DNA of 64,000 nucleotides from Proteocatella sphenisci DSM 23131 (GTDB taxonomy: Bacteria; Bacillota; Clostridia; Peptostreptococcales; Filifactoraceae), in assembly GCF_000423525.1 (NCBI RefSeq), contig NZ_AUID01000008.1:1-64000 (forward strand), in the 5' to 3' direction. A program made the position numbers and the translations under genes. The notes under the pieces were generated by a model. The model saw nothing but the letters and a program-made list of their open reading frames with translations, was not told the origin of the DNA and ran no database searches. Each line of letters opens with the position of its first letter. Positions within the stretch are counted from its first letter, which is position 1. Positions 1 through 64,000 of the stretch are shown in pieces.

Positions 1-1
1 G

Positions 2-898
2 AAGCTGAGAAGCGATGCAAAAGTAATGGCAGCATATGCAAACAAGCTGCTTTCTGGAGCAGACCTGTTTCCAGCATCAGAAGAAGGTTATTTTGAAAGA
101 GGGATCAGGCACCAGGTTTGGAGACAAGACGGCAAGATAGCAGCAAAAAGAGGAGTAGAGATGCTCATTAAGAAGCTTAACAACGAAGATTATCAGACAG
201 AACTTATTATACCAGAAAAAGAACTTGTTCCAGTGGCGCCGCCCATAAAAGATCTTTCAAAAGCGAGAATAGCACTTCTTAACACAGGAGGAATAGTACC
301 AGTAGACAACCCTGATAGAATACAGTCAGCCTCAGCTACAAGATGGGGAAGATATTCAATAGAAGGAATAGAAAGGCTCGAGAGTGGCAAATACAAGACC
401 ATACATGCAGGATTTGACCCTGCAGCAGCAGATGCAGATCCAAATGTAATAGCACCTGTAGACGCACTCAGAGTGCTTGAAAAAGAGGGTAAATTTGGTT
501 CACTTCATCCATATTTCTACACTACAGTAGGAACAGGGACTACTCAGGCAGAAGCATCAAGGATGGCGATAGAAATTCTGGAGCAGCTTGAAGAAGATAA
601 TGTAGACGGAGTAATAATGGTTTCTACATGAGGGACCTGCACACGTTGCGGAGCAACGATGGTAAAAGAAATAGAAAAAGCAGGTATGCCTGTAGTTCAC
701 ATGTGTAACATAGTTCCCGTGTCAGAAACTGTAGGAGTAAACAAGATAGTGCCAACAATATCTATACCGTATCCACTTGGAAACCCTAACACATCAAAAG
801 AAGAACAGTGGAAACTCAGATACCACAGAGTAAGCGTGGCCCTTGATGCACTTACATCAGATGTAGATCAGCAGACAGTTTTCAAAGTTAAAATATAA
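2..898 (+). CDS. grdI: Betaine/glycine reductase component B, selenoprotein beta subunit (3' part)
   Basis: This is the selenoprotein subunit of a Stickland-type reductase (component B), which forms a Schiff-base-independent substrate complex and passes a carboxymethyl group to selenoprotein A, finally giving acetyl phosphate. The frame is open from the left edge, so the N-terminus (roughly 140 residues by family length, about 435) lies outside. An in-frame TGA at 629-631 is followed by Gly-Thr-Cys-Thr-Arg-Cys-Gly-Ala-Thr-Met, the conserved U-x-x-C-x-x-C site of GrdB/GrdF/GrdI, so TGA is read as selenocysteine and the frame continues to TAA at 896-898. About 298 residues are visible. Glycine (GrdB), sarcosine (GrdF) and betaine (GrdI) versions share this motif; the betaine assignment is inferred from the carnitine-to-betaine genes just downstream. 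The family is certain, the substrate is not. Confidence 0.88.
629..660 (+). promoter_or_regulatory. Selenocysteine UGA codon and bacterial SECIS-like hairpin
   Basis: The UGA at 629-631 is followed by a perfect 6-bp stem, CGTTGC (644-649) and GCAACG (653-658), around a GGA apical loop (650-652). Its apex is about 18 nt from the UGA, as expected for a bacterial SECIS that recruits SelB. The hairpin lies inside the coding sequence and encodes the conserved Arg-Cys-Gly-Ala-Thr stretch. The role is inferred from position and from the family. Confidence 0.82.
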
Positions 899-934
899 GT
901 AAACTATTTCAATTTAAAACTCAGGAGGTATACC

Positions 935-1810
935 ATGAACAATGAAGTAATAATAACATGTGCGATTACAGGGTCTGGGGACTCAGCTAACAAGAGTCCT
1001 AACGTGCCGGTAACACCAGAAGAAATTGCAGCATCTGCAGTAGCTGCGGCTAAAGCAGGAGCGTCTGTGGCTCACGTTCACGTCAGAAACCCAGAAACAA
1101 GAGGTTTCAGTAGAGATGTAAAACTATACCAAGAGGTTGCAAAGCTCATAAGAGAGAGTGGAGTAGACATGATACTTAACATTACCGCGGGTATGGGTGC
1201 TGATTTCGTACCTGATGAAGAAAATCCAAATATGGGCGGACCAGGTTCAGATATGATAAGCCCTGCAGAAAGAGTAAGGCACATAGAGCTTATAAAGCCA
1301 GATATTTCAACTCTTGATTGTGGGTCCATGAACTATGCAACAAGCGCATACATAGCTACTATGGATATGCTAAGAGAGACAGCAAGAAGAATCCAGGCAG
1401 CTGGAGTGAAGCCAGAAATAGAGGTTTTTGAGCTAGGGCACATATGGCAGGCAAAACAGCTTATGAAAGAAGGACTGATTGATCCAGATCCAATGTTCCA
1501 GCTGTGTATGGGCATACCATATGGTGCGGAAGCAACTACAGATAATATGGTAGCAATGGTAAATGCTCTTCCAAAAGGGGCAAACTGGGGGTCGTTTTCT
1601 ATAGGAAAGATGCAGATGCCTTGGGCAGCTCAGTCGGTTCTTCTGGGTGGAAATGTAAGAGTTGGGCTTGAAGATAATATATATCTTGGAAAAGGTCATT
1701 TTGCAACGAATGAAGAACTTGTTTTAAATGCCAGAGAAATTGTTGAAAGAATGGGCGCTAGAATACTAAATCCGGAGGAAGCAAGAATAAAACTTAAGCT
1801 TAAAAAATAA
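935..1810 (+). CDS. BKACE family beta-keto acid cleavage enzyme, probable dehydrocarnitine cleavage enzyme
   Basis: A 291-residue DUF849/BKACE protein. The family is made of zinc TIM-barrel enzymes that condense a beta-keto acid with acetyl-CoA and release acetoacetate plus a new acyl-CoA. The metal-binding His-x-His is present in AHVHVRNPE (His47, His49), and the C-terminal VRVGLEDN block (Arg242, Glu246, Asp247) matches the family's catalytic Arg and metal/substrate Glu. Residue numbers differ from Kce but spacing and order agree. It sits between a betaine-reductase-type selenoprotein and an L-carnitine dehydrogenase-like gene, so the natural substrate is most likely 3-dehydrocarnitine, giving betainyl-CoA and acetoacetate. 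A 3-keto-5-aminohexanoate role (lysine fermentation) is less likely because no kam/kdd/kal genes are nearby. The ATG follows a good AGGAGG site. Confidence 0.85.
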   Translation: MNNEVIITCAITGSGDSANKSPNVPVTPEEIAASAVAAAKAGASVAHVHVRNPETRGFSRDVKLYQEVAKLIRESGVDMILNITAGMGADFVPDEENPNMGGPGSDMISPAERVRHIELIKPDISTLDCGSMNYATSAYIATMDMLRETARRIQAAGVKPEIEVFELGHIWQAKQLMKEGLIDPDPMFQLCMGIPYGAEATTDNMVAMVNALPKGANWGSFSIGKMQMPWAAQSVLLGGNVRVGLEDNIYLGKGHFATNEELVLNAREIVERMGARILNPEEARIKLKLKK

Positions 1811-1878
1811 TTCGGGTGGCTTTAAGGCTAATTGCAGTCTAATTTGTTAAAATATTCATTAAATGGAAGGAGCAAATA

Positions 1879-2880
1879 ATGTATCTTGGGAAAAATGAAA
1901 TAAAAACAGTTGCTATAATTGGAACAGGGGTTATAGGTGCAGGATGGGCAGCAAGATGCCTTCATAGAGGTGTGGATGTATGTGCATATGATCCAGGAGC
2001 TGATGCAGAAGCTCTTCTTAGAGAAGTTGTAGAAAATTCAGAGCAGGCAATGGAAAAAATAGTTGACGTACCTGATGCCAAAAAAGGTAAACTTACATTT
2101 GTAAAATCTATAAAAGAAGCAGTTGAAAATGCAGATTATATTCAGGAAAGTGTGCCAGAAGTAGAAACAATAAAAATACCTACTTTAAATGAAATAGATA
2201 AATATGCTAAGGCTAATGCTATTATAGGAACAAGTACTTCGGGTCTTCTTCCTAGCAGACTTCAGTCAGAACTAAAACATCCAGAAAGATTTGTTGTAGC
2301 GCATCCATTCAATCCTGTCTATCTGCTTCCACTTGTAGAAGTACTTGGAGGAGAAAAAACAGACAAAGGGGCTTGTGATACAGCTGCAGATTTTTATAGA
2401 TCTATAGGAATGAAGCCTCTTATGGTTAGAAAAGAAATAGATGGATTTGTTGCAGACAGACTTCTTGAAGCATTATGGAGAGAGATTCTTCACCTTGTTA
2501 ACGATGATGTTGCAACAACTCAGGAAATTGATGATGCCATAATCTATGGGGCTGGACTAAGATGGGCAATAATGGGAACTAATATGACATATTATCTGGC
2601 AGGCGGAAAAAATGGGATGAGACATTTTATGGAGCAATTTGGTCCTGCACTCAAATTACCCTGGGCTCATGTAGAAGCACCCGAGCTTACAGATGAGCTA
2701 ATCGACAAGATGGTTGATCAGACAGCGGAGCAAGGAGCTGGAAAGAATCTTCGTGAGTGGGAGCAGCTTAGAGATAACTGCCTGGTTTCTATAATGAAAG
2801 CTCTTTCTGAATTTGATCATGGAGCAGGCAAGATAATTAAGGAAGATCTTGCTATTCAGACTGAAAAACTGGGCCTATAA
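1879..2880 (+). CDS. lcdH: L-carnitine dehydrogenase (3-hydroxyacyl-CoA dehydrogenase family)
   Basis: A 333-residue single-unit 3-hydroxyacyl-CoA dehydrogenase-type protein, close to the usual length of carnitine 3-dehydrogenases. The N-terminal Rossmann fold shows GTGVIGAGWA (Gly15, Gly17, Gly20). The catalytic His142 in AHPFNPVYLL and Glu154 have the 12-residue spacing of the family's His/Glu dyad. Residues of the C-terminal domain (GLRWAIMG, near 226-233) resemble the carnitine dehydrogenase group rather than fatty-acid beta-oxidation enzymes, which are shorter (about 280) and sit with crotonase genes. Expected reaction: L-carnitine + NAD+ to 3-dehydrocarnitine + NADH, feeding the preceding BKACE enzyme. 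It is 68 bp downstream of that gene with a GGAAGGAG site. Confidence 0.83.
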   Translation: MYLGKNEIKTVAIIGTGVIGAGWAARCLHRGVDVCAYDPGADAEALLREVVENSEQAMEKIVDVPDAKKGKLTFVKSIKEAVENADYIQESVPEVETIKIPTLNEIDKYAKANAIIGTSTSGLLPSRLQSELKHPERFVVAHPFNPVYLLPLVEVLGGEKTDKGACDTAADFYRSIGMKPLMVRKEIDGFVADRLLEALWREILHLVNDDVATTQEIDDAIIYGAGLRWAIMGTNMTYYLAGGKNGMRHFMEQFGPALKLPWAHVEAPELTDELIDKMVDQTAEQGAGKNLREWEQLRDNCLVSIMKALSEFDHGAGKIIKEDLAIQTEKLGL

Positions 2881-2921
2881 TAAAAGTTGAAATAGTATTT
2901 ACCATATCTTGATAATTGTTA

Positions 2922-2970
2922 CACTGGCGTACAGTATCTGGAATTTTTCGGAAATCTCTGTATGCCAGTG
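2922..2970 (+). other. Long intergenic hairpin inside the carnitine operon
   Basis: A 13-bp stem pairs 2922-2934 with 2958-2970, with one G-U pair and a 23-nt loop. It is followed by an A-rich stretch and the ribosome binding site of the 46-residue peptide, not by a U-tract. It is therefore unlikely to be a simple terminator. A processing site, an mRNA-stabilising element or an attenuator between the enzyme and transporter genes fits better. Confidence 0.6.
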
Positions 2971-2993
2971 AAAAATAGAAAGGAAGGTATTTC

Positions 2994-3134
2994 ATGGGTG
3001 AGATAGTAGTATCTATATTTATAGGCGGATGGATGATGCTTGTTGGAGTATTTATGCATTGGAGTCTTAGCAAGGAAGAGAAGAAATACAGACAAGAAGA
3101 GCTCACAGCAGAGGCTTCTGCAAATGAAAATTAA
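2994..3134 (+). CDS. Small membrane protein encoded beside a sodium:solute symporter
   Basis: A 46-residue peptide preceded by AAAGGAAGG. Residues 4-24 form one hydrophobic segment with Gly-Gly-Trp-Met-Met, and the C-terminal half is charged (KEEKKYRQEE). It is immediately upstream of the SSS symporter gene (21 bp), in the same orientation. Short single-span proteins in this position are known beside several bacterial SSS transporters and are annotated as symporter small accessory proteins; the biochemical role is unclear. The good Shine-Dalgarno site, the membrane segment and the position support a real gene. Confidence 0.72.
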   Translation: MGEIVVSIFIGGWMMLVGVFMHWSLSKEEKKYRQEELTAEASANEN

Positions 3135-3155
3135 TGGGATTATAGGAGGTATAAT

Positions 3156-4760
3156 ATGAATATATATTTAATAGGAGTTATTATAAGTATTATAGTCTAC
3201 ATAATTATAGGTAATTACGCAGGAAAAAGCGTAAAAGACATAGATGATTATTACGTAAGTGGAAGAAATGCAACGACAATACTTATAGCAGGAACTCTAT
3301 TCGCATCAATGCTGAGCACTAATGGTTTTATGGGTGATACAGGCTGGGTATATGACGGAAATATCACCAAACTCGTTATGCTGAATGTCCTTTGTGGTTC
3401 GGGATATATAATTGGACCTATGTTCTTTGGAAGATATCTGAGAAGATCACAGGTTGTAACAATGCCTGAATTCTATGGGAAAAGATTTAATTCAAGGAGA
3501 ATACAGTCATTTGCAGGTATAACTACAGTTATATCTCTTACGGCATATCTGCTGGCAGTTACCCAAGGAACAGCACTGTTAATGCAGCAGCTTACTGGAC
3601 TTTCTTTTGGGATATGTCTGGTGATTTCATTTATATGTTTTACATCATTCACAATGTATTCAGGATCATCAGGAGTTATCTTGACAGATACTCTTATGTT
3701 TATGATTTTTATATCGGCTACTATTGTTGCAGGCCCTTTTATATTTCAAGCGGCAGGCGGAGTTTCCAGTGTTATACCAAATGTAATTTCGGATCCGGCT
3801 ATTTCTCATGACATGCTATCATACCATGGAATTCTGGGACAAGGAGAGAGCGCTCTTGATTCAATGATATATGCGATAACTATGGGAATTGTGTGGCTTA
3901 TAACTGTTTCTGTAAGTCCCTGGCAGGCCAGCCGTAACCTCATGGCAAAAAATGAGCACGTAACCTTCAGGGCAGGAGTTGTTGCGTGTATATGTACTAC
4001 AGTATTTCTGACCTTCTTATATTTTATCGCGGTAGCAATCAAACTCATCAATCCAGCGATAAGTCCGAGTGAGCAAGTTATAATATGGTCATGTTTCAAT
4101 GTAATGCCAAAATTTGTGGGAGTTCTTGTTCTTACAGGAGTAATGGCTGCGGGCCTATCGTCAGCATCTACTTTCCTTTCTGTTGTTGGTTTCAGTCTTA
4201 CAAATGATATTTACGATTTCAATTTTAAAGATGATAAGGCTAAACTTAGAATGAGCAGACTGACAATGCTTATAGTTGGAGTTATTGCTCTTGGCATAGC
4301 ATATATAATGCCACCTTCAATAAGGGTTATATCATGGTTTGCAAGTACTATAATAGCAGCATCTTGGGGACTTGTTGCATTTATGAGTGTATGGAGTAAA
4401 AAACTTACAGAAACAGGAGCTTTTTATGGGATGGTTACAGGTTTTGTAGTGTTCTTCGTTGGAAAAATGGCCAAAGAATTCATGGGTCTTCCTCTTAACA
4501 ACATACTGGATCCTTTCTTCCTTGCACTGCTGTTTGGATATATATCTATTATGATAGGTAATAAAAAAGGGACCATAGGTAAAGAAGAGAAAATATTTAT
4601 AAATATGATGCTTACTGTTCCAGAAGAAGAAAAATCAGCAGAACTCTTCAAGAGAGATAAGCTTTATGCAAAAGTACTTATAGCTTCTGGGGCACTAATG
4701 ATGGTTATACTCATAGTATTCTGGGCTATTCCATATAACAACTTTATGGGAGTCATGTAA
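3156..4760 (+). CDS. Sodium:solute symporter (SSS family), probable carnitine/betaine uptake
   Basis: A 534-residue integral membrane protein with about 13 hydrophobic segments and the SSS (PanF/PutP-like) layout: an early DDYYVSGR motif (near 30-37) typical of the family, FASMLSTNGFMGDTGW in the first repeat, and VMAAGLSSASTFLSVVG (near 330-346), which matches the Na+-site serines of TM8. The ATG follows AGGAGGT. The neighbours suggest that it imports the substrate of the pathway, either carnitine or betaine. This is inference; most betaine/carnitine carriers known are BCCT or ABC type, so an SSS protein here is notable. Substrate cannot be read from sequence. Confidence 0.82.
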   Translation: MNIYLIGVIISIIVYIIIGNYAGKSVKDIDDYYVSGRNATTILIAGTLFASMLSTNGFMGDTGWVYDGNITKLVMLNVLCGSGYIIGPMFFGRYLRRSQVVTMPEFYGKRFNSRRIQSFAGITTVISLTAYLLAVTQGTALLMQQLTGLSFGICLVISFICFTSFTMYSGSSGVILTDTLMFMIFISATIVAGPFIFQAAGGVSSVIPNVISDPAISHDMLSYHGILGQGESALDSMIYAITMGIVWLITVSVSPWQASRNLMAKNEHVTFRAGVVACICTTVFLTFLYFIAVAIKLINPAISPSEQVIIWSCFNVMPKFVGVLVLTGVMAAGLSSASTFLSVVGFSLTNDIYDFNFKDDKAKLRMSRLTMLIVGVIALGIAYIMPPSIRVISWFASTIIAASWGLVAFMSVWSKKLTETGAFYGMVTGFVVFFVGKMAKEFMGLPLNNILDPFFLALLFGYISIMIGNKKGTIGKEEKIFINMMLTVPEEEKSAELFKRDKLYAKVLIASGALMMVILIVFWAIPYNNFMGVM

Positions 4761-4789
4761 AACTTATATAAACATTTTAAGGAGGGCAT

Positions 4790-6841
4790 ATGAATTTAGA
4801 ATCATTAATGGCTCCAAAAAGCGTAGCGCTCATTGGGGCTTCAAATAAACCGGGATCACTGGGACATGATATGGTGCAGATGATAAAAAGAGGATCTTAC
4901 AGTGGAAATATTTATCCTGTAAATCCTAAATATGATGAGGTTTGCGGCATTAAATGCTACCCAGACCTGGAATCTATAGGAGGAAATGTAGATCTTGCTG
5001 TATTTTGTGTAGCAGCAAAAAGGCTTCCTGAACAGATAGACATTGCAGTTAAAAATAAAGTGAAATCACTTACCATATTTGCAAACTGTGTAGTTCAAGG
5101 CGATGAAGGATTTGAAGATAGAATAATTGAAAAATGCCTCGATGCAGGCATACCGGTATTAGGACACAATGCGATGGGATATTATAACAATGATCTGGAT
5201 CTTAGAATATGCGGATTTGAGGCTCCAGATGAAGGGGTAAAAGGGAATATTTCTATGATATCACAGTCCGGATCTGTTTTTAGCACCATATGTCACAACG
5301 AGCCACAGTTAAAATTCAATCTTGCTGTAGCAACTGGCACAGGCCATATAACGAGTCTTGAAGATTACATGATTTATGCACTTGAACAGAAGACAACAAA
5401 GGTAATGGCGGTATATATGGAGTCATCGAGAAAACCGGAGAGATTTGTCGAAGCGCTGAAGCTTGCAAAAGACAAAAAAACACCAGTTGTTCTCATGAAA
5501 GTTGGGAAATCAGAACTAGGAGCAGAGTTTGCAAAATCTCATACTGGAGGACTTGCGGGGGATGACGATGCTATTCAGGCAGTGCTTGATCATTATGGGG
5601 TAATAAGAGTGGACAGTTTGGAGGAGATGGCAAACACACTGGCAATTTTCAGCTTCTTCCCTGAGATTCCAAAAAAGGGAGGGCTGGTAGCTATAGCAGA
5701 TTCTGGAGGAGAACGGAATCTTCTGGCTGATGATGCTGAATATGTGGGAATTGAATATGCAGAGCTTTCTGAAGACACAATGGAAAAACTTGAAAATATT
5801 CAAGAGTTTGGGCAACACGCAAGCAATCCACTTGATCCATGGGGAACTGGAATAGATTTTGAAAAAATATTTGGTGACTCTATGTCTTGCATGCTCCGTG
5901 ATGAAAATGCAGCTATAGGACTTATATCTCAGGATCTGCGGGATGGATACTACCTGTCTGAAGGGTGTGTACAGGCACTTGAGCAAGGCAGCAATGAGGT
6001 TGGTAAACCAGTAGTTTTTCTTACGAATCTGGGAGGAGTAAGAAGAAAAGAGCTTACCGAAAAAATCAATCAAATTCCAGCTCCAGTACTTACTGGAACT
6101 AAGTCAGCGCTTAAAGCAGTAAAGAATTATCTTGGATTCAGAGATTTTGAATATGAATCAAGTAAAATTGATAAGCTGAAAATAAATGATGAGATTTCAG
6201 AACTTATAAAAAACAAGAGTGTTCTTAAAGAAACTGACGCGATGACAGTTTTAGAAAATCTCGGGTTTCCTGTGGTCAAAGCAGTAGAAATAAATTCTGC
6301 AGATGACTTGGAAGCTAAAAAAGGACTTTATCAATATCCTCTTGTTTTAAAAACAGCGGAAGAAGGCATACTGCATAAGGCAGATGTTGGAGGAGTAAAG
6401 CTTAGAATTGCGAATTTTGAAGAGCTTGAAGATGCATATGCTGACATGTCTGAAAGACTTGGGGAAAAATGTATAGTTGCACCTATGATATCTTTCGACA
6501 ATGAAATAATTCTGGGTATGAAAAATGATGAGACCTTTGGGCCAATGGTAATTGTTGGGGCAGGGGGCATATATACAGAGCTTCTTAAAGATAGAATAGT
6601 TATACTTCCAGAAGCATCTGAAAAAGAAATAAGAGAGAAACTGAAAACACTTAAGACTTATAAACTTTTTACGGGATTTAGAGGCAGTGAGAAAGCGGAT
6701 ATGGATCTGCTTATTGAAATAATCATGAGATTCTGCAAGATAGTGAAAACTCTTGGTAGCGAAATATCAGAAATAGATATAAATCCTGTCGCAATAAAAG
6801 GAAATCATATAGTGGCCCTGGATGCACTCATGATAAAATGA
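4790..6841 (+). CDS. ADP-forming acyl-CoA synthetase (fused alpha-beta, NDP-forming)
   Basis: A 683-residue protein with the domain order CoA-binding (about 1-130), succinyl-CoA-synthetase-like (about 150-450) and ATP-grasp (about 470-683). It belongs to the acetate-CoA ligase (ADP-forming) family, which makes ATP from an acyl-CoA, ADP and phosphate. SHTGGLAGDD (His251) matches the phosphorylated histidine loop, and LHKADVGGV (His529) the second histidine site of the ATP-grasp half. In this operon it could turn betainyl-CoA into betaine with gain of ATP, or equilibrate acetate and acetyl-CoA for the BKACE step. A good AAGGAGGG site precedes the ATG. It is the last gene before a strong terminator. 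Confidence 0.85.
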   Translation: MNLESLMAPKSVALIGASNKPGSLGHDMVQMIKRGSYSGNIYPVNPKYDEVCGIKCYPDLESIGGNVDLAVFCVAAKRLPEQIDIAVKNKVKSLTIFANCVVQGDEGFEDRIIEKCLDAGIPVLGHNAMGYYNNDLDLRICGFEAPDEGVKGNISMISQSGSVFSTICHNEPQLKFNLAVATGTGHITSLEDYMIYALEQKTTKVMAVYMESSRKPERFVEALKLAKDKKTPVVLMKVGKSELGAEFAKSHTGGLAGDDDAIQAVLDHYGVIRVDSLEEMANTLAIFSFFPEIPKKGGLVAIADSGGERNLLADDAEYVGIEYAELSEDTMEKLENIQEFGQHASNPLDPWGTGIDFEKIFGDSMSCMLRDENAAIGLISQDLRDGYYLSEGCVQALEQGSNEVGKPVVFLTNLGGVRRKELTEKINQIPAPVLTGTKSALKAVKNYLGFRDFEYESSKIDKLKINDEISELIKNKSVLKETDAMTVLENLGFPVVKAVEINSADDLEAKKGLYQYPLVLKTAEEGILHKADVGGVKLRIANFEELEDAYADMSERLGEKCIVAPMISFDNEIILGMKNDETFGPMVIVGAGGIYTELLKDRIVILPEASEKEIREKLKTLKTYKLFTGFRGSEKADMDLLIEIIMRFCKIVKTLGSEISEIDINPVAIKGNHIVALDALMIK

Positions 6842-6850
6842 ATATAAGTT

Positions 6851-6893
6851 AAAAAACAAAAAATGCTGGTTTTACTGGCATTTTTTGTTTTTT
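6851..6893. terminator. Bidirectional intrinsic terminator closing the carnitine/betaine operon
   Basis: A perfect 16-bp stem pairs 6851-6866 with 6878-6893 around an 11-nt loop. The outer part is A-tract on one side and T-tract on the other, so it can act in both directions. It separates the synthetase gene from the tetR promoter. Confidence 0.88.
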
Positions 6894-6908
6894 AACATAA
6901 GTATAATG

Positions 6909-6936
6909 TTGAAATGTGGGCATTTAGTGTTATAAT
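6909..6936 (+). promoter_or_regulatory. Sigma-A-type promoter of the tetR-trpS-lspA-tdh run
   Basis: TTGAAA at 6909-6914 and TATAAT at 6931-6936 are separated by 16 bp. They lie between the terminator and the TetR-family gene. Confidence 0.65.
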
Positions 6937-6975
6937 TAAGATGAAATAAAAATTTCAGTCGGAGGATATATTTAA

Positions 6976-7662
6976 ATGGAAATAGATATAAATAATGCAG
7001 AATCGAAAATGAGTGACAAAAAATATATACAAAAAAAAAGGATTATTAAATATTTTATAGATGCTGTAAAACAAATCCAGGAAGATGAAGGGCTCAAAGC
7101 TGTAACAATTAGAAAGGTAGCAGATATAGCAGGTTATAACAGTGCTACGCTTTATAATTATTTTGAGAATTTAGACCACCTTCTTTTGTTTGCGTCCATG
7201 GATTATTTTCAGGAATATGTGGATCAGCTACCTAAACGCCTCAAGGATGTAAGGGACCCAATTCAAAGATACATTATTGTGGCAGAATGTTTTTACAAGA
7301 ATTCATTTCTTCATCCACAAAATTTTTACTCTATTTTTTTTGCAAAGGTATCGAATTCAATAGATGAATATATTCGTGATTATTATGAATTGTTTCCTAT
7401 TGACACCTCGGAGATGGATGAAGACATAGCGACCATGGTAAGAGAAACTGATTTATTCTCAAGAGGCAGCATATCGATTAAAAAGTGCATAGACGAGGGT
7501 TTTTTTACCAAAGAAGAAGGTATAGAACTTAATGATATAATGATATATGTATATGAGAGCTTCCTTTACAGGGTTATTCATGATGAAATTGACCCTGCTG
7601 AGGCTAATGAAAAAATAAATAAATACTTGTCAAATATAATCAAAAAGTATAGAATTAAGTAA
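6976..7662 (+). CDS. TetR/AcrR family transcriptional regulator
   Basis: A 228-residue TetR-type repressor. The N-terminal helix-turn-helix is visible as AVTIRKVADIAGYNSATLYN (about 41-60) followed by YFENLDHLL, the classical TetR pattern. The C-terminal ligand domain is divergent and does not reveal the effector. It has its own promoter after the terminator, reads away from the carnitine/betaine operon, and is followed after 17 bp by trpS. It may control the upstream catabolic genes, itself or both; the sequence does not decide. A second in-frame ATG at 7009 is possible, but the SD GGAGGA precedes 6976. Confidence 0.85.
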   Translation: MEIDINNAESKMSDKKYIQKKRIIKYFIDAVKQIQEDEGLKAVTIRKVADIAGYNSATLYNYFENLDHLLLFASMDYFQEYVDQLPKRLKDVRDPIQRYIIVAECFYKNSFLHPQNFYSIFFAKVSNSIDEYIRDYYELFPIDTSEMDEDIATMVRETDLFSRGSISIKKCIDEGFFTKEEGIELNDIMIYVYESFLYRVIHDEIDPAEANEKINKYLSNIIKKYRIK

Positions 7663-7679
7663 ACAAATAGGAGGATTAA

Positions 7680-8684
7680 ATGTCAGATAAAAAAATTATA
7701 TTCAGTGGTATCCAACCTTCAGGAAAAATAACACTCGGAAACTATCTTGGGGCGCTTTCTAACTGGGTTGAGCTTCAAGATGAATATCAGAATTATTATT
7801 GCATAGTTGATATGCATGCTATTACAGTTCCCCAGATTCCAAAGGATCTAAGAGAAAATACACTTCTTCTTCTTTCTCAGTATATTGCCTCGGGGATTGA
7901 CCCAAACAAGAGCACTATTTTTATACAGTCCCATGTGCCACAGCATGTTGAGCTTTCATGGGTGCTACAGAGCATGACTTATATGGGAGAACTTGGAAGG
8001 ATGACCCAGTATAAGGACAAGTCGGCTAAAGGTGGAGAGAATTTAAACTCGGCACTGTTCACCTACCCTGTGCTCATGGCATCTGATATACTTCTTTATT
8101 CGACTGACCTTGTGCCAGTAGGAGAGGATCAAAAACAGCACCTTGAGCTTTCCAGAGACCTTGCGCAGAGGTTTAATAACAGATATTCAGATACTTTTAA
8201 AATCCCTGAAGTTTACACTCCAAAAGTTGGAGCAAGAGTAATGAGTCTTCAGGATCCAAGCAAAAAAATGAGCAAGTCAGATGAGAATGAAAATGGATAC
8301 ATCAGCCTTATGGACAGTAATGATGTAATCATAAAAAAAGTAAAAAGAGCTGTCACAGATTCAGTGGGTATTGTGAACTATTCAGATGAGCAACCAGGAA
8401 TAAAAAATCTTCTTGATATATGCTCTAAATTTGAAAAGGTATCACCTCAGGATCTTGCGCTCAGATATCAGGGAAAAGGCTATGGCGAATTTAAAAGTGA
8501 TGCAGCAGAAATTATTGCACAAGGTTTAAGACCAGTAAGAGAAAAAGCTAATGAATATATGAACGACAAGGCTTATCTTGAAGAAATATATTCTCAGGGA
8601 GCACAAAAAGCTGAAGAAGTTGCTTCAAAAATGCTAAGTAAAGTATACAAAAAAATCGGTTTTATACCTAAAAAAAGAATATAG
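7680..8684 (+). CDS. trpS: Tryptophanyl-tRNA synthetase
   Basis: A 334-residue class I aminoacyl-tRNA synthetase that charges tRNA-Trp. QPSGKITLGNYLGA (near 12-25) is the HIGH-equivalent region of TrpRS and KMSKS is at 196-200. The length is typical of bacterial TrpRS (about 330). AGGAGG sits 5-10 nt before the ATG. No T-box leader can fit in the 17 bp behind the TetR gene, so tryptophan-responsive control by tRNA, common for Firmicute trpS, is absent at this position. Confidence 0.97.
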   Translation: MSDKKIIFSGIQPSGKITLGNYLGALSNWVELQDEYQNYYCIVDMHAITVPQIPKDLRENTLLLLSQYIASGIDPNKSTIFIQSHVPQHVELSWVLQSMTYMGELGRMTQYKDKSAKGGENLNSALFTYPVLMASDILLYSTDLVPVGEDQKQHLELSRDLAQRFNNRYSDTFKIPEVYTPKVGARVMSLQDPSKKMSKSDENENGYISLMDSNDVIIKKVKRAVTDSVGIVNYSDEQPGIKNLLDICSKFEKVSPQDLALRYQGKGYGEFKSDAAEIIAQGLRPVREKANEYMNDKAYLEEIYSQGAQKAEEVASKMLSKVYKKIGFIPKKRI

Positions 8685-8703
8685 TCAGGAGAAATGGATA
8701 TAT

Positions 8704-9156
8704 ATGACTTATATATTAATAACTTTTCTGCTTCTAATACTTGATCAGCTTACAAAAATGTGGTCAAGGAACGTACTGGCATTTAGAGGAAGTATTCCTG
8801 TGATACCTGGTTTTTTCCATCTTTCATATGTAGAGAATCGTGGAGCGGCTTTTGGTATACTTTCTGGAAAAACCACGCTCTTTCTTGTGGTGACGATTTT
8901 TGCCATTGTTCTCCTTATGTATTATGCAAGAAAGCAAAGCAGTAATGACTTTTCAGGATTTTTAAATATTGCAGTGACATTCATAATTGCAGGTGCTCTT
9001 GGGAATCTGATTGACAGATCTATGTATGGATTTGTTACAGACATGATAGACTTCAGGGGTTTGTGGAAATTTGTTTTTAACGTTGCAGACTGCTATGTCG
9101 TATGCGGAACTGCAGCTTTGATTTTCTATATATTGAAATTTGATAACAATAAATAA
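8704..9156 (+). CDS. lspA: Lipoprotein signal peptidase (signal peptidase II)
   Basis: A 150-residue inner-membrane aspartyl protease with four hydrophobic segments; it cleaves prolipoprotein signal peptides after lipidation by Lgt (present at 38352). NRGAAFGI (45-52) is the conserved loop, and the catalytic aspartates are in GNLIDR (Asp104) and FNVADC (Asp129). The length is normal. It follows trpS by 19 bp in a shared operon. Confidence 0.95.
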   Translation: MTYILITFLLLILDQLTKMWSRNVLAFRGSIPVIPGFFHLSYVENRGAAFGILSGKTTLFLVVTIFAIVLLMYYARKQSSNDFSGFLNIAVTFIIAGALGNLIDRSMYGFVTDMIDFRGLWKFVFNVADCYVVCGTAALIFYILKFDNNK

Positions 9157-9177
9157 AATTATTAAGGAGAAGATAAT

Positions 9178-10140
9178 ATGAAAAAAATACTCGTAACAGG
9201 CGGACTTGGACAGATAGGCACTGAACTGATAATGACGCTAAGAGGTGTTTATGGTAATGAAAATGTAGTTGCAAGCTCAATTGAAGCGGATTGTCCTGAC
9301 TTTATAAAAGAAACAGGAGTATATGAGTCAGTTGACGTATTAGATGCAAAAAAACTTGGAGAAGTATGTAGAAAACACGGTATAAACCAGATTGTGCACC
9401 TTGCTGCAATACTTTCTGCTGTTGGTGAAGCAAAGCCTCAACTTGCATACAATATAAATATGAATGGGCTGTTCAATGTCCTTGAAGTTGCCAGAGAGAC
9501 TGGGGCTGGTGTATTTACACCGAGTTCAATTGCAGCATTTGGACCATCTACACCTAAAGATATGACGCCTCAGGACACAATTCAAAGACCTACTACTATG
9601 TACGGGGTAACAAAGGTTGCAGGAGAGCTCCTATGTGATTATTACAACCAGAGATATGGTGTTGATACAAGAGGGGTAAGATTTCCAGGACTTATATCAT
9701 ACAAGGCACTTCCAGGTGGAGGAACTACAGATTATGCAGTGCATATATATTATGAAGCAATCAAGAACAGAAAATATACTTCTTATATAGCGGAAGGGAC
9801 AAGTATGGATATGATGTATATGCCAGATGCCATAAAATCTATTTTGGATCTTATGGAAGCGGATTCTTCAAAACTTATTCATAGGAACGCATTTAATGTA
9901 GGGGCTATGAGTTTTGCACCAGAAGACCTTGCGGCTGAAATTACAAAGCATATTCCTGACTTTAAACTAGATTATGCAGTAGATCCAGTAAGACAAAAAA
10001 TTGCGGATTCATGGCCAAATTCACTTGATGATAGTTCAGCAAGAGCAGAGTGGGGATGGAAGCCAGAGTATGATATTGCAAAGATGACATCGGATATGCT
10101 TGATAAACTATCTATAAAACTTGGTAAATCCTACAAATAA
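9178..10140 (+). CDS. L-threonine 3-dehydrogenase, SDR (epimerase-like) type
   Basis: A 320-residue extended short-chain dehydrogenase. GGLGQIG (8-14) is the NAD-binding glycine motif and Tyr142-x3-Lys146 (MYGVTK) the catalytic pair. The sequences PGLISYKALPGGGTTDYA and WPNSLDDSSARAEWGW are hallmarks of the SDR-type threonine dehydrogenases rather than UDP-glucose epimerases. Reaction: L-threonine to 2-amino-3-oxobutyrate with NAD+, which a Kbl-type lyase can split to glycine and acetyl-CoA. In a Stickland fermenter this supplies glycine for glycine reductase. It follows lspA by 21 bp and ends the operon. Confidence 0.88.
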   Translation: MKKILVTGGLGQIGTELIMTLRGVYGNENVVASSIEADCPDFIKETGVYESVDVLDAKKLGEVCRKHGINQIVHLAAILSAVGEAKPQLAYNINMNGLFNVLEVARETGAGVFTPSSIAAFGPSTPKDMTPQDTIQRPTTMYGVTKVAGELLCDYYNQRYGVDTRGVRFPGLISYKALPGGGTTDYAVHIYYEAIKNRKYTSYIAEGTSMDMMYMPDAIKSILDLMEADSSKLIHRNAFNVGAMSFAPEDLAAEITKHIPDFKLDYAVDPVRQKIADSWPNSLDDSSARAEWGWKPEYDIAKMTSDMLDKLSIKLGKSYK

Positions 10141-10196
10141 AACTGAATATAATTATATATAAAATATTCCTGAAATAAGTTTTATAATATAAAAGC

Positions 10197-10237
10197 AGTA
10201 ATTTCGAGCACCTGTTTGCTGGGAATTATTGTTTTTT
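10197..10237 (+). terminator. Intrinsic terminator after the threonine dehydrogenase gene
   Basis: A 14-position stem, 10197-10210 with 10217-10230, has two G-U pairs and one mismatch around a 6-nt loop. It is followed by GTTTTTT. Confidence 0.78.
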
Positions 10238-10252
10238 ATATTATAAAGGATA

Positions 10253-10261
10253 TGGTATAAT
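10253..10261 (+). promoter_or_regulatory. Extended -10 promoter of the prmA operon
   Basis: TGGTATAAT (extended -10: TG, one base, TATAAT at 10256-10261) lies 35 bp before the prmA start codon. No convincing -35 hexamer is seen, which extended -10 promoters tolerate. Confidence 0.55.
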
Positions 10262-10296
10262 ATAAATATATAAATATTAGGGAAAAGGTGTATATT

Positions 10297-11241
10297 ATGA
10301 ATTGGACAGAAGTATTGATAAAAGTGGATGCACAGGCGGTAGAAGCGGTAACAGATATATTGTATGTGCTGGGAGCTCAGGGAGTTGCCATAGATGAACC
10401 TATAGACATAGAAAAATTAAAAGAAGATGAATTGTACTGGGACTATATAGATGAAAAGCTTCTTGAAAAAAACAATGAAGAAACCAAGATAATGGCATAT
10501 TTTTCAGAAGAAGATATAAATCTTCCAGAGAAAATAATAACTATAAGAGAAAAAATAAAGAACCTTACAGAGTATGGCCTGTCTATTGGATCTGGTACTG
10601 TAGAGCTTAGCAATTTAAATCAGGAAGATTGGGAATCGGCCTGGAAGCAGTATTTTAAGCCAGTACATGTGACTGACAAGATAGTTGTAAAACCAGAATG
10701 GGAAGAATACGAAAAAAAAGAAGGAGAAATTATAATAGAGATTGATCCTGGAATGGCTTTTGGAACAGGCACCCATGAGACTACAAGCATGTGTATAAAT
10801 CAGATAGAAAAAAACCTGAAAAATGGAGACCAAATAATAGATATAGGATGTGGAAGTGGGATACTAGCTATGGCAGCAGTCCTCCTGGGCGCCCAAAAAG
10901 CAACTGGAGTAGATTTAGACCCCGTGGCAGTAAGAGTGGCAAAGGAGAACATTATCCTTAATCATCTGGAAGAAAGAATTGATATAGTGCAGGGCAATTT
11001 GACAGATGTGATAAAAGATAAAGCCGATATTGTAGTTGCAAATATAATGGCTGATATTATTTTGATACTCCTTGAAGACGTGAGAGAATTTATAAAAGAT
11101 GACGGCCTGTTTATTTCGTCAGGCATAATTTTAGAAAAGAGAGAAGCCGTTGAAGAGGGGCTTTTGGATAAAAACTTCAAAATAATTGAAGTTGAAACAA
11201 AGGGCGAATGGTGTGCAATAACAGCACAAAAGCAGAAGTAA
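10297..11241 (+). CDS. prmA: Ribosomal protein L11 methyltransferase
   Basis: A 314-residue SAM-dependent methyltransferase that trimethylates ribosomal protein L11. The N-terminal domain carries MNWTEVLIKVD, usual for PrmA, and DIGCGSGILAMAA is the SAM-binding motif I. EIDPGMAFGTGTHETT is the PrmA-specific stretch just before it. The ATG at 10297 is chosen because AAAGGTG lies 6 nt upstream; an in-frame GTG at 10288 is part of that ribosome binding site. It heads an operon with rsmE. Confidence 0.95.
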   Translation: MNWTEVLIKVDAQAVEAVTDILYVLGAQGVAIDEPIDIEKLKEDELYWDYIDEKLLEKNNEETKIMAYFSEEDINLPEKIITIREKIKNLTEYGLSIGSGTVELSNLNQEDWESAWKQYFKPVHVTDKIVVKPEWEEYEKKEGEIIIEIDPGMAFGTGTHETTSMCINQIEKNLKNGDQIIDIGCGSGILAMAAVLLGAQKATGVDLDPVAVRVAKENIILNHLEERIDIVQGNLTDVIKDKADIVVANIMADIILILLEDVREFIKDDGLFISSGIILEKREAVEEGLLDKNFKIIEVETKGEWCAITAQKQK

Positions 11242-11257
11242 TCATGGGAGGCATATT

Positions 11258-11995
11258 GTGGATAGATTTTTTGCAGACAGCTGTATTGAAAACAGGGCAT
11301 ACATTACAGATACAGATGAAATAAAACATATCACTAAAGTCATGAGACTAAGATCGGGCGATAAAGTAGAATTGATAGCCAGTAACAAAAAAGAATTTAT
11401 TGCCCAGATAAGGGAAATAAAAAAAGATGAAATAATACTTGATATAGTAGACGAAATGATAAAAAAACGTGAACTTGACTGCAGAATAACAATTTATCAG
11501 GGAATCCCCAAAGGGCAGAAAATGGAACTTATAATACAAAAATCAACGGAACTTGGAGTAGCCCGCATAGTACCCTGTCAGCTAAAAAGGTGTGTAAGTA
11601 ACATATCTGAAAAAGAAGATAAAAAAATTTCAAGGTGGCAAAAAATTGCGCAAGAAGCTTCGAAACAGTCAAAGCGTATTATGGTCCCTGTCATAGAAAA
11701 TACAATGGGCATTGATGAAATTATCGAGGATATGAAAACAAACCAGATAAATATACTTTTTTATGAATCTGAAGAAAATCTCATGATTAAGGATTATATC
11801 AGAAAAATAAATAATTCGGGAGAAAAAATAATTTCGGCAGGGATAATAATTGGACCTGAAGGAGGCCTGGAAGAAAGTGAATGTTTTTTACTTTCTGAAT
11901 CGGGCGCGAAAACAGTCAGTCTTGGAGATCGCATTCTAAGGACTGAGACAGCTGCAATTTATGGAGCCACAGTTTTAGCTTATGAATTTGAATAG
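11258..11995 (+). CDS. rsmE: 16S rRNA (uracil1498-N3)-methyltransferase
   Basis: A 245-residue SPOUT-class RNA methyltransferase of the RsmE family. The C-terminal trefoil-knot motifs IIGPEGGLEESE and LGDRILRTETAA are intact. The N-terminal PUA-like domain starts MDRFFADS. GTG is the start, with GGGAGG 6-11 nt before it. It directly follows prmA, the usual Firmicute order. Confidence 0.96.
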   Translation: MDRFFADSCIENRAYITDTDEIKHITKVMRLRSGDKVELIASNKKEFIAQIREIKKDEIILDIVDEMIKKRELDCRITIYQGIPKGQKMELIIQKSTELGVARIVPCQLKRCVSNISEKEDKKISRWQKIAQEASKQSKRIMVPVIENTMGIDEIIEDMKTNQINILFYESEENLMIKDYIRKINNSGEKIISAGIIIGPEGGLEESECFLLSESGAKTVSLGDRILRTETAAIYGATVLAYEFE

Positions 11996-12005
11996 GAGAC
12001 TTTAA

Positions 12006-12947
12006 ATGCTATATAGAAATTATTCTGAATATCTTCAAAAGAAATATAAGGAGAGGGTATACAAAATTCCGCTTAACATACCAGTTTCTTGTCCTAACAG
12101 AGATGGAGAAGTAGGTTTTGAAGGATGCACTTTTTGCGGTGATGTCGGAGCTGGGTTTGAAAGTTTATCTAACGAATTGTCAGTAGAGGATCAATTGGAA
12201 AAAAACATTGAGTATATAGGTAAAAAATATAACTCGAAAAAATTTATTGCATATTTTCAGAATTATACAAACACATATATGCCATTTGAAGCTTTTGAAA
12301 ACATGATAATAAAATCGCTCAGAGACGACGTTGTGGGAATATCAGTATCTACCCGCCCTGATGCCATAAACGACAGACATCTGGAATATCTTTCCAGGAT
12401 ACAAGAGACTTATCAGAAGGACATTTCTGTAGAGCTTGGACTTCAGACTGTAAACTACAGAACCTTGAAAAAAATAAACAGAGGCCATAGTCTTGCCGAA
12501 TTTATCGATGCGGTAAATCGGATAAGAAAATATGATTTTGAAATAGTAGCACACGTGATACTGGATCTTCCATATGACGACATGGATGATGTAATAGAGA
12601 CAGCAAAGATAATCAGCGCCCTTGGTATAAATTCGGTAAAAATACACTCTCTATACATTGTAAAAGACACGGAAATGGCAAGGCAGTATACAAGTGGAGA
12701 GATAGTTATTGGGACAGTTGAGGATTATATAAAAAGAACGGCTTTGTTTTTGTCATACCTTGATAAGGATATTATAATACAAAGACTTGTTGGCAGGGCT
12801 CCGGAAGAAGAAACTTTGTTTTGCAATTATGCAATGTCATGGTGGAAAATAAAAGAAGAGATAGAGAAATATATGACAGAAAATGGACTTTATCAGGGGA
12901 TATACTGTGATTATTTAAATGGCAAGGCTGTTAAAAAATTTCTGTAA
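12006..12947 (+). CDS. TIGR01212/YhcC-type radical SAM protein
   Basis: A 313-residue radical SAM protein. The iron-sulfur ligands are Cys29, Cys41 and Cys44 in a CX11CX2C arrangement (PVSCPNRDG, EGCTFCG), the signature of the YhcC/TIGR01212 group instead of CX3CX2C. VELGLQTVNYRTLKKINRGH is the family's second signature. The biochemical function is not established with certainty; tRNA or ribosome-related roles have been suggested from its neighbours. It follows rsmE by 10 bp. Confidence 0.9.
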   Translation: MLYRNYSEYLQKKYKERVYKIPLNIPVSCPNRDGEVGFEGCTFCGDVGAGFESLSNELSVEDQLEKNIEYIGKKYNSKKFIAYFQNYTNTYMPFEAFENMIIKSLRDDVVGISVSTRPDAINDRHLEYLSRIQETYQKDISVELGLQTVNYRTLKKINRGHSLAEFIDAVNRIRKYDFEIVAHVILDLPYDDMDDVIETAKIISALGINSVKIHSLYIVKDTEMARQYTSGEIVIGTVEDYIKRTALFLSYLDKDIIIQRLVGRAPEEETLFCNYAMSWWKIKEEIEKYMTENGLYQGIYCDYLNGKAVKKFL

Positions 12948-12948
12948 G

Positions 12949-12986
12949 ATAAACAAAAAAAGCGACTAGTCGCTTTTTTTGTTTAT
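12949..12986. terminator. Perfect 38-bp palindromic bidirectional terminator
   Basis: The whole stretch is a perfect palindrome with GCGAC/GTCGC at its centre and A- and T-tracts on its flanks. It serves both converging genes; the murC stop codon (12983-12985) is inside its right arm. Confidence 0.92.
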
Positions 12987-14332
12987 AACAGACTTATTAG
13001 TTTATCTGCCAGATTATTAATATTTCCTGCACCCATAGTAAGCACTATGTCATCGCAATTCAAATTTGCAAGTAAGAATTTTGAAATATCGTCAAAATTT
13101 CCAATATAATATACATTGTCTCTGTGCATCTTTATTTTTTCAACAAGATCACTTGAATGAACAAGACCTGTATCGTGCTCTCTTGATGCATATATATCTG
13201 ATATTATTATATAATCACACTCTGAAAAACTATTTGCAAATTCTTCTAGAAGCAGATGAGTCCTTGAATAGGTATGAGGCTGAAATATTGCGAAAAGTCT
13301 TTTTTTTAAAAGTGGTTTTGCAGCAGAAAGTGTAGCTTTTATTTCAGACGGGTGATGGGCATAATCATCATACACCTTTATGCCGTTTTTCTCTCCCTTG
13401 TATTCAAATCTTCTGCCTACACCTGTATAAGAATATATTCCTTCTCTGATCTGTTCAAGATCCAGATTATCCATATAAGCACACAAAATAGCTGCGGCAG
13501 AGTTCATAATGTTGTGAATTCCGTGGGTCTGAATCTTAAATCTCCCAAGAGTCGACTTTTCGGAATTAATACAGAATGAACTGAAGTCATTATGAAGGTC
13601 GATTTCTGAAATAATAAAATCATTATCAGGATTTATGCCGAAATACATAACGTTATTGAATCCTTGGAGTGCTTTTCTTACAGAAAGATCATCTCCATTG
13701 GCAATGATTTTCCCCTCGGGCTTAGTGTTTGATGCAAATTTTTCAAAAGACGCTATTATATGGTCTATGTCCTTAAAGTAGTCCAGATGATCAGCTTCTA
13801 TATTTAATATAATTTCATATTTAGGATAAAAGGAAAGAAAGCTGTCTACGTATTCACATGCCTCAGTTATAAAATAATTGCTATTTCCTATTTTTACATT
13901 CCCACTTATGCCTGGGAGATTGCCTCCTACAAGTATAGTGGGGTCTTTTTCGCAATAGTTGTATATAGTTGAAACCATAGATGTAGTTGATGTCTTTCCA
14001 TGAGTTCCAGAAACTGCTATTGAATTTTTATATTTTTTCATAAGAGAACCAAGAAACTCGGCCCTGTCTATGGTGTGGATATTCATATTTCTAGACTCTA
14101 CAAGTTCTTCATTTTTAGAGCCTATAGCTGCAGTGTAAACAACAAGATCATAAGAAGGATCTATGTTTGATGCAGATTGTCCTATATAAATTTTTGCACC
14201 CATTTTTTCCAGTTTTTCAGTCATATGGCTTGAAATGCTGTCTGATCCACTGACTGAGTATCCCAGGTTAAGACATATGACAGCAAGTCCGCTCATACTT
14301 ATTCCACCAACACCAATAAAATGTACCTTCAT
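12983..14332 (-). CDS. murC: UDP-N-acetylmuramate--L-alanine ligase
   Basis: A 449-residue Mur ligase that adds L-alanine to UDP-MurNAc in peptidoglycan synthesis. The N-terminal Rossmann region begins MKVHFIGVGGISMSGLA, SGTHGKTSTTS (108-118) is the ATP loop and DDYAHHPSEI the C-terminal domain signature. AAGGAG precedes the start. It lies alone on the minus strand, far from the main mur/fts cluster. Confidence 0.97.
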   Translation of the reverse strand: MKVHFIGVGGISMSGLAVICLNLGYSVSGSDSISSHMTEKLEKMGAKIYIGQSASNIDPSYDLVVYTAAIGSKNEELVESRNMNIHTIDRAEFLGSLMKKYKNSIAVSGTHGKTSTTSMVSTIYNYCEKDPTILVGGNLPGISGNVKIGNSNYFITEACEYVDSFLSFYPKYEIILNIEADHLDYFKDIDHIIASFEKFASNTKPEGKIIANGDDLSVRKALQGFNNVMYFGINPDNDFIISEIDLHNDFSSFCINSEKSTLGRFKIQTHGIHNIMNSAAAILCAYMDNLDLEQIREGIYSYTGVGRRFEYKGEKNGIKVYDDYAHHPSEIKATLSAAKPLLKKRLFAIFQPHTYSRTHLLLEEFANSFSECDYIIISDIYASREHDTGLVHSSDLVEKIKMHRDNVYYIGNFDDISKFLLANLNCDDIVLTMGAGNINNLADKLISLL

Positions 14333-14387
14333 TATGAACTCCTTATAAATTTCTTGATTTTAATTATTTTACAAATTTCACTTGATA

Positions 14388-14393
14388 ATTATA
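14388..14393 (-). promoter_or_regulatory. Extended -10 promoter of murC
   Basis: On the minus strand TATAAT (14388-14393) is preceded by TGA, giving TGATATAAT about 55 bp upstream of the murC start. No strong -35 is seen. Confidence 0.5.
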
Positions 14394-14434
14394 TCATATG
14401 TACAAACAAGAGTATAGTTTGATTTAATAAAATA

Positions 14435-14457
14435 GAAGATGGCATTATGCCATCTTC
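14435..14457. terminator. Terminator between the AGCS symporter gene and murC
   Basis: A perfect 10-bp stem pairs 14435-14444 with 14448-14457 around a 3-nt loop. On the minus strand it is followed by a T-rich stretch (TATTTTATT), so it ends the symporter transcript; on the plus strand it is followed by CGTTTTATT. Confidence 0.8.
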
Positions 14458-14474
14458 CGTTTTATTGTAAATTA

Positions 14475-15866
14475 TTACATTGCGTCTTTTGTTCCTATTT
14501 GCGGAATTGGGGTTGTATCAACCTCATCAAGATTGTTATCCCATAGATATTTCTTTGTTTCAGCAACGATTACTGGAGCTAACAATATTAAACCAACAAG
14601 GTTAGGTATTGCCATCATTGCGTTAAATGTATCTGAAAGATCCCATACAAATGCGTTTGCACTTACAGAACCCACCATTACTACTGCAACATATACGAAT
14701 CTGTAGTATTTGGCAGGTTTCTTACCAAACAGATATTCGAATGCTTTTTCGCCATAATACGACCAGCCGAGTATTGTAGAGAATGCAAAAGTAACAAGAC
14801 CGATTGAAAGTATGAATGGACCAACACCCTTAATCTGTCCAAATGCAGCAGATGTAAGTGCAGCGCCTGTAAGGCCACTCATTACATCAGGGTTTTTAAG
14901 TATACTTGTAACTAAAACCAGACCGGTCATAAGACAAACAACTATTGTATCCCAGAAAACACCTGTCATAGAAACAAGAGCTTGTCTTACAGGGTTTTTA
15001 GTCTGAGCAGCAGCAGCAGCTATAGGAGCTGATCCAAGACCTGCCTCGTTTGAGAATAGTCCTCTGGCTATACCATATCTCATAGCCAGCATGATTGTAG
15101 AACCGGCAAATCCTCCAGCGGCAGCCTGAGGTGTAAAGGCAGCAGCAAAGATTGTTGCAAAAGCCTGAGGTATGAATGAAGCATTTATTACAAGAATTAT
15201 GGCGCATCCAACAATGTAGAAAAGTGCCATAAAAGGAACTAGTGCCTCACAAACCTTGGCTATTGCCTGTACTCCGCCGAGGATAACTACTGCGGAAGCG
15301 ATTGTTACAATAACTCCTGTAATAACTGGGTTGAATCCAAAAGATGCATCAAGCATAGAAGTTATAGAGTTTGCCTGAGTCATATTTCCTATACCAAAAG
15401 ATGCTATAACTGTGAATACCGCAAACAATACGCCCAGCCACTTCATGTTTAGTCCTCTTTCAAGGGCATACATAGGTCCACCAAGCATAGTTCCGTCAGA
15501 AGTCTTAACTCTGTATTTAACAGCAAGAAGACCTTCTGAGTATTTTGTAGCTATACCGAAAAAACCAGTAAGCCAGGTCCAAAGAACTGCACCAGGGCCT
15601 CCTATTGAAACTGCAGTTGCAACTCCAACGATGTTACCAGTACCTATTGTTGCAGCAAGCGCTGTTGCAAGTGCACCAAACTGACTTATGTCACCGGCTC
15701 CTGAGTCGTCTTTTGTTACAGATAATTTGATTGCCTTAAAAACATATTTTTGGATAAACTTTAATCTGAATGTCAGATACAAGTGTGTTCCAAATAAGAG
15801 AACCAGCATTGGGGGACCCCATACTATGCCGTTTAACCATAAAATTGCACCATGTAATGCTTCCAT
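14475..15866 (-). CDS. AGCS family alanine(or glycine):sodium symporter
   Basis: A 463-residue membrane protein with about 10-11 hydrophobic segments. GALATALAATIGTGNIVGVA (about 63-82) is the AGCS family signature, and GLFSNEAGLGSAP (near 266-278) the second conserved block. It moves alanine or glycine with sodium; in an amino-acid fermenter it could import or export either. AAAGGAGG precedes the start. It is monocistronic, with promoter and terminator visible. Confidence 0.93.
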   Translation of the reverse strand: MEALHGAILWLNGIVWGPPMLVLLFGTHLYLTFRLKFIQKYVFKAIKLSVTKDDSGAGDISQFGALATALAATIGTGNIVGVATAVSIGGPGAVLWTWLTGFFGIATKYSEGLLAVKYRVKTSDGTMLGGPMYALERGLNMKWLGVLFAVFTVIASFGIGNMTQANSITSMLDASFGFNPVITGVIVTIASAVVILGGVQAIAKVCEALVPFMALFYIVGCAIILVINASFIPQAFATIFAAAFTPQAAAGGFAGSTIMLAMRYGIARGLFSNEAGLGSAPIAAAAAQTKNPVRQALVSMTGVFWDTIVVCLMTGLVLVTSILKNPDVMSGLTGAALTSAAFGQIKGVGPFILSIGLVTFAFSTILGWSYYGEKAFEYLFGKKPAKYYRFVYVAVVMVGSVSANAFVWDLSDTFNAMMAIPNLVGLILLAPVIVAETKKYLWDNNLDEVDTTPIPQIGTKDAM

Positions 15867-16226
15867 ATAATAATTCCTCCTTTAAAAAAATATTTATAAA
15901 CTCGAAATAAGAATTTATTTAAATTGATTATATCATGACATAACTTCTAATACAATGGAAATTGCTCATTATTCAGAAAATTCAATCTTGTGAAAAAGTA
16001 AACAGTGAAAAATTCATAATGAGTAAATTTTATAGGAAATATGAATTAATGAATAATACATATTAAAAATAATAATTAAAGAATATCAACTTTATTCTAA
16101 TGAATTTTTTATAACTCATGCTTTAATCAGAATAAATTTTTTTTTGATGAATTTGCCATATATATGATATAATATATGGTAGATTAGTGTGCGAATTATA
16201 TATGATTAGATAAAGGACGTGTTTTA
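15867..16226. promoter_or_regulatory. 360-bp divergent intergenic region with two promoters
   Basis: No gene is seen. On the minus strand TTGTAT (15950-15955), a 17-bp spacer and TATAAT (15927-15932) with a TG extension drive the AGCS gene. On the plus strand TTGATG (16144-16149), 18 bp and TATAAT (16168-16173), again with TGA before it, drive the DEAD-box helicase. The middle (about 15960-16140) is very AT-rich and shows no clear dyad or RNA structure. Confidence 0.65.
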
Positions 16227-17507
16227 ATGAAGTTCAAAGATTTTAAGATTGATGATAAATATGTAGAAGTATTAGAAAAAAATTATATTACTACTCCTAC
16301 AAAAATCCAAGAAGAAGCCATACCCCATATTTTAGGAAGAAGAGATGTAATTGGAAAGGCGCAGACTGGTACGGGAAAGACGCTTGCGTTCTTACTTCCA
16401 GTTTTCAACCTTATAGATAAGGAAAACAAGCATACTCAGGTTCTTGTAATAGTGCCTACCAGAGAACTTGCAGACCAGATAACAGAAGTTTGCAAAATCC
16501 TCTCTGAACCTTTTGACATAGGTGTTGTTTCAGTTTTTGGAGGACATAATATTGAATCTCAGATATCAAGACTTAGAAATAAGGTGCAGATAGTAGTAGG
16601 AACTCCAGGACGCATACTGGATCACCTGAGAAGAGGAACTATAAATTTCAAGTTTCTTAAACATATGATAATAGATGAAGCGGATCAGATGCTTGCATAT
16701 GGATTTATGGAAGACCTTGAACTCTTAAGTTCTAAAATTCCAGAAAATATTCAGATTATGATGTTCTCGGCTACTATGCCGGAAAATATCCAGCATCTTG
16801 CAAGAAAGATAATGAGAAACCCAATTACTATCGAAATAGACCCTGAAATAGTAGTGCTGGACCAGATAAAACAACTTGTAATAAAGACTACAGAAGACAG
16901 AAGATTAGACAGTCTTATAATGGCTCTTGATATATATAATCCCTTCATGGCTATAATATTTACAAAATCAAAGCAAAGAGCAAAAGAGCTTTACCATGCC
17001 ATGCTTGAAAAAGGCATAACGGACGTGGAAGTTCTTCATGGTGAATTAAGCCAGAATAAGAGAGAACAAATATTAAAGAAATTCAGAAGCCTTAAGCTTC
17101 CATATCTCATTGCTACAGATATAGCGGCAAGAGGTATGGATATTGAAGGTGTAACCCATGTATTTAATTATGATACCCCAAGAGATACGGAGTATTATAT
17201 CCATAGAGTAGGAAGAACGGGAAGACAAAGTGAAGATGGGGTTGCTGTAACTCTTGTGGATGAGAATGATGAAAAATACCTGTCAAAAATCGAAAAAATA
17301 ATAAAATTAAATATACCAAAAGTCTATGACCGAAGTGACTATGAAAGAGCAAAACTGAACTTTGATGATATAAGAAATATGAGAGTTGAACAGGTTAGAG
17401 AAAGAAAATTCAAAAAGACGAATTCTTTTACAAAATCTAAGTCTTTTGGAAAATCCAAGTCTTTTACAAAGCCTGATTCAAGAAGAAAAAAGAAAACAAA
17501 GAGATAA
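16227..17507 (+). CDS. DEAD-box ATP-dependent RNA helicase
   Basis: A 426-residue DEAD-box helicase of the CshA/CshB type, used to unwind RNA in ribosome assembly or mRNA decay and at low temperature. Motifs in order: Q-motif near 22-29, AQTGTGKT (45-52), PTRELADQ, GGHN, TPGRILDH, DEAD (150-153), SAT (MFSATMP), ARGMDIEG and HRVGRTGR. The C-terminal 45 residues are basic with repeated SKSF/TKSK units, a likely RNA-binding tail. An AAAGGACG site precedes ATG. It is monocistronic. Confidence 0.95.
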   Translation: MKFKDFKIDDKYVEVLEKNYITTPTKIQEEAIPHILGRRDVIGKAQTGTGKTLAFLLPVFNLIDKENKHTQVLVIVPTRELADQITEVCKILSEPFDIGVVSVFGGHNIESQISRLRNKVQIVVGTPGRILDHLRRGTINFKFLKHMIIDEADQMLAYGFMEDLELLSSKIPENIQIMMFSATMPENIQHLARKIMRNPITIEIDPEIVVLDQIKQLVIKTTEDRRLDSLIMALDIYNPFMAIIFTKSKQRAKELYHAMLEKGITDVEVLHGELSQNKREQILKKFRSLKLPYLIATDIAARGMDIEGVTHVFNYDTPRDTEYYIHRVGRTGRQSEDGVAVTLVDENDEKYLSKIEKIIKLNIPKVYDRSDYERAKLNFDDIRNMRVEQVRERKFKKTNSFTKSKSFGKSKSFTKPDSRRKKKTKR

Positions 17508-17525
17508 TAAAATTGCATAAAATAA

Positions 17526-17556
17526 AAAAAGATTAGGATTAAGTTCTAGTCTTTTT
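17526..17556 (+). terminator. Terminator after the DEAD-box helicase gene
   Basis: A 13-bp stem with two G-U pairs (17526-17538 and 17544-17556) has a 5-nt loop, and the descending arm ends in TTTTT. It lies between the helicase and the lipoprotein gene. Confidence 0.7.
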
Positions 17557-17584
17557 GCATATAGGAATCAGAAAAGGAAAAGTT

Positions 17585-18919
17585 ATGAAAAAAATCTTTA
17601 CTTTGCTTACGATTATGCTGGTATTAACACTGGGTATTACAGGCTGTGGAGTGTTAAAAACGCCAGAAGAACTCATACAGCCTCCTGAACTTAATGTTGA
17701 GAAGAAAAAACTTAATGATGCACTTCTGAATTATCTTCCACAAAATGCCGATTTGATAGTGTTGCCTTACGTAAAAGGGCTTAAACAGGAAAGTTCGCTT
17801 ATCAACAAGGATATAGATGGAGATGGAGAAAAAGAAGCTGTTGCACTTTACCGCGATAAAAACACCAGAAAAATAGGCCTCATTGTACTGGACAGAGAAA
17901 AAGATGCATGGATTAAAAAAACTGATATAAAGCTTGATGTCTTTGAAGTGGCAGACTATAAGATAATAGACATCAACAATGATGGAAAAGATGAAATCAT
18001 TATAGGATATTATGGCATTACAAATCCATACAAAGAAGTAAATATATATGTTCAGGATCAAAATACGCTCAAGTCCATATTTAAAGAGCGATATCTGGCG
18101 CTTGACATACTTGATGCCGATGACGATGGAATTCAGGACATAGTCATATCTGATTTTGCTGATACGCAATATAACAATAGAGTATCAGTATTTAACGTAT
18201 ATGGAAATAATCCAGTAAAAATAAGTGAAATATCCTATCCAAAAGAAAACGAAGTCTACAGCATCAGCTTTGGAAAAGTCAATGGAAGAACGAAAGCATT
18301 TTTTGTAGATATGTATGTAAATCAGACCTATGGACAGACGGATGTGGTTATATATGAAGATAAGGAACTGTACAGCCTTATAAAAGACAGCCATATCAAA
18401 GATATAATACAGACTACTCCGATAAAGAGCGTTGATATTGATGATGATGGAATAATAGAAGTTGCAAAGATGCAGGTTATAGACCGGTATGACAGAGAAA
18501 ATTCTTCTGCAAATAACTTTGTTAAAAATTATTATAAAATAACTGAAAAACTTGAATTGGAGCTAACATCTCAGGTATATGAAGATATAGATATGAATAT
18601 AAATATAACCTTCCCTTTGAGTTTTAAGAATAATTACTTCATAGAGAAAATCTCTGGTGAGAATCAGATATCTGTTTATTTTTCGCCACAGCAGGCAAAA
18701 AAAGCAATACTTTTTATGGTAGTTAAAAAAGTTGAAAAAAGTCAGCTGGATTCATTGCTTGGAGAATATCAGTTAATAACTGAGATGGAAAACATGGCTG
18801 TAATTGCAAAAATTATGCAAGAACCTGAGAACATGGATCATATACAAAGAAATTTATATGACAGGATGAAATATGATGCCAGGAATCTGACCACAGTTAT
18901 AAAACCAGCCAATTTTTAA
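17585..18919 (+). CDS. Lipoprotein with repeated DxDxDG (FG-GAP/VCBS-like) motifs
   Basis: A 444-residue predicted lipoprotein; signal peptide 1-20 with lipobox GITGC (Cys21). Four Asp-rich loops appear in the first two thirds: DIDGDGEKEA, DINNDGKDEI, DADDDGIQDI and DIDDDGIIEV. Spaced by 50-170 residues, these resemble the calcium-binding loops of FG-GAP/VCBS beta-propeller repeats. The ATG at 17585 is chosen because the signal peptide begins there and AAAAGGAAAAG precedes it; an upstream TTG (17555) adds 10 residues without a membrane signature. It is 43 bp before the two-component regulator gene and may be an extracytoplasmic component or target of that system. Precise function unknown. Confidence 0.82.
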   Translation: MKKIFTLLTIMLVLTLGITGCGVLKTPEELIQPPELNVEKKKLNDALLNYLPQNADLIVLPYVKGLKQESSLINKDIDGDGEKEAVALYRDKNTRKIGLIVLDREKDAWIKKTDIKLDVFEVADYKIIDINNDGKDEIIIGYYGITNPYKEVNIYVQDQNTLKSIFKERYLALDILDADDDGIQDIVISDFADTQYNNRVSVFNVYGNNPVKISEISYPKENEVYSISFGKVNGRTKAFFVDMYVNQTYGQTDVVIYEDKELYSLIKDSHIKDIIQTTPIKSVDIDDDGIIEVAKMQVIDRYDRENSSANNFVKNYYKITEKLELELTSQVYEDIDMNINITFPLSFKNNYFIEKISGENQISVYFSPQQAKKAILFMVVKKVEKSQLDSLLGEYQLITEMENMAVIAKIMQEPENMDHIQRNLYDRMKYDARNLTTVIKPANF

Positions 18920-18962
18920 TAATTAAAAAATTTAGAGTAGATTATATATAGAGGGGATAGAT

Positions 18963-19682
18963 ATGAAAATACTGATTGTAGAAGATGAATATGCAATAAG
19001 AAGTTTTATCACGCTAAATTTTAAAAGAGAAGGTGCACTTGGTTTTAAAAATGATTTTTTTGAGGTATTTGAAGCAGAAAGTGGCGAAGAAGCAATACGT
19101 ATATTTGAGGAAAATGAAGACATAAGGCTGGTACTCCTGGACGTCATGCTTCCTGGCATAGACGGCTTTGAAGTTCTCAAATATCTTAGAGAAAAAAGTG
19201 ATGAGATTGGTATTATAATGCTAACTGCAAGAACTCATGAACAAGATAAGGTAATGGGGCTCGAATATGGAGCAGATGACTATATAAGCAAGCCTTTCAG
19301 TCCTGCAGAACTTATAGCCAGAGTGCGTTCGCTCATAAGAAGGCTTTCGCTGGCAAATTCTGATGAGAATGAAAAATATATAAAGAGCGGTATATTTAAA
19401 ATAGATATAGAGGACAGGAAGTATTTCAAAGGTAAAGAAGAGATTGAGCTGACTCCAAAAGAATTTGAAATTCTTGAACTTTTTATGAAAAATAAAGGAA
19501 AATCACTTTCAAGAGACCATATACTAAATGAGATATGGGGTAAAAACTACTTTGGAGACCTCAAAGTAGTGGATGTTAATATGAGAAGAATACGTAAGAA
19601 AATTGAAGAAGATCCGGCTAATCCTCTATACCTGAAGACTGTATGGGGATTTGGATACAGGTGGGAAGAGGATGAAAATTAG
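18963..19682 (+). CDS. OmpR/PhoB-family response regulator
   Basis: A 239-residue response regulator with an N-terminal receiver (VEDE acidic pair, phospho-acceptor Asp in LLDVMLPG, Lys in ISKPFSP) and a C-terminal winged helix (LTPKEFEILELF, TVWGFGYRW). The receiver has about 8 extra residues (ALGFKNDF) between the first helix and second strand compared with typical members. It overlaps the histidine kinase gene by 11 bp, so the two are translationally coupled. The downstream RND pump genes are the obvious candidate targets. Confidence 0.94.
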   Translation: MKILIVEDEYAIRSFITLNFKREGALGFKNDFFEVFEAESGEEAIRIFEENEDIRLVLLDVMLPGIDGFEVLKYLREKSDEIGIIMLTARTHEQDKVMGLEYGADDYISKPFSPAELIARVRSLIRRLSLANSDENEKYIKSGIFKIDIEDRKYFKGKEEIELTPKEFEILELFMKNKGKSLSRDHILNEIWGKNYFGDLKVVDVNMRRIRKKIEEDPANPLYLKTVWGFGYRWEEDEN

Positions 19683-21126
19683 CAAGTCAAGAATAAAAAA
19701 ACTGATAAGTGATATGAGTTTTAAAAACTCTATAAGAAACAGGATAGTTTTAAGTTTTGGTGCAATTGTAGCACTCACTATAGCTATGATAGAAATGTCA
19801 TTCATAGTATTTGTATCAAATTACTATTATGGGGGAGTTGAACAGATACTAAAAGACAGGGTAATTGTAACCTCAGAGTTTATAAATAATTACGCGAGCT
19901 ATTCAAATGTACAGGGCAAAGCGAGATTTTTATTTGAAAATTTTCTGGGAGAATCGGATAAGAAATTCCTGGTTCAAGTGTTAGATAAAAATGGATACGT
20001 TATCATGGATTCCTATGGTTTTTCAGACCTAAGAGAAATTGAGACCTCTGATGTCAAAGCGGCATTTAACAACAAGCTTGAACCATACATTGATTCTGAT
20101 AGTGAAACAGGGGAAAAAATGATGTCTATATCCAGACCCCTGATGAAATATGGAATGATAGATGGGGCAGTAAGATATACAATATCTCTTGAAAAAATTG
20201 ACGCTGTTATTCAAAAATATATAATTGCAAGTCTTTCAGTATCTGCAGTGATCCTTGCATTTCTTGTAGTTATGGCTGTCCTTATTGCTAAATCTGTCGT
20301 AAATCCAATACACAAGCTGACGGCTATAGCAAGAGAAATGGCAGATGGAGATTTTGAGATAAGGGCAGAAAAATATTACGAAGATGAAATAGGAGAACTT
20401 GCAGATACTTTAAATTATATGGCAGAAGAAATAACTAAGACAGAAAATGTGAAAAAAGATTTCATATCTTCTATTTCTCATGAGCTTAGAACCCCGCTTA
20501 CATCAATAAAAGGTTGGGGGGAGACCCTGCTTTTGGGAAGTGTTGAACCAGACTCTGATGCCGAAATTGGGCTTAAAATAATATGCAGTGAAGCTGAAAG
20601 ACTCAAAGATATAGTTGAAGAGCTTCTTGATTTCTCACGCCTTGAGTCCAGAACAATGAAAGTAAACAAACAGATAATATCTCCCAAAAGACTGGTTAAC
20701 AGTGTTTACAGACAGTTTCTACCAAGAACTAAAGGTATAGATTTCACATGTACACTCATTGGTCAAGATACTATGGTAAACGGTGATGCTAACCGGCTTA
20801 GACAGGTATTTATCAATCTTCTCACAAATTCACTTAAATTTATAGGAGAAAGCGGGAGGATAGCCCTTAGCGTTGAGGGATTCGATGACAGTGTCAAAAT
20901 AATCATTGAGGATAATGGGATTGGGATTTCAGAAAAAAATCTTGAGCGAGTAAAAGAAAAATTTTTCAAAGAAAATGTAAATTCCCCAGGAAGTGGAATA
21001 GGGTTGGCACTTGTAGATGAGATATTAAAACTTCACGATTCTACTATGCTAATAGATTCACAATTAGGTATAGGAACAGTTATTACCATAATAATTCCTG
21101 CTGCAACTACAGAAGAAGAGGATTAA
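19672..21126 (+). CDS. HAMP-domain sensor histidine kinase
   Basis: A 484-residue membrane sensor kinase. TM1 (about 28-50) and TM2 (about 183-207) enclose a roughly 130-residue extracytoplasmic sensor domain. A HAMP segment follows (KSVVNPIHKLTAIAREMADG), then HisKA with ISHELRTPLTS, an N-box (NRLRQVFINLLTNSLKF), DNGIGIS and GSGIGLALV. The ATG at 19672 is preferred over an in-frame TTG at 19651 because it is preceded by GGGAAGAGG and overlaps the regulator's stop region in the coupled manner usual for such pairs. Confidence 0.93.
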   Translation: MKISKSRIKKLISDMSFKNSIRNRIVLSFGAIVALTIAMIEMSFIVFVSNYYYGGVEQILKDRVIVTSEFINNYASYSNVQGKARFLFENFLGESDKKFLVQVLDKNGYVIMDSYGFSDLREIETSDVKAAFNNKLEPYIDSDSETGEKMMSISRPLMKYGMIDGAVRYTISLEKIDAVIQKYIIASLSVSAVILAFLVVMAVLIAKSVVNPIHKLTAIAREMADGDFEIRAEKYYEDEIGELADTLNYMAEEITKTENVKKDFISSISHELRTPLTSIKGWGETLLLGSVEPDSDAEIGLKIICSEAERLKDIVEELLDFSRLESRTMKVNKQIISPKRLVNSVYRQFLPRTKGIDFTCTLIGQDTMVNGDANRLRQVFINLLTNSLKFIGESGRIALSVEGFDDSVKIIIEDNGIGISEKNLERVKEKFFKENVNSPGSGIGLALVDEILKLHDSTMLIDSQLGIGTVITIIIPAATTEEED

Positions 21127-21128
21127 TA

Positions 21129-22421
21129 ATGAAAAAAACAAATATCCAAGAAAATAAAATACAGATGAGTGCAAAGAATAAAAAGGCTATGATGCTTATT
21201 ATAGCTGTAATTATTTTAGCTTTTGCAGTCAGGCTGGGAATGAATTTTTTAAATAGCAAGGATGAGGAAACTGACACTTCTGTTCCGGTATCTGTAATGA
21301 CGGCAACAGAAGCTGAGTTTGAAAAATATATAGAAATATATGGAACCTCAAAACCGGAAAAAGAATCTATCATATTACCTAAGCTATCAGCGACAGTGGA
21401 AAAAATAAATGTAAAACCTGGGCAGCTGGTAAAAAAAGGAGATATTCTTTTTATAATGAATACAGAAGATATAGATTCCCAGCTGAAGCAAGCTGGAGCA
21501 GGTTATGAAATAGCGGCAAATAATTATAAAAATGCAGGAGGTGCATTGGCAGAGCAGCAGAGTCAGCAACTAAAAGCCGCTACGGAAACAGCAAGAATAA
21601 ATTATGAAGATGCGAGAGTAAATTATGACAGGATAAAAGTACTCTATGAAAGCGGTGGAGTGAGTAAAAAAGACTTTGAGCAGATTGAAAATGGTCTTGC
21701 ACTTTTAAAAACTCAGTATGAGACGGCAAAGAAAAGTTACGATCTTTATGTTGAAGAAATAAAACCTGTAAATACAAGCATTGCTCAGTCTCAGCTTGAA
21801 CAGGCAGAAGCAGGTTATGAAAGTGCAAAAAAACAGTATGACGACATGATTGTAAGGGCAGATATAGATGGAGAAATCGGGGTAAGCAAGGTGGAACTGG
21901 GGAAAATTACGGGTGGAACACAGGGGATATCAATGACAGTGGTTGATTACAAGACAATAATTCTGGACCTGGGAGTAACTGAAGAAAACATAGCAAGAAT
22001 AAATACAAATTCTATATGTAAGGTGAAATTTGATGTAATACCAGACAAAGAGTTCAATGGTAAAATTCAAGGAATTGGAGCATCTGTCGATCCGGCAAAC
22101 GGACTTTATCAAGTTAAAATTTCAATAGAAAACACTTCTGGAATAATAAAACCGGGAATGTATGCAAACGTAAAGATATTTGATAAATCTATAAAGGGAG
22201 CAATAATACTGCCAATAGATACTGTTATAAACGATGGTGACAACAAGTATGTATTTGTTTTGAAAAATGACAACACAGTCCAGAAGAAACAAGTAATTAC
22301 AGGGGATGATAATGGTCAGGTCCTGGTTGTATCATCGGGTCTTGAAAGTGGAGAAGTAGTTATTTTTAAAGGACAGGATTATCTTGACGACGGAGATTCA
22401 GTTAGGGTAATAACTCAATAG
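21129..22421 (+). CDS. RND efflux system periplasmic-adaptor (HlyD/MFP) subunit
   Basis: A 430-residue membrane fusion protein. An N-terminal membrane anchor (about 17-38) is followed by a biotinyl-lipoyl half motif (VEKINVKPGQLVKKGDILF), a long alpha-hairpin coiled coil (about 115-230) rich in Ala/Gln/Glu, a second lipoyl half (MIVRADIDGEIG) and beta-barrel. It starts 2 bp after the kinase gene. Gram-positive bacteria with such pairs (e.g. SwrC-type) export toxic compounds or signals; the substrate is unknown. Confidence 0.93.
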   Translation: MKKTNIQENKIQMSAKNKKAMMLIIAVIILAFAVRLGMNFLNSKDEETDTSVPVSVMTATEAEFEKYIEIYGTSKPEKESIILPKLSATVEKINVKPGQLVKKGDILFIMNTEDIDSQLKQAGAGYEIAANNYKNAGGALAEQQSQQLKAATETARINYEDARVNYDRIKVLYESGGVSKKDFEQIENGLALLKTQYETAKKSYDLYVEEIKPVNTSIAQSQLEQAEAGYESAKKQYDDMIVRADIDGEIGVSKVELGKITGGTQGISMTVVDYKTIILDLGVTEENIARINTNSICKVKFDVIPDKEFNGKIQGIGASVDPANGLYQVKISIENTSGIIKPGMYANVKIFDKSIKGAIILPIDTVINDGDNKYVFVLKNDNTVQKKQVITGDDNGQVLVVSSGLESGEVVIFKGQDYLDDGDSVRVITQ

Positions 22422-22433
22422 AAGGAGATCACA

Positions 22434-25400
22434 ATGAATTTAACAAAATTCTCTATTAAAAGACCAGTAACTGTATTTATGTCTATAGTTATAATTATTC
22501 TCTTTGGAGCAGTATCACTTTCAAAACTACCACTTGATCTTCTTCCGAATTTTGGGCTTACCTATGCGGCTGTAATAACTCAGTATAACGGATCGGGTCC
22601 TTATGAAGTTGAAAACATGGTAACAAAACCGCTTGAGGATGCTATTGGTTCTGTAAGTAATCTTAAAAACATAACATCTCAATCACAAGATGGAAGTTCA
22701 GTAATAATGATTGAATTTGAAGATGGAACAGATATGGATTTTGCAACTCTTCAGATGAGAGAGAAAATAGACATGGTCAAAGGCTTCCTTCCAGAAGGAG
22801 TCTCTGACCCGATGGTACTTAAATTCGACCCATCGATGGCTCCAATCCTATATATAAGCGCTTCTTCAAAGATGCCTTCAGAAAAACTGGGCAATTTTGT
22901 AGACGACAACATAAAGCAAAATATTGAGAGAGTTGCCGGAGTTGCATCTGTATCGGTAGAGGGCAAAGAAGAAAGAGAAATTCAAGTGGAGCTGATGCCA
23001 GAAAAACTTCTGGGATACGGCATAAATCAGAATCAGATAATTGGTATACTGCAGGCAGAAAACAATAATATACCAGGTGGAAAAACAGCCTATGGCGGGA
23101 AAGATATAACTATCAGGACTGTATCAAAATTTACGTCTGTAGAAGATATAAGAAATATTCCGCTTTCATTAGCGTCTGGAGGACAGATAAAACTGTCAGA
23201 TATTGCTCAGATAAATGACACCACAAAAGAAAAAACGGCACTCTCAAGACTTAATGGTGAAGAGTCGGTAATGATATCTGTTCAAAAACAAAGTACAGCA
23301 AACACTGTACAGGTAATAAATAATATAAAAAAAGAAATTAAAAATATTTCTGATTCGGAAGATAGAGTCGAAATGGTTATACTTTTTGATCAGGCACAAT
23401 TTATTGAAATGGTTCTGCAAACTGTATTTTCAAATTCAATTTTCGGGGGATTTCTTGCAATAGCCATACTATGGTTGTTCCTCAAAAACTTCAAAATGGC
23501 AGTTTCAATTGGATCCGCAATACCTATATCTGTAATAGCAACTCTTATACTTATATATTTTTCAGGCATAACACTTAATATGGTCTCACTGGGAGGACTT
23601 GCTCTTGGAATAGGTATGCTTGTTGATAATGCGATAGTAGTGCTTGAGAACATATACAGATACCATACACTTGGTTATGATAGATTTGATTCTGTTACAA
23701 AGGGAACCTCAGAAATAAGTTCGGCAGTGGTGGCATCTACGGCTACAAGTGTAGTTGTTTTTCTTCCCATAATATTTTTGAGTGGATTTGCTGCAAAGAT
23801 ATTTAAAGAACTTGCAATGACGGTGAGTTTTTCTTTGGCAACTTCTCTGATAGTTTCGCTTACGGTAATACCTCTGCTTTGCTATATAATGCTTGGAATA
23901 GACAGTAAAAAAGAGGCTCTTGGACTTGAAAACCCAGATGGGTCTGTAAAATACAAATCCAATATTATTAAAAAGTCACTTTCTGGGTTTGACAGAGGAT
24001 TGTCCGAACTTACAGAGTTTTATGCTCAGACAATAGAATATGCTGTAGACAACAGAAAAAAGACTCTGGCAATTGCTGTTGCCATATTTTTGGGATCCCT
24101 TGCACTTTTACCTTTTATGGGTGCGGAATTCATGCCTCAGTCAGATGAGGGAAAGATAGATGTTGCAATCGAGATGCCCAAGGGAACTCAGCTTGAAGAA
24201 ACCGATAAAATAGTAAGAAAAGTAGAAAAATATCTTATGGGGAATCAGGATGTAGATAAGATTTCAGCTGTCGTGGGTTCTTCATCGAATATGGGAGTAA
24301 GTTCGGCAAGCGCTGCAACTATAACAGCAGTTCTTAATAACAAAGAAGATAGAAAAAACAGCACTCCAGAAGTTGCGGAAGAAATAAGAGTTTTTGTGAA
24401 AGACATACCAGGATGTGAGATAAATGTAACTCAGACTCAATCAATGGGAATGGGAGCATCGGGAGAGGCGGGAGTCTCGCTTAATATTTATGGGGATGAC
24501 ATGGAAATGCTTAAGAAAATATCTATTGATATAGAAAAAATAATGACCAAAGTGGAAGGCATACGTGGAATTAAGAGCAGCATATCTGATGGATCGCCAG
24601 AGCTTCAGGTTGTGGTGGACAAAGCGAAAGCAAATTCTTACGGAATGACTTCATCGCAGATAGCTTCGATTGTGAGGAGTTCTATAGATGGGACTGTTGC
24701 AACAGAACTTAGTCGTGATGGTCAGGAAATAGATGTAAGGGTAAAAACAAAAGAAGGTTACTATAAAAATTCTGAAGACATTAAAAATATATCTATACAG
24801 CTCATGAATGGATCGTATGTACCACTTGGATCACTGGCAGAAATCTATATGGAAAAAGGACCAAGTGTTATAAACAGAGAGAACAAAGAAAGATCCATTA
24901 GCATTACTTCTGAAGTATACGACAGAGATATAAAAACAGTAAATGAAGATGTGGAAAAAGCAATAGAGAATTATGAATTTCCTGAAGGCTACCATTTTTC
25001 ATTCGGAGGTCAGTATGATATGATGATGGATTCATTTGCATCACTGGCAATTATGCTTATGCTGTCAGTATTGCTGGTATATATTGTAATGGCAATGCAG
25101 TTTGAATCATTATTGTATCCCTTTATTATAATGTTCTCCATACCCTTTGCTCTCTCGGGATCGATTATACTTATATTCCTTACGAATAAACCTATAAGTA
25201 TAATTACGTTCATAGGAGTCATAGTACTTGTAGGAATCGTGGTAAACAACAGTATAGTTCTTGTGGATTATATAAACACACTTAGGTCACGTGGAATGGA
25301 TAAAAGAGAGGCGGTAATCCAATCTGGACTTACAAGGCTTAAACCAATCCTGATGACAGCCCTGACTACAATAATCGGGCTTATACCTTTGTTTTTCAGC

Positions 25401-25568
25401 AAAGCGCAGGGCGCTGAAATGCAATCTTCTCTTTCTGCAGTTGTAATAGGCGGACTTACATTTTCTACTGTCCTTACACTTGTTGTAGTCCCTGTTATGT
25501 ATTATATACTTGATGATTTGCAAGAAAAAATTTCAAAAAAATTATTCAAGACTGCGGAGGAAAAGTGA
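22434..25568 (+). CDS. RND family efflux permease (AcrB/SwrC-like)
   Basis: A 1044-residue, 12-helix proton/sodium-driven exporter, the full length of HAE1/AcrB-type pumps. It has FSIKRPVTVFMSIVIIILFG at the start, GMLVDNAIVVLENIYR in TM4 (the proton-relay Asp) and IVVNNSIVLVDYINTLR in the second half. The large loops after TM1 and TM7 form the porter domain. It follows the adaptor gene by 12 bp and touches the DMT transporter gene by a TGATG overlap. Confidence 0.95.
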   Translation: MNLTKFSIKRPVTVFMSIVIIILFGAVSLSKLPLDLLPNFGLTYAAVITQYNGSGPYEVENMVTKPLEDAIGSVSNLKNITSQSQDGSSVIMIEFEDGTDMDFATLQMREKIDMVKGFLPEGVSDPMVLKFDPSMAPILYISASSKMPSEKLGNFVDDNIKQNIERVAGVASVSVEGKEEREIQVELMPEKLLGYGINQNQIIGILQAENNNIPGGKTAYGGKDITIRTVSKFTSVEDIRNIPLSLASGGQIKLSDIAQINDTTKEKTALSRLNGEESVMISVQKQSTANTVQVINNIKKEIKNISDSEDRVEMVILFDQAQFIEMVLQTVFSNSIFGGFLAIAILWLFLKNFKMAVSIGSAIPISVIATLILIYFSGITLNMVSLGGLALGIGMLVDNAIVVLENIYRYHTLGYDRFDSVTKGTSEISSAVVASTATSVVVFLPIIFLSGFAAKIFKELAMTVSFSLATSLIVSLTVIPLLCYIMLGIDSKKEALGLENPDGSVKYKSNIIKKSLSGFDRGLSELTEFYAQTIEYAVDNRKKTLAIAVAIFLGSLALLPFMGAEFMPQSDEGKIDVAIEMPKGTQLEETDKIVRKVEKYLMGNQDVDKISAVVGSSSNMGVSSASAATITAVLNNKEDRKNSTPEVAEEIRVFVKDIPGCEINVTQTQSMGMGASGEAGVSLNIYGDDMEMLKKISIDIEKIMTKVEGIRGIKSSISDGSPELQVVVDKAKANSYGMTSSQIASIVRSSIDGTVATELSRDGQEIDVRVKTKEGYYKNSEDIKNISIQLMNGSYVPLGSLAEIYMEKGPSVINRENKERSISITSEVYDRDIKTVNEDVEKAIENYEFPEGYHFSFGGQYDMMMDSFASLAIMLMLSVLLVYIVMAMQFESLLYPFIIMFSIPFALSGSIILIFLTNKPISIITFIGVIVLVGIVVNNSIVLVDYINTLRSRGMDKREAVIQSGLTRLKPILMTALTTIIGLIPLFFSKAQGAEMQSSLSAVVIGGLTFSTVLTLVVVPVMYYILDDLQEKISKKLFKTAEEK

Positions 25569-26494
25569 TGAGTGATAAGGTAAAAGCTTATATAGGAATT
25601 ACCAGTACGGCCATGTTTTGGGGCGCTTCTTTTGTAAGTATAAAGATATGCATGGCGGTCTTCGGACCGCTGTATCTTGCATTTTACAGATATATACTGA
25701 CGTCGCTTATTATATTTTTTGTCCTTAAACTGATGAATATGGTCGAAAAAATCGACAATAAGGATATATTAAGAATGGCCGTTTCTGGAATTGCAGGAGT
25801 TACCATATATTTTGCATGCGAAAATAATGCAGTGCTTAGAATAAGCTCTAATGAAGCATCCATACTTATAGGGATGATACCTATTTTTTCTCTGGTATTT
25901 AATAGATTTATTTATAAAAGTAAAATTACCCTAAGAAATGCTTTGAGTATCCTGGTTTCTATATTTGGAATATACCTTATAATAGGCGGGGCAAGTTTTT
26001 CCCTTAATATAGGTGGATATACATTTATGATAATGGCAGCTGTGTCGTGGTCAATCTTTCAATTCACAGTAAAACCACTTTTTGAAAAGTATAATCATAT
26101 GACCATAACTATGTATCAGAGTTTCTTCGGAGTATTAGGATTTGTCCCATTTCTCAGACTTGATTATATGCATCTTGATAAGCTGGACATGAATGTATTT
26201 TTACATTTTATGTTCCTGACTCTTATATGTTCAGCATTATGCACTTACTTATATCTGTATTCACAGGAAATTCTAGGCATAAATATAACTTCTGTGTTTT
26301 TAAATCTAATCCCAGTGTTTACATTTGTGTTTAGTTTTGTTATTCTTAAAGAAAAGCTTTCTTTTATACAGATTATAGGAGCATTGATTGTAATTGTTGC
26401 TGTATCTTGCGTGAAGGAAGAAATTGTATATTCGGCAGGAAAGTCAGATGAATCTTGTGAAATAAAGTCTGTGGAGGGGTGTTTAATTGAGTAA
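25568..26494 (+). CDS. DMT superfamily EamA-type transporter
   Basis: A 308-residue protein with 10 hydrophobic segments in two EamA repeats (WGASFVSIKICMAVFGPLYL early, and VSWSIFQFTVKPLF in the second). Such proteins export metabolites, often amino acids. The ATG at 25568 overlaps the pump's stop codon by one base and is preceded by GGAGG at 7 nt; a GTG one codon earlier is less well placed. It is in the same operon as the RND genes. Confidence 0.9.
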   Translation: MSDKVKAYIGITSTAMFWGASFVSIKICMAVFGPLYLAFYRYILTSLIIFFVLKLMNMVEKIDNKDILRMAVSGIAGVTIYFACENNAVLRISSNEASILIGMIPIFSLVFNRFIYKSKITLRNALSILVSIFGIYLIIGGASFSLNIGGYTFMIMAAVSWSIFQFTVKPLFEKYNHMTITMYQSFFGVLGFVPFLRLDYMHLDKLDMNVFLHFMFLTLICSALCTYLYLYSQEILGINITSVFLNLIPVFTFVFSFVILKEKLSFIQIIGALIVIVAVSCVKEEIVYSAGKSDESCEIKSVEGCLIE

Positions 26495-27074
26495 TAATAT
26501 TACCACTATAGTAGCTGTGCTCATAGCCGTCAACCTTATATATGTAATATATTCATGTATAGTAAAGAAAAATTACTATGAAAACATATTTATTACGACA
26601 TCTGTGTTTATAGGAGCCTTTATAATGAGGCCCATAAAAGCTTCGTTTGCATTTAATGCAAAATATGGCTTTTCAATATTAGATTTAATATATTATGCAA
26701 TAATAGGATATATAATACTTGTTTCAGTCCTTAGAAATAATAATTTTTTTATGATAAATATGTCTTGGGAAGCTTTTTATAAAGTTGTAAAAGAAGTATT
26801 TAGAAAAAAAGGTGTAGATACATATTACAGAATCCCTGTAATATATATAGATGGTTCAAAAGCGAAAATTGAGCTCAGCATGAATCTTTTTGCAAAAAAT
26901 GTTATAATGGTAAAATTTACTGGTGTTTCTTCGGTTGTAAAACTGAAAGAACTCAAGAAAATGCTTAACGATGAATTCCGAGTCGATTATGCAAAAGAAT
27001 TTAAAAAATCAAAATATTTTTATCTTATATTCAATATACTGATGACAGTACTTATTTTACTTATTTATAGATAA
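26487..27074 (+). CDS. Unknown membrane protein with three predicted helices
   Basis: A 195-residue protein I do not recognise. It has hydrophobic segments near 7-25, 35-50 and 65-82, a soluble stretch of about 85 residues, and a C-terminal helix at 175-193. The TTG start follows GGAGGGG by 7 nt and overlaps the DMT gene by 8 bp, so translational coupling is likely. The soluble part (about 90-170) has no catalytic signature that I can see. It is co-directional with transporter and diguanylate cyclase genes. Confidence 0.75.
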   Translation: MSNNITTIVAVLIAVNLIYVIYSCIVKKNYYENIFITTSVFIGAFIMRPIKASFAFNAKYGFSILDLIYYAIIGYIILVSVLRNNNFFMINMSWEAFYKVVKEVFRKKGVDTYYRIPVIYIDGSKAKIELSMNLFAKNVIMVKFTGVSSVVKLKELKKMLNDEFRVDYAKEFKKSKYFYLIFNILMTVLILLIYR

Positions 27075-27098
27075 TGTAAAGAAAAAGAGGTGACTGGA

Positions 27099-29213
27099 TT
27101 GGGGCTGGGTGATGTGAGTCTTAAGAATTACGAAGATATATATTATCATCTCAGGAAACTGGCGCGTGATGAATCGTATATAAAATATGTGTACGAAATG
27201 CTGGAGGCCAACAACAGAAAAGATCCTGAGGAGACTTGGTATGTTATACAGCAGATAATAAGTATATCGGAGTTAAATGGATATACTGTAGCTTTGGCAT
27301 GGGGTAATGCTCTTGCAGGCTGGTTTTATTTGGACAGAGGAAATTCCATGACTGCATATAATAGTTTTATTAAAGCTCAGGAACTCTTCGTAAAAGAAAA
27401 CATACTAGAAGGACAAGTATATTGCTGCAATGGAATAATGATGGTATATAATCATTATGGTCAATTCGAAAATGCATTCGATTGGGGAATAAGAGGGATG
27501 GAAATAGCGGAAGAAAATGATTTTGGAGATAAAATGTTTTCTATAAGCATTAATATGGCATCTATATTTATTGACTATGAAATGTACCAAGAAGCTGAGC
27601 GCCTTATAGAAAAATTTTTTATGTCAAAACTACATTACAATCCTGAGACAGTAATTCTTAGAAACAACCACAAGGCAAGAATAAAGCTTGCATTGTCTCT
27701 TGAGGACGAAGCTCTTAATCTTATTGATAAGACCATATCTATAGCTAATGAAAACGAAATCAATGGGTTGAAATGCATGCTTTATCTCACCAAAGCCCAA
27801 ATATTGAGCAAGTTAAAGCAAGATAAAAGAGCTGAGGAGTTTTATGAAATTGCATATAAATATTCAATTAAATACAAAAATCATGGAAAAGATGAAATCT
27901 TAAAAAATTGGGGAAATCATTATCTGCAACAAGGCAAACTTCAAGCTGCGGAGCAAAAACTTGTAGAAGCCGAATCTTTTGGAAGGAACAGTGAAAAACG
28001 CTTTGTGCTTTCAAAGACATTAGCATACCTGACAAAACTTTATGCACTTAAAAAGGACTACAAAAAAGCTTATGACTGCTCTAAAATGAGGAACCAGATC
28101 CTAAGTGACATACTCAATTCTCAGACTAGCAAAGCCATATACAGAGCCAGCGAAAAAAACAGTCAGATAGCTGCAAGATCATACAAAGAGCTTTATGAAA
28201 GTATTAATATGTTATCAGAAACTGGTAAAAACATAACTTCTGAACTAGACATGGAAAAAATTCATTGGATATTGTATAAAGAAATTTCAAAACTTATGAA
28301 AATTGATGTGGTTGGCATTTGTCTGTATAATGAAGAAGAAGAGTCCCTTGAATATGACTTATTTATAGAAAAAGGGAAAAAAATTCCTGGAGCCAAGGTA
28401 AAAATAGGTGAGAAAATTTCGTTTGCAGAACACTGTATAACAAGAAACTGCGATCTTCTCATAAAAAACTCTCATATAGAGTATAACCGATACATTACAG
28501 TTGATTTTATAAGTATCCCATCTCAGTTTGACATACTACCCAAATCACTTATATACTGCCCTATGGTGTTTGCAGGAAAAGTAACTGGAGTAGTAACAGT
28601 GCAGCATTACCAGGAAAATACTTACAGCTACAAAGATCTGAGCAACATAAGACTTCTTACAAGTTACATATCGATAGCTGTTGAAAATTCAAAACTTTAC
28701 AAATCAGCCAGGCATTATTCTACGCATGATCCACTTACAGGGGTGTATAACAGGCGAGAGATACATTCCATAGGCTACGGTATTTCTAAAACTTTAAAGA
28801 AAACAGATAAGTCTATTTCAATAATGATGCTTGATGTGGATAATTTCAAATCCATTAATGACAACTATGGTCATCATACAGGAGACGAAGTTCTTAAAAA
28901 AATAGGAGAACTTTTAAAAAACATATTTGATGAGGAGGGATACTCTGGCAGGTATGGCGGAGAAGAATTCATGATAATCATACCGGGAAAAACACATGAT
29001 GAGGTAGTCAAACTCGCTGAACATTTCAGAAAAATCATTCAAGATACTGTAATTGAGATTAAGCAATACATACTTAGTGCAACGGTAAGCATAGGAATAG
29101 ACATTTCAGAATCTTATAGTTTTAATCTTCCAAAATCTATAGCCCGAGCGGACACTGCACTTTACAGAGCGAAACAAAATGGGAAGAATATGGTTCTAGT
29201 AATGAATGATTAA
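27099..29213 (+). CDS. TPR-GAF-GGDEF diguanylate cyclase
   Basis: A 704-residue cytoplasmic protein. The first 350 residues form TPR-like helical repeats (e.g. AYNSFIKAQELFVKE), followed by a GAF domain (about 385-535) and a GGDEF domain. The active-site loop is RYGGEEFMII (GGEEF at about 620-624) and DVDNFKSINDNYGHHTGDEV carries the metal-binding Asp, so it should make cyclic di-GMP. TTG at 27099 is preferred since AGAGGTGA lies 5 nt upstream; a GTG at 27090 overlaps that site. No transmembrane segment is seen, so it senses a cytoplasmic signal. Confidence 0.87.
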   Translation: MGLGDVSLKNYEDIYYHLRKLARDESYIKYVYEMLEANNRKDPEETWYVIQQIISISELNGYTVALAWGNALAGWFYLDRGNSMTAYNSFIKAQELFVKENILEGQVYCCNGIMMVYNHYGQFENAFDWGIRGMEIAEENDFGDKMFSISINMASIFIDYEMYQEAERLIEKFFMSKLHYNPETVILRNNHKARIKLALSLEDEALNLIDKTISIANENEINGLKCMLYLTKAQILSKLKQDKRAEEFYEIAYKYSIKYKNHGKDEILKNWGNHYLQQGKLQAAEQKLVEAESFGRNSEKRFVLSKTLAYLTKLYALKKDYKKAYDCSKMRNQILSDILNSQTSKAIYRASEKNSQIAARSYKELYESINMLSETGKNITSELDMEKIHWILYKEISKLMKIDVVGICLYNEEEESLEYDLFIEKGKKIPGAKVKIGEKISFAEHCITRNCDLLIKNSHIEYNRYITVDFISIPSQFDILPKSLIYCPMVFAGKVTGVVTVQHYQENTYSYKDLSNIRLLTSYISIAVENSKLYKSARHYSTHDPLTGVYNRREIHSIGYGISKTLKKTDKSISIMMLDVDNFKSINDNYGHHTGDEVLKKIGELLKNIFDEEGYSGRYGGEEFMIIIPGKTHDEVVKLAEHFRKIIQDTVIEIKQYILSATVSIGIDISESYSFNLPKSIARADTALYRAKQNGKNMVLVMND

Positions 29214-29230
29214 CAGGAGTAAGTGATAAT

Positions 29231-30421
29231 ATGAATATTGAAGAACATAAAAGATTATCTGAACAAAGCAGGCATCTTTCAAAAATATATGAAGAAGACG
29301 GGGACTACGAAAAAGCTCTTTATCATTGTGAGAAAATGGCGTCACATATAGATGCTATATTCAATGCCCAACATTGTGAATATATTAACGCAATCGACAT
29401 AGAAAGTATAGGAAGTGAGAATTATTACAGAAAAATGTTTGCAGATATGGACAATATATCAGACATATGCAGGTCTATAACTGCAAACTTTGATTTCGAA
29501 GATATGATCAGTGATCTTACACCAAAATTGAAGGAAATTTTGAAAATAGACAGTAGCAAAATCACTATATTTGAAAATCTCTTAATTGAAGATGGGACCC
29601 TCTTTTCGGATATTGAGAGGCATATAGCAGATTCTTGCGTTAAAAGCAAAAAAGGCATTATGATAAATGACATTATATCTGAGGCAGGTAAATCGGAGAT
29701 CGGTTTATACCGGGGAGTGGGGGAACAAAAACCAGGATCTCTTATATACATGCCCCTTATTTTACATGACCAAATTCTGGGATTGTTTGGTATACAATCA
29801 GATGATACAAATGCATACGATGATTCTGATTTTCTCAAGATGAAACTGATATCAGAATATATTTCTATTTCTCTTGAAAATTCAAAATACTACAATGAAA
29901 AAAATTATCATGCAACACATGATTATCTTACAGGAATGTTAAATCGCAAGGAATTACTGTCTATTGGTAATACAGAATTTAGAAGATTTAAAAAAGAAGG
30001 CAGAAACATTTCGGTCATAATTATAGATGCTGATGGGTTCAAAAATATAAATGATAAATATGGACATATGGCAGGGGACTTGGTTATCGTAAAAATAAGT
30101 GAGGTCATATGTGCAAATATAAGAAATGTTGATTATGCAGGAAGACATGGTGGCGAAGAGTTTATGATCATCCTCTCTGATACAAGTTGGGATGTTGCCT
30201 CAAAAATTGCTGAAAGAATAAGATTAAAACTTGAAAAAAGCAGGATAATACTAGATGATGGTAAAATTCTCAGAATCACAGCAAGTTTTGGGATTTTTCA
30301 GTTTGATGAAGATACTCAGGATTTTGAAAGCGGGGTTATTAAAGCGGATCAGGCTATGTATATAGCGAAAAAAAATGGAAAAAACCGCGTACATATAAAT
30401 CACAGGCAGATGAGCAATTAG
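29231..30421 (+). CDS. GAF-GGDEF diguanylate cyclase
   Basis: A 396-residue paralogue of the preceding protein without its long TPR domain. The N-terminal 50 residues keep one TPR-like pair (YEKALYHCEKMASH), then GAF (about 80-220) and GGDEF with DADGFKNINDKYGHMAGD and HGGEEFMIIL (GGEEF 307-311). Active-site residues are intact. It starts 17 bp after its neighbour with AGGAG. Tandem paralogous cyclases suggest duplication followed by domain loss or gain. Confidence 0.88.
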   Translation: MNIEEHKRLSEQSRHLSKIYEEDGDYEKALYHCEKMASHIDAIFNAQHCEYINAIDIESIGSENYYRKMFADMDNISDICRSITANFDFEDMISDLTPKLKEILKIDSSKITIFENLLIEDGTLFSDIERHIADSCVKSKKGIMINDIISEAGKSEIGLYRGVGEQKPGSLIYMPLILHDQILGLFGIQSDDTNAYDDSDFLKMKLISEYISISLENSKYYNEKNYHATHDYLTGMLNRKELLSIGNTEFRRFKKEGRNISVIIIDADGFKNINDKYGHMAGDLVIVKISEVICANIRNVDYAGRHGGEEFMIILSDTSWDVASKIAERIRLKLEKSRIILDDGKILRITASFGIFQFDEDTQDFESGVIKADQAMYIAKKNGKNRVHINHRQMSN

Positions 30422-30447
30422 ACATGCTCATGCCTGTGATTTTTTTA
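30397..30447 (+). terminator. Terminator overlapping the 3' end of the GAF-GGDEF gene
   Basis: A 12-bp outer stem (30397-30408 with 30431-30442) and a 6-bp inner stem (30411-30416 with 30425-30430) flank a 2-nt bulge. A T-tract runs through 30440-30447. The stop codon (30419-30421) is inside the loop region. Confidence 0.85.
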
Positions 30448-30987
30448 TAATTTCATATTATCAATCATAATTTTGTTTTCAATATCCCAAAGCTCTATGG
30501 AGTCCTCATCAATAATTGCGCATGACCTGATGCCGTCTTTTGGTATAGAAGTACTACCAGGATTTAATACTACTATATCATCACCTGCTGTAAGTTCTTT
30601 TATATGAGTATGACCATATATCAGTATATCAGCACCAGATTCTTTTGCTCTGTATATCATTGCGAGTTTGCTCTCAGTGTATCCGTGACTGACAAATATT
30701 TTTTTATTATTAAATTCAAGAATTAAACAAGGGTCCTGAAATGGATGTTTTATTACCATTTCATCAACAGGGCTGTCGCAGTTACCCTTTGCTATATAAA
30801 AATTTTCCAGTTGATTAATACTTTCAGAAAGGCCCTTTGGGTCATAACCCCCGGGAATTTCGTTTCTTGGACCATGGTACAAAACATCGCCTGCATGAAT
30901 TATACGATCACAGTCTTTCAGTATATCCATAGCTTTTTTAAAAAAATAAAGACTTCCATGAGTGTCGCTTATTATTCCAAGTTTCAT
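30445..30987 (-). CDS. YfcE/MJ0936-type metallophosphoesterase
   Basis: A 180-residue calcineurin-like phosphoesterase. GIISDTHGS (Asp8, His10), HAGDV (Asp), KGNCDSP (Asn/Asp), VSHG and YGHTHIK are the five metal-ligand motifs, all intact. The family hydrolyses phosphodiesters; physiological substrate unknown. The start has AGGAGG upstream. It lies 9 bp after the NAD kinase gene in a two-gene minus-strand operon. Confidence 0.93.
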   Translation of the reverse strand: MKLGIISDTHGSLYFFKKAMDILKDCDRIIHAGDVLYHGPRNEIPGGYDPKGLSESINQLENFYIAKGNCDSPVDEMVIKHPFQDPCLILEFNNKKIFVSHGYTESKLAMIYRAKESGADILIYGHTHIKELTAGDDIVVLNPGSTSIPKDGIRSCAIIDEDSIELWDIENKIMIDNMKL

Positions 30988-30996
30988 AAATTCCTC

Positions 30997-31797
30997 CTAT
31001 AAAAATCTATCGGTAACCTTAGCCCAAAAATCATAAGTATGTAATCTCAAAATTTTGATTTTCTTATCGCAAGTAGTTATTATTACCTTTGAAATATGAT
31101 TATATTTATTCTCGATCCCATCATTTATTATAAGTAGAGAACTTTCGAATCTGTACTCAGGATCAATTTCAATGCGTGAGTCAGGGGCTGTAATTATGCT
31201 TGATGTGAAAGATCTGTATGCGTTGGTGTTAGTGGGAGAAAGTGGGGTTATTTGCAAACTTTCAAGAGAAGGGTCTATTATAGAGCCTCCAGCAGAGTAA
31301 TTGTATGCAGTAGATCCTGTTGGAGAAGAAACAATCAGCCCGTCACCACTGAAACATTCTATAAATGAACTGTTTATTTTCAGCTTGAGATGTATCATCC
31401 GGCTTTTTGTTCCCCTTATGACCACTTCATTTATTGCAAGTATGTTTTTTTTGACTTCATTCATATATATATCTACTGTAACAGGGGCAATTTCTCTTAT
31501 AGAATAATTGTTTTGAAGATAATTTTCTATAAGTAAGTCTATATCTTTGGGATTGATATCTTGCAAAAATCCAAGATGACCGGTATTTATTCCAACGATT
31601 GGTATATCCGGGTACTCAAAGTCATGGATAGTTTTTATAAACCAGCCGTCGCCACCTATTATTATAATAAGTTCAGCGTCGGGGACAAAAGTATTATACA
31701 CAGAAAATCCGTGTACTTCTAACTTGTTTGAAATTTCATAAAATACCTCCTGAGATTTCTCGGTAGGATTTGAAGTGACAACAATTTTTCTGATCAT
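30997..31797 (-). CDS. nadK: NAD kinase
   Basis: A 266-residue NAD kinase (makes NADP from NAD+ and ATP). IIIGGDGWFIKTI is the family GGDG box, with Trp in the place usually held by Thr or Ser; NTGHLGFL, AINEVVIRG and SPTGSTAYNYSAGG follow and are well kept. The length is typical. An AAAGGCGG site precedes the ATG. Nothing points to loss of function beyond the Trp. Confidence 0.93.
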   Translation of the reverse strand: MIRKIVVTSNPTEKSQEVFYEISNKLEVHGFSVYNTFVPDAELIIIIGGDGWFIKTIHDFEYPDIPIVGINTGHLGFLQDINPKDIDLLIENYLQNNYSIREIAPVTVDIYMNEVKKNILAINEVVIRGTKSRMIHLKLKINSSFIECFSGDGLIVSSPTGSTAYNYSAGGSIIDPSLESLQITPLSPTNTNAYRSFTSSIITAPDSRIEIDPEYRFESSLLIINDGIENKYNHISKVIITTCDKKIKILRLHTYDFWAKVTDRFL

Positions 31798-31821
31798 AAT
31801 GAATTCCGCCTTTCCAAAGTA

Positions 31822-31827
31822 ATTATA
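31822..31827 (-). promoter_or_regulatory. Extended -10 promoter of nadK-yfcE
   Basis: On the minus strand TGATATAAT (TATAAT at 31822-31827) is 25 bp upstream of the nadK start. The region upstream is AT-rich without a clear -35 hexamer. Confidence 0.5.
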
Positions 31828-31885
31828 TCACATTAAAGATATAAAATAAATCCAAAAAGAGGCTGAAAACAGTCAATTAAATAAA

Positions 31886-31914
31886 TTGAAATGCATGTAA
31901 TTTAGTGATATTAT
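31886..31914 (+). promoter_or_regulatory. Promoter of the RluD-like pseudouridine synthase gene
   Basis: TTGAAA (31886-31891), a 17-bp spacer and TATTAT (31909-31914), with TGA in front of the -10. Confidence 0.6.
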
Positions 31915-31963
31915 AAGTAGATGTAAAGGGATATAAAACTTAAAACAATTAATGGAGAAACTT

Positions 31964-32866
31964 ATGTGGAAAAAAGAATTACAAAAATATAATGAATTAA
32001 TATGGTGTTGTGAAGAAAACAACACCTTAAAAGCAGAAATGCTTGATAATATGAATATATCAGTCAGGATGCTATGCAATCTTAAAAAAGCAAAAACAGT
32101 TACTCTAAATGGAAAATATGTTCCAATGCATACTGAAGTCTATAAGGGGGACACAATAAAAGTAAAGCTTCCAGAGGAAAGCAATGATTATCAGTCACAG
32201 AAGATGGAAATAGAGGTTTTGTACGAGGACTGGGACTTGATTGTTGTTGAAAAACCCTTTGGCATGGTTGTACATCCTACGAGAAATTATCAGGAAAATA
32301 CTATGCTCAATGGTATCAAGAATTATTTTGAAGAAAATGGAATAAAATCAAAAATCAGATTTGTAAATCGTCTGGACAGAGATACAAGTGGAATTCTTAT
32401 AGTTGCTAAAAATGCTTATGCCCACAGCGTGCTTACAAAAGATACATCTATGTGGGATATGTATAAAAAATATATTGCGGTAGTTGAAGGGGCAACGAAT
32501 GAAAACGGGACCATAAATCTTCCAATAATGAAATCTGAAGATGGTATAAGAAGAATTGTAGATGAAAAAGGACAAAACTCTGTCACCCACTACAAAACGA
32601 TTAGTCGAAATGAAAAAGCTTCTCTTATTGAACTTGAGCTTGAAACAGGGAGAACTCATCAGATAAGAGTTCATATGTCAGCGCTTGGACATCCGCTATA
32701 TGGAGATGACTTATATGGAGGAAACACGGCGTTTATAAACAGACAGGCACTTCATTGCATTGAGCTTGGGTTTTATTCCCCAAGACTAGATAAGGAAATA
32801 AGGGTAAAAACAAAGCTCCATGATGATATCACGGAGCTAATGTCAAAGCTAGGCCTGAGTTGCTGA
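31964..32866 (+). CDS. RluA/RluD-family rRNA pseudouridine synthase
   Basis: A 300-residue pseudouridine synthase with an N-terminal S4-like RNA-binding part (about 25-75) and the catalytic motif NRLDRDTSGILIV (catalytic Asp in RLDRDTSG). RTHQIRVHMSALGHPLYGD is the second family block. It isomerises uridines in 23S rRNA. The ATG at 31964 is used because GGAG is 6 nt before it, overlapping an earlier in-frame ATG (31952) that has no ribosome binding site. The 3' end overlaps the convergent acpP by 18 bp. Confidence 0.9.
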   Translation: MWKKELQKYNELIWCCEENNTLKAEMLDNMNISVRMLCNLKKAKTVTLNGKYVPMHTEVYKGDTIKVKLPEESNDYQSQKMEIEVLYEDWDLIVVEKPFGMVVHPTRNYQENTMLNGIKNYFEENGIKSKIRFVNRLDRDTSGILIVAKNAYAHSVLTKDTSMWDMYKKYIAVVEGATNENGTINLPIMKSEDGIRRIVDEKGQNSVTHYKTISRNEKASLIELELETGRTHQIRVHMSALGHPLYGDDLYGGNTAFINRQALHCIELGFYSPRLDKEIRVKTKLHDDITELMSKLGLSC

Positions 32867-33082
32867 TTCGATGTACTCAACAAGATCGCGGATAGTAAGT
32901 AGATCCTCGATTCTTTCATCAGGTATTTCGATTGAATACTCGTCTTCGATAGCCATAATTATTTCTACAGCGTCAAGTGAATCTGCGTCTAAATCAGTGG
33001 TCAGGTTAGAAGTCAGGCTTATAATTTTTTCGTCTATTCCTAACTGCTCGCTTATGATTTTCTTTATCGTTTTTAATATCAT
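32849..33082 (-). CDS. acpP: Acyl carrier protein
   Basis: A 77-residue acidic four-helix carrier protein of fatty acid synthesis. The phosphopantetheine site is Ser35 in DADSLDAVEI, and the C-terminal IPDERIEDLLTIRDLVEYI is normal. AGGAGG precedes the ATG. It stands alone, without fab genes, between two unrelated plus-strand genes, and its last 18 bp overlap the RluD-like gene. It could be the main housekeeping ACP or an accessory one. Confidence 0.93.
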   Translation of the reverse strand: MILKTIKKIISEQLGIDEKIISLTSNLTTDLDADSLDAVEIIMAIEDEYSIEIPDERIEDLLTIRDLVEYIESATQA

Positions 33083-33189
33083 AAATTCCTCCTATTGTAT
33101 AAAATATAACACGATGACCTCGTAAGAAGTATAATACAATAAGAAGATTAAATCAATATTTTTTTAAAATAAAATTACAGGAGCTATAA

Positions 33190-33879
33190 ATGAGATACAG
33201 AAAACCCAAAAATTACAAAGATAAAATTGCTGAGTGTTATGGAGACGTTGTTATTGAAGCCCCAGAAAATCAAAAAGGATTTTGGAAAATCTGCTTTGGA
33301 AATGACAATCCCATATACATCGAAATAGGTATGGGAAAGGGTAATTTTTTAATAGAACATGCATTAAAAAATCCTCATATAAACTACGTAGGAGTTGAAA
33401 AAATCGAACCATTACTTCTTGGAACTTCAAAAAAAATACAAGATCTTGAACTTGAAAACGTAAAACTGATAGGAGCCAATGCAAATTTTATAGAAGATTA
33501 TTTTGAAGAATCAGAAATATCCAGGATATATTTAAATTTTTCGGACCCATGGCCTAAAAAAAGAAATGCTAACAGAAGGCTTACACATCACAATATGCTC
33601 AAGAGGTATCAAAGTATCCTGAAAGAGGATTCATATATTGAATTTAAGACTGATAACAGATCCTTGTTTGAGTTTTCTGTATGTGAAATCAGCATGATGG
33701 GCTTTCTGATAGAAGAAATTAATATAGATCTGCATAATCAGGATATGGACCATAAAGATGAAAGATTAATAAGTACAGAGTATGAAAGTAAGTTTGTAAA
33801 AATGGGTAGAAGTATTTATAGAGTAAAAGCAAAGATAGATAAGTATTCAAATTATAATTATAATTCGGGGAGTGAATAA
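33190..33879 (+). CDS. trmB: tRNA (guanine46-N7)-methyltransferase
   Basis: A 229-residue SAM methyltransferase making m7G46 in tRNA. IEIGMGKGNF is the SAM motif and NFSDPWPKKRNANRRL the TrmB signature; FKTDNRSLFEFS follows. The C-terminal tail after about 210 is Asn/Tyr-rich. The ATG is preceded by CAGGAG. The next gene starts 2 bp after its stop. Confidence 0.95.
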   Translation: MRYRKPKNYKDKIAECYGDVVIEAPENQKGFWKICFGNDNPIYIEIGMGKGNFLIEHALKNPHINYVGVEKIEPLLLGTSKKIQDLELENVKLIGANANFIEDYFEESEISRIYLNFSDPWPKKRNANRRLTHHNMLKRYQSILKEDSYIEFKTDNRSLFEFSVCEISMMGFLIEEINIDLHNQDMDHKDERLISTEYESKFVKMGRSIYRVKAKIDKYSNYNYNSGSE

Positions 33880-33880
33880 T

Positions 33881-34882
33881 ATGTCAGTTACAATAAAAGA
33901 TGTAGCCAAAATGGCTGGAGTTTCAATTTCTACAGTATCAAGGGTAATAAATAACTCAAAGCCGGTTTCAAATGACATAAGAGTAAGAGTAACAGAAATA
34001 ATAGAGGCTACAAATTATGTTCCAAATCCTATAGCCAGAAGCCTGGTACTGAAAAAAAGTAATTTTATAGGGGTTATAGTTCCAGATATCTCAAATTACA
34101 AAATAGGAGAAATCTTGAATGGCATAGAAGAGATTGGAAAGATGTATGATTATGATATTCTTTTATGTAACTCCTATGGTGAACTAAAAGATGAAATTAA
34201 ATATATAAACCTGCTCATAAACAAGCAAGTTGCAGGAATACTTTTTGTGAGTTGGAATCTCAAACAAGAAGCAGTGGATATAATAACAAAAAGTAATATA
34301 CCTTCAGTTTATGTAAGTAAAAATGCAAAGGATTTTGATGTGTTTTCTGTAGGGATCGACCACGAAAGGGCAGGCTATGATGTAGGAAACTATCTTATAA
34401 GCAAAAAAAACGAAGATATAATATTCATGAGTCCTGACCATACTTCGCAAACCATAAATTCCCTTATAATTGACGGGGTAAGAAGAGCATTCAAAGAATC
34501 TGGCAGAGTCTTTGAAGAAAACAAACTGAAGTATATAAAAGCAGATACAATATCAGCATATGAATTCATTATGGATTATATAAAATCAGGACAAGAGCTT
34601 CCCGATGCTTTTTTTGCAACCAACGATGACATGGCGGCGGGGGTAATAAACGCACTTTGTGACAATAACATTGATGTTCCCAAAACAGTTTCTGTTGTTG
34701 GATACGACAACACAAGAATAGCTAACATAATAAGGCCTACACTTACAACGGTTGAGCAACCCCTCTATGATATAGGTGCAATATCCATACGAATACTCAT
34801 AAAAAAGGTAGAAGGATTTGAAATGAAAGAAAAGAACATAACTCTCCCTCACAAGATAATAGAGAGGCAAAGTTCTATATAA
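33881..34882 (+). CDS. LacI-family regulator, CcpA-like
   Basis: A 333-residue LacI-type regulator. TIKDVAKMAGVSISTVSRVI is the DNA-binding helix-turn-helix and hinge start. The core resembles CcpA: RPTLTTVEQPLYDIGAISIR and LPHKIIERQSS near the C-terminus match the CcpA regulatory domain. The ATG at 33881 has GGGGAG 8 nt upstream and follows trmB by 2 bp. It could mediate carbon catabolite control, but no HPr is in the window, and the family also contains sugar-specific repressors. Confidence 0.82.
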   Translation: MSVTIKDVAKMAGVSISTVSRVINNSKPVSNDIRVRVTEIIEATNYVPNPIARSLVLKKSNFIGVIVPDISNYKIGEILNGIEEIGKMYDYDILLCNSYGELKDEIKYINLLINKQVAGILFVSWNLKQEAVDIITKSNIPSVYVSKNAKDFDVFSVGIDHERAGYDVGNYLISKKNEDIIFMSPDHTSQTINSLIIDGVRRAFKESGRVFEENKLKYIKADTISAYEFIMDYIKSGQELPDAFFATNDDMAAGVINALCDNNIDVPKTVSVVGYDNTRIANIIRPTLTTVEQPLYDIGAISIRILIKKVEGFEMKEKNITLPHKIIERQSSI

Positions 34883-34915
34883 TTGGAAGAAAACTAAGGC
34901 AATTTAAAAAAAGCC

Positions 34916-34944
34916 TTTAACAATTAACGATATTGTAGTATAAT
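34916..34944 (+). promoter_or_regulatory. Promoter of the 6S-like RNA
   Basis: TTTAAC (34916-34921), a 17-bp spacer and TATAAT (34939-34944) place the transcription start near 34951, which is exactly where the RNA's closing stem begins. Confidence 0.7.
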
Positions 34945-34950
34945 TATATA

Positions 34951-35138
34951 AAGGCACCTGGGATGTGCGTTATAGTTTTATTAAATTCAACCGACATATA
35001 TTATAAGGGATTCTGATAGTATTTTTATGGATGACGGGCCTCCTTGCGAGGATATCAGAAATAAAGATCAAGAAACCCACCTGAGGAAGCTCGGGGGTGA
35101 ATTTTCTGGACTAGACGGCATCTTGGGTGTTTTTTTTG
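34951..35138 (+). ncRNA. ssrS: 6S RNA
   Basis: About 185 nt with 6S architecture. The 5' strand CACCTGGGATG (34955-34965) pairs with CATCTTGGGTG (35119-35129) as an 11-bp closing stem with three G-U pairs; these end sequences (GGGATGTGCG and GACGGCATCTTGG) resemble the GAGATGTTCGC and GGCGGCATCTCGG ends of enterobacterial 6S. A central arm pairs TTCTGATA (35011-35018) with TATCAGAA (35053-35060) and carries a CCTC/GAGG tip; another small hairpin lies at 35078-35099. A T-tract follows the closing stem as terminator. 6S RNA binds the housekeeping RNA polymerase and down-tunes promoters in stationary phase. The call rests on structure and ends, not on a covariance search. Confidence 0.78.
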
Positions 35139-35187
35139 CTTTTTTTTTAAAAAAAATAAAAATAAAAATAAAAAAATGAATTTTGCA

Positions 35188-35216
35188 TTGACGATTCTTG
35201 CAGAATATGGTATTTT
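35188..35216 (+). promoter_or_regulatory. Promoter with an inverted repeat in its spacer
   Basis: TTGACG (35188-35193), 17 bp and TATTTT (35211-35216). Within the spacer, ATTCT-TGC-AGAAT (35194-35206) is a 13-bp dyad adjacent to the -35. A dimeric regulator bound there would block RNA polymerase; the regulator is unknown. Confidence 0.55.
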
Positions 35217-35291
35217 ATATACAGGAACACTATCAAAAGCAAAGAAAATGAAATGTTTATAAAAAACATTGCATTAATAAGGAGGATTTTA

Positions 35292-35444
35292 ATGGAAACT
35301 AACAAAAACTCAACTCAGGCAATAAGCAAAAATAAAGAAACAATGATGTTTTGCGGAGTTATAACTTGCATAAACTGTGTAAATGAAACTTGTACATCAG
35401 ATGCTTGTGATTTATATGAAGATTCGCAGTCACAGGAAGGATAG
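35292..35444 (+). CDS. Small cysteine-rich protein, possibly metal-binding
   Basis: A 50-residue acidic protein with five cysteines in 19 residues: CGVITCINC, then ETC and DAC (C-x4-C-x2-C-x4-C-x4-C). This spacing is metal-binding-like and recalls small clostridial proteins of the DUF1540 type, but I cannot assign it to a family with certainty. AAGGAGG precedes the ATG at 35292; an upstream in-frame ATG (35253) has no ribosome binding site. It has its own promoter and is followed by a terminator. Confidence 0.68.
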   Translation: METNKNSTQAISKNKETMMFCGVITCINCVNETCTSDACDLYEDSQSQEG

Positions 35445-35483
35445 AGATAACTTCTATGTTAATAAAAAATAGCATAAATCCAT

Positions 35484-35522
35484 AAAATAGTTTAGTGAAA
35501 CCATACACTAGACTATTTTTTT
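35484..35522 (+). terminator. Terminator after the cysteine-rich protein gene
   Basis: A 14-bp stem with one G-U pair (35484-35497 with 35506-35519) around an 8-nt loop, ending in a T-tract. Confidence 0.85.
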
Positions 35523-35576
35523 ATGATAAAATATAAAGGTACACGTTTTTATAAAAAACACTTCAGGAGAATGAAA

Positions 35577-35750
35577 ATGGATAAGAAACTAATAGATAGA
35601 ATAAATCAACTTTCCCAAAAATCAAAGACACAAGGTCTTACTGTGGGAGAAAAAGAAGAGCAACAAAAATTAAGAAAAGAATATCTAAGTGAATTTAAAA
35701 GCAATTTTAGAAAACAACTGGAAAATATAGAAATAACATATGTTGATTAG
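35577..35750 (+). CDS. DUF896 (UPF0291/YnzC-like) family protein
   Basis: A 57-residue helical protein: DRINQLSQKSKTQGLTVGE and EQQKLRKEYLSEFKSNFRKQ are the family's conserved blocks. B. subtilis YnzC is a structural homologue, induced with the SOS genes, of unknown function. ATG 35577 is used since AGGAG is 6-7 nt upstream; the ATG at 35571 abuts the ribosome binding site. It ends 16 bp before the M16 gene. Confidence 0.85.
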   Translation: MDKKLIDRINQLSQKSKTQGLTVGEKEEQQKLRKEYLSEFKSNFRKQLENIEITYVD

Positions 35751-35766
35751 AGAGGAGATCTTGAAA

Positions 35767-37044
35767 TTGAAAGCAATACAAAACAGGCCAATAGCAGGAA
35801 ATATTAACTTGCTTAATATAAAGAGCAAGCAGTTTAAGACCAGTCTGATATCATTATATATAAAAAGACCTTTAAATGAACATGAAGCCACACTAAATTC
35901 GCTTATACCCTCAATATTAAAGATGGGAAGCAAGAACTACCCTACTCAGGCACATATATCCAAAAAATTGCAGGAGCTTTATGGCAGTGTTCTTGGGGTT
36001 GGAGTTGGAAAACTTGGAGAAAAGCAGATTCTTAACTTTAAACTTGTGCTTGCAAATGATAAATATCTTAGTGAAAAGGTTTCAGCAGAAGCATTTTCGG
36101 TTATGATGGATGTAATTTTAAATCCACTCATAGAAGACGGCGGATTTGTGAGCAAACATGTAGACATAGAAAAATCTGTACTCAAAGAATCCCTGCTTTC
36201 AAGAATCAACAACAAAGGAGCATATGCTCATGAAAGATGCATAGAAGAAATGTGTAAGGGAGAACCTTACAGTATAAATGAAGATGGAAAAATAGAAGAT
36301 CTTGATAAAATAACACCCCAGTCACTTTATCAACACTATAAGAAGATCTTGTCAGAATCAGAAATAGACGTTGCCATAACAGGAGATGTGGACGAAGATG
36401 TAGTTTTAGAAATAGAAAAAGTCATAAAAGACAAGTTTAGTTTCAGAAATAGGGAAATTATCACTATTGCAAGAGAAAACATACATCATGAAATAGATGA
36501 AGTTAACCATATTACAGAAGCTATGGATGTTTCGCAGGGGAAAATAGTTATGGGCTACAGGACTAACGTTGATGTAAGAAGCGATGAATATATACCGATG
36601 TTCCTATATTCAATGATACTTGGAAGTGGAGCTCACTCGAAACTATTTATGAATATCCGAGAAAAACATTCTCTTTGTTACTCGATCAATTCTTTTCTTG
36701 AAAAGCTCAAAGGAATAATGTTTATAACGGCCGGGATAGACACTGAAAATTTTGAAAAGACGGTAGAACTTATAAAAAAAGAAGTAGATGATATGGCTGA
36801 GGGTATTATTTCTGATAATGAATTGGACTTTGCTAAGAAATTCGTAAGAAACAACTTTCAGTCATTAAAAGACAGTATATGGTCACTTTCTGACTATTAT
36901 TACAATTTAAATAACCAGGGAAGAAATGAAAGTGTTGAAGAATTTTTAGATAAAATCGAAAAAGTTTCAATAGAGGACATTAAAAAAGTATCATCTAATA
37001 TTAAACTTGACACTATTTACTTTCTTACAAAAAAAGGGGAGTAG
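35767..37044 (+). CDS. YmfF-like M16 family protein without the zinc motif
   Basis: A 425-residue protein of the pitrilysin/insulinase (M16) fold. No HxxEH motif is seen in the first 100 residues, whereas the following protein has it, so this is the non-catalytic partner, as in B. subtilis YmfF/YmfH-type pairs. That pair has been linked to modification of EF-P in Bacillus. The TTG start at 35767 has AGGAG 9 nt upstream; TTG 35761 and an upstream ATG (35740) are alternatives. The stop is 2 bp before the partner gene. Confidence 0.85.
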   Translation: MKAIQNRPIAGNINLLNIKSKQFKTSLISLYIKRPLNEHEATLNSLIPSILKMGSKNYPTQAHISKKLQELYGSVLGVGVGKLGEKQILNFKLVLANDKYLSEKVSAEAFSVMMDVILNPLIEDGGFVSKHVDIEKSVLKESLLSRINNKGAYAHERCIEEMCKGEPYSINEDGKIEDLDKITPQSLYQHYKKILSESEIDVAITGDVDEDVVLEIEKVIKDKFSFRNREIITIARENIHHEIDEVNHITEAMDVSQGKIVMGYRTNVDVRSDEYIPMFLYSMILGSGAHSKLFMNIREKHSLCYSINSFLEKLKGIMFITAGIDTENFEKTVELIKKEVDDMAEGIISDNELDFAKKFVRNNFQSLKDSIWSLSDYYYNLNNQGRNESVEEFLDKIEKVSIEDIKKVSSNIKLDTIYFLTKKGE

Positions 37045-37046
37045 AC

Positions 37047-38342
37047 ATGAAAATAATTAAAAATGATAATTTAAACGAATCTTTATATCACGAGAAGCTG
37101 GATAATAATTTAAATGTGTTTTTTATTCCTAAAAAAGGCTTTACAAAAAAATATGCCATACTGGCAAGCAATTACGGTTCAAACGATCTTGAGTTTATAT
37201 CTCCCTTTGATGGATCTCACATAAAACTCAATGAAGGCATAGCTCATTTTCTAGAGCATAAGATGTTTGAACAGCCAGATGGGGTAGATGCATTTTCAAA
37301 ATTTTCGGAGTTTGGAGCTAATGCAAATGCGTTCACAAATTTCAATATGACAGGATATATGTTCTCTGCAACTGATAATTTTTATGAATCATTGACACAT
37401 CTTTTGGATTATGTTCAGACCCCTTACTTTACAGATGAAAATGTAGAGAAAGAAAAAGGAATAATAGCTCAGGAAATAAAAATGTATGAAGATAATGTGG
37501 ACTGGCAGCTTTTTTTTAATACACTAAGGGCTATGTATGTCAATCATCACAACAATATAGACATTGCAGGAACTGTTGAAAGTATCTACAAGATAAGCAG
37601 GGATGAACTCTATACATGTTACAATTCCTTTTATTCACCTTCAAACATGGCGCTTTTTGTCATAGGCGACCTGGAGTGGGAAGATACAATCAAGACGGTT
37701 AAGGAACACGTAAAAGACGATAACAGCTTTGAGGGCGAGATAGAGAGAATAAATCCTAAGGAGCCAAATAATATAAATAAAAAAGAAATATCACAAATAA
37801 TGGAAGTTTCCATACCCATGTTTTCACTTGGATATAAAGACTTTATGAAGGGTGAAATACAAGGTAAAGAGTTACTTCATAAAAGCCAGACTACTGATAT
37901 AATTTTAGATTGTATATTTAAAAAAGGCAGCAATCTGGATGAGTACCTTTATATGGAGCAGCTCACTTACGAACCGCTTTCATATGACTATTCATCGCAC
38001 AAAGATTATGGTTATACTATTATTTCAGGAGAGACACGTCATATAGACAAAACAATAGAAGCTATAAAGTCAGAACTTGAAAGACTAAAAAAAGATGGTC
38101 TGGATGAAGCTGATTTCAAGAGGATAAAAAAGACCAAAATAGGAAGTTTCATAAGATACTTTGATTCCATAGAAGGTATAGCAAATTCCTTCATCGGAGC
38201 TTTCTTTGAAGGGATAAATTATTTTGATATCCTGAGTTCTCTTGAAACAATAACTTTAGAAGATGTCAATAAAAGACTGAGAGAACATTTTGTTGAAGAA
38301 ATGAGTGTAATCTCGACAATAAAGCCAAAAGAGAATGAATAA
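37047..38342 (+). CDS. YmfH-like M16 zinc metalloprotease
   Basis: A 431-residue M16 peptidase with the inverted zinc motif HFLEH in GIAHFLEHKMFEQ (residues near 66-70) and a downstream Glu-rich stretch (ENVEKEKGIIAQEIKMYED) supplying the third zinc ligand. Together with the preceding inactive partner it would form a heterodimeric protease. The pair lies upstream of lgt and the cell-division cluster. Confidence 0.9.
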   Translation: MKIIKNDNLNESLYHEKLDNNLNVFFIPKKGFTKKYAILASNYGSNDLEFISPFDGSHIKLNEGIAHFLEHKMFEQPDGVDAFSKFSEFGANANAFTNFNMTGYMFSATDNFYESLTHLLDYVQTPYFTDENVEKEKGIIAQEIKMYEDNVDWQLFFNTLRAMYVNHHNNIDIAGTVESIYKISRDELYTCYNSFYSPSNMALFVIGDLEWEDTIKTVKEHVKDDNSFEGEIERINPKEPNNINKKEISQIMEVSIPMFSLGYKDFMKGEIQGKELLHKSQTTDIILDCIFKKGSNLDEYLYMEQLTYEPLSYDYSSHKDYGYTIISGETRHIDKTIEAIKSELERLKKDGLDEADFKRIKKTKIGSFIRYFDSIEGIANSFIGAFFEGINYFDILSSLETITLEDVNKRLREHFVEEMSVISTIKPKENE

Positions 38343-38351
38343 GAGGTAGAT

Positions 38352-39098
38352 ATGAATCCAACAGCATTTACAATATTTGGAATAGACATACAGTGGTATG
38401 CAGTTATAATAACATCTGCTATGATAATAGGAGTATTATTCAGCATAAAAGATGGAGAAAAACAAGGTTTTGTAGGTGACCACTTACTGGATCTTATGCT
38501 TGTTGCTCTTCCGCTGGCAATAATAGGGGCAAGAGCCTATTATGTGATTTTTAATTTTGAAATATATAGAGATAATATAATAAACATATTCAATATAAGG
38601 CAGGGAGGGCTTGCAATACACGGAGGACTCATAGGTGGTTTTTTAGGAGGATATATTGTATCAATTAAAAAAAAGTTCAATATATTCAAGGTTGCAGACG
38701 TTATTTCACCTTATCTTATACTTGGTCAGGCTATAGGAAGATGGGGAAATTACATCAATCAGGAAGCTCATGGGGGACCAACAGATCTGCCATGGGGAAT
38801 AATGGTAGATGGAGTTAAGGTACACCCTACATTTTTTTATGAATCAATCTGGAATGTTATGATATTTTTTGTACTCAAGAAAATATACAAGAACAAGAAA
38901 TATGATGGACAGATGGCAGCGATGTATCTAATTCTTTACTCTCTTGGAAGATTTTTCATAGAGGGTATGAGGACGGATTCACTTATGGTAGGCCCGCTTA
39001 GAACTGCTCAAGTCATAAGTGTACTTCTTATATTGCTTGGAGCATCAATTATGAAATATAGAAAAAATAAAGGAATTAGTGCCGCTTATACTGAGTAA
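38352..39098 (+). CDS. lgt: Prolipoprotein diacylglyceryl transferase
   Basis: A 248-residue inner-membrane enzyme with about seven hydrophobic segments that attaches diacylglycerol to the lipobox Cys. GGLAIHGGLIGGFLGG, GQAIGRWGNYINQEAHGG (the Lgt signature) and the terminal YSLGRFFIEGMRTDSLM are intact. It supplies the first step for lipoproteins such as the one at 17585; LspA at 8704 does the next. It starts 9 bp after ymfH. Confidence 0.96.
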   Translation: MNPTAFTIFGIDIQWYAVIITSAMIIGVLFSIKDGEKQGFVGDHLLDLMLVALPLAIIGARAYYVIFNFEIYRDNIINIFNIRQGGLAIHGGLIGGFLGGYIVSIKKKFNIFKVADVISPYLILGQAIGRWGNYINQEAHGGPTDLPWGIMVDGVKVHPTFFYESIWNVMIFFVLKKIYKNKKYDGQMAAMYLILYSLGRFFIEGMRTDSLMVGPLRTAQVISVLLILLGASIMKYRKNKGISAAYTE

Positions 39099-39139
39099 TC
39101 AGATATTATAAAAGACTTGAAGAAGTAGGAGATAATAAA

Positions 39140-40072
39140 ATGGAATTTGTACACAAATCAGTCCTTCTAGATGAATGTCTGGAAAGCCTTAATATAAAAC
39201 CGGACGGTATTTATGTTGATGGTACACTCGGAGGGGCTGGGCATTCGATTGAAATTGTAAAACAATTAGATAAAGGCAAATTGGTAGCATTTGATCAAGA
39301 TATAGATGCTATAGAAAATGCAAAAATAAAACTTGCGCCATATATGGATAAAGTCGTTTTGATACATTCCAACTTTGAAAATCTTGGAGAAAAACTCGAA
39401 GAATACAATATAGGAAATATAGACGGGCTGTTGCTTGACCTGGGAGTATCATCTTATCAGCTGGATACACCAGAACGAGGATTTTCATATATGCACGATG
39501 CTCCTCTTGATATGAGGATGGACAAGAGTATTAAAGAAAGTGCTTGGGATATAATAAACCTTTATTCAGAGTCTGAGATTTCGGATATAATTAGAAATTA
39601 CGGTGAAGAAAACTGGCATGCAAGGATAGCAAAATTTATAGTTGAAAAAAGGCAGGAAAAACCTGTAGAAACAACTTTGGAACTTGTAGATATAATAAGG
39701 TCAGCGGTTCCCAAAAAAGCAAGAGATGAGAATCTGCATCCTGCCAAAAGGACCTTTCAGGCAATAAGAATAGCTGTAAACAGAGAACTTGATGTTATAG
39801 AAAAAGTAATAAATGAAGCAACAGAAAAAATGAACCCAGGTGGGATAATTGCAATAATTACATTCCATTCACTTGAAGACAGAATAGTAAAAACTGTATT
39901 TAAAAATCTCAGTAATGGTTGTACATGTCCGCCGGGGTTTCCTGTATGTATATGTAAGACTGTTCCAAAACTAAAGCTTCTTACAAAAAAACCTGTGATA
40001 TCATCTAAAGAAGAACTTGAAGAAAATCCAAGAGCGAGAAGTGCGAAACTGAGATGTGCAATAAGATTATAG
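39140..40072 (+). CDS. rsmH: 16S rRNA (cytosine1402-N4)-methyltransferase
   Basis: A 310-residue MraW/RsmH methyltransferase, the usual first enzyme of the dcw cluster. DGTLGGAGHS is the SAM loop, and LLDLGVSSYQLDTPERGFSY and HPAKRTFQAIRIAVN are RsmH signatures. AGGAG precedes the ATG. No mraZ gene lies in front of it; lgt does. Confidence 0.96.
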   Translation: MEFVHKSVLLDECLESLNIKPDGIYVDGTLGGAGHSIEIVKQLDKGKLVAFDQDIDAIENAKIKLAPYMDKVVLIHSNFENLGEKLEEYNIGNIDGLLLDLGVSSYQLDTPERGFSYMHDAPLDMRMDKSIKESAWDIINLYSESEISDIIRNYGEENWHARIAKFIVEKRQEKPVETTLELVDIIRSAVPKKARDENLHPAKRTFQAIRIAVNRELDVIEKVINEATEKMNPGGIIAIITFHSLEDRIVKTVFKNLSNGCTCPPGFPVCICKTVPKLKLLTKKPVISSKEELEENPRARSAKLRCAIRL

Positions 40073-40082
40073 GGGAAATATT

Positions 40083-40640
40083 ATGAATAACTATCAGTCG
40101 TACAAAGATTACAAAAGTGAAGGCGGGGGAAAATCCAGACCAGCAGGAAAATCCAGACCAGCAGGAAAATCCAGGCCAAAAACAAAATCAAGGGCGGAAG
40201 CACTTGTCAAAGACAGACCAAAAAAGAAAAACAAAAGAAGATTAGAATATGAAAAAAAATTGTCAGCAGAGAAGAAAATAATAGCTGCACAAAACAAAAA
40301 AGATTTGAAAAAAATCAAGCAGTTTGAGAAAAAAGAAAAAAGCGAACAAAGAAGGCAAGCAATCAAAAGCAACACAAAACCGCTCCTGATTGCCTGCTTT
40401 GTTGTGTTTTATATTGGTATTTCCATGGGAATACTGTATAATAACTCAAAGATAGCGCAGATGCAATATAATGTTAACGAAATAAAAAAAGAAATTGAAA
40501 AAGAAATGAACTATAAAAATGAACTTGAGGCTGAAAGAGAAAGTACTTTCAAAAGTGAAACCATAGAAAATTATGCAAAGTACAGACTGAATATGGTATA
40601 TCCATCCAAAGAACAAACTGTTTATATAAAGATTAGTTAA
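40083..40640 (+). CDS. ftsL: FtsL-like cell-division protein
   Basis: A 185-residue bitopic protein at the ftsL position between rsmH and the PBP gene. A very basic N-terminus of about 100 residues, with tandem KSRPAG units, precedes one TM segment (about 101-120) and a periplasmic coiled coil (NEIKKEIEKEMNYKNELEAE). FtsL and DivIC-type proteins are poorly conserved in sequence, so the call rests on position and topology. The cytoplasmic tail is long for FtsL. Confidence 0.75.
   Translation: MNNYQSYKDYKSEGGGKSRPAGKSRPAGKSRPKTKSRAEALVKDRPKKKNKRRLEYEKKLSAEKKIIAAQNKKDLKKIKQFEKKEKSEQRRQAIKSNTKPLLIACFVVFYIGISMGILYNNSKIAQMQYNVNEIKKEIEKEMNYKNELEAERESTFKSETIENYAKYRLNMVYPSKEQTVYIKIS
40128..40178 (+). 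repeat. 18-bp in-frame tandem repeat in ftsL
   Basis: Two full copies and most of a third copy of an 18-bp unit (GGAAAATCCAGACCAGCA) encode Gly-Lys-Ser-Arg-Pro-Ala repeats. The copies are almost identical in DNA sequence, which suggests recent copy-number change by slippage. Confidence 0.9.
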
Positions 40641-40654
40641 CAAAAGAGGCTAAA

Positions 40655-42841
40655 ATGAGAAGTAACAGCAAATACAAAGGATTAATATCAAGGCGACTGA
40701 GCTTCAGTATGGGAGTATACTATTTCCTGATTTCGATTTTAATTATGAGGCTTGGATACATTCAGATAGTTAATCCGGAAAAATATACAGACAGAGCCAT
40801 AGTTCAGCAGCAGAAAGACGAAATAATTCAGCCGCTGAGAGGAAGTATACTTGATCGAAATGGCAAAGAGCTTGCGGTGAGTATAGTTACTTATGACATA
40901 CTTGTGGAAAAAATATATGTAAAAGATGTTCAAAAAACAGCAGACGCACTTTCTAAAATTCTTGAGGATGTGACTGTAGAAGAATTTAAAGAAAAGTACA
41001 ATGACGATACAAAACGTTTCATACTGAGAAAGAATATACCATTAGAACTTATAGAAGAAATCAAGTCAACACAAGCAACGGGACTGAAATTTGAAGAAAA
41101 TTCACAGCGTAAGTATCCTTATGGACAGTTTGCATCATTTGTAATAGGCCATGTTTCTTATGATAATGAAGGTATAGCCGGTATAGAGTCGTATATGAAT
41201 ACGGAACTAAAGGGAATACCAGGCAGGAGAATTGTCATAAAAGATGCAGAAAATCGTGAAGTTCCAAATTCGGAAATAAGGTACAATGAAACAAAAAATG
41301 GTAATACGCTTGTACTTACAATAGATGAAGTGCTTCAGCATCATGTAGAAAAAGTTACAAACCAAGCCTATATAGACAGCAATGCAGTTTGTGTAACTTC
41401 TATTGTGATGAATCCTAAAAATGGAGAAATCCTGGCCATGTCATCAAAACCAGACTATGATCCAAATATGCCAAGAGAGGCTAAATTTGAAACCTATGCC
41501 AAACAACTTGAGAAGGCAGTCGATGTAGACTCAAGGTCTGCTATAATAAGCAAAATGTGGCGAAATCCGGCTGTAAATGACATATACGAACCAGGATCGC
41601 CATTTAAACTTATAACATCTGCTGCGGGGCTTGAAGAAGGCAAAGTCTTTTCAGAAGAAGTATTTTATGACAAGGGATATGTAAAGGTAAAAGACCGGAT
41701 TATAAAAAACTGGACATCAAGGCCATATGGAAGTCTGACATTTCGAAAAGCAGTAGAAGAATCTGTAAATACAGTATTCGTTCAGGTAGCAAACAGGCTG
41801 GGTGCACAAACCTTCAGAAATTATATTGAAGCATTTGGCTATGGAAGTAAATCGGGTATAGAAATTCCAGGAGAAGCTGAAGGCATAATATACCCTCTAA
41901 ATAAAACTGGAGAGGTTGAACTGGCAACCATGTCATTTGGACAAAGTATATCGGTGACTCCGCTTCAGATGATAAATTCCGTAGCAGCAATAGCAAATGA
42001 GGGAAAACTCCTTAAACCAACTCTTATAAAAGAGATATGGGACTACAAAGGTAACATAATACACAGACATGAAAAAGAAGAAATAAAAGCAGCTGTATCC
42101 CCCGCGACGGCATCAAAAGTAATGGAGCTTATGGAATCTGTTGTAAAATCAGGGGGAGAAAATGCTGAAATAGAAGGTTACAGGCTTGCCGGAAAGAGCG
42201 GTACCGCTCAAAAAGCTTCAAAGGGAGGCTACCAATCAGGCGCATATATAGGGTCATATGTTGCAGTGGCTCCAGTTGAAGACCCTCAGCTTGTAGTGCT
42301 CACAATAATTGATGAACCAAGAAAAGGCTCGTATTATGGGGGCGTTGTAGCAGCCCCAGTAGTAAGAGATATTATGAGTTATTCACTGAGATATCTTGGA
42401 GTTAATCCAGATAACACAAACACCTCAAATGTTTCTCCAAAAGTTGTAATTCCTGAGATAAGAAATATGAAAATTTCGCAGGCGAAAGAAAAACTTTCAA
42501 AATCGGGATTAAAATACAGATTGTCAATTAAAGAAGAAGTGAGTCCGGATACAATAGTTATTGACTGTTTCCCAAAACCGGGCGAAAAACTGGCAAAGGG
42601 TTCGGATGTAATACTATATGTACAGCAGAAGAATTCTGAAATTAAAATGCCGGACTTAAAAGGTAAAACTATGGAAGAATCGGGTAAGATACTCGCAGGA
42701 TTGGGATTAAACCCATCCTACTCGGGTACAGGGAAAGTTCATTCTCAGGCTCCTGCAGCAGGAACAAAACTAAGCCAGGGGACCGTGGTCAGCCTTGACA
42801 TGAAAGACACAGAAGCAGAGACTGAAGAGACTAATGAATAA
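40655..42841 (+). CDS. PASTA-domain class B penicillin-binding protein (SpoVD/PBP2-like)
   Basis: A 728-residue transpeptidase. One N-terminal TM (about 15-35) is followed by a dimerisation domain, a transpeptidase domain and two C-terminal PASTA domains (about 590-715). The catalytic motifs are SxxK in EPGSPFKLIT, SxN in EESVNTVF and KSGT in AGKSGTAQ. PASTA-containing members in this position are FtsI/PBP2-type or the sporulation paralogue SpoVD; only one is seen in this cluster, so it may serve vegetative division. It begins 14 bp after ftsL. Confidence 0.92.
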   Translation: MRSNSKYKGLISRRLSFSMGVYYFLISILIMRLGYIQIVNPEKYTDRAIVQQQKDEIIQPLRGSILDRNGKELAVSIVTYDILVEKIYVKDVQKTADALSKILEDVTVEEFKEKYNDDTKRFILRKNIPLELIEEIKSTQATGLKFEENSQRKYPYGQFASFVIGHVSYDNEGIAGIESYMNTELKGIPGRRIVIKDAENREVPNSEIRYNETKNGNTLVLTIDEVLQHHVEKVTNQAYIDSNAVCVTSIVMNPKNGEILAMSSKPDYDPNMPREAKFETYAKQLEKAVDVDSRSAIISKMWRNPAVNDIYEPGSPFKLITSAAGLEEGKVFSEEVFYDKGYVKVKDRIIKNWTSRPYGSLTFRKAVEESVNTVFVQVANRLGAQTFRNYIEAFGYGSKSGIEIPGEAEGIIYPLNKTGEVELATMSFGQSISVTPLQMINSVAAIANEGKLLKPTLIKEIWDYKGNIIHRHEKEEIKAAVSPATASKVMELMESVVKSGGENAEIEGYRLAGKSGTAQKASKGGYQSGAYIGSYVAVAPVEDPQLVVLTIIDEPRKGSYYGGVVAAPVVRDIMSYSLRYLGVNPDNTNTSNVSPKVVIPEIRNMKISQAKEKLSKSGLKYRLSIKEEVSPDTIVIDCFPKPGEKLAKGSDVILYVQQKNSEIKMPDLKGKTMEESGKILAGLGLNPSYSGTGKVHSQAPAAGTKLSQGTVVSLDMKDTEAETEETNE

Positions 42842-42856
42842 ATTGGAGGCAAAACA

Positions 42857-44212
42857 ATGCAAAATATGACCGTGGGCCATATATTAGAGATGACAGGTGG
42901 TAAAACCAACTTTGATATTGATAAAAATATAAAAGTAAATAAGATAAGCCATGACAGTAGAGAAATAGAAGCAAATGATATATATGCAGCCATAGTAGGA
43001 GAAAGGCTAGATGGCCACCAGTTTGCAGAAACTGCCTTGAAAAACGGGGCATTGGCTGTAATAGTCGAAAAAAAATCAACAGAAAAAGACATATTAGTTG
43101 AAGATACTCGCCTTGCATTAAAAAAAATAGCAATGGGATACCGAAAAATGTTTGATATTCCATTTGTGTCTGTCACGGGAAGCAGCGGGAAGACAACTAC
43201 AAAAGACATGCTGTACTTTGCTATATCACAGAGCCTCAATACACTTAGAAACATAGGAAACCTTAATTCTGAAATAGGACTGCCTATGACAGTATACAAT
43301 CTGGATAGTTCTCATGAATGTGCTATACTTGAGATGGGAATGTATGTTCTTGGTGAAATAGATTACCTGGCAGAAATTGTAAAACCTGATTTTGCAATAA
43401 TTACAAATGTTGGAGTGGCTCACATACAAAGTGCGGGCTCTAGAGAAAACATACTTAAAGCAAAGATGGAAATTGCAAATTATATGGATGAAAATGATTT
43501 TCTACTGATAAATGGCGACAATGATATGCTAAAGACTATAGATAAAAAGTCTCTTATTCCCTCTGTTTTCACATTTGGAATTGAAGACCATAATGATATA
43601 AGGCTTGTTTCATATGAATCGAGCAACAATAAGATGCTTATAAAAGCAGAAATACTAGGAGAACAAATAGAATATGAGATTCCTACAGTGGGTGTTCATA
43701 ATATTTATAATTCGCTTAGTGTGATGGGCCTATGCAAACTCATGGGACTTGATATGATAAAATCAGCTCAAGGAATCAGTAAATACCAGCCCTCCAAGTA
43801 CAGAATGGAAATCAAGAAAATAGCAGGCAAGACAATAGTAGAAGACTATTACAATGCAAACCCTGACTCGGTAAAGGCTTCCATAGAAACATTTGGTCAA
43901 ATGCAAGGAGAGAGAAAAGTTGCTATATTGGCTGATATGCTCGAATTAGGTGAAATGTCAAAGCATGCCCATATGGATGCTGGAGCCCAGGCATCGGAGA
44001 TATTTGATGTGATAATATGCATAGGAAAAGATGCGAAACACATTGAAAAAGGAGCTCTTGAGAAGGATTTCCAAAAAAACAATATATACTTTTTTAAAAA
44101 TAACCAAGAAGCTTTATCAAAAATAAATTCAATATTGAGACCAGGAGATGTGATACTCATAAAAGGGTCAAGAGGAATGAAACTGGAGGAGGTTGCAGAA
44201 TCGATCTGCTAA
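42857..44212 (+). CDS. murF: UDP-N-acetylmuramoyl-tripeptide--D-alanyl-D-alanine ligase
   Basis: A 451-residue Mur ligase adding D-Ala-D-Ala. GSSGKTTTKDM is the ATP loop, and DYYNANPDSVKASIETF the MurF-specific C-terminal motif. GGAGG precedes the ATG. No murE is seen in the cluster. Confidence 0.96.
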   Translation: MQNMTVGHILEMTGGKTNFDIDKNIKVNKISHDSREIEANDIYAAIVGERLDGHQFAETALKNGALAVIVEKKSTEKDILVEDTRLALKKIAMGYRKMFDIPFVSVTGSSGKTTTKDMLYFAISQSLNTLRNIGNLNSEIGLPMTVYNLDSSHECAILEMGMYVLGEIDYLAEIVKPDFAIITNVGVAHIQSAGSRENILKAKMEIANYMDENDFLLINGDNDMLKTIDKKSLIPSVFTFGIEDHNDIRLVSYESSNNKMLIKAEILGEQIEYEIPTVGVHNIYNSLSVMGLCKLMGLDMIKSAQGISKYQPSKYRMEIKKIAGKTIVEDYYNANPDSVKASIETFGQMQGERKVAILADMLELGEMSKHAHMDAGAQASEIFDVIICIGKDAKHIEKGALEKDFQKNNIYFFKNNQEALSKINSILRPGDVILIKGSRGMKLEEVAESIC

Positions 44213-44219
44213 CAAAATA

Positions 44220-45191
44220 ATGGAGATAATTGTATTGATGACATCGTGGGCAATCGCTTATTTTGCGGGGCCGAGACTGCTTCCTGTGCTCAGAAAGCTT
44301 AAATTTGGACAGACTGTGAGAGATGATGGACCACAGTCACATCTTCAAAAAAACGGAACGCCTACTATGGGTGGTTTTATATTTATTATTTCGATAATAA
44401 TTACATCGCTGATTGTAATTTCACTAAGACGTGAATTTACAACAGAGATAGTCATTTCACTCTTATTTATGATTCTTTTTGGATTTGTGGGGTTTGTAGA
44501 TGACTATATAAAAGTCGTGAAAAAAAGGTCCCTTGGACTTAAAGCCAGGCAAAAAATATCTATGCAGGTTGTATTTGCGGCAATACTAGCTGTTTTTCAG
44601 CTTAAGATTTCGCCTCTTGGAACCAGTATTTTAGTTCCCTTTACTAACCTGACATTAGACTTAGGCATAATGTATGTGCCATTTCTAATGTTTGTTATAA
44701 TCGCAATAGTGAACAGTGTTAATTTAACAGATGGGCTTGATGGACTTGCAAGTACTGTAACAGTTGTAGTTTCATTATGCTTTGCAGTCATTGCAGCAAT
44801 GACAGGAAATAAAGCCGTGATATATTTTATGTGCTCAGTTGCGGGAGCTTGTATTGGATTTTTGAGAGTGAACAGATATCCTGCAAAAGTATTCATGGGA
44901 GATACAGGATCCATGGCACTTGGAGGAGCAGTGGCTGCAGCTGCAGTAATACTTAACCTGGAACTGCTGGTGCCCCTTATTTGCATTGTATATTTCATGG
45001 AAAGCTTATCTGTTATACTGCAGGTGGGTTATTATAAAAAAACAAAAAAAAGGATATTCAAGATGGCTCCTTTACACCATCATTTTGAGCTATGCGGATG
45101 GCATGAGACTAAAGTTGTAAAGGGATTTATTGTTATTACGGTTATAATGGGTCTGATTGGAATACTTTCAGTCTATATTGGAGGGATTTAG
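44220..45191 (+). CDS. mraY: Phospho-N-acetylmuramoyl-pentapeptide transferase
   Basis: A 323-residue, roughly ten-helix enzyme that makes lipid I. GTPTMGGFIFI, VDDYIKVVKKRSLGL, NLTDGLDGLA and FMGDTGSMALG carry the catalytic Asp residues, and HHHFELCGW is the C-terminal signature. ATG 44220 gives family-like N-terminal length, 8 bp after murF stop, though no strong SD is seen; ATG 44238 has GGAG upstream and is the alternative. Confidence 0.93.
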   Translation: MEIIVLMTSWAIAYFAGPRLLPVLRKLKFGQTVRDDGPQSHLQKNGTPTMGGFIFIISIIITSLIVISLRREFTTEIVISLLFMILFGFVGFVDDYIKVVKKRSLGLKARQKISMQVVFAAILAVFQLKISPLGTSILVPFTNLTLDLGIMYVPFLMFVIIAIVNSVNLTDGLDGLASTVTVVVSLCFAVIAAMTGNKAVIYFMCSVAGACIGFLRVNRYPAKVFMGDTGSMALGGAVAAAAVILNLELLVPLICIVYFMESLSVILQVGYYKKTKKRIFKMAPLHHHFELCGWHETKVVKGFIVITVIMGLIGILSVYIGGI

Positions 45192-46541
45192 ATGATGCAG
45201 TTAAAAGATAAGAAAGTAATAGTTATCGGACTGGGCAAGAGTGGAGTTAAACTCCTTGAGTTTTTAGATAAAAAACATGTACAAACTACGGCTTATGACA
45301 GCAACAATACTACAGACAAATCGCTGTCTGAAAAATTTTCAGCTAATATAAATTTCAAGCTTGGCCAAAACCCAAACGGTGATGAAATCTGTGATCTTGT
45401 TATAGTTTCTCCAGGGATATCCATGAATCTTGAATTTATGAAAAAATTTACAGATAGAAACATAGAAATTGCAGGTGAAGTCGAATTTGCATACAATTTT
45501 GCAAAAGGAAGATTCGTCAGTATAAGCGGAACGAATGGCAAAACAACGACAACGGCTCTGACAGGAGAAATATTTAAAGCAGCCGGATTTGATACAAGAG
45601 TTGTTGGAAACATTGGAAATCCAGTTATATCTGAAGTAGAAACATCTACAGAAGATACTATTTTTGTGGCAGAATTATCAAGTTTTCAGCTTGAGACGAT
45701 AAAAAAATTCAACAGTAAAGCAGCTGTAGTAATAAACGTTACGCCTGATCACCTGGACAGACACCTTACAGTAGAAAATTATGCAGCCGTAAAATCCAGG
45801 ATATTTGAAAATCAGAAAAATGATGATTATTCGATTATAAATTATGACGATCCTTCAGTCAGAAAAATGGCGGAAAAACTAAAATCGAGATTGATTTTTT
45901 TCAGTAAAGAAAGCAAATTGAAAAATGGAATATATATAGAAAATGGAATTATAAAATATGCCAAGAATTCAGACATAAAAGAAATAATAAAAAGAGATGA
46001 AGTCTTCCTTAAAGGAAACCATAATCTGGAGAATGTCATGTCAGCAATCGGCTTGGGCATTGCAAACGATGTAGATATTGAAGTAATGAAAAAAGTCCTG
46101 AGAGAATTTAAAGGTGTAGAACACAGGCTTGAATTAGTTGAAAACACAGGTGGTATTGAATATATAAATGATTCAAAAGGGACCAATGTAGATTCTTCTA
46201 TAAAGGCGCTAGAAGCGTATGATCACGATGTGATACTCATTGCGGGAGGTTATGACAAAAAAGCTGAGTTTGTAGATTTTGTAAAGATGTTCAGTGCAAG
46301 AGTAAAGCATGCAATATTTATGGGACAAACAAGACAAAAACTTGCAGATGCATGTATTGAAAATGGATACAATGAATTTACATTTGCGCAAAATATGAAG
46401 GAAGCCGTTGAAACAGCAAAAAAAATAGCAAAACCTGGAGACACAGTACTTCTTTCTCCGGCATGTGCATCATGGGGAATGTATAACAACTTCGAGGAAC
46501 GTGGCGAAGATTTTAAAAATAATGTAAGAGGTCATGTATAA
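45192..46541 (+). CDS. murD: UDP-N-acetylmuramoylalanine--D-glutamate ligase
   Basis: A 449-residue Mur ligase that adds D-glutamate. VIGLGKSGVKLLEFL (N-terminal Rossmann), SGTNGKTTTTALTG (ATP loop) and NDSKGTNVDSS are present. It abuts the mraY stop. The C-terminal LSPACASWGMYNNFEERG block is typical of MurD. Confidence 0.96.
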   Translation: MMQLKDKKVIVIGLGKSGVKLLEFLDKKHVQTTAYDSNNTTDKSLSEKFSANINFKLGQNPNGDEICDLVIVSPGISMNLEFMKKFTDRNIEIAGEVEFAYNFAKGRFVSISGTNGKTTTTALTGEIFKAAGFDTRVVGNIGNPVISEVETSTEDTIFVAELSSFQLETIKKFNSKAAVVINVTPDHLDRHLTVENYAAVKSRIFENQKNDDYSIINYDDPSVRKMAEKLKSRLIFFSKESKLKNGIYIENGIIKYAKNSDIKEIIKRDEVFLKGNHNLENVMSAIGLGIANDVDIEVMKKVLREFKGVEHRLELVENTGGIEYINDSKGTNVDSSIKALEAYDHDVILIAGGYDKKAEFVDFVKMFSARVKHAIFMGQTRQKLADACIENGYNEFTFAQNMKEAVETAKKIAKPGDTVLLSPACASWGMYNNFEERGEDFKNNVRGHV

Positions 46542-47726
46542 GTGGAAAATAAAGGCAGAAATCGTGGTGAGGGAAAAATAGACTATATGGTCCTGATACT
46601 TACAGTTACAATAACTGTCATCGGAATAATAATGGTCTACAGTGCAAGTTATGTAAACTCAGGCTTTAGATATGAAAATCCCAACAAGATAATATATAAA
46701 GAAATAATATTTGCAATAATTGGAATGGCATTGATGTTTTTAGGAATGAAAATCCCCTATAGAATATACAGGGGAACGCTCACAAGACTTCTTGCATGGA
46801 TAACATTCATAACTTTTTTGTTACTTCTGACACCTATGGGTCTGGATCTTAACGGAGGATTAAGGTGGATCAATCTTGGATTTACAACATTTATGCCATC
46901 AGAGCTTGCGAAATATACATGTATATTTCTTATGTCAGAAGCGCTGACTAAAAAAGATATTGACTGCAGGAGGCTTGGTGACGCTGGAAAATTCTGGCTT
47001 GCCCCAGGGTTTTTTATTGCAATGGTTGCAATGCAGCCGGATTTATCGACCGCATTCATACTTTTTTGTATAACCTTTTACCTCTACTACATAGGCGGTA
47101 TAAGAAAAACTTGGATATTTTTTCTTTTTGGCATAGGAATACTTGGAATTGCAGGCCTTATAGCAATAGAGCCATTCAGGATACTAAGGGTAAAGACTCT
47201 GTTAGACCCCTTTTATGATCCTCAAGGAGCAGGGTATCAAGTGCTTCAATCCCTGTACGCGATTGCTTCAGGAGGTATAAAGGGAGTTGGGCTTGGAGCA
47301 AGCAGGCAGAAACTCCTCTATCTGCCAGAGCCTCAAAATGACTATATTTTTGCAATTATAAGTGAAGAACTTGGATTTATAGGATCACTTTCAATTATAT
47401 TTTTGTTTGTAGCGCTAATATCTAGATGTTTTATGATTGCAGCAAATGCACCGGACAGATATGCTACATTTATAGTTTCTGGAATAACTATACAGATGGC
47501 GCTTCAGTCGCTTGTAAATATGTTTGTTGCAGTGTCTCTTCTTCCAAGTACTGGGATACCACTGCCACTGATTAGTTATGGTGGAACATCACTGGTTTTA
47601 AATCTTTTTGCCATGGGAATCATACTTAATATATCCAAGTATGACAGAAGATATATACAAAAGGACAAAGATAAAGTAATAAAGAAAAAATATCATAAAA
47701 TTGAGAGCAGGAGAAGGAATATATGA
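46542..47726 (+). CDS. ftsW: FtsW/RodA/SpoVE family glycosyltransferase
   Basis: A 394-residue SEDS protein with about ten TM segments. NGGLRWINLGFTTFMPSELA and PLPLISYGGTS (SEDS signature) are present. GTG directly follows the murD stop. SEDS proteins polymerise glycan with a partner PBP, here most likely the PASTA PBP. Position between murD and murG indicates FtsW rather than RodA; SpoVE cannot be excluded. Confidence 0.92.
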   Translation: MENKGRNRGEGKIDYMVLILTVTITVIGIIMVYSASYVNSGFRYENPNKIIYKEIIFAIIGMALMFLGMKIPYRIYRGTLTRLLAWITFITFLLLLTPMGLDLNGGLRWINLGFTTFMPSELAKYTCIFLMSEALTKKDIDCRRLGDAGKFWLAPGFFIAMVAMQPDLSTAFILFCITFYLYYIGGIRKTWIFFLFGIGILGIAGLIAIEPFRILRVKTLLDPFYDPQGAGYQVLQSLYAIASGGIKGVGLGASRQKLLYLPEPQNDYIFAIISEELGFIGSLSIIFLFVALISRCFMIAANAPDRYATFIVSGITIQMALQSLVNMFVAVSLLPSTGIPLPLISYGGTSLVLNLFAMGIILNISKYDRRYIQKDKDKVIKKKYHKIESRRRNI

Positions 47727-48823
47727 GAATAATCGTGACAGGAGGAGGAACCGGAGGCCATATTTATCCAGCCATTGCTATAGCAGACAGGTTTAAAGAA
47801 GACTACCCAGATTCAGAAATTCTTTATGTGGGCGTTGAAGGTGGGCTCGAGTCAAGACTTGCATCGCAGTATGGGTATGATTTTAAAGGGCTTAAAGTTA
47901 AAGGCTTTCAAAGAAAAATAAGTATTGAAAATATAAAGCGTGCAATACTTGCAGCAAAGGCTGTAAAAGAAGCAGCATATATAATTGGCGAATTTAAACC
48001 AGATATAGTAATAGGAACCGGAGGGTATGTTTGTGGTCCTGTAGTGATGGCTGCATCAAAAACCAAAGCTGTTACGGCGATTCATGAACAAAATGCGTTC
48101 CCGGGAATTACAAATAAAATACTTGCAAAAAAAGTGGACAAGGTGTTTTTGGGTTTTGAAGCAGCAAAAGACAGGATGAAGTGCAAGCATGAACCCCTAA
48201 TTGTGGGGAATCCAGTCAGGAAAGACATCAGAAATCCTCTTGACAAGTCTGAAGCCAGAAAAAAACTTGGCCTTTCAAATGAGACTGCATTTATTTTGGT
48301 TACTGGAGGATCGGGAGGATTTGGAGCTATAAATAATGCGTTCATTAAAATAATTCCAAAACTTATAGAAAGAAATGTTGAATTTGCCTTCTCTACGGGT
48401 AAATATTATTATGAGGCTGTTATGAAAATCCTAAAGGATAAAGAATTTAGCTGTAATTTCAGGGTATTTGAATATATTGACAACATGCCAGACTATCTTT
48501 CAGCAAGTGATTTATGTGTAGTGAGCGCCGGAGCTACAACACTTGCAGAAATAAATGCAGTAGGTAGAGCCTCTATAGTAATCCCAAAAGCTTATACATC
48601 GGAAAATCATCAGGAATACAATGCAAAATATATAAAATCAAAAGAAGCTGGCGAATATATTTTGGAAAAAGAACTTGATGAAGATAATCTATTTGAAAAA
48701 ATAATGGATATAATAGAGAATTCCGAGAAACGTATATTTATGGAAAAAAACAGCAGAGAACTTAACTCTATTGATCCTTGCGAAGCCATAGTAAAAGAAC
48801 TTTCGCAACTTATAGTACAATGA
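47723..48823 (+). CDS. murG: UDP-N-acetylglucosamine--MurNAc-pentapeptide pyrophosphoryl-undecaprenol transferase
   Basis: A 366-residue GT28 enzyme making lipid II. TGGGTGGHIYPA is the N-terminal G-loop; HEQNAFPGITNKIL and GATTLAEINAVGRASIVIPK are MurG signatures. It overlaps ftsW by 4 bp (ATGA). Confidence 0.96.
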   Translation: MRIIVTGGGTGGHIYPAIAIADRFKEDYPDSEILYVGVEGGLESRLASQYGYDFKGLKVKGFQRKISIENIKRAILAAKAVKEAAYIIGEFKPDIVIGTGGYVCGPVVMAASKTKAVTAIHEQNAFPGITNKILAKKVDKVFLGFEAAKDRMKCKHEPLIVGNPVRKDIRNPLDKSEARKKLGLSNETAFILVTGGSGGFGAINNAFIKIIPKLIERNVEFAFSTGKYYYEAVMKILKDKEFSCNFRVFEYIDNMPDYLSASDLCVVSAGATTLAEINAVGRASIVIPKAYTSENHQEYNAKYIKSKEAGEYILEKELDEDNLFEKIMDIIENSEKRIFMEKNSRELNSIDPCEAIVKELSQLIVQ

Positions 48824-48842
48824 TCATTGCAGGAGATTTTTA

Positions 48843-49562
48843 ATGAATAAAAAAATAATATTGATTTCAGTAGTTTCTGGAATACTTCTGTTACTTGGAA
48901 TTTACTTTACATCACCTTATTTTCACGTGAACAGTATAATAATTCTTGGGAATTCTAAAATAACTACAGAAGAAATTGAATCAAAACTTAATGTACTTCT
49001 TGAGGAAAATACATTTTTGACGGATAAAAAAAAGATCAAAGAAATCTATACAAGTGATCCATATATAGAATCTATAGAAATCAAGAGCAAGTTTCCATCC
49101 ACTTTGATATTTAATATAAAAAAGAGGCAGGCTGTAGCAACTGTGAAATTTTCAGGAGGTTTTCTGGTAATAGACGAAAACGCAGCGGTACTTGAATCTA
49201 CACAGGAGCTGTCAAAAATAGTAAAACCCCTCATAAGTGGAATTGAAGTTACACAGGTCAGACTTGGGGATAAACTTGATATTGAAAACGAAGATACATT
49301 CAATCTTATACACAATATAATAACAAATGTAAGAAGTGCAAAACTCTTGAATAATATATCTCAGATAGAAATAAGCAAAGAATCTGAAATAGTCATGATA
49401 ACTCCCCAGGGAGTAAATGTACTCTTAGGTGAGGGTGAAAATCTAAATAACAAAATGCTTATATTAAATCAGATACTTATAGATCTTCATGAAAAGAAAA
49501 TATACAGTGGCTACATTGATATGAGATATGAAGGATATCCAGTATACAGGAGAACAAAATGA
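48843..49562 (+). CDS. divIB: DivIB/FtsQ-type cell division protein
   Basis: A 239-residue bitopic protein with a short cytoplasmic N-terminus, TM at about 5-22 and a POTRA-like domain (FHVNSIIILGNSKITTEEIE). It stabilises the division complex with FtsL and DivIC. Position after murG is the usual one. AGGAG precedes the ATG. Confidence 0.88.
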   Translation: MNKKIILISVVSGILLLLGIYFTSPYFHVNSIIILGNSKITTEEIESKLNVLLEENTFLTDKKKIKEIYTSDPYIESIEIKSKFPSTLIFNIKKRQAVATVKFSGGFLVIDENAAVLESTQELSKIVKPLISGIEVTQVRLGDKLDIENEDTFNLIHNIITNVRSAKLLNNISQIEISKESEIVMITPQGVNVLLGEGENLNNKMLILNQILIDLHEKKIYSGYIDMRYEGYPVYRRTK

Positions 49563-50278
49563 AACCAATTTTGAAGAACAAAATGGCTAAAATATTATTC
49601 TTTTTTTTCAGTTTTATAATAGGGGTAACTCTTGTGATGCAGTTCAAACTTGTAGAAACAATGAATAATGGACAAAGCATATATGATAAGGCTGCCCACC
49701 TTCAGCTTGAGCTTACAGGAATTAAAGAACGTAAGGAAAAATTGGAAAAAGAAATAAAAGAAGTAGAATCAAAGATATCCGAAATAAACAACTCAGAGCT
49801 TGAAAGTGATACGCTTCAAGAGACCCTTAAAAGTGAAATGGAAAAATATGAACTTCAAATTGGTTATAAGAAAGCGCAGGGAGAAGGGATTGAGCTCGAA
49901 CTCCTACTCCAGGATATAGAAAATTATGATGTACTCATCAATAACTATGATCTTATACTATCTATAGTCAACAAGCTCAATGCAGCAGGAGCAGAAGGGA
50001 TTGCTATAAATGACGAAAGGATTGTTACGGCTACAGACTTCAGATATGAAGAAGGAACTCTTCATGTAAATTCCAATCCCATAAAGTCGCCATTTGTTTT
50101 CAGAGCAATCGGTAATCCGGATACTCTTGAGGCGTCACTTAATATAAGATATGGTATATTATGGGAATTGAAACACAATTTTGGTATAAACAGCAGAATA
50201 GAAAAAAAGAAAACAGTTGTACTTCCCATGTATGTAAAAGAGATAGTATACAAATTTGCAGAAGTGGTAGAAGATTAG
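49559..50278 (+). CDS. DUF881 family protein (YlxW-like), copy 1
   Basis: A 239-residue protein: N-terminal TM (about 10-28), coiled coil (about 45-100), then the DUF881 domain with LVNSLKAAGAEGIAIN-like AGAEGIAINDERIV. DUF881 proteins sit between divIB and ftsZ in many Firmicutes; their function is unknown. It overlaps divIB by 4 bp. Confidence 0.85.
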   Translation: MKPILKNKMAKILFFFFSFIIGVTLVMQFKLVETMNNGQSIYDKAAHLQLELTGIKERKEKLEKEIKEVESKISEINNSELESDTLQETLKSEMEKYELQIGYKKAQGEGIELELLLQDIENYDVLINNYDLILSIVNKLNAAGAEGIAINDERIVTATDFRYEEGTLHVNSNPIKSPFVFRAIGNPDTLEASLNIRYGILWELKHNFGINSRIEKKKTVVLPMYVKEIVYKFAEVVED

Positions 50279-50285
50279 GAGAAAA

Positions 50286-51017
50286 ATGAAACCTGAAATA
50301 AGCAAGCGAATAAACATTTTACTTTTGGTTACATTTGTATTTGGTATAGCGCTTTCAATGCAGATTAAAAATCTCTCAGATAAAACCTCACTTATTAATG
50401 TAGAAGGTGTAAATGAAATGGAGATGCAACTGAAAATTGAAAATGCAGAAATAAGCAAACTTGAAGAATATCTAAGCAGAAAGACAAGTGAACTTGAAGA
50501 TTATAGTGAAATAACAGACTCGCCAGACTTGACTTCTGTAATGGAATCGAAGATATCATACTACAAAGGGGTCAATGCGGAAAATGATCTTCTTGGAAGT
50601 GGTGTAATAATAGAGATAAGAGACAGTGATAAGATAGTTAAGCCGGGTGAAAATCCAAATGATTTTCTTGTCCATGACCAAGATTTATTAAGAATAATAA
50701 ATGATATAAAAATTTCGGGGGCCGAGGCTATATCCATAAACGGACAGAGATACATGAGCTTTTCAGAAATAAAATGCAGCGGGCCAACAGTTACAATAAA
50801 TGGAAAGACTTATGGCCAACCCTTTGTTATAAAAGCTATAGGAGATACTGTTAATCTTGAGGCTGCAATAAAATCCATCGATTCTTACAGCTACATGCTC
50901 AACAGCATATATGGAATAAAGATAAAAGTCAGTACTTCTGAAGAAGTATTAATTAAAAGGTATGGGACAATCAAACAATATAATTATCTTGAAAAATTTG
51001 TGGAGGATACTGAATGA
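50286..51017 (+). CDS. DUF881 family protein (YlxX-like), copy 2
   Basis: A 243-residue paralogue of the preceding protein, with the same layout: TM (about 9-25), coiled coil, DUF881 core (SGAEAISINGQRYMS). The two share layout and key residues such as AGAEGIAIN/SGAEAISIN. The pair likely arose by old duplication. It overlaps sbp by 4 bp. Confidence 0.86.
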   Translation: MKPEISKRINILLLVTFVFGIALSMQIKNLSDKTSLINVEGVNEMEMQLKIENAEISKLEEYLSRKTSELEDYSEITDSPDLTSVMESKISYYKGVNAENDLLGSGVIIEIRDSDKIVKPGENPNDFLVHDQDLLRIINDIKISGAEAISINGQRYMSFSEIKCSGPTVTINGKTYGQPFVIKAIGDTVNLEAAIKSIDSYSYMLNSIYGIKIKVSTSEEVLIKRYGTIKQYNYLEKFVEDTE

Positions 51018-51340
51018 TTTGGGCTATTTTGGGTTTAAGTCTGGGAGTTATAGTAGGCGGATATGTACCATTCACATATCCATCTAGTTATTCTCTTTAT
51101 ATATCGATAGCTTTGCTTGCCGCATTTGACTCTGTATGTGGGGCAATAAGAGCAAGTATGGAAAATAAATACGACAATACTCTTTTTATAAGTGGTTTCT
51201 TTACCAACGCAATACTTGCCGCCATGATTTCTTATATAGGAGACAAACTTGGGGTGCCATTTTATTATGCACCAATAATTGTTTTTGGTGGAAGACTTTT
51301 TGATAATCTTGCAATTATAAGAAGACATATTTTTAAATAG
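51014..51340 (+). CDS. sbp: Small basic protein (DUF1290), Sbp
   Basis: A 108-residue protein with three hydrophobic segments. GVIVGGYVPFTYPSSYSLYI and the central AAFDSVCGAIRASMENKYDN are family signatures. Sbp genes occur beside ylxWX and ftsZ in Bacillus and clostridia; role unclear. It is the last gene of the mur/fts run before a 186-bp gap. Confidence 0.9.
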   Translation: MIWAILGLSLGVIVGGYVPFTYPSSYSLYISIALLAAFDSVCGAIRASMENKYDNTLFISGFFTNAILAAMISYIGDKLGVPFYYAPIIVFGGRLFDNLAIIRRHIFK

Positions 51341-51348
51341 ATTTTTTA

Positions 51349-51393
51349 AATTTTATTTCAGTAATAATTATTAAACATTACTGAAATAAAATT
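51349..51393. repeat. Perfect 17-bp inverted repeat upstream of ftsZ
   Basis: 51349-51365 and 51377-51393 are exact reverse complements, separated by 11 nt. The right arm ends A-rich and no T-tract follows on either strand, so it is not a standard terminator. It lies 11 bp upstream of the ftsZ promoter -35. Confidence 0.75.
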
Positions 51394-51403
51394 GTGAAAT
51401 TAC

Positions 51404-51444
51404 TTGACATCAGTGCATGTTATTGGATAAACTGTAACTATAAT
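51404..51444 (+). promoter_or_regulatory. ftsZ promoter region
   Basis: TTGACA (51404-51409) with TAAACT (51428-51433) at 18-bp spacing; an alternative TATAAT lies at 51439-51444. The leader to the start codon is about 80-90 nt. Confidence 0.55.
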
Positions 51445-51526
51445 TATACAATGCGTGATAAAGTAAACGTATTGTATACCGAGAAATAAGAAAAAGTCTA
51501 GTAGAAAGTGGCGGAGGTAAGGATCA

Positions 51527-52654
51527 ATGTTCGATATAGATATGAATGACAGTCTGCTCAGCAGAGAAGTAATAAAAGTAATAGGAGTAGGGGGCGGCGG
51601 GGGAAACGCAGTAAATAGAATGATTCAAGCCGGAATTGCAGGGGTTGAGTACATAGTGATGAATACTGACGCTCAGGCACTTAGACAGTCAGAGGCACCT
51701 ATAAAGATACAACTTGGGGAAAAGACGACCAGAGGACTTGGTGCAGGGGCCAACCCAGAGGTAGGCGCAAAGTCTGCAGAAGAAAGTGAAGAAGACATAA
51801 AAAAATGCATAGAGGGAAGCGATATGATATTTATTACTGCCGGAATGGGCGGTGGAACGGGTACTGGAGCAGCGCCTATAGTGTCAAGAATAGCGAAATC
51901 TATGAATATACTCACTGTAGGAATTGTAACAAAACCATTTTTTTATGAAGGTAAAATGAAAGCAAAAAAAGCTGAAGCGGGAATAGCAGAAATGCAAAAG
52001 TATGTGGACACACTTATTATAATACCAAATGAGAAGATTCTTGAAATAACAGACAAGAATACCAGACTTGATGATGCATTTGAAATGGCAAACCAGGTTC
52101 TTAAACAAGGAGTAAAAGGAATAACAGATATAATAAAAGTTCCAGGTATGATAAACGTGGACTTTGCTGACGTAAGAACAACTATGTCAAATAAAGGCAT
52201 AGCACATATGGGAATAGGAAATGCGCAGGGAGAAAATAGAGCTTTGGTGGCAGCAGAAGAAGCGATAATGAGTCCTCTTTTGGAAACTACCGTAGAAGGA
52301 GCATCTGCCGTACTTATAAATATATCAGCATCAAGAGAATCGTTTACCATCAGCGAATTTAATGAAGTTTCAAGATTTGTTAACGAAAGTGTTAACAGCG
52401 AAGAATCTGAAGTTATAATAGGAACATCACTCAACGACGACCTTGGGGACATTTTGAGCATAACTGTTATTGCAACTGGTTTTTCAGAAGAAGCACCAGC
52501 AAAAACTCCTGTTGTAAAAAAAGAAGAAAAGATAGAAAAAATCGAAAAAATTGAAAAAAACAGCCAGGAAAAAATTCATGTAATAGAAGAAAATGTGGAT
52601 GAAGAAAATGAACCGTTTTTCGTTATTCCAAAATGGTTAGAGAAGAAAAAATAA
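51527..52654 (+). CDS. ftsZ: Cell division protein FtsZ
   Basis: A 375-residue tubulin-like GTPase forming the Z-ring. [13 protein letters not shown] and the GTP-binding [11 protein letters not shown] (near 108-118) are intact, as is NxDFADV ([12 protein letters not shown]). The variable linker (about 325-365) holds repeats of EKI, and the C-terminal binding peptide [12 protein letters not shown] ends the protein. A GGAGG site precedes ATG. No ftsA accompanies it. Confidence 0.97.
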
Positions 52655-52679
52655 AAGAGAATATATATTCTCTTTTTTT
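52653..52679 (+). terminator. Terminator after ftsZ
   Basis: An 11-12-bp AT-rich palindrome (52653-52664 with 52665-52676) with a TTTTTTT tail. It begins within the ftsZ stop region. Confidence 0.72.
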
Positions 52680-52703
52680 GTAAATAGAAGGGAATAGATA
52701 ATT

Positions 52704-53159
52704 ATGAAGTGTCAGTATTGTGGAGAAATGTCATCAAAAGTAGTCGACTCAAGGCTCGCTGAAGAGGGAAATAGTATAAGACGAAGACGTGAGTGTGAAA
52801 ATTGCAAAAAAAGATTTACCACATATGAGCGTATAGAACGAATAAATATAATGGTAATAAAAAAAGATAAAACTAGAGAATATTTTGATAGAGAAAAAAT
52901 ATTAAAAGGGATATTGAGATCATGTGAAAAAAGAGAAATATCTCTTTCTCAGATGGAAAATGTAGTAGATTCAATAGAAAAAGATATTTTAAACTCTATG
53001 AAGAGAGAAATTACCAGTATTGAGATAGGTGAACTTGTTATGAAATATCTTAAAAATCTTGACGAAGTCAGTTATGTAAGATTTGCTTCAGTTTACAGAG
53101 AATTCAAAGACCTTGAAAGTTTTATGAATGAACTCAAACAGATAATGTCAGAAAAATAG
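52704..53159 (+). CDS. nrdR: Transcriptional repressor NrdR
   Basis: A 151-residue regulator of ribonucleotide reductase genes. The zinc ribbon is CQYCG...CENC (Cys3, Cys6, Cys31, Cys34) and the rest is an ATP-cone domain. The start is [17 protein letters not shown]. No nrd gene is in the window, so its targets lie elsewhere. It precedes the phoB-like gene by 7 bp. Confidence 0.96.
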
Positions 53160-53166
53160 GGAAAAT

Positions 53167-53865
53167 ATGAACGAGAAAATACTTATAATCGATGATGAAG
53201 AAAACATTGTAGAACTGATAAAATTCAATTTAGAATTAAATGGATATCAGACTCAGTGTGCATATGACGGTAAAACTGGTATTTCAAAAATCAAAACATG
53301 GAACCCTGATCTGGTGCTTCTTGACATCATGCTTCCAGGAATAGATGGAATAACTATAATTCAGCTAGTAAGGTCGGATGAAAAATTAAAACATATACCA
53401 ATAATAATGATGACTGCAAAGTCACAGGACTCAGATAAATTCATAGGATTTGAAAGCGGAGCAGATGATTATGTTACCAAACCTTTTATAGTAAAAGAAC
53501 TGGTATACAGAATCAAGGCAGTTCTCAAAAGATCTGTTTCAAATTCGACATCAGGGATGGGAAAAAAAGAAATAATTGAAATAAATAATCTGACAATAGA
53601 TTTTTCCAATTATCAAATTCTGAAAAATCAAAAAAAACTGGAATTAACATTGAAAGAATATGAACTTATAAAATATCTTGCAGAGAATGCAGATATGGTT
53701 CTTACAAGAGATGATATTCTTGATAAAGTGTGGGGATATGACTTTTTTGGAGAAAGCAGAACCTTGGATGTCCATATAAGGAATATTCGCAAAAAAATCG
53801 GTGATGAGAATCAAGGCATAATCGAAACTGTGAGAGGGATTGGTTATAAATTCAATAAAAATTAA
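53167..53865 (+). CDS. OmpR/PhoB-family response regulator
   Basis: A 232-residue regulator: IIDDEENIVELIKF and LLDIMLPGIDG in the receiver, ADDYVTKPF with the conserved Lys, and a winged-helix domain (LTLKEYELIKYL, IETVRGIGYKF). PhoB-like length. It pairs with the PAS kinase 32 bp downstream and precedes a long operon of helicase and pilus genes. Confidence 0.93.
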   Translation: MNEKILIIDDEENIVELIKFNLELNGYQTQCAYDGKTGISKIKTWNPDLVLLDIMLPGIDGITIIQLVRSDEKLKHIPIIMMTAKSQDSDKFIGFESGADDYVTKPFIVKELVYRIKAVLKRSVSNSTSGMGKKEIIEINNLTIDFSNYQILKNQKKLELTLKEYELIKYLAENADMVLTRDDILDKVWGYDFFGESRTLDVHIRNIRKKIGDENQGIIETVRGIGYKFNKN

Positions 53866-53897
53866 ATTATAATTAATTTTAAAAATCGGGAGATATC

Positions 53898-55157
53898 ATG
53901 GATTACTATATTTATATAACTGCTCTTATAGTTATTGTCCTTCTTGTCAGGTATATAAATTACACAGACAAATATATTAAACAGCTCATGAATATTGCAA
54001 AAAAAATAAAAAATAGTAATTTCAACATAAGGTTGGAAAAACCTGAAAGTGGAAAATATTCACTTATAGGTGAGGTTATGGTAGAACTTGTAAAAATGTT
54101 GCAAGTAGAAATATTAAAAAACAATGAAAATACATCAAATATTGAAGCTGTACTATCAACTGTGCCCAATGGACTAATTGCTTTAGACACCCAGGAAAAT
54201 GTAATCTTCATAAACGAAAGAGCAATAAAAATATGTTCCATATCAGGGAACCCTCAAGGGAAAAAACTTGTCAGTTACTTAAAAAATACTGAAATATTAG
54301 GAATAATAAAATCACTGATGTATAATTATAAAGAACCAATAAGATATGCTGATTCAAAAAAACATTATGAATTTAATATGGAAAATATAATGGGTTTATC
54401 AGGGGAAACCATAATTGGTAAACTTATTAATATAAGTGATCTCACCAAAATAATAGATACGGAAAATTTAAGGCGTGATTTTGTAAGCAATGTGACACAT
54501 GAGTTAAAAACCCCTCTGACTTCAATAAGCGGATTCGTAGAAACCTTGAAATCAAATGAAGATATACCAAGAGAAACTCAGCAAAAATTTCTTGATATAA
54601 TTGAAGCAGAAACAAACAGGCTAAATGAGCTGATAGAAGATATACTAACTCTTTCATTTATTGAACAAAATCGTGAAATAGAAATCGAGAGAATAAATCT
54701 GGTAAAGCTGATAGAAGATATAATCTTCAATCTTGAAAACATAGCCAAACTAAAAAATATAAAATTAGAACTTATTACAAAAAATAATAATATATTCATA
54801 AACTCAAGCAAATATTGCCTTACAAGGATATTTATAAATATAATAGATAACAGTATAAACTATTCATACGAAGGCCAGAAAGTGAAAATAAAACTTGAGC
54901 CTTGTGAGGATAATATAAGAGTAAGTGTCATAGATTGCGGGAGAGGCATCTCAGAAGAAGATCTTCCCAGAGTTTTTGAAAGATTCTATAGAGCAGATAA
55001 ATCCAGGACCAGAAAAGAAAAAGGAACCGGACTTGGCCTTTCAATTGTAAAACACCTTGTAAAATCAGCAGGAGGAGAAATAAGCATTCAGAGCAAACTG
55101 GGAAGAGGAACGACAGTTAAAGTCATATTGCCGCTTACATGTGATAAAGGAGAATAA
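53898..55157 (+). CDS. PhoR-like sensor histidine kinase with PAS domain
   Basis: A 419-residue kinase. One N-terminal TM (about 3-20) is followed directly by a HAMP-like segment, a PAS domain (about 85-180), HisKA with VTHELKTPLTSISG, an N-box (CLTRIFINIIDNSINYS), DCGRGIS and GTGLGLSIV. Compared with PhoR it lacks a second TM and an extracytoplasmic loop, so the signal is likely read in the cytoplasm or membrane. GGGAG precedes the ATG. Confidence 0.9.
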   Translation: MDYYIYITALIVIVLLVRYINYTDKYIKQLMNIAKKIKNSNFNIRLEKPESGKYSLIGEVMVELVKMLQVEILKNNENTSNIEAVLSTVPNGLIALDTQENVIFINERAIKICSISGNPQGKKLVSYLKNTEILGIIKSLMYNYKEPIRYADSKKHYEFNMENIMGLSGETIIGKLINISDLTKIIDTENLRRDFVSNVTHELKTPLTSISGFVETLKSNEDIPRETQQKFLDIIEAETNRLNELIEDILTLSFIEQNREIEIERINLVKLIEDIIFNLENIAKLKNIKLELITKNNNIFINSSKYCLTRIFINIIDNSINYSYEGQKVKIKLEPCEDNIRVSVIDCGRGISEEDLPRVFERFYRADKSRTRKEKGTGLGLSIVKHLVKSAGGEISIQSKLGRGTTVKVILPLTCDKGE

Positions 55158-55158
55158 T

Positions 55159-56916
55159 ATGAAAATTTTTTCTACAAAAGTGAACTCAAATGTTGAATCA
55201 ATCAGGAAAAAGTCATCTGAGAGAGAATTCTATAAACATATGGAAAAATCGCTTAATGGAAAGGGCTTTACTAAAATAGTGCCATTTAGTGGTATTTATT
55301 TTGATCTTCTTTATGTACAAGATACTATGGCAGGTTTGTTCAAATTCATGGATACTACAGAAGATACCTTTTCTATTCTGGATGAAGAAATACTTGAGGT
55401 AATGGAAGAAGAATATCATGAAGTCAAGAAAAAAATTGAAAATTTAATGCCTGGATCAGCTGTGAGTTACAACTTTGTAATGCCATATGTAAATCTAAGA
55501 GAAAAAAATATGGACAGGGATTTTATAATAGATAATGCCAAATTTGAGGAACTTATAAACTCAGACGGACATTTAAATAATTATTTGTCTTTAAACAAAG
55601 ATTTTGATACAGATGAAATACTGTACAACCTTGCAAAAGAGTATTTTGTGGTCAAAGGTAATCCAAATAAGCTGATGGATAATCCTCTTGTTCAAAAAAC
55701 GATAAAATACAAAAATCTGGAACTTACCGCTACTTCCATGGATGATTCACAAATTGAAAATATAAACAGTTTCAGATATGGGTCAACAATGATGATTGGA
55801 TCTTCAGGTACAGGTAAAACCAAAGCTATGGTTGCAAAAATTATAAAAATTGCAAGACTTTACCCTAAAGACAGCTTCATATACATCACCTTTGACAAGC
55901 AACTTTCAAACGATATAGGGTCTCAGATAAGGACCCTGCACCCAGATTTGAAAAATATAAGAGTTATAAATTATCACCAGTTTATCCTGCTTCTGGGCAG
56001 AAAATATAATCTGAGACTTAATAATAAGAGTAAACAGAGCTTTAACAAAGAATTTGAAAAGATATTCATAAAAGTAGCGCAGATATACAAAGATAAAAAA
56101 TATTTCAAAGGAGTTTTTATTGATGAAGCGGAAAATTTTCAATTAAAAGACCTTGAATTTTTAAGAAACATCAGTTATAGTACAAGAAATTTCCTGTATG
56201 CGTCATATGACAAAGCCAAGCAGATGTCTCATCTTGAAGAAAAAATTATTTCTGCAGAAGAATATCCTTTTGAGAACATAATAACTTTTGGAAACAATTA
56301 CAGAAACTCAATTCAAATTGGAAACTTTAATACCGCTTTTCAAAACAATATGGAAAAATTCAATCTATTAGAAATTGGAGATGCAAAAGATTATTTCATT
56401 CCGTTCCAGATTGAGACCAAGACAGTAGGAGAAGCTGAAGTAATTGAATATAAGGCAACATCAGAGATGATGGAGAGCATAGTCGACAATATCAGAAAAC
56501 TTGTCGGACAAGGATACAGCTACTCAGATATGTGCATCGTATATCCATTTAACCAAAAGGTACTAAAAGGCAATAAGCATGTTTACAGTAAACACATGGT
56601 AAAGACCTACCTTGAAGAACATGAAATCATATTTAGTTTCGCAGACGATGAAACAAATAATATATACAAGGGAACTGGGATTACACTTTCGAACATATAT
56701 AATGTAACAAATCTGGAGTATAAGATAGTATTTTTCTGTCATATAGACGTACTCTATAATAGCTTTAACATTGAAAATAAAATTAATGCAAAAAAAATGA
56801 TAAATATTATTTATACAGCGACATCAAGAGCGACTGAGAAACTCTACGTATATCTCAAAGAGGACGAAACCAGACCAGGGCTTATAGATTTACTCAAAAT
56901 ATCAAGTATAGAGTGA
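55159..56916 (+). CDS. UvrD-like superfamily I helicase-related protein
   Basis: A 585-residue protein with Walker A GSSGTGKTKAM (214-221 region), Walker B VFIDEAENF, and motif VI-like YTATSRATEKLYVYL. The N-terminal 150 residues may be a degenerate NERD/nuclease-like domain (GIYFDLLYVQD, GLFKFMDTTED); this is tentative. ATG 55159 follows GGAGAA and is 1 nt after the kinase stop. It lies in front of the pilus ATPase gene, 13 bp upstream. DNA-uptake linked helicase activity is a possibility, not shown. Confidence 0.72.
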   Translation: MKIFSTKVNSNVESIRKKSSEREFYKHMEKSLNGKGFTKIVPFSGIYFDLLYVQDTMAGLFKFMDTTEDTFSILDEEILEVMEEEYHEVKKKIENLMPGSAVSYNFVMPYVNLREKNMDRDFIIDNAKFEELINSDGHLNNYLSLNKDFDTDEILYNLAKEYFVVKGNPNKLMDNPLVQKTIKYKNLELTATSMDDSQIENINSFRYGSTMMIGSSGTGKTKAMVAKIIKIARLYPKDSFIYITFDKQLSNDIGSQIRTLHPDLKNIRVINYHQFILLLGRKYNLRLNNKSKQSFNKEFEKIFIKVAQIYKDKKYFKGVFIDEAENFQLKDLEFLRNISYSTRNFLYASYDKAKQMSHLEEKIISAEEYPFENIITFGNNYRNSIQIGNFNTAFQNNMEKFNLLEIGDAKDYFIPFQIETKTVGEAEVIEYKATSEMMESIVDNIRKLVGQGYSYSDMCIVYPFNQKVLKGNKHVYSKHMVKTYLEEHEIIFSFADDETNNIYKGTGITLSNIYNVTNLEYKIVFFCHIDVLYNSFNIENKINAKKMINIIYTATSRATEKLYVYLKEDETRPGLIDLLKISSIE

Positions 56917-56929
56917 AGAAGGTGACCTT

Positions 56930-58345
56930 ATGAGTATTAATTTTGAATATGGGATAAGCAAAATCTTGTGTGAAAAAAAAGCACGTGAATACAGGTGTAT
57001 ACCAATCTCAATAAATAGAGGGAAAATATCCATAGCAATATCAGAAGGTGTTGCTATGGATATTTTTACCCGCATTAATGAAATTTTTAACGAACTTGGT
57101 TTTGTTGATAAAGGATATGTATATTTAAGCGATAATGAAATTGAAAGACTCATAAATACATATTATTCTATAGAACTTGATAACCCCCAAGTAGGAGCCC
57201 AGATAAATTCATTCAAAAAGCTGCGTGACATTGAGGGATTGTATGATTATATAATTAAAAAATCAAATTTATTAAGTGCAAGTGATATACATATACTATA
57301 CGAAAATGAATATTTTATAATAAGACTTAGAATAAGGGGCAAACTAAAGACCTTAACAATACTTGATAAAGATCTGGGAGAAAGTCTCATAAGAATAATA
57401 AAGGTCAGTTCCAATATTGAAATTTCAAGGATACGTTCACCAAAAGATGCAAGATTTAAATATACTCTTTTAAATCAGGAAATTGATATGAGAGTCTCGA
57501 TTGTAAATACAATTGAAAATGAAAAAATATCTGTTAGAATCCTCAATCCGGACAACGTTCCGGTTAATCTCAAAGACCTGGGTATCTCCTTTGAGGAAGA
57601 AGAGATTATAAGAAGAACATTGAGGCTTAACAGTGGTTTTGTTTTGGTATGCGGGCCAACTGGATCGGGCAAATCAACAACACTGAGGTGTCTTCTCAAT
57701 GAGATAAATGATGGACTAAGACATATTATTTCTATAGAAGATCCAATAGAATATACAATGAGCGGAATAACCCAGATACAGATAGATGAAACCAAAGAAG
57801 GCTCTTTTAAAGAATCCTTGAAATCTATAGTCAGGCAAGATCCAGACGTTATATACATAGGAGAAATAAGAGATTATGAAAGTGCCGATATAGCTACAAA
57901 AGCCAGTCTTACTGGGCACCTTGTGTTTTCGACCTTACATACCAGATCTTCGGTTTCGGCAATAGAGAGAATAGTGAATTTAGGTATTGATTCAGCAAGC
58001 CTGGTATCATCAATAAATCTAATAATAAATCAAAGACTTGCCGGAGTCTTATGTGATGAGTGTAAGCAAGAGAGGATATATGAAGGAGAAGACATAAAAG
58101 AATTAAATCTTACTAATGGACAAAAAATATGGGAACCTCTTGGATGTGAAAAATGTAATTACAGTGGATATTATAAAAATGTACCAATCATGGATATAGT
58201 GGTTTTTACAGATACAACCAGAGAATGTATACTCAGAGGTGAAATACCAAAAATCAAAAACCATAAGATAAAAGAAAAAATTGCGCTGATGTTGTCAAAA
58301 GGCGAAATAGAGCTTAAAGAAGCATTAAAATATTTATGGTATTGA
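56930..58345 (+). CDS. GspE/PilB-type secretion ATPase
   Basis: A 471-residue hexameric ATPase for pilus assembly or competence. Walker A GPTGSGKSTT (about 242-251), ASP-box-like ISIEDPIEY, GEIRDYESADIATKASLTGH (Walker B and His box) and a zinc tetracysteine (LCDEC and CEKCNYSG) are seen. The N-terminal MshEN-type domain (1-100) is short. AAGGTGA precedes the ATG. It belongs to the PilB/GspE extension group, since it has the CxxC pair absent from PilT. Confidence 0.93.
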   Translation: MSINFEYGISKILCEKKAREYRCIPISINRGKISIAISEGVAMDIFTRINEIFNELGFVDKGYVYLSDNEIERLINTYYSIELDNPQVGAQINSFKKLRDIEGLYDYIIKKSNLLSASDIHILYENEYFIIRLRIRGKLKTLTILDKDLGESLIRIIKVSSNIEISRIRSPKDARFKYTLLNQEIDMRVSIVNTIENEKISVRILNPDNVPVNLKDLGISFEEEEIIRRTLRLNSGFVLVCGPTGSGKSTTLRCLLNEINDGLRHIISIEDPIEYTMSGITQIQIDETKEGSFKESLKSIVRQDPDVIYIGEIRDYESADIATKASLTGHLVFSTLHTRSSVSAIERIVNLGIDSASLVSSINLIINQRLAGVLCDECKQERIYEGEDIKELNLTNGQKIWEPLGCEKCNYSGYYKNVPIMDIVVFTDTTRECILRGEIPKIKNHKIKEKIALMLSKGEIELKEALKYLWY

Positions 58346-58375
58346 TTCAAAGAAAGGAGATGAAATTACACAGTT

Positions 58376-59410
58376 GTGAAAACTAAACTCAAACTCCATA
58401 CAAAACGAGATTTTTACAATATGATCGGATTTTACTCAGAAAGTAAGCTGGATATAATAACTTCTCTTAAGCTTATACAAGAAGATATTAAAAATCTCGA
58501 TGTAGCGACCATGTTACAAAAACTGAAAAATGGAGAATCCCTGGTAAAGATCTTTACTGAGGCGGGACTCACAGATGAATTCATAAGAGCTACCCTTGAA
58601 ATCGGAGAAAAAACCGAAAATTATAAAATGGCATACAAGACATCATACGGATACCTGGAAGAAAAAAGCAAATCAAGAAATGATCTTGGAAAACTGGTTT
58701 TTTATCCAATTCTTTTATTCCTTATGATGTTTTTTTTGCTTTTTTTTATATCTTCATTTGCCATACCGCAGATTTATAAAGTGTATACCAGTATGGATAC
58801 AGAAATACCATTAGTGATGAACTGGATTATGAATATCAATGAATTTATATGGGATAATGCAACTATAGTTAAAATGATAGTTTTGACCCTACTCTTTGGA
58901 ATACTCCTGTGGCCAGACAAAACCAAGGCTATAAGAATAATATACACAAGGTTGCTAAGGATAAAATGGATACGCATTATATATTCAACATATTATGTAA
59001 ATGAAATATCATGGCAGCTGTATACCTTGATGGAAGCGGGTAAGGACATAGTAGAATCCCTTGTTATAATAAACAAAAGTATAAGCGACAAATATATGGG
59101 CATGGTTATAAAGGACATAATATGTGGACTTAAGAAAGGCGCAAAACTTAGCGATGCTCTGGCAAAAAGACCAGAGGTATTTGGTGCATCAGTGATAACA
59201 TATGCAAAAACAGGAGAAGAATCAGGGCAGTTAATAGAAAATATAAAATATATTCATAAATATACAAAAAGAAAAATTGAAAATTCTACTGATAATTTCA
59301 ACAAGATGGTGCATCCAGTGGTAATGATAATCATAGGGATTTTTTTGTCAGGAATATTGGCGGTCTTGATGCCACTTCTTGACGTGAGCAGCATATACAG
59401 CGGAATGTAG
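58376..59410 (+). CDS. GspF/PilC-type inner-membrane platform protein
   Basis: A 344-residue platform protein with TM segments near 110-132, 165-183 and 315-337, in the T2SF arrangement of two cytoplasmic helical domains. LTDEFIRATLEIGEKTENY and VITYAKTGEESGQLIENI are the family's repeated blocks. The GTG start has a strong AGGAGATGA site about 15 nt upstream, longer than usual spacing; no closer start is in frame. Confidence 0.87.
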   Translation: MKTKLKLHTKRDFYNMIGFYSESKLDIITSLKLIQEDIKNLDVATMLQKLKNGESLVKIFTEAGLTDEFIRATLEIGEKTENYKMAYKTSYGYLEEKSKSRNDLGKLVFYPILLFLMMFFLLFFISSFAIPQIYKVYTSMDTEIPLVMNWIMNINEFIWDNATIVKMIVLTLLFGILLWPDKTKAIRIIYTRLLRIKWIRIIYSTYYVNEISWQLYTLMEAGKDIVESLVIINKSISDKYMGMVIKDIICGLKKGAKLSDALAKRPEVFGASVITYAKTGEESGQLIENIKYIHKYTKRKIENSTDNFNKMVHPVVMIIIGIFLSGILAVLMPLLDVSSIYSGM

Positions 59411-59457
59411 AACCATTAAAACCGGTCATAAAGGTACAAAATGAGAGGGGGGAGATT

Positions 59458-59955
59458 ATGATATATGTTTATGATCTTGATAATCAGGAACTGGAAGTTC
59501 TAGATAGATTCAATTTAAAAAATCGTACTATTATAATAGATCAGGAATTTTCTCACAAAAGAGAAAAAATCAAAACAAAACAGACATTAAGAGAAATTTT
59601 GTTCAGCGAAATCGATTTAACAAAAAAAACAGACAAATATAATAAAAAAGAATATCCACTTGAAATAATATTTGGCGAAAATGATAGACAACTCAAAATA
59701 AGCAAAGATATAATCGGCGAGATGACAAAGCGAATTGGATTTATGAAAATGATATTAATGAAAAATCCAATATACAATATAGATGGTTTTTTGATCAATA
59801 CAGAAAAATCAACAGGGAAAAAAGTAGTAATAAAGACAGGGAGAATATACAGGACACTTGCAAGCAATAGGGTCTTAACCATAGAAAATGTCTATGAAAT
59901 ACCAGAAATGAAACTATGGGAGTATACAAAAGAGCATATGGTTATAATTAGATAA
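59458..59955 (+). CDS. Unknown protein in the pilus operon
   Basis: A 165-residue, Lys/Ile-rich protein without TM segment that I do not recognise. It lies where pilM (actin-like) is found in many pilus operons, but it is half that length and lacks the actin-fold ATP motifs. AGGGGGGAG precedes the ATG. It may be a strongly reduced or unrelated replacement. Confidence 0.7.
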   Translation: MIYVYDLDNQELEVLDRFNLKNRTIIIDQEFSHKREKIKTKQTLREILFSEIDLTKKTDKYNKKEYPLEIIFGENDRQLKISKDIIGEMTKRIGFMKMILMKNPIYNIDGFLINTEKSTGKKVVIKTGRIYRTLASNRVLTIENVYEIPEMKLWEYTKEHMVIIR

Positions 59956-59977
59956 TAATTGTGAATGAGGTAAAACA

Positions 59978-60442
59978 ATGGGAGAATATAATATAAATTC
60001 ACACATAAAAAAACATATCATAAAAAAAATCTTAATAATAATATCAGCTTTATCAATTTTTGCAGTTAGTATAACATCAGACATTATATTATTTGTTGAA
60101 GGCAACCAGCTTGCGTTAGAATTGCAGCAGTCATATCAGGCTAATCTAAGCGATGTCAGCGGCAGCGGAAATCATATAGAATATAATCAATACAGAGAAA
60201 AATATAATGATCTGGATGCAACAGAAGTTTCAGATAATCTGGAGAAACTTGCATACCTTAATTATAAACAGATAAGGTTTGTTAAAAGCAATATATACGT
60301 AGATATAGAACATTCTTCTTCCGAAACGCTGGAAAAATCAATAGATTATCTTAAAAAAAGTGGATTCTCAGCCAAAATTGAATCTCTTCACTCAGAAGGA
60401 GACCTGGATTATGTAACAATGGAGGTAAATCAAAATGGATAG
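59978..60442 (+). CDS. PilN-like single-span membrane protein
   Basis: A 154-residue bitopic protein: cytoplasmic N-terminus (1-18), TM (19-42) and an extracytoplasmic domain. Size, topology and position upstream of a PilO-like gene match PilN of type IV pilus alignment complexes; sequence identity is too low to be certain. It overlaps the next gene by 8 bp. Confidence 0.62.
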   Translation: MGEYNINSHIKKHIIKKILIIISALSIFAVSITSDIILFVEGNQLALELQQSYQANLSDVSGSGNHIEYNQYREKYNDLDATEVSDNLEKLAYLNYKQIRFVKSNIYVDIEHSSSETLEKSIDYLKKSGFSAKIESLHSEGDLDYVTMEVNQNG

Positions 60443-60872
60443 CAGACTAATCCTGATAGCTCTTATTTACAGCATATTGAATTCGATTTTTGTTATACTG
60501 CCTCAATTTGAAGAGAATCAGAATGTTAAAAGCCAGCTCAATAGTGAAAATGTAATTCAGATTATATCTCAAGATTCAATATCAAAAATATCGGATATTG
60601 AATTAATATCTACAGTAGACATGATAATCACAGAGTCAGGACTAAAAAAAACAAGCTATGAGTACAACAGAGAGAACCAGGAAAACTTACAGGCACATAT
60701 AATCATACTGTCACTTGAGGGAGAAAATCATAATATAATAAAATTTACAGATATGATTTCAAAAATAAAAGGTATTAAGATAAATGAATTTTCAGTAACA
60801 AAAGACATTAATAAAATCAATGCAAACTTGAGTCTTTCGGTTATAGGCGGTGAATATGAAAAAGATGAATAA
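60435..60872 (+). CDS. PilO-like membrane protein
   Basis: A 145-residue protein with an N-terminal hydrophobic segment (3-20) and a soluble alpha-beta domain ending in KGIKINEFSVTKD, the ferredoxin-like pattern of PilO. Position and topology carry the call. GGAGGT precedes the ATG. It overlaps the next gene by 17 bp. Confidence 0.6.
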   Translation: MDSRLILIALIYSILNSIFVILPQFEENQNVKSQLNSENVIQIISQDSISKISDIELISTVDMIITESGLKKTSYEYNRENQENLQAHIIILSLEGENHNIIKFTDMISKIKGIKINEFSVTKDINKINANLSLSVIGGEYEKDE

Positions 60873-61203
60873 TACAAGAGGAAGTGTGTTTCTTGATGTT
60901 ATGGCAGCTATGTTTATTATGACTATGACTGCAATTGTAGTCTATAATACCGTATTTTTCAACATGAAAACCCTTGACAGCATAAAAAATAATGATGAAA
61001 TTGTGGCTGAAATAAATGATGAGATAACAATTATTCTTGCGAAAAAACAATACAAAGATAAAAGTAGCAAAGACTGGGAGATACTTTATTCTAAAAAATA
61101 TGCAGGAAGTATTGATGGTAGTGATTTTTATCAATTAAATATAGATATATCACAAGAAAGGAGCGGAATCAAAAGACGTTATGAAATTCTTATCTCTGAA
61201 TAA
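60856..61203 (+). CDS. Pseudopilin-like protein with Asp at the +5 position
   Basis: A 115-residue protein with a type IV pilin-like N-terminus: basic leader MKKMNNTRG, then SVFLDVMAAMFIMTMTAI (hydrophobic helix). The expected Glu5 after the Gly cleavage site is Asp. ATG 60856 is preferred over GTG 60850 because GGCGGT is just upstream. It is a minor pseudopilin candidate. Confidence 0.72.
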   Translation: MKKMNNTRGSVFLDVMAAMFIMTMTAIVVYNTVFFNMKTLDSIKNNDEIVAEINDEITIILAKKQYKDKSSKDWEILYSKKYAGSIDGSDFYQLNIDISQERSGIKRRYEILISE

Positions 61204-61882
61204 AAAAGGAATCTGCTCCGTTCAGGTTATAATAATTTTATGCTCCTGCCTTATAATATCAACTCAACTAATCTTATCATCCAAACTTACCCTGGCCACC
61301 ATATCAAGAAGAGAGGCTGCAATACAAGAAAGGCTCTATGGAGAGAGCATATTCCAGGTAGTTGATCTTTATTTAGTGCAGAGCATGAATAAGACTTATA
61401 ATAACCCTCAAAAATATACAATCACATCAAATCAGACCAATGATGAAATTAAAAATAAAATATTGAGATATGCACTTGGTGAAATGGCTAACACAGAAAT
61501 TACCAATATAGGTAAAAGTATGAAACAATGTCAGATGCTAAAAAACATGGGTATTGAATGTAAAGAAATAAGCAGAACCGTATACACCTATGATAATGGT
61601 GCAGGTATAAAACAATTCAAGATTAACAGCAATCTGAATCTTGAGAAAGTATCCACGTCAGATGATTTTGCATTAAAAATACATATCAAAGTAAAGGTAG
61701 ATAATCAAATTTATGTTTATGGTAAAGATTATTTCTTTATTATGCCAAAATACAGTGACGAACTGATAAAAGAAATTAAGACTTTTTATGGTGGAGGAAC
61801 AAGTGAAACATGGAAAGGGACACACAAATTCAATCATAAAGAAGATATGATATCATCTGAGGTGTATTATGAAAATCTATGA
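61181..61882 (+). CDS. Divergent pilin-like membrane protein
   Basis: A 233-residue protein with a short basic leader MKFLSLNKKG followed by ICSVQVIIILCSCLII. The Gly-x pattern resembles prepilins but the Glu5 is replaced by Val/Gln, so processing is uncertain. The extracytoplasmic domain (about 45-233) is large, suggesting a PilX/GspK-like tip protein. It overlaps both neighbours. Confidence 0.65.
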   Translation: MKFLSLNKKGICSVQVIIILCSCLIISTQLILSSKLTLATISRREAAIQERLYGESIFQVVDLYLVQSMNKTYNNPQKYTITSNQTNDEIKNKILRYALGEMANTEITNIGKSMKQCQMLKNMGIECKEISRTVYTYDNGAGIKQFKINSNLNLEKVSTSDDFALKIHIKVKVDNQIYVYGKDYFFIMPKYSDELIKEIKTFYGGGTSETWKGTHKFNHKEDMISSEVYYENL

Positions 61883-62396
61883 TAAAAATGGGTATACCTT
61901 GATAGAATTGCTCGTGGTGTCAGCACTTTTAGCAGTTATGTTGTTGATGGTAAGTTTAAAGATTGGAATTGGAACAACTGCTTTAAAAAGCGAGGCAAAC
62001 AGCGTGGTTTCTGCTTTGAGATATGCAAGGCAATTGAATACAAATGGCGAGTTATCTCAAAGATTTACAATAGTTGCAGAAAAAGGCAGGCTGTATTATT
62101 GTGTGCAGAGCAAAACTTCCCCGGTAAAAACCTATTTAAAGATAAAATTTGATAAGAGCATAATTATTCAGAAAAAAATGTTAGCTGATGAAAATTACGA
62201 CTCAATAATAAATGAAGCAGGATACAGTAAAATTAATAAGGATATTAATTATATTTTTTTTGAAGCATCCTTTACAGATAATGCAGCAAATGGTGATGGA
62301 ACACTTCTTATAGAATCTATAGACAGCAAAAGGCTTTATAAGATAACCATTGTGCCAACATCGGGAAGAATATATATGTATGAGATAAAAAGATAA
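61869..62396 (+). CDS. Prepilin-type pseudopilin (GspH/PilE-like)
   Basis: A 175-residue pseudopilin with a textbook class III signal: KNG followed by YTLIELLVVSALLAVML (Glu5 present). A prepilin peptidase would cut after Gly8. The C-terminal domain has a GspH-like beta-rich pattern. It is the last gene of the pilus operon and overlaps its neighbour by 14 bp. No prepilin peptidase is in the window. Confidence 0.87.
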   Translation: MKIYDKNGYTLIELLVVSALLAVMLLMVSLKIGIGTTALKSEANSVVSALRYARQLNTNGELSQRFTIVAEKGRLYYCVQSKTSPVKTYLKIKFDKSIIIQKKMLADENYDSIINEAGYSKINKDINYIFFEASFTDNAANGDGTLLIESIDSKRLYKITIVPTSGRIYMYEIKR

Positions 62397-62415
62397 GTAA
62401 AATGATAATAAATGC

Positions 62416-62444
62416 AAGACATAAAATTATAAATGTAGTATAAT
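62416..62444 (+). promoter_or_regulatory. Promoter of the PhnM-like gene
   Basis: AAGACA (62416-62421), 17 bp, TATAAT (62439-62444), in the 79-bp gap after the pilus operon. Confidence 0.5.
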
Positions 62445-62475
62445 AAAATTATCTGATAAAAAGGTGGTGTTTATT

Positions 62476-63603
62476 TTGCTACGAATATATAGTAATAAGA
62501 TTGTATTACGAGATAGTATGGATAAAGGATATATTGATATAGAAGGCAACCGTATAACAGATGTGGTTTTAGGTGAAAAACCCGAAGGCGATTACATCGA
62601 CATGAGCGGCAAATATGTACTGCCTGGACTTATCAACATTCATTCGCTGGACTTCGTAAAAGAAATAAGTTCAAAGTACATTAAATTTTTTACAGAAGAA
62701 AAGGCTTTTTACCAGGTAGAAAAACTGCTTGCAGAGTCAGGAATAACTACGGTTTTTCATACTTTTACACTGGATAAATTTAGTGAAGACAGAGACCTCG
62801 AAGAGGTGATTGAAAAACTGACATACGTTAAAAGTTATAGAAAAAGAAAATTTCTGATTGATCACAAAGTTCATCTTAAGTTTAAACTTGGAGATGTAAA
62901 CCTCAACAAGAGGCTAAAAGCTCTTTTTGACGCCGAATGTGTAGACTTTGTTACGTGTACTGGGTATAATTCAGATATAATAGAAGAATATCAAGAACAG
63001 TACTATTCTCAGTATCTTCAGGACAGGTTTGAAATAGATGAAGAGCTTGCAGGTCGAATTTCAGAAAGACTTAAAGAACTAAGAGAAGAATCAGCGCTTG
63101 ATGAGCTCTCATATAAAATCAAATTCGCAAAATCCAGAAAGATACCATTTGCAGTTTCAAAATGCGAACTTGTAGAAAAACTCAGGGAAACTTATAAGAT
63201 TGGCATAGACCTTCTCGTAGACCCTAGAAATCCTAAATCCATGGAATATATAAGCTGTAACAATCTCAGCGCTTCGATAGATGTAGAATGTCTTGTAGCA
63301 GAGAACAGCAGCATAGACTTTGTGGATGAGATGGCAGAAGATAACATAAACATACTTTCAGCCTCAAAAAGATCAAGAGATATACTTGAATATGTATTTA
63401 ATCTCGAAGGAAATATAGGACTACCAAAAGCAGTCAGACTTGCAAGTTATAATCCAGCCATGGCCCTTGGTATGTACGAAAAAGGTGAAATAGCGCCAGG
63501 AAAAGAAGCGGACATAATAGTAGTAGATATATTTGAAGATCTGCCAATCAATATAATGACTATATCGGACGGGAAAATCATAGTTAAATATAACTACAAT
63601 TAA
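62476..63603 (+). CDS. PhnM-like amidohydrolase homologue, catalytic residues lost
   Basis: A 375-residue member of the amidohydrolase superfamily closest to PhnM (phosphonate-degradation diphosphatase) in layout: an N-terminal beta-sandwich half, LPGLINIHSLDF, ESGITTVFHTF, DHKVHLKFKL, then SYNPAMALGMYEKGEIAPGK and KEADIIVVD at the end. From memory of the family, the HTDN, DHSPGQ, SHDD and SSDYYPASLL segments of PhnM that hold the metal ligands align with HSLD, TGYNSD, SKCE and SASKRSRDIL here, so most ligands are missing. It is probably a non-enzymatic homologue. TTG 62476 is used because AAGGTGG is 8 nt upstream. No phn genes are nearby. Confidence 0.8.
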   Translation: MLRIYSNKIVLRDSMDKGYIDIEGNRITDVVLGEKPEGDYIDMSGKYVLPGLINIHSLDFVKEISSKYIKFFTEEKAFYQVEKLLAESGITTVFHTFTLDKFSEDRDLEEVIEKLTYVKSYRKRKFLIDHKVHLKFKLGDVNLNKRLKALFDAECVDFVTCTGYNSDIIEEYQEQYYSQYLQDRFEIDEELAGRISERLKELREESALDELSYKIKFAKSRKIPFAVSKCELVEKLRETYKIGIDLLVDPRNPKSMEYISCNNLSASIDVECLVAENSSIDFVDEMAEDNINILSASKRSRDILEYVFNLEGNIGLPKAVRLASYNPAMALGMYEKGEIAPGKEADIIVVDIFEDLPINIMTISDGKIIVKYNYN

Positions 63604-63633
63604 GAAATTACAGAACTGAAACATATTTCACAC

Positions 63634-63683
63634 AAAAGCCTTCTGAGTTTATCTTATTCAATGATAATCCGGATGGCTTTTTT
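63634..63683 (+). terminator. Terminator after the PhnM-like gene
   Basis: AAAAGCC (63634-63640) pairs with GGCTTTT, with an imperfect inner stem and a T-tract ending near 63683. Confidence 0.6.
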
Positions 63684-63709
63684 ACAAGTGAATAAATGTC
63701 TAAAATAAA

Positions 63710-63738
63710 TTGCAAAAAGGCAAGGCATATAGTAGAAT
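63710..63738 (+). promoter_or_regulatory. murB promoter
   Basis: TTGCAA (63710-63715), 17 bp, TAGAAT (63733-63738). Confidence 0.5.
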
Positions 63739-63775
63739 TAATAGTTAGAATGAATCTTATTGTGAGGAGAAAAAA

Positions 63776-64000
63776 TTGAATACTATAGATAAACTGAAAT
63801 TGATACTAAGAGAAAATCAGATAATGAAAGATGAACCTTTGAAGTATCATACTACCTTCAGGATAGGCGGTCCTGCTGATATAATGTTACTACCTGAAGA
63901 CGAAAACCAGATAATCAAAATCATAGAATTTGCAAATGAAAATAAAATTCCATTTACTATACTTGGGAATGGATCCAATATATTGGTATCAGACAAGGGA
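63776..64000 (+). CDS. murB: UDP-N-acetylenolpyruvoylglucosamine reductase (5' part)
   Basis: The first 75 residues of MurB, cut by the right edge. HTTFRIGGPADIMLLP and TILGNGSNILVSDKG are the FAD-binding signatures of MurB. TTG is the start with GAGGAG 7-8 nt upstream. It converts UDP-GlcNAc enolpyruvate to UDP-MurNAc with NADPH. It is separated from the other mur genes. Confidence 0.93.
   Translation, partial: MNTIDKLKLILRENQIMKDEPLKYHTTFRIGGPADIMLLPEDENQIIKIIEFANENKIPFTILGNGSNILVSDKG

Follow-up and report, generated by a model that had tools for sequence, protein, structure and literature searches.

The 64,000-nucleotide stretch of Proteocatella sphenisci DSM 23131 analyzed here (the window) opens with an operon that is probably dedicated to fermenting L-carnitine alone, according to the redox-closed reaction carnitine + H2O -> trimethylamine + 2 acetate. 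We read this from the content, order and conservation of the genes, from diagnostic residues, and from accessory genes elsewhere in the genome.

Organization of the operon

The ORF and profile check of the window found all six genes of the original prediction at their predicted positions, and Pfam, NCBIfam and Rfam agreed with the families proposed for all but the 46-amino acid peptide, which matched none. The genes follow one another in the order grdH (3' part), BKACE, CDH, 46-amino acid peptide, SSS symporter and ADP-forming acyl-CoA synthetase (ACD), with intergenic gaps of 21-113 bp. The features of the locus are:

Contig C8 bases 1-86, minus strand: grdH, N-terminal 28 codons
2-898, plus strand: grdH, betaine reductase selenoprotein B, C-terminal 298 residues (PF07355, 287.6 bits; NF040795)
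629-631, plus strand: grdH selenocysteine codon TGA, followed by SECIS_4 at 632-669 (Rfam RF01990, 59.4 bits; gathering 38)
935-1810, plus strand: BKACE, proposed 3-dehydrocarnitine:acetyl-CoA cleavage enzyme (PF05853, 313.9 bits)
1879-2880, plus strand: L-carnitine 3-dehydrogenase, CDH (NF005471, 425.9 bits; cut-off 414)
2994-3134, plus strand: 46-amino acid membrane peptide, conserved ahead of SSS in related loci L037, L038, L040, L171 and L173
3156-4760, plus strand: SSS-family sodium:solute symporter, proposed carnitine importer (PF00474, 121.6 bits)
4790-6841, plus strand: ACD, proposed betainyl-CoA synthetase working in the ATP-forming direction (PF13380, PF13607, PF13549)
6976-7662, plus strand: TetR-type regulator (PF00440)

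A TetR gene is also located by the operon in L037, L038, L040 and L041. Near the one in the window there is a promoter-like site (6909-6936), although such sites are no commoner in the region than in shuffled sequence.

Putative betaine reductase genes adjoin the carnitine genes

The window starts at base 1 of contig C7, inside grdH, which is split by an assembly gap. The left part of the locus is found on contig C8, which carries a betaine BCCT transporter gene, grdI and the first 28 codons of grdH, with crt and an acyl-CoA dehydrogenase gene upstream of the BCCT gene. Alignment indicates that about 110 grdH codons are absent between C8 and C7, and blastn found no overlap between the two contigs; their join is drawn from the complementary grdH pieces and from synteny. 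The original prediction had taken grdH for part of a betaine reductase linked to the carnitine genes, and these leftward neighbors agree with it. A plain glycine reductase next door is ruled out, since the operon partner of grdH is grdI and the glycine reductase GrdB is encoded at a separate locus on contig C12 (TIGR01917, 814.8 bits; cut-off 602).

The best NCBIfam model for the window grdH is betaine_GrdH (NF040795; 544 bits, a fragment's score that falls short of the full-length cut-off of 775), and the rival models for glycine GrdB and sarcosine GrdF gave 332 and 361 bits, respectively. On the betaine model, the intact GrdH of L173 scored 824.6 bits, above the cut-off, and that of L040 scored 751.8 bits, slightly below it. 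The in-frame TGA of the window gene is followed by GTCTRC, which yields a UxxCxxC motif, and the SECIS element is present too in L040, L173, L133 and L134. On C8, grdI was placed by position and similarity; no GrdI model matched it, and its best model was sarcosine_GrdG (336.7 bits; cut-off 780). The predicted reaction of GrdHI is the reduction of glycine betaine, with trimethylamine and acetyl phosphate as products.

Conservation of the gene order

The CDHs of eight loci (the window, L037, L038, L039, L040, L041, L171 and L173) form one clade in our trees, as do the eight BKACEs (support 100/99). The search for a conserved gene order suggested along with the original prediction found grd genes adjoining BKACE-CDH in five of these eight loci, which belong to four genera and three families of one order; the grd genes lie before BKACE in four of the five and after ACD in L038. 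Two other genomes (L040 and L173) carry grdI-grdH-BKACE-CDH-peptide-SSS-ACD on a single contig, with grdI and grdH complete, the L040 contig ending inside ACD, beyond which no sequence was seen. At contig ends, L037 retains the 42 C-terminal residues of GrdH and L038 the 85 N-terminal residues of GrdI.

Psychrobacillus soli has BKACE-CDH-ACD and its genome gave no GRDB match, and no grd gene was found in the 20 kb read of L171; therefore, the carnitine half can stand alone. In the genome of L041, grdI-grdH-BCCT is separate from the carnitine genes. These cases, together with the BCCT protein beside grdI on C8, which passes the glycine betaine BCCT model (654.5 bits; cut-off 650), would fit two adjacent and uncoupled modules, in which grdIH and BCCT reduce imported betaine and BKACE-CDH-ACD produces betaine mainly as an osmolyte or carbon source. 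We consider this quite unlikely in view of the linkage in five loci across genera and families, and of the short distance between grdH and BKACE (36 bp in the window, about 20 bp in L173), which suggests one transcript.

BKACE, dehydrogenase and transport genes

The window BKACE carries HVHVR (residue 47) and GLEDN (residue 244), motifs whose HxH and ED elements we take to be functional. It scored under the cut-off of every NCBIfam model that it matched, including all the substrate-specific ones, and its proposed substrate is therefore drawn from context. The NF005471 cut-off was passed by all three CDHs tested, namely that of the window and those of L173 (447.2 bits) and L040 (433.5 bits).

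Since the top NCBIfam hit of BKACE is Lys_ferment_KCE (NF052387, 239.5 bits), and two of the related operons have a lysine-class riboswitch in their leaders, the protein could be read as a lysine Kce. This identity is highly improbable: the score is far under the cut-off of 382, another BKACE of the same genome scores 311.6 bits, likewise under 382, and the partner protein passes the carnitine dehydrogenase cut-off with a betaine reductase adjoining. We accordingly rejected Kce, and the favored substrate is 3-dehydrocarnitine.

The 46-amino acid peptide is 45-83% identical in the five loci listed above. Profile searches gave it no family match and one chance-level hit only, and it is presumably a small partner of the symporter. 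The SSS gene is present in seven of the eight clade loci, missing in L039, and its product would import carnitine.

Riboswitch leaders in related operons

Rfam searches at the gathering threshold, which also covered L041, L113, L134 and L037, identified a lysine-class riboswitch (RF00168) ahead of the operons of L038 (75.7 bits) and L039 (58.8 bits; gathering 30). A riboswitch of the lysine class is unexpected for a carnitine pathway. Folds of both leaders have a five-way junction; in L038, folding gave a long hairpin ahead of a T-run, and a simple terminator scan called no terminator. The two leaders aligned poorly in MAFFT. The riboswitch is predicted to act as an ON switch. We tentatively entertain, as a rather doubtful possibility, that carnitine is a self-sufficient Stickland substrate whose operon, in the Marinisporobacter and Psychrobacillus relatives, is switched ON by a derived riboswitch sensing carnitine or a related quaternary amine, not lysine.

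An ADP-forming synthetase proposed in place of a thioesterase

All eight clade loci encode ACD, and none showed a hot-dog thioesterase within the sequence read. Among 76 other CDH loci, a scan of six-frame segments identified a thioesterase in 42, and none had an ACD of at least 40% identity within 6 kb. The remaining 34 have neither a recognized thioesterase nor a close ACD, so the mutual exclusion of the two enzymes is incomplete.

The window ACD contains the CoA-binding, ligase and ATP-grasp domains and the phosphohistidine His251. In alignments to 7cm9 and others, summarized in a motif table, His251 and Trp351 align with His292 and Trp391 of DddX, whose tryptophan contacts the sulfonium of DMSP according to excerpts of PMC8163506. 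Trp351 is absent from the aligned 4-hydroxybutyrate, 3-hydroxypropionate, 2csu and 4xyl enzymes, and is found in 26 of 27 ACDs of carnitine loci, plus L171 and L173. Distant ACDs (24-31% identity) from carnitine operons with a thioesterase share it too, in a column where their alignment is gapped; the residue therefore speaks for an onium substrate, not for betainyl-CoA or the ATP-forming direction.

Alternatively, ACD could be a general acetate-forming acetyl-CoA synthetase, or could activate carnitine or another quaternary amine, with a thioesterase elsewhere freeing betaine. The named models that it matches best are acid-CoA ligases, with scores that all fall far short of cut-off; in proteobacterial carnitine operons, the distant ACDs, which share the Trp, are accompanied by genes for acyl-CoA dehydrogenase and hydratase that would suit activation; and crt and an acyl-CoA dehydrogenase gene are located on C8, as described above. 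We nevertheless regard these roles as unlikely. The genome has an acetate kinase gene and gives no PF13607 match other than ACD (none of nine same-family genomes outside the genus has such a match above cut-off). Trp351 matches DddX and not the four acid-type enzymes, the parts of L038-L041, L171 and L173 that were read showed no acyl-CoA dehydrogenase or hydratase gene, and the eight clade loci showed no thioesterase beside the genes. In our reading, ACD probably harvests ATP from betainyl-CoA rather than just freeing betaine.

Accessory genes and proposed pathway

Contig C12 carries trxB, trxA, a gene for a GrdE/GrdG-type protein, grdA, grdB, grdC and grdD. GrdC, GrdD, TrxA and TrxB of this locus score above their model cut-offs, and GrdA was recognized by what we take to be its selenocysteine motif. 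The genes selD-selA-selB are located on C4, and selC was not found in the four genome stretches scanned. Genes for 3-oxoacid CoA-transferase A and B are present outside the window operon, and in L171 and L041 CoA-transferase genes are direct neighbors of the operon genes. Demethylation of betaine by an MttB-family protein was considered as a rival fate and set aside, as no MttB-family match was obtained.

In the proposed pathway, L-carnitine would be taken up by the SSS symporter and oxidized by CDH (L-carnitine + NAD+ -> 3-dehydrocarnitine), after which BKACE would convert 3-dehydrocarnitine and acetyl-CoA to betainyl-CoA and acetoacetate. ACD would then catalyze betainyl-CoA + ADP + Pi -> glycine betaine + ATP + CoA, a role that falls to a thioesterase in aerobic pathways. 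GrdHI, with GrdA, GrdC/GrdD and thioredoxin shared from the glycine reductase locus, would cleave betaine to trimethylamine and acetyl phosphate, from which acetate kinase would form ATP. Acetoacetate is probably recycled to acetyl-CoA by 3-oxoacid CoA-transferase, with thiolase completing the step. Betaine reduction would consume the NADH made by CDH, which would pair oxidation with reduction in a Stickland-like manner within one molecule, although thioredoxin reductase commonly uses NADPH, as opposed to the NADH expected from CDH. The energy yield would be about 2 ATP per carnitine, one each from the betainyl-CoA and acetyl phosphate steps. The carnitine-to-trimethylamine route first predicted is thus supported on genomic grounds, while its plain release of betaine is refined to a probable harvest of ATP by ACD.

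Comparison with known systems

A route from carnitine through betaine to trimethylamine is already drawn in reviews, and the operon gives it definite genes within single organisms and indicates where energy could be conserved. The presence of grdIH beside BKACE-CDH-ACD may serve as a marker to find anaerobic trimethylamine producers, and the harvest of ATP from betainyl-CoA would give the ADP-forming synthetase family a new role. In line with the original prediction, which knew of no such arrangement, no description of a carnitine-betaine reductase operon was found among the open-literature matches listed, subscription journals and preprints being mostly outside their scope. Further literature cited comprises PMC6200775, PMC8437865, PMC11606906, PMC2131755, PMC8604678, PMC5537630 and PMC6778437.

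The pathway of Emergencia timonensis is also an anaerobic route from carnitine to trimethylamine. However, its bbu cluster, as described in excerpts of PMC8364193, acts on gamma-butyrobetaine through an acyl-CoA dehydrogenase-like lyase, and no gene of the present operon is of that type. DddX, the ATP-dependent DMSP lyase, shares with ACD the superfamily, the phosphohistidine and the Trp contacting the onium group (PMC8163506, in excerpt). It differs in that DddX activates its substrate and then eliminates, whereas the proposed ACD step only swaps CoA for phosphate, probably forming ATP; in addition, the window ACD has no clear counterpart of Phe435, the other aromatic residue in DddX.

Aerobic Pseudomonas and Sinorhizobium convert carnitine through 3-dehydrocarnitine and betainyl-CoA to glycine betaine (PMC12482172, in excerpt), and the CDH and BKACE route is common to both systems. 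Here, in contrast, ACD takes the place that a thioesterase holds in many other loci, and betaine would meet an adjoining selenoprotein reductase. That reductase resembles the GrdHI of Stickland anaerobes in its grdI-grdH pair with selenocysteine, SECIS and UxxCxxC, and in the GrdA, GrdC, GrdD and thioredoxin of the same genome. Unlike in those anaerobes, the operon itself would supply the enzymes that form the acceptor from carnitine inside the cell, and electron donor and acceptor would therefore come from one molecule.

Gene content of the operon

The window covers bases 1-64,000 of contig C7 in the 2.41 Mb draft genome and contains all six genes of the original prediction, in the same direction (2-6841) and with gaps of, in order, 36, 68, 113, 21 and 29 bp. 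The first encodes the C-terminal portion of a selenoprotein of the GrdB type; the others encode, in order, a BKACE enzyme, an L-carnitine dehydrogenase (CDH)-like protein, a 46 amino acid peptide, an SSS symporter and an ADP-forming acyl-CoA synthetase (ACD). Downstream of the ACD gene lie an AT-rich hairpin and a T-run (near 6850-6892; recognized by eye and not called by a terminator scan of the window) and then a TetR gene. The selenoprotein gene harbors an in-frame TGA followed by GTCTRC and a SECIS_4 element (59.4 bits), and the top curated model for its product is betaine_GrdH (544 bits, vs. 361 for sarcosine GrdF and 332 for glycine GrdB). The window also contains an ordinary 6S RNA (34952-35133; 84.1 bits).

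Betaine and glycine reductase genes elsewhere in the genome

A family search located GRDB at four places in this genome: on C7, on C12, on C18 and in the first bases of C8. The C18 match is weak (55 bits, with one TAA inside, about 43144-43680) and possibly belongs to a D-proline reductase type locus. As originally anticipated, further betaine reductase genes were found, on contig C8, the putative left neighbor of C7:

C8 3325-9685, minus strand: crt-hbd-thl-bcd-etfB-etfA, a butyrate-type set upstream of BCCT-grdI-grdH
C8, 281 bp after etfA, minus strand: BCCT transporter (glycine betaine BCCT model, 654.5 vs. cut-off 650)
C8, 23 bp after the BCCT gene, minus strand: grdI (best NCBIfam model GrdG, 336.7 bits, far under cut-off; no GrdI model matched)
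C8, after grdI up to the contig end, minus strand: start of grdH, 28 codons

Within the butyrate-type set, thl, bcd and hbd were compared with NCBIfam (the best model for bcd, acryloyl-CoA reductase, scored under its cut-off), while crt, etfB and etfA were named by resemblance. Since no sequence overlap was found between C8 and C7, we infer their join from the complementary grdH pieces and from synteny; alignment to intact orthologues, counted by hand, places about 110 absent codons between the pieces.

The glycine reductase is encoded at a separate locus:

C12: glycine riboswitch, grdX-like gene (named by position), trxB, trxA, GrdE/GrdG-type gene, grdA, grdB, grdC, grdD

Here grdA is presumed from its Sec motif, and grdB has an in-frame TGA and a product scoring 814.8 bits on the glycine model. 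Because this locus is distinct and the left side of the operon carries grdI and grdH, a plain glycine reductase beside the carnitine genes, which would have refuted the original interpretation, is rejected.

Conservation of the gene order

Scanning the named genome contigs for CDH yielded 76 loci. At a loose E-value of 1e-3, 44 of 59 relatives had matches, most of them weak and to other 3-hydroxyacyl-CoA dehydrogenases; at 1e-60, matches were found in 2 of 391 genomes of the class, 2 of 398 of the phylum and 10 of 393 of the order (overlapping sets, each count including P. sphenisci itself). Both the CDH tree (79 rows) and the BKACE tree (69 rows) group eight loci in a single clade with support 100/99:

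Window: P. sphenisci
L037: same genus
L038: Marinisporobacter MAG
L171, L173, L040: uncultured Clostridia
L041: Oscillospiraceae MAG
L039: Psychrobacillus soli

The predicted order is preserved on a single contig in L173 (grdI-grdH-BKACE-CDH-peptide-SSS-ACD, unbroken) and in L040 up to the contig end, which cuts the ACD gene. The intact L173 GrdH exceeds the betaine_GrdH cut-off (824.6 vs. 775), and that of L040 falls slightly below it (751.8 vs. 775). L037 opens with the last 42 grdH codons followed by BKACE, and L038 closes with the first 85 grdI codons directly after ACD, so that grd genes adjoin in five of the eight loci (four genera, three families, one order). The L041 genome has grdI-grdH-BCCT at another place, apart from the carnitine genes, and no grd gene occurs within the 20 kb read of L171. 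Psychrobacillus has its CDH and BKACE inside the clade and no GRDB match in its genome; it is therefore likely that grd was lost or that the carnitine half was transferred.

Three assemblies break within grdI or grdH (the C7/C8 starts, the L037 start and the L038 end). A second grdI-grdH contig in the Marinisporobacter genome, which matches the L038 end with 88% identity over 437 bases, may explain the break there. Within the operon or directly downstream of it, L171 (12730-13701) and L039 (14881-15873) encode an Abhydrolase_3 alpha/beta hydrolase that, as a guess, might release carnitine from O-acylcarnitines.

ACD gene in place of a thioesterase gene

Using an HMM built from five hot-dog thioesterases encoded downstream of CDH in other Bacillota, we found a thioesterase, either as a CDH fusion or encoded no more than 6 kb away, in 42 of 76 non-clade CDH loci, and an ACD of at least 40% identity within 6 kb in none; 34 had neither, some being truncated by contig ends. 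All six clade loci in this comparison have ACD (52-100% identity) and no thioesterase, and L171 and L173 agree. This ACD is the sole PF13607 match of its genome; among the 59 relatives, itself included, at least one match occurs in 16, and in 11 a match scores above the cut-off.

In an alignment to solved structures, with residues numbered by hand, His251 and Trp351 of the ACD correspond to His292 and Trp391 of DddX. PMC8163506 describes Trp391 in cation-pi contact with the sulfonium of docked DMSP-CoA. In the Trp351 column, as read by eye, the 4-hydroxybutyrate, 3-hydroxypropionate, 2csu and 4xyl enzymes have V, G, I and T, respectively; this comparison covers these four and leaves aside two protein acetyltransferase chains that also matched. 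Tryptophan is present in 26 of 27 ACDs longer than 400 amino acids from carnitine loci (5 clade members and 21 of 22 distant ones, L109 being the exception), although in the distant ACDs, which have a longer loop, the column depends on a gapped alignment; the L171 and L173 ACDs carry the motif as well. Judging from these alignments, the residue speaks for an onium substrate and would not indicate one reaction direction, because several distant-ACD operons also contain a thioesterase.

Lysine-class riboswitch leaders

The leader is readable in seven of the eight clade loci (L037 begins inside grdH), and two carry an aptamer:

L038 8364-8550: lysine-class aptamer (75.7 bits, gathering score 30), leader of the carnitine operon, Marinisporobacter
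L039 7460-7596: lysine-class aptamer (58.8 bits, gathering score 30), leader of the carnitine operon, Psychrobacillus

The window, C8 (L113), L040, L041, L171 and L173 yielded no lysine-class RNA at or above the gathering score, and the core pattern was absent outside L038 and L039 in 175 sequences (1.88 Mb, overlapping copies included, with L168 and L172 being copies of L038). Both aptamers deviate alike from the Rfam consensus (shorter P2 internal loop, AGAG for AGuG in J5/1, altered first P3 pair), and in L039 P2 and P3 are shrunk to short hairpins. Compared with shuffles, the aptamer alone folds moderately better in L038 (z -2.71, 4/200 as good) and better in L039 (z -3.44, 0/200). Each leader contains a stable hairpin followed by a T-run (-18.4 kcal/mol in L038, where the hairpin was not called by a simple terminator scan, and -21.6 in L039; 0/500 mononucleotide shuffles as low in each). 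Since the 5' arm of this hairpin is the P1 3' strand, ligand binding should prevent termination, and the element is predicted to be an ON switch, which fits a catabolic operon.

Proposed pathway and comparison with known routes

GrdHI converts betaine to trimethylamine and acetyl phosphate with the shared GrdA and GrdC/D. An acetate kinase (C8, 546.8 bits) and the Sec machinery selD-selA-selB (C4) are encoded in the genome. Acetoacetate from BKACE would require a CoA-transferase; a 3-oxoacid CoA-transferase A/B pair is present on C2, and in L171 and L041 such a pair lies, as the pathway predicts, downstream of the operon genes. The thiolase of the C8 set could also serve the acetoacetate branch. 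By our own calculation the atoms balance as C7H15NO3 + H2O = C3H9N + 2 C2H4O2; the NADH from CDH would supply the two electrons for betaine reduction, provided NADH can feed thioredoxin, and, on paper, one ATP would arise via betainyl-CoA and one via acetyl phosphate, with the acetoacetate branch neutral. The original observation is confirmed, and the carnitine-to-trimethylamine interpretation is supported on genomic grounds; to it we add the proposed ACD reaction and a redox-closed stoichiometry, with all of the biochemistry inferred. The wider joint reading, in which carnitine is a self-sufficient Stickland substrate and the derived riboswitch of L038 and L039 also senses carnitine or a related quaternary amine instead of lysine, seems to us, taken as a whole, rather improbable.

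A second BKACE (C9, 1272-6210; 35% identical; NF052387 311.6 bits, below the cut-off of 382) clusters with a 3-hydroxyacyl-CoA dehydrogenase and further genes, in what appears to be another keto-acid cleavage cluster.

Among the matches listed in the open full-text literature, closed journals being outside its scope, no operon of this kind was found; reviews draw carnitine to betaine to TMA as a possible route. The CDH, BKACE and betaine release steps would be those of the aerobic carnitine route, as outlined in PMC12482172. A known anaerobic route, according to PMC8364193, proceeds via gamma-butyrobetaine and BbuA.
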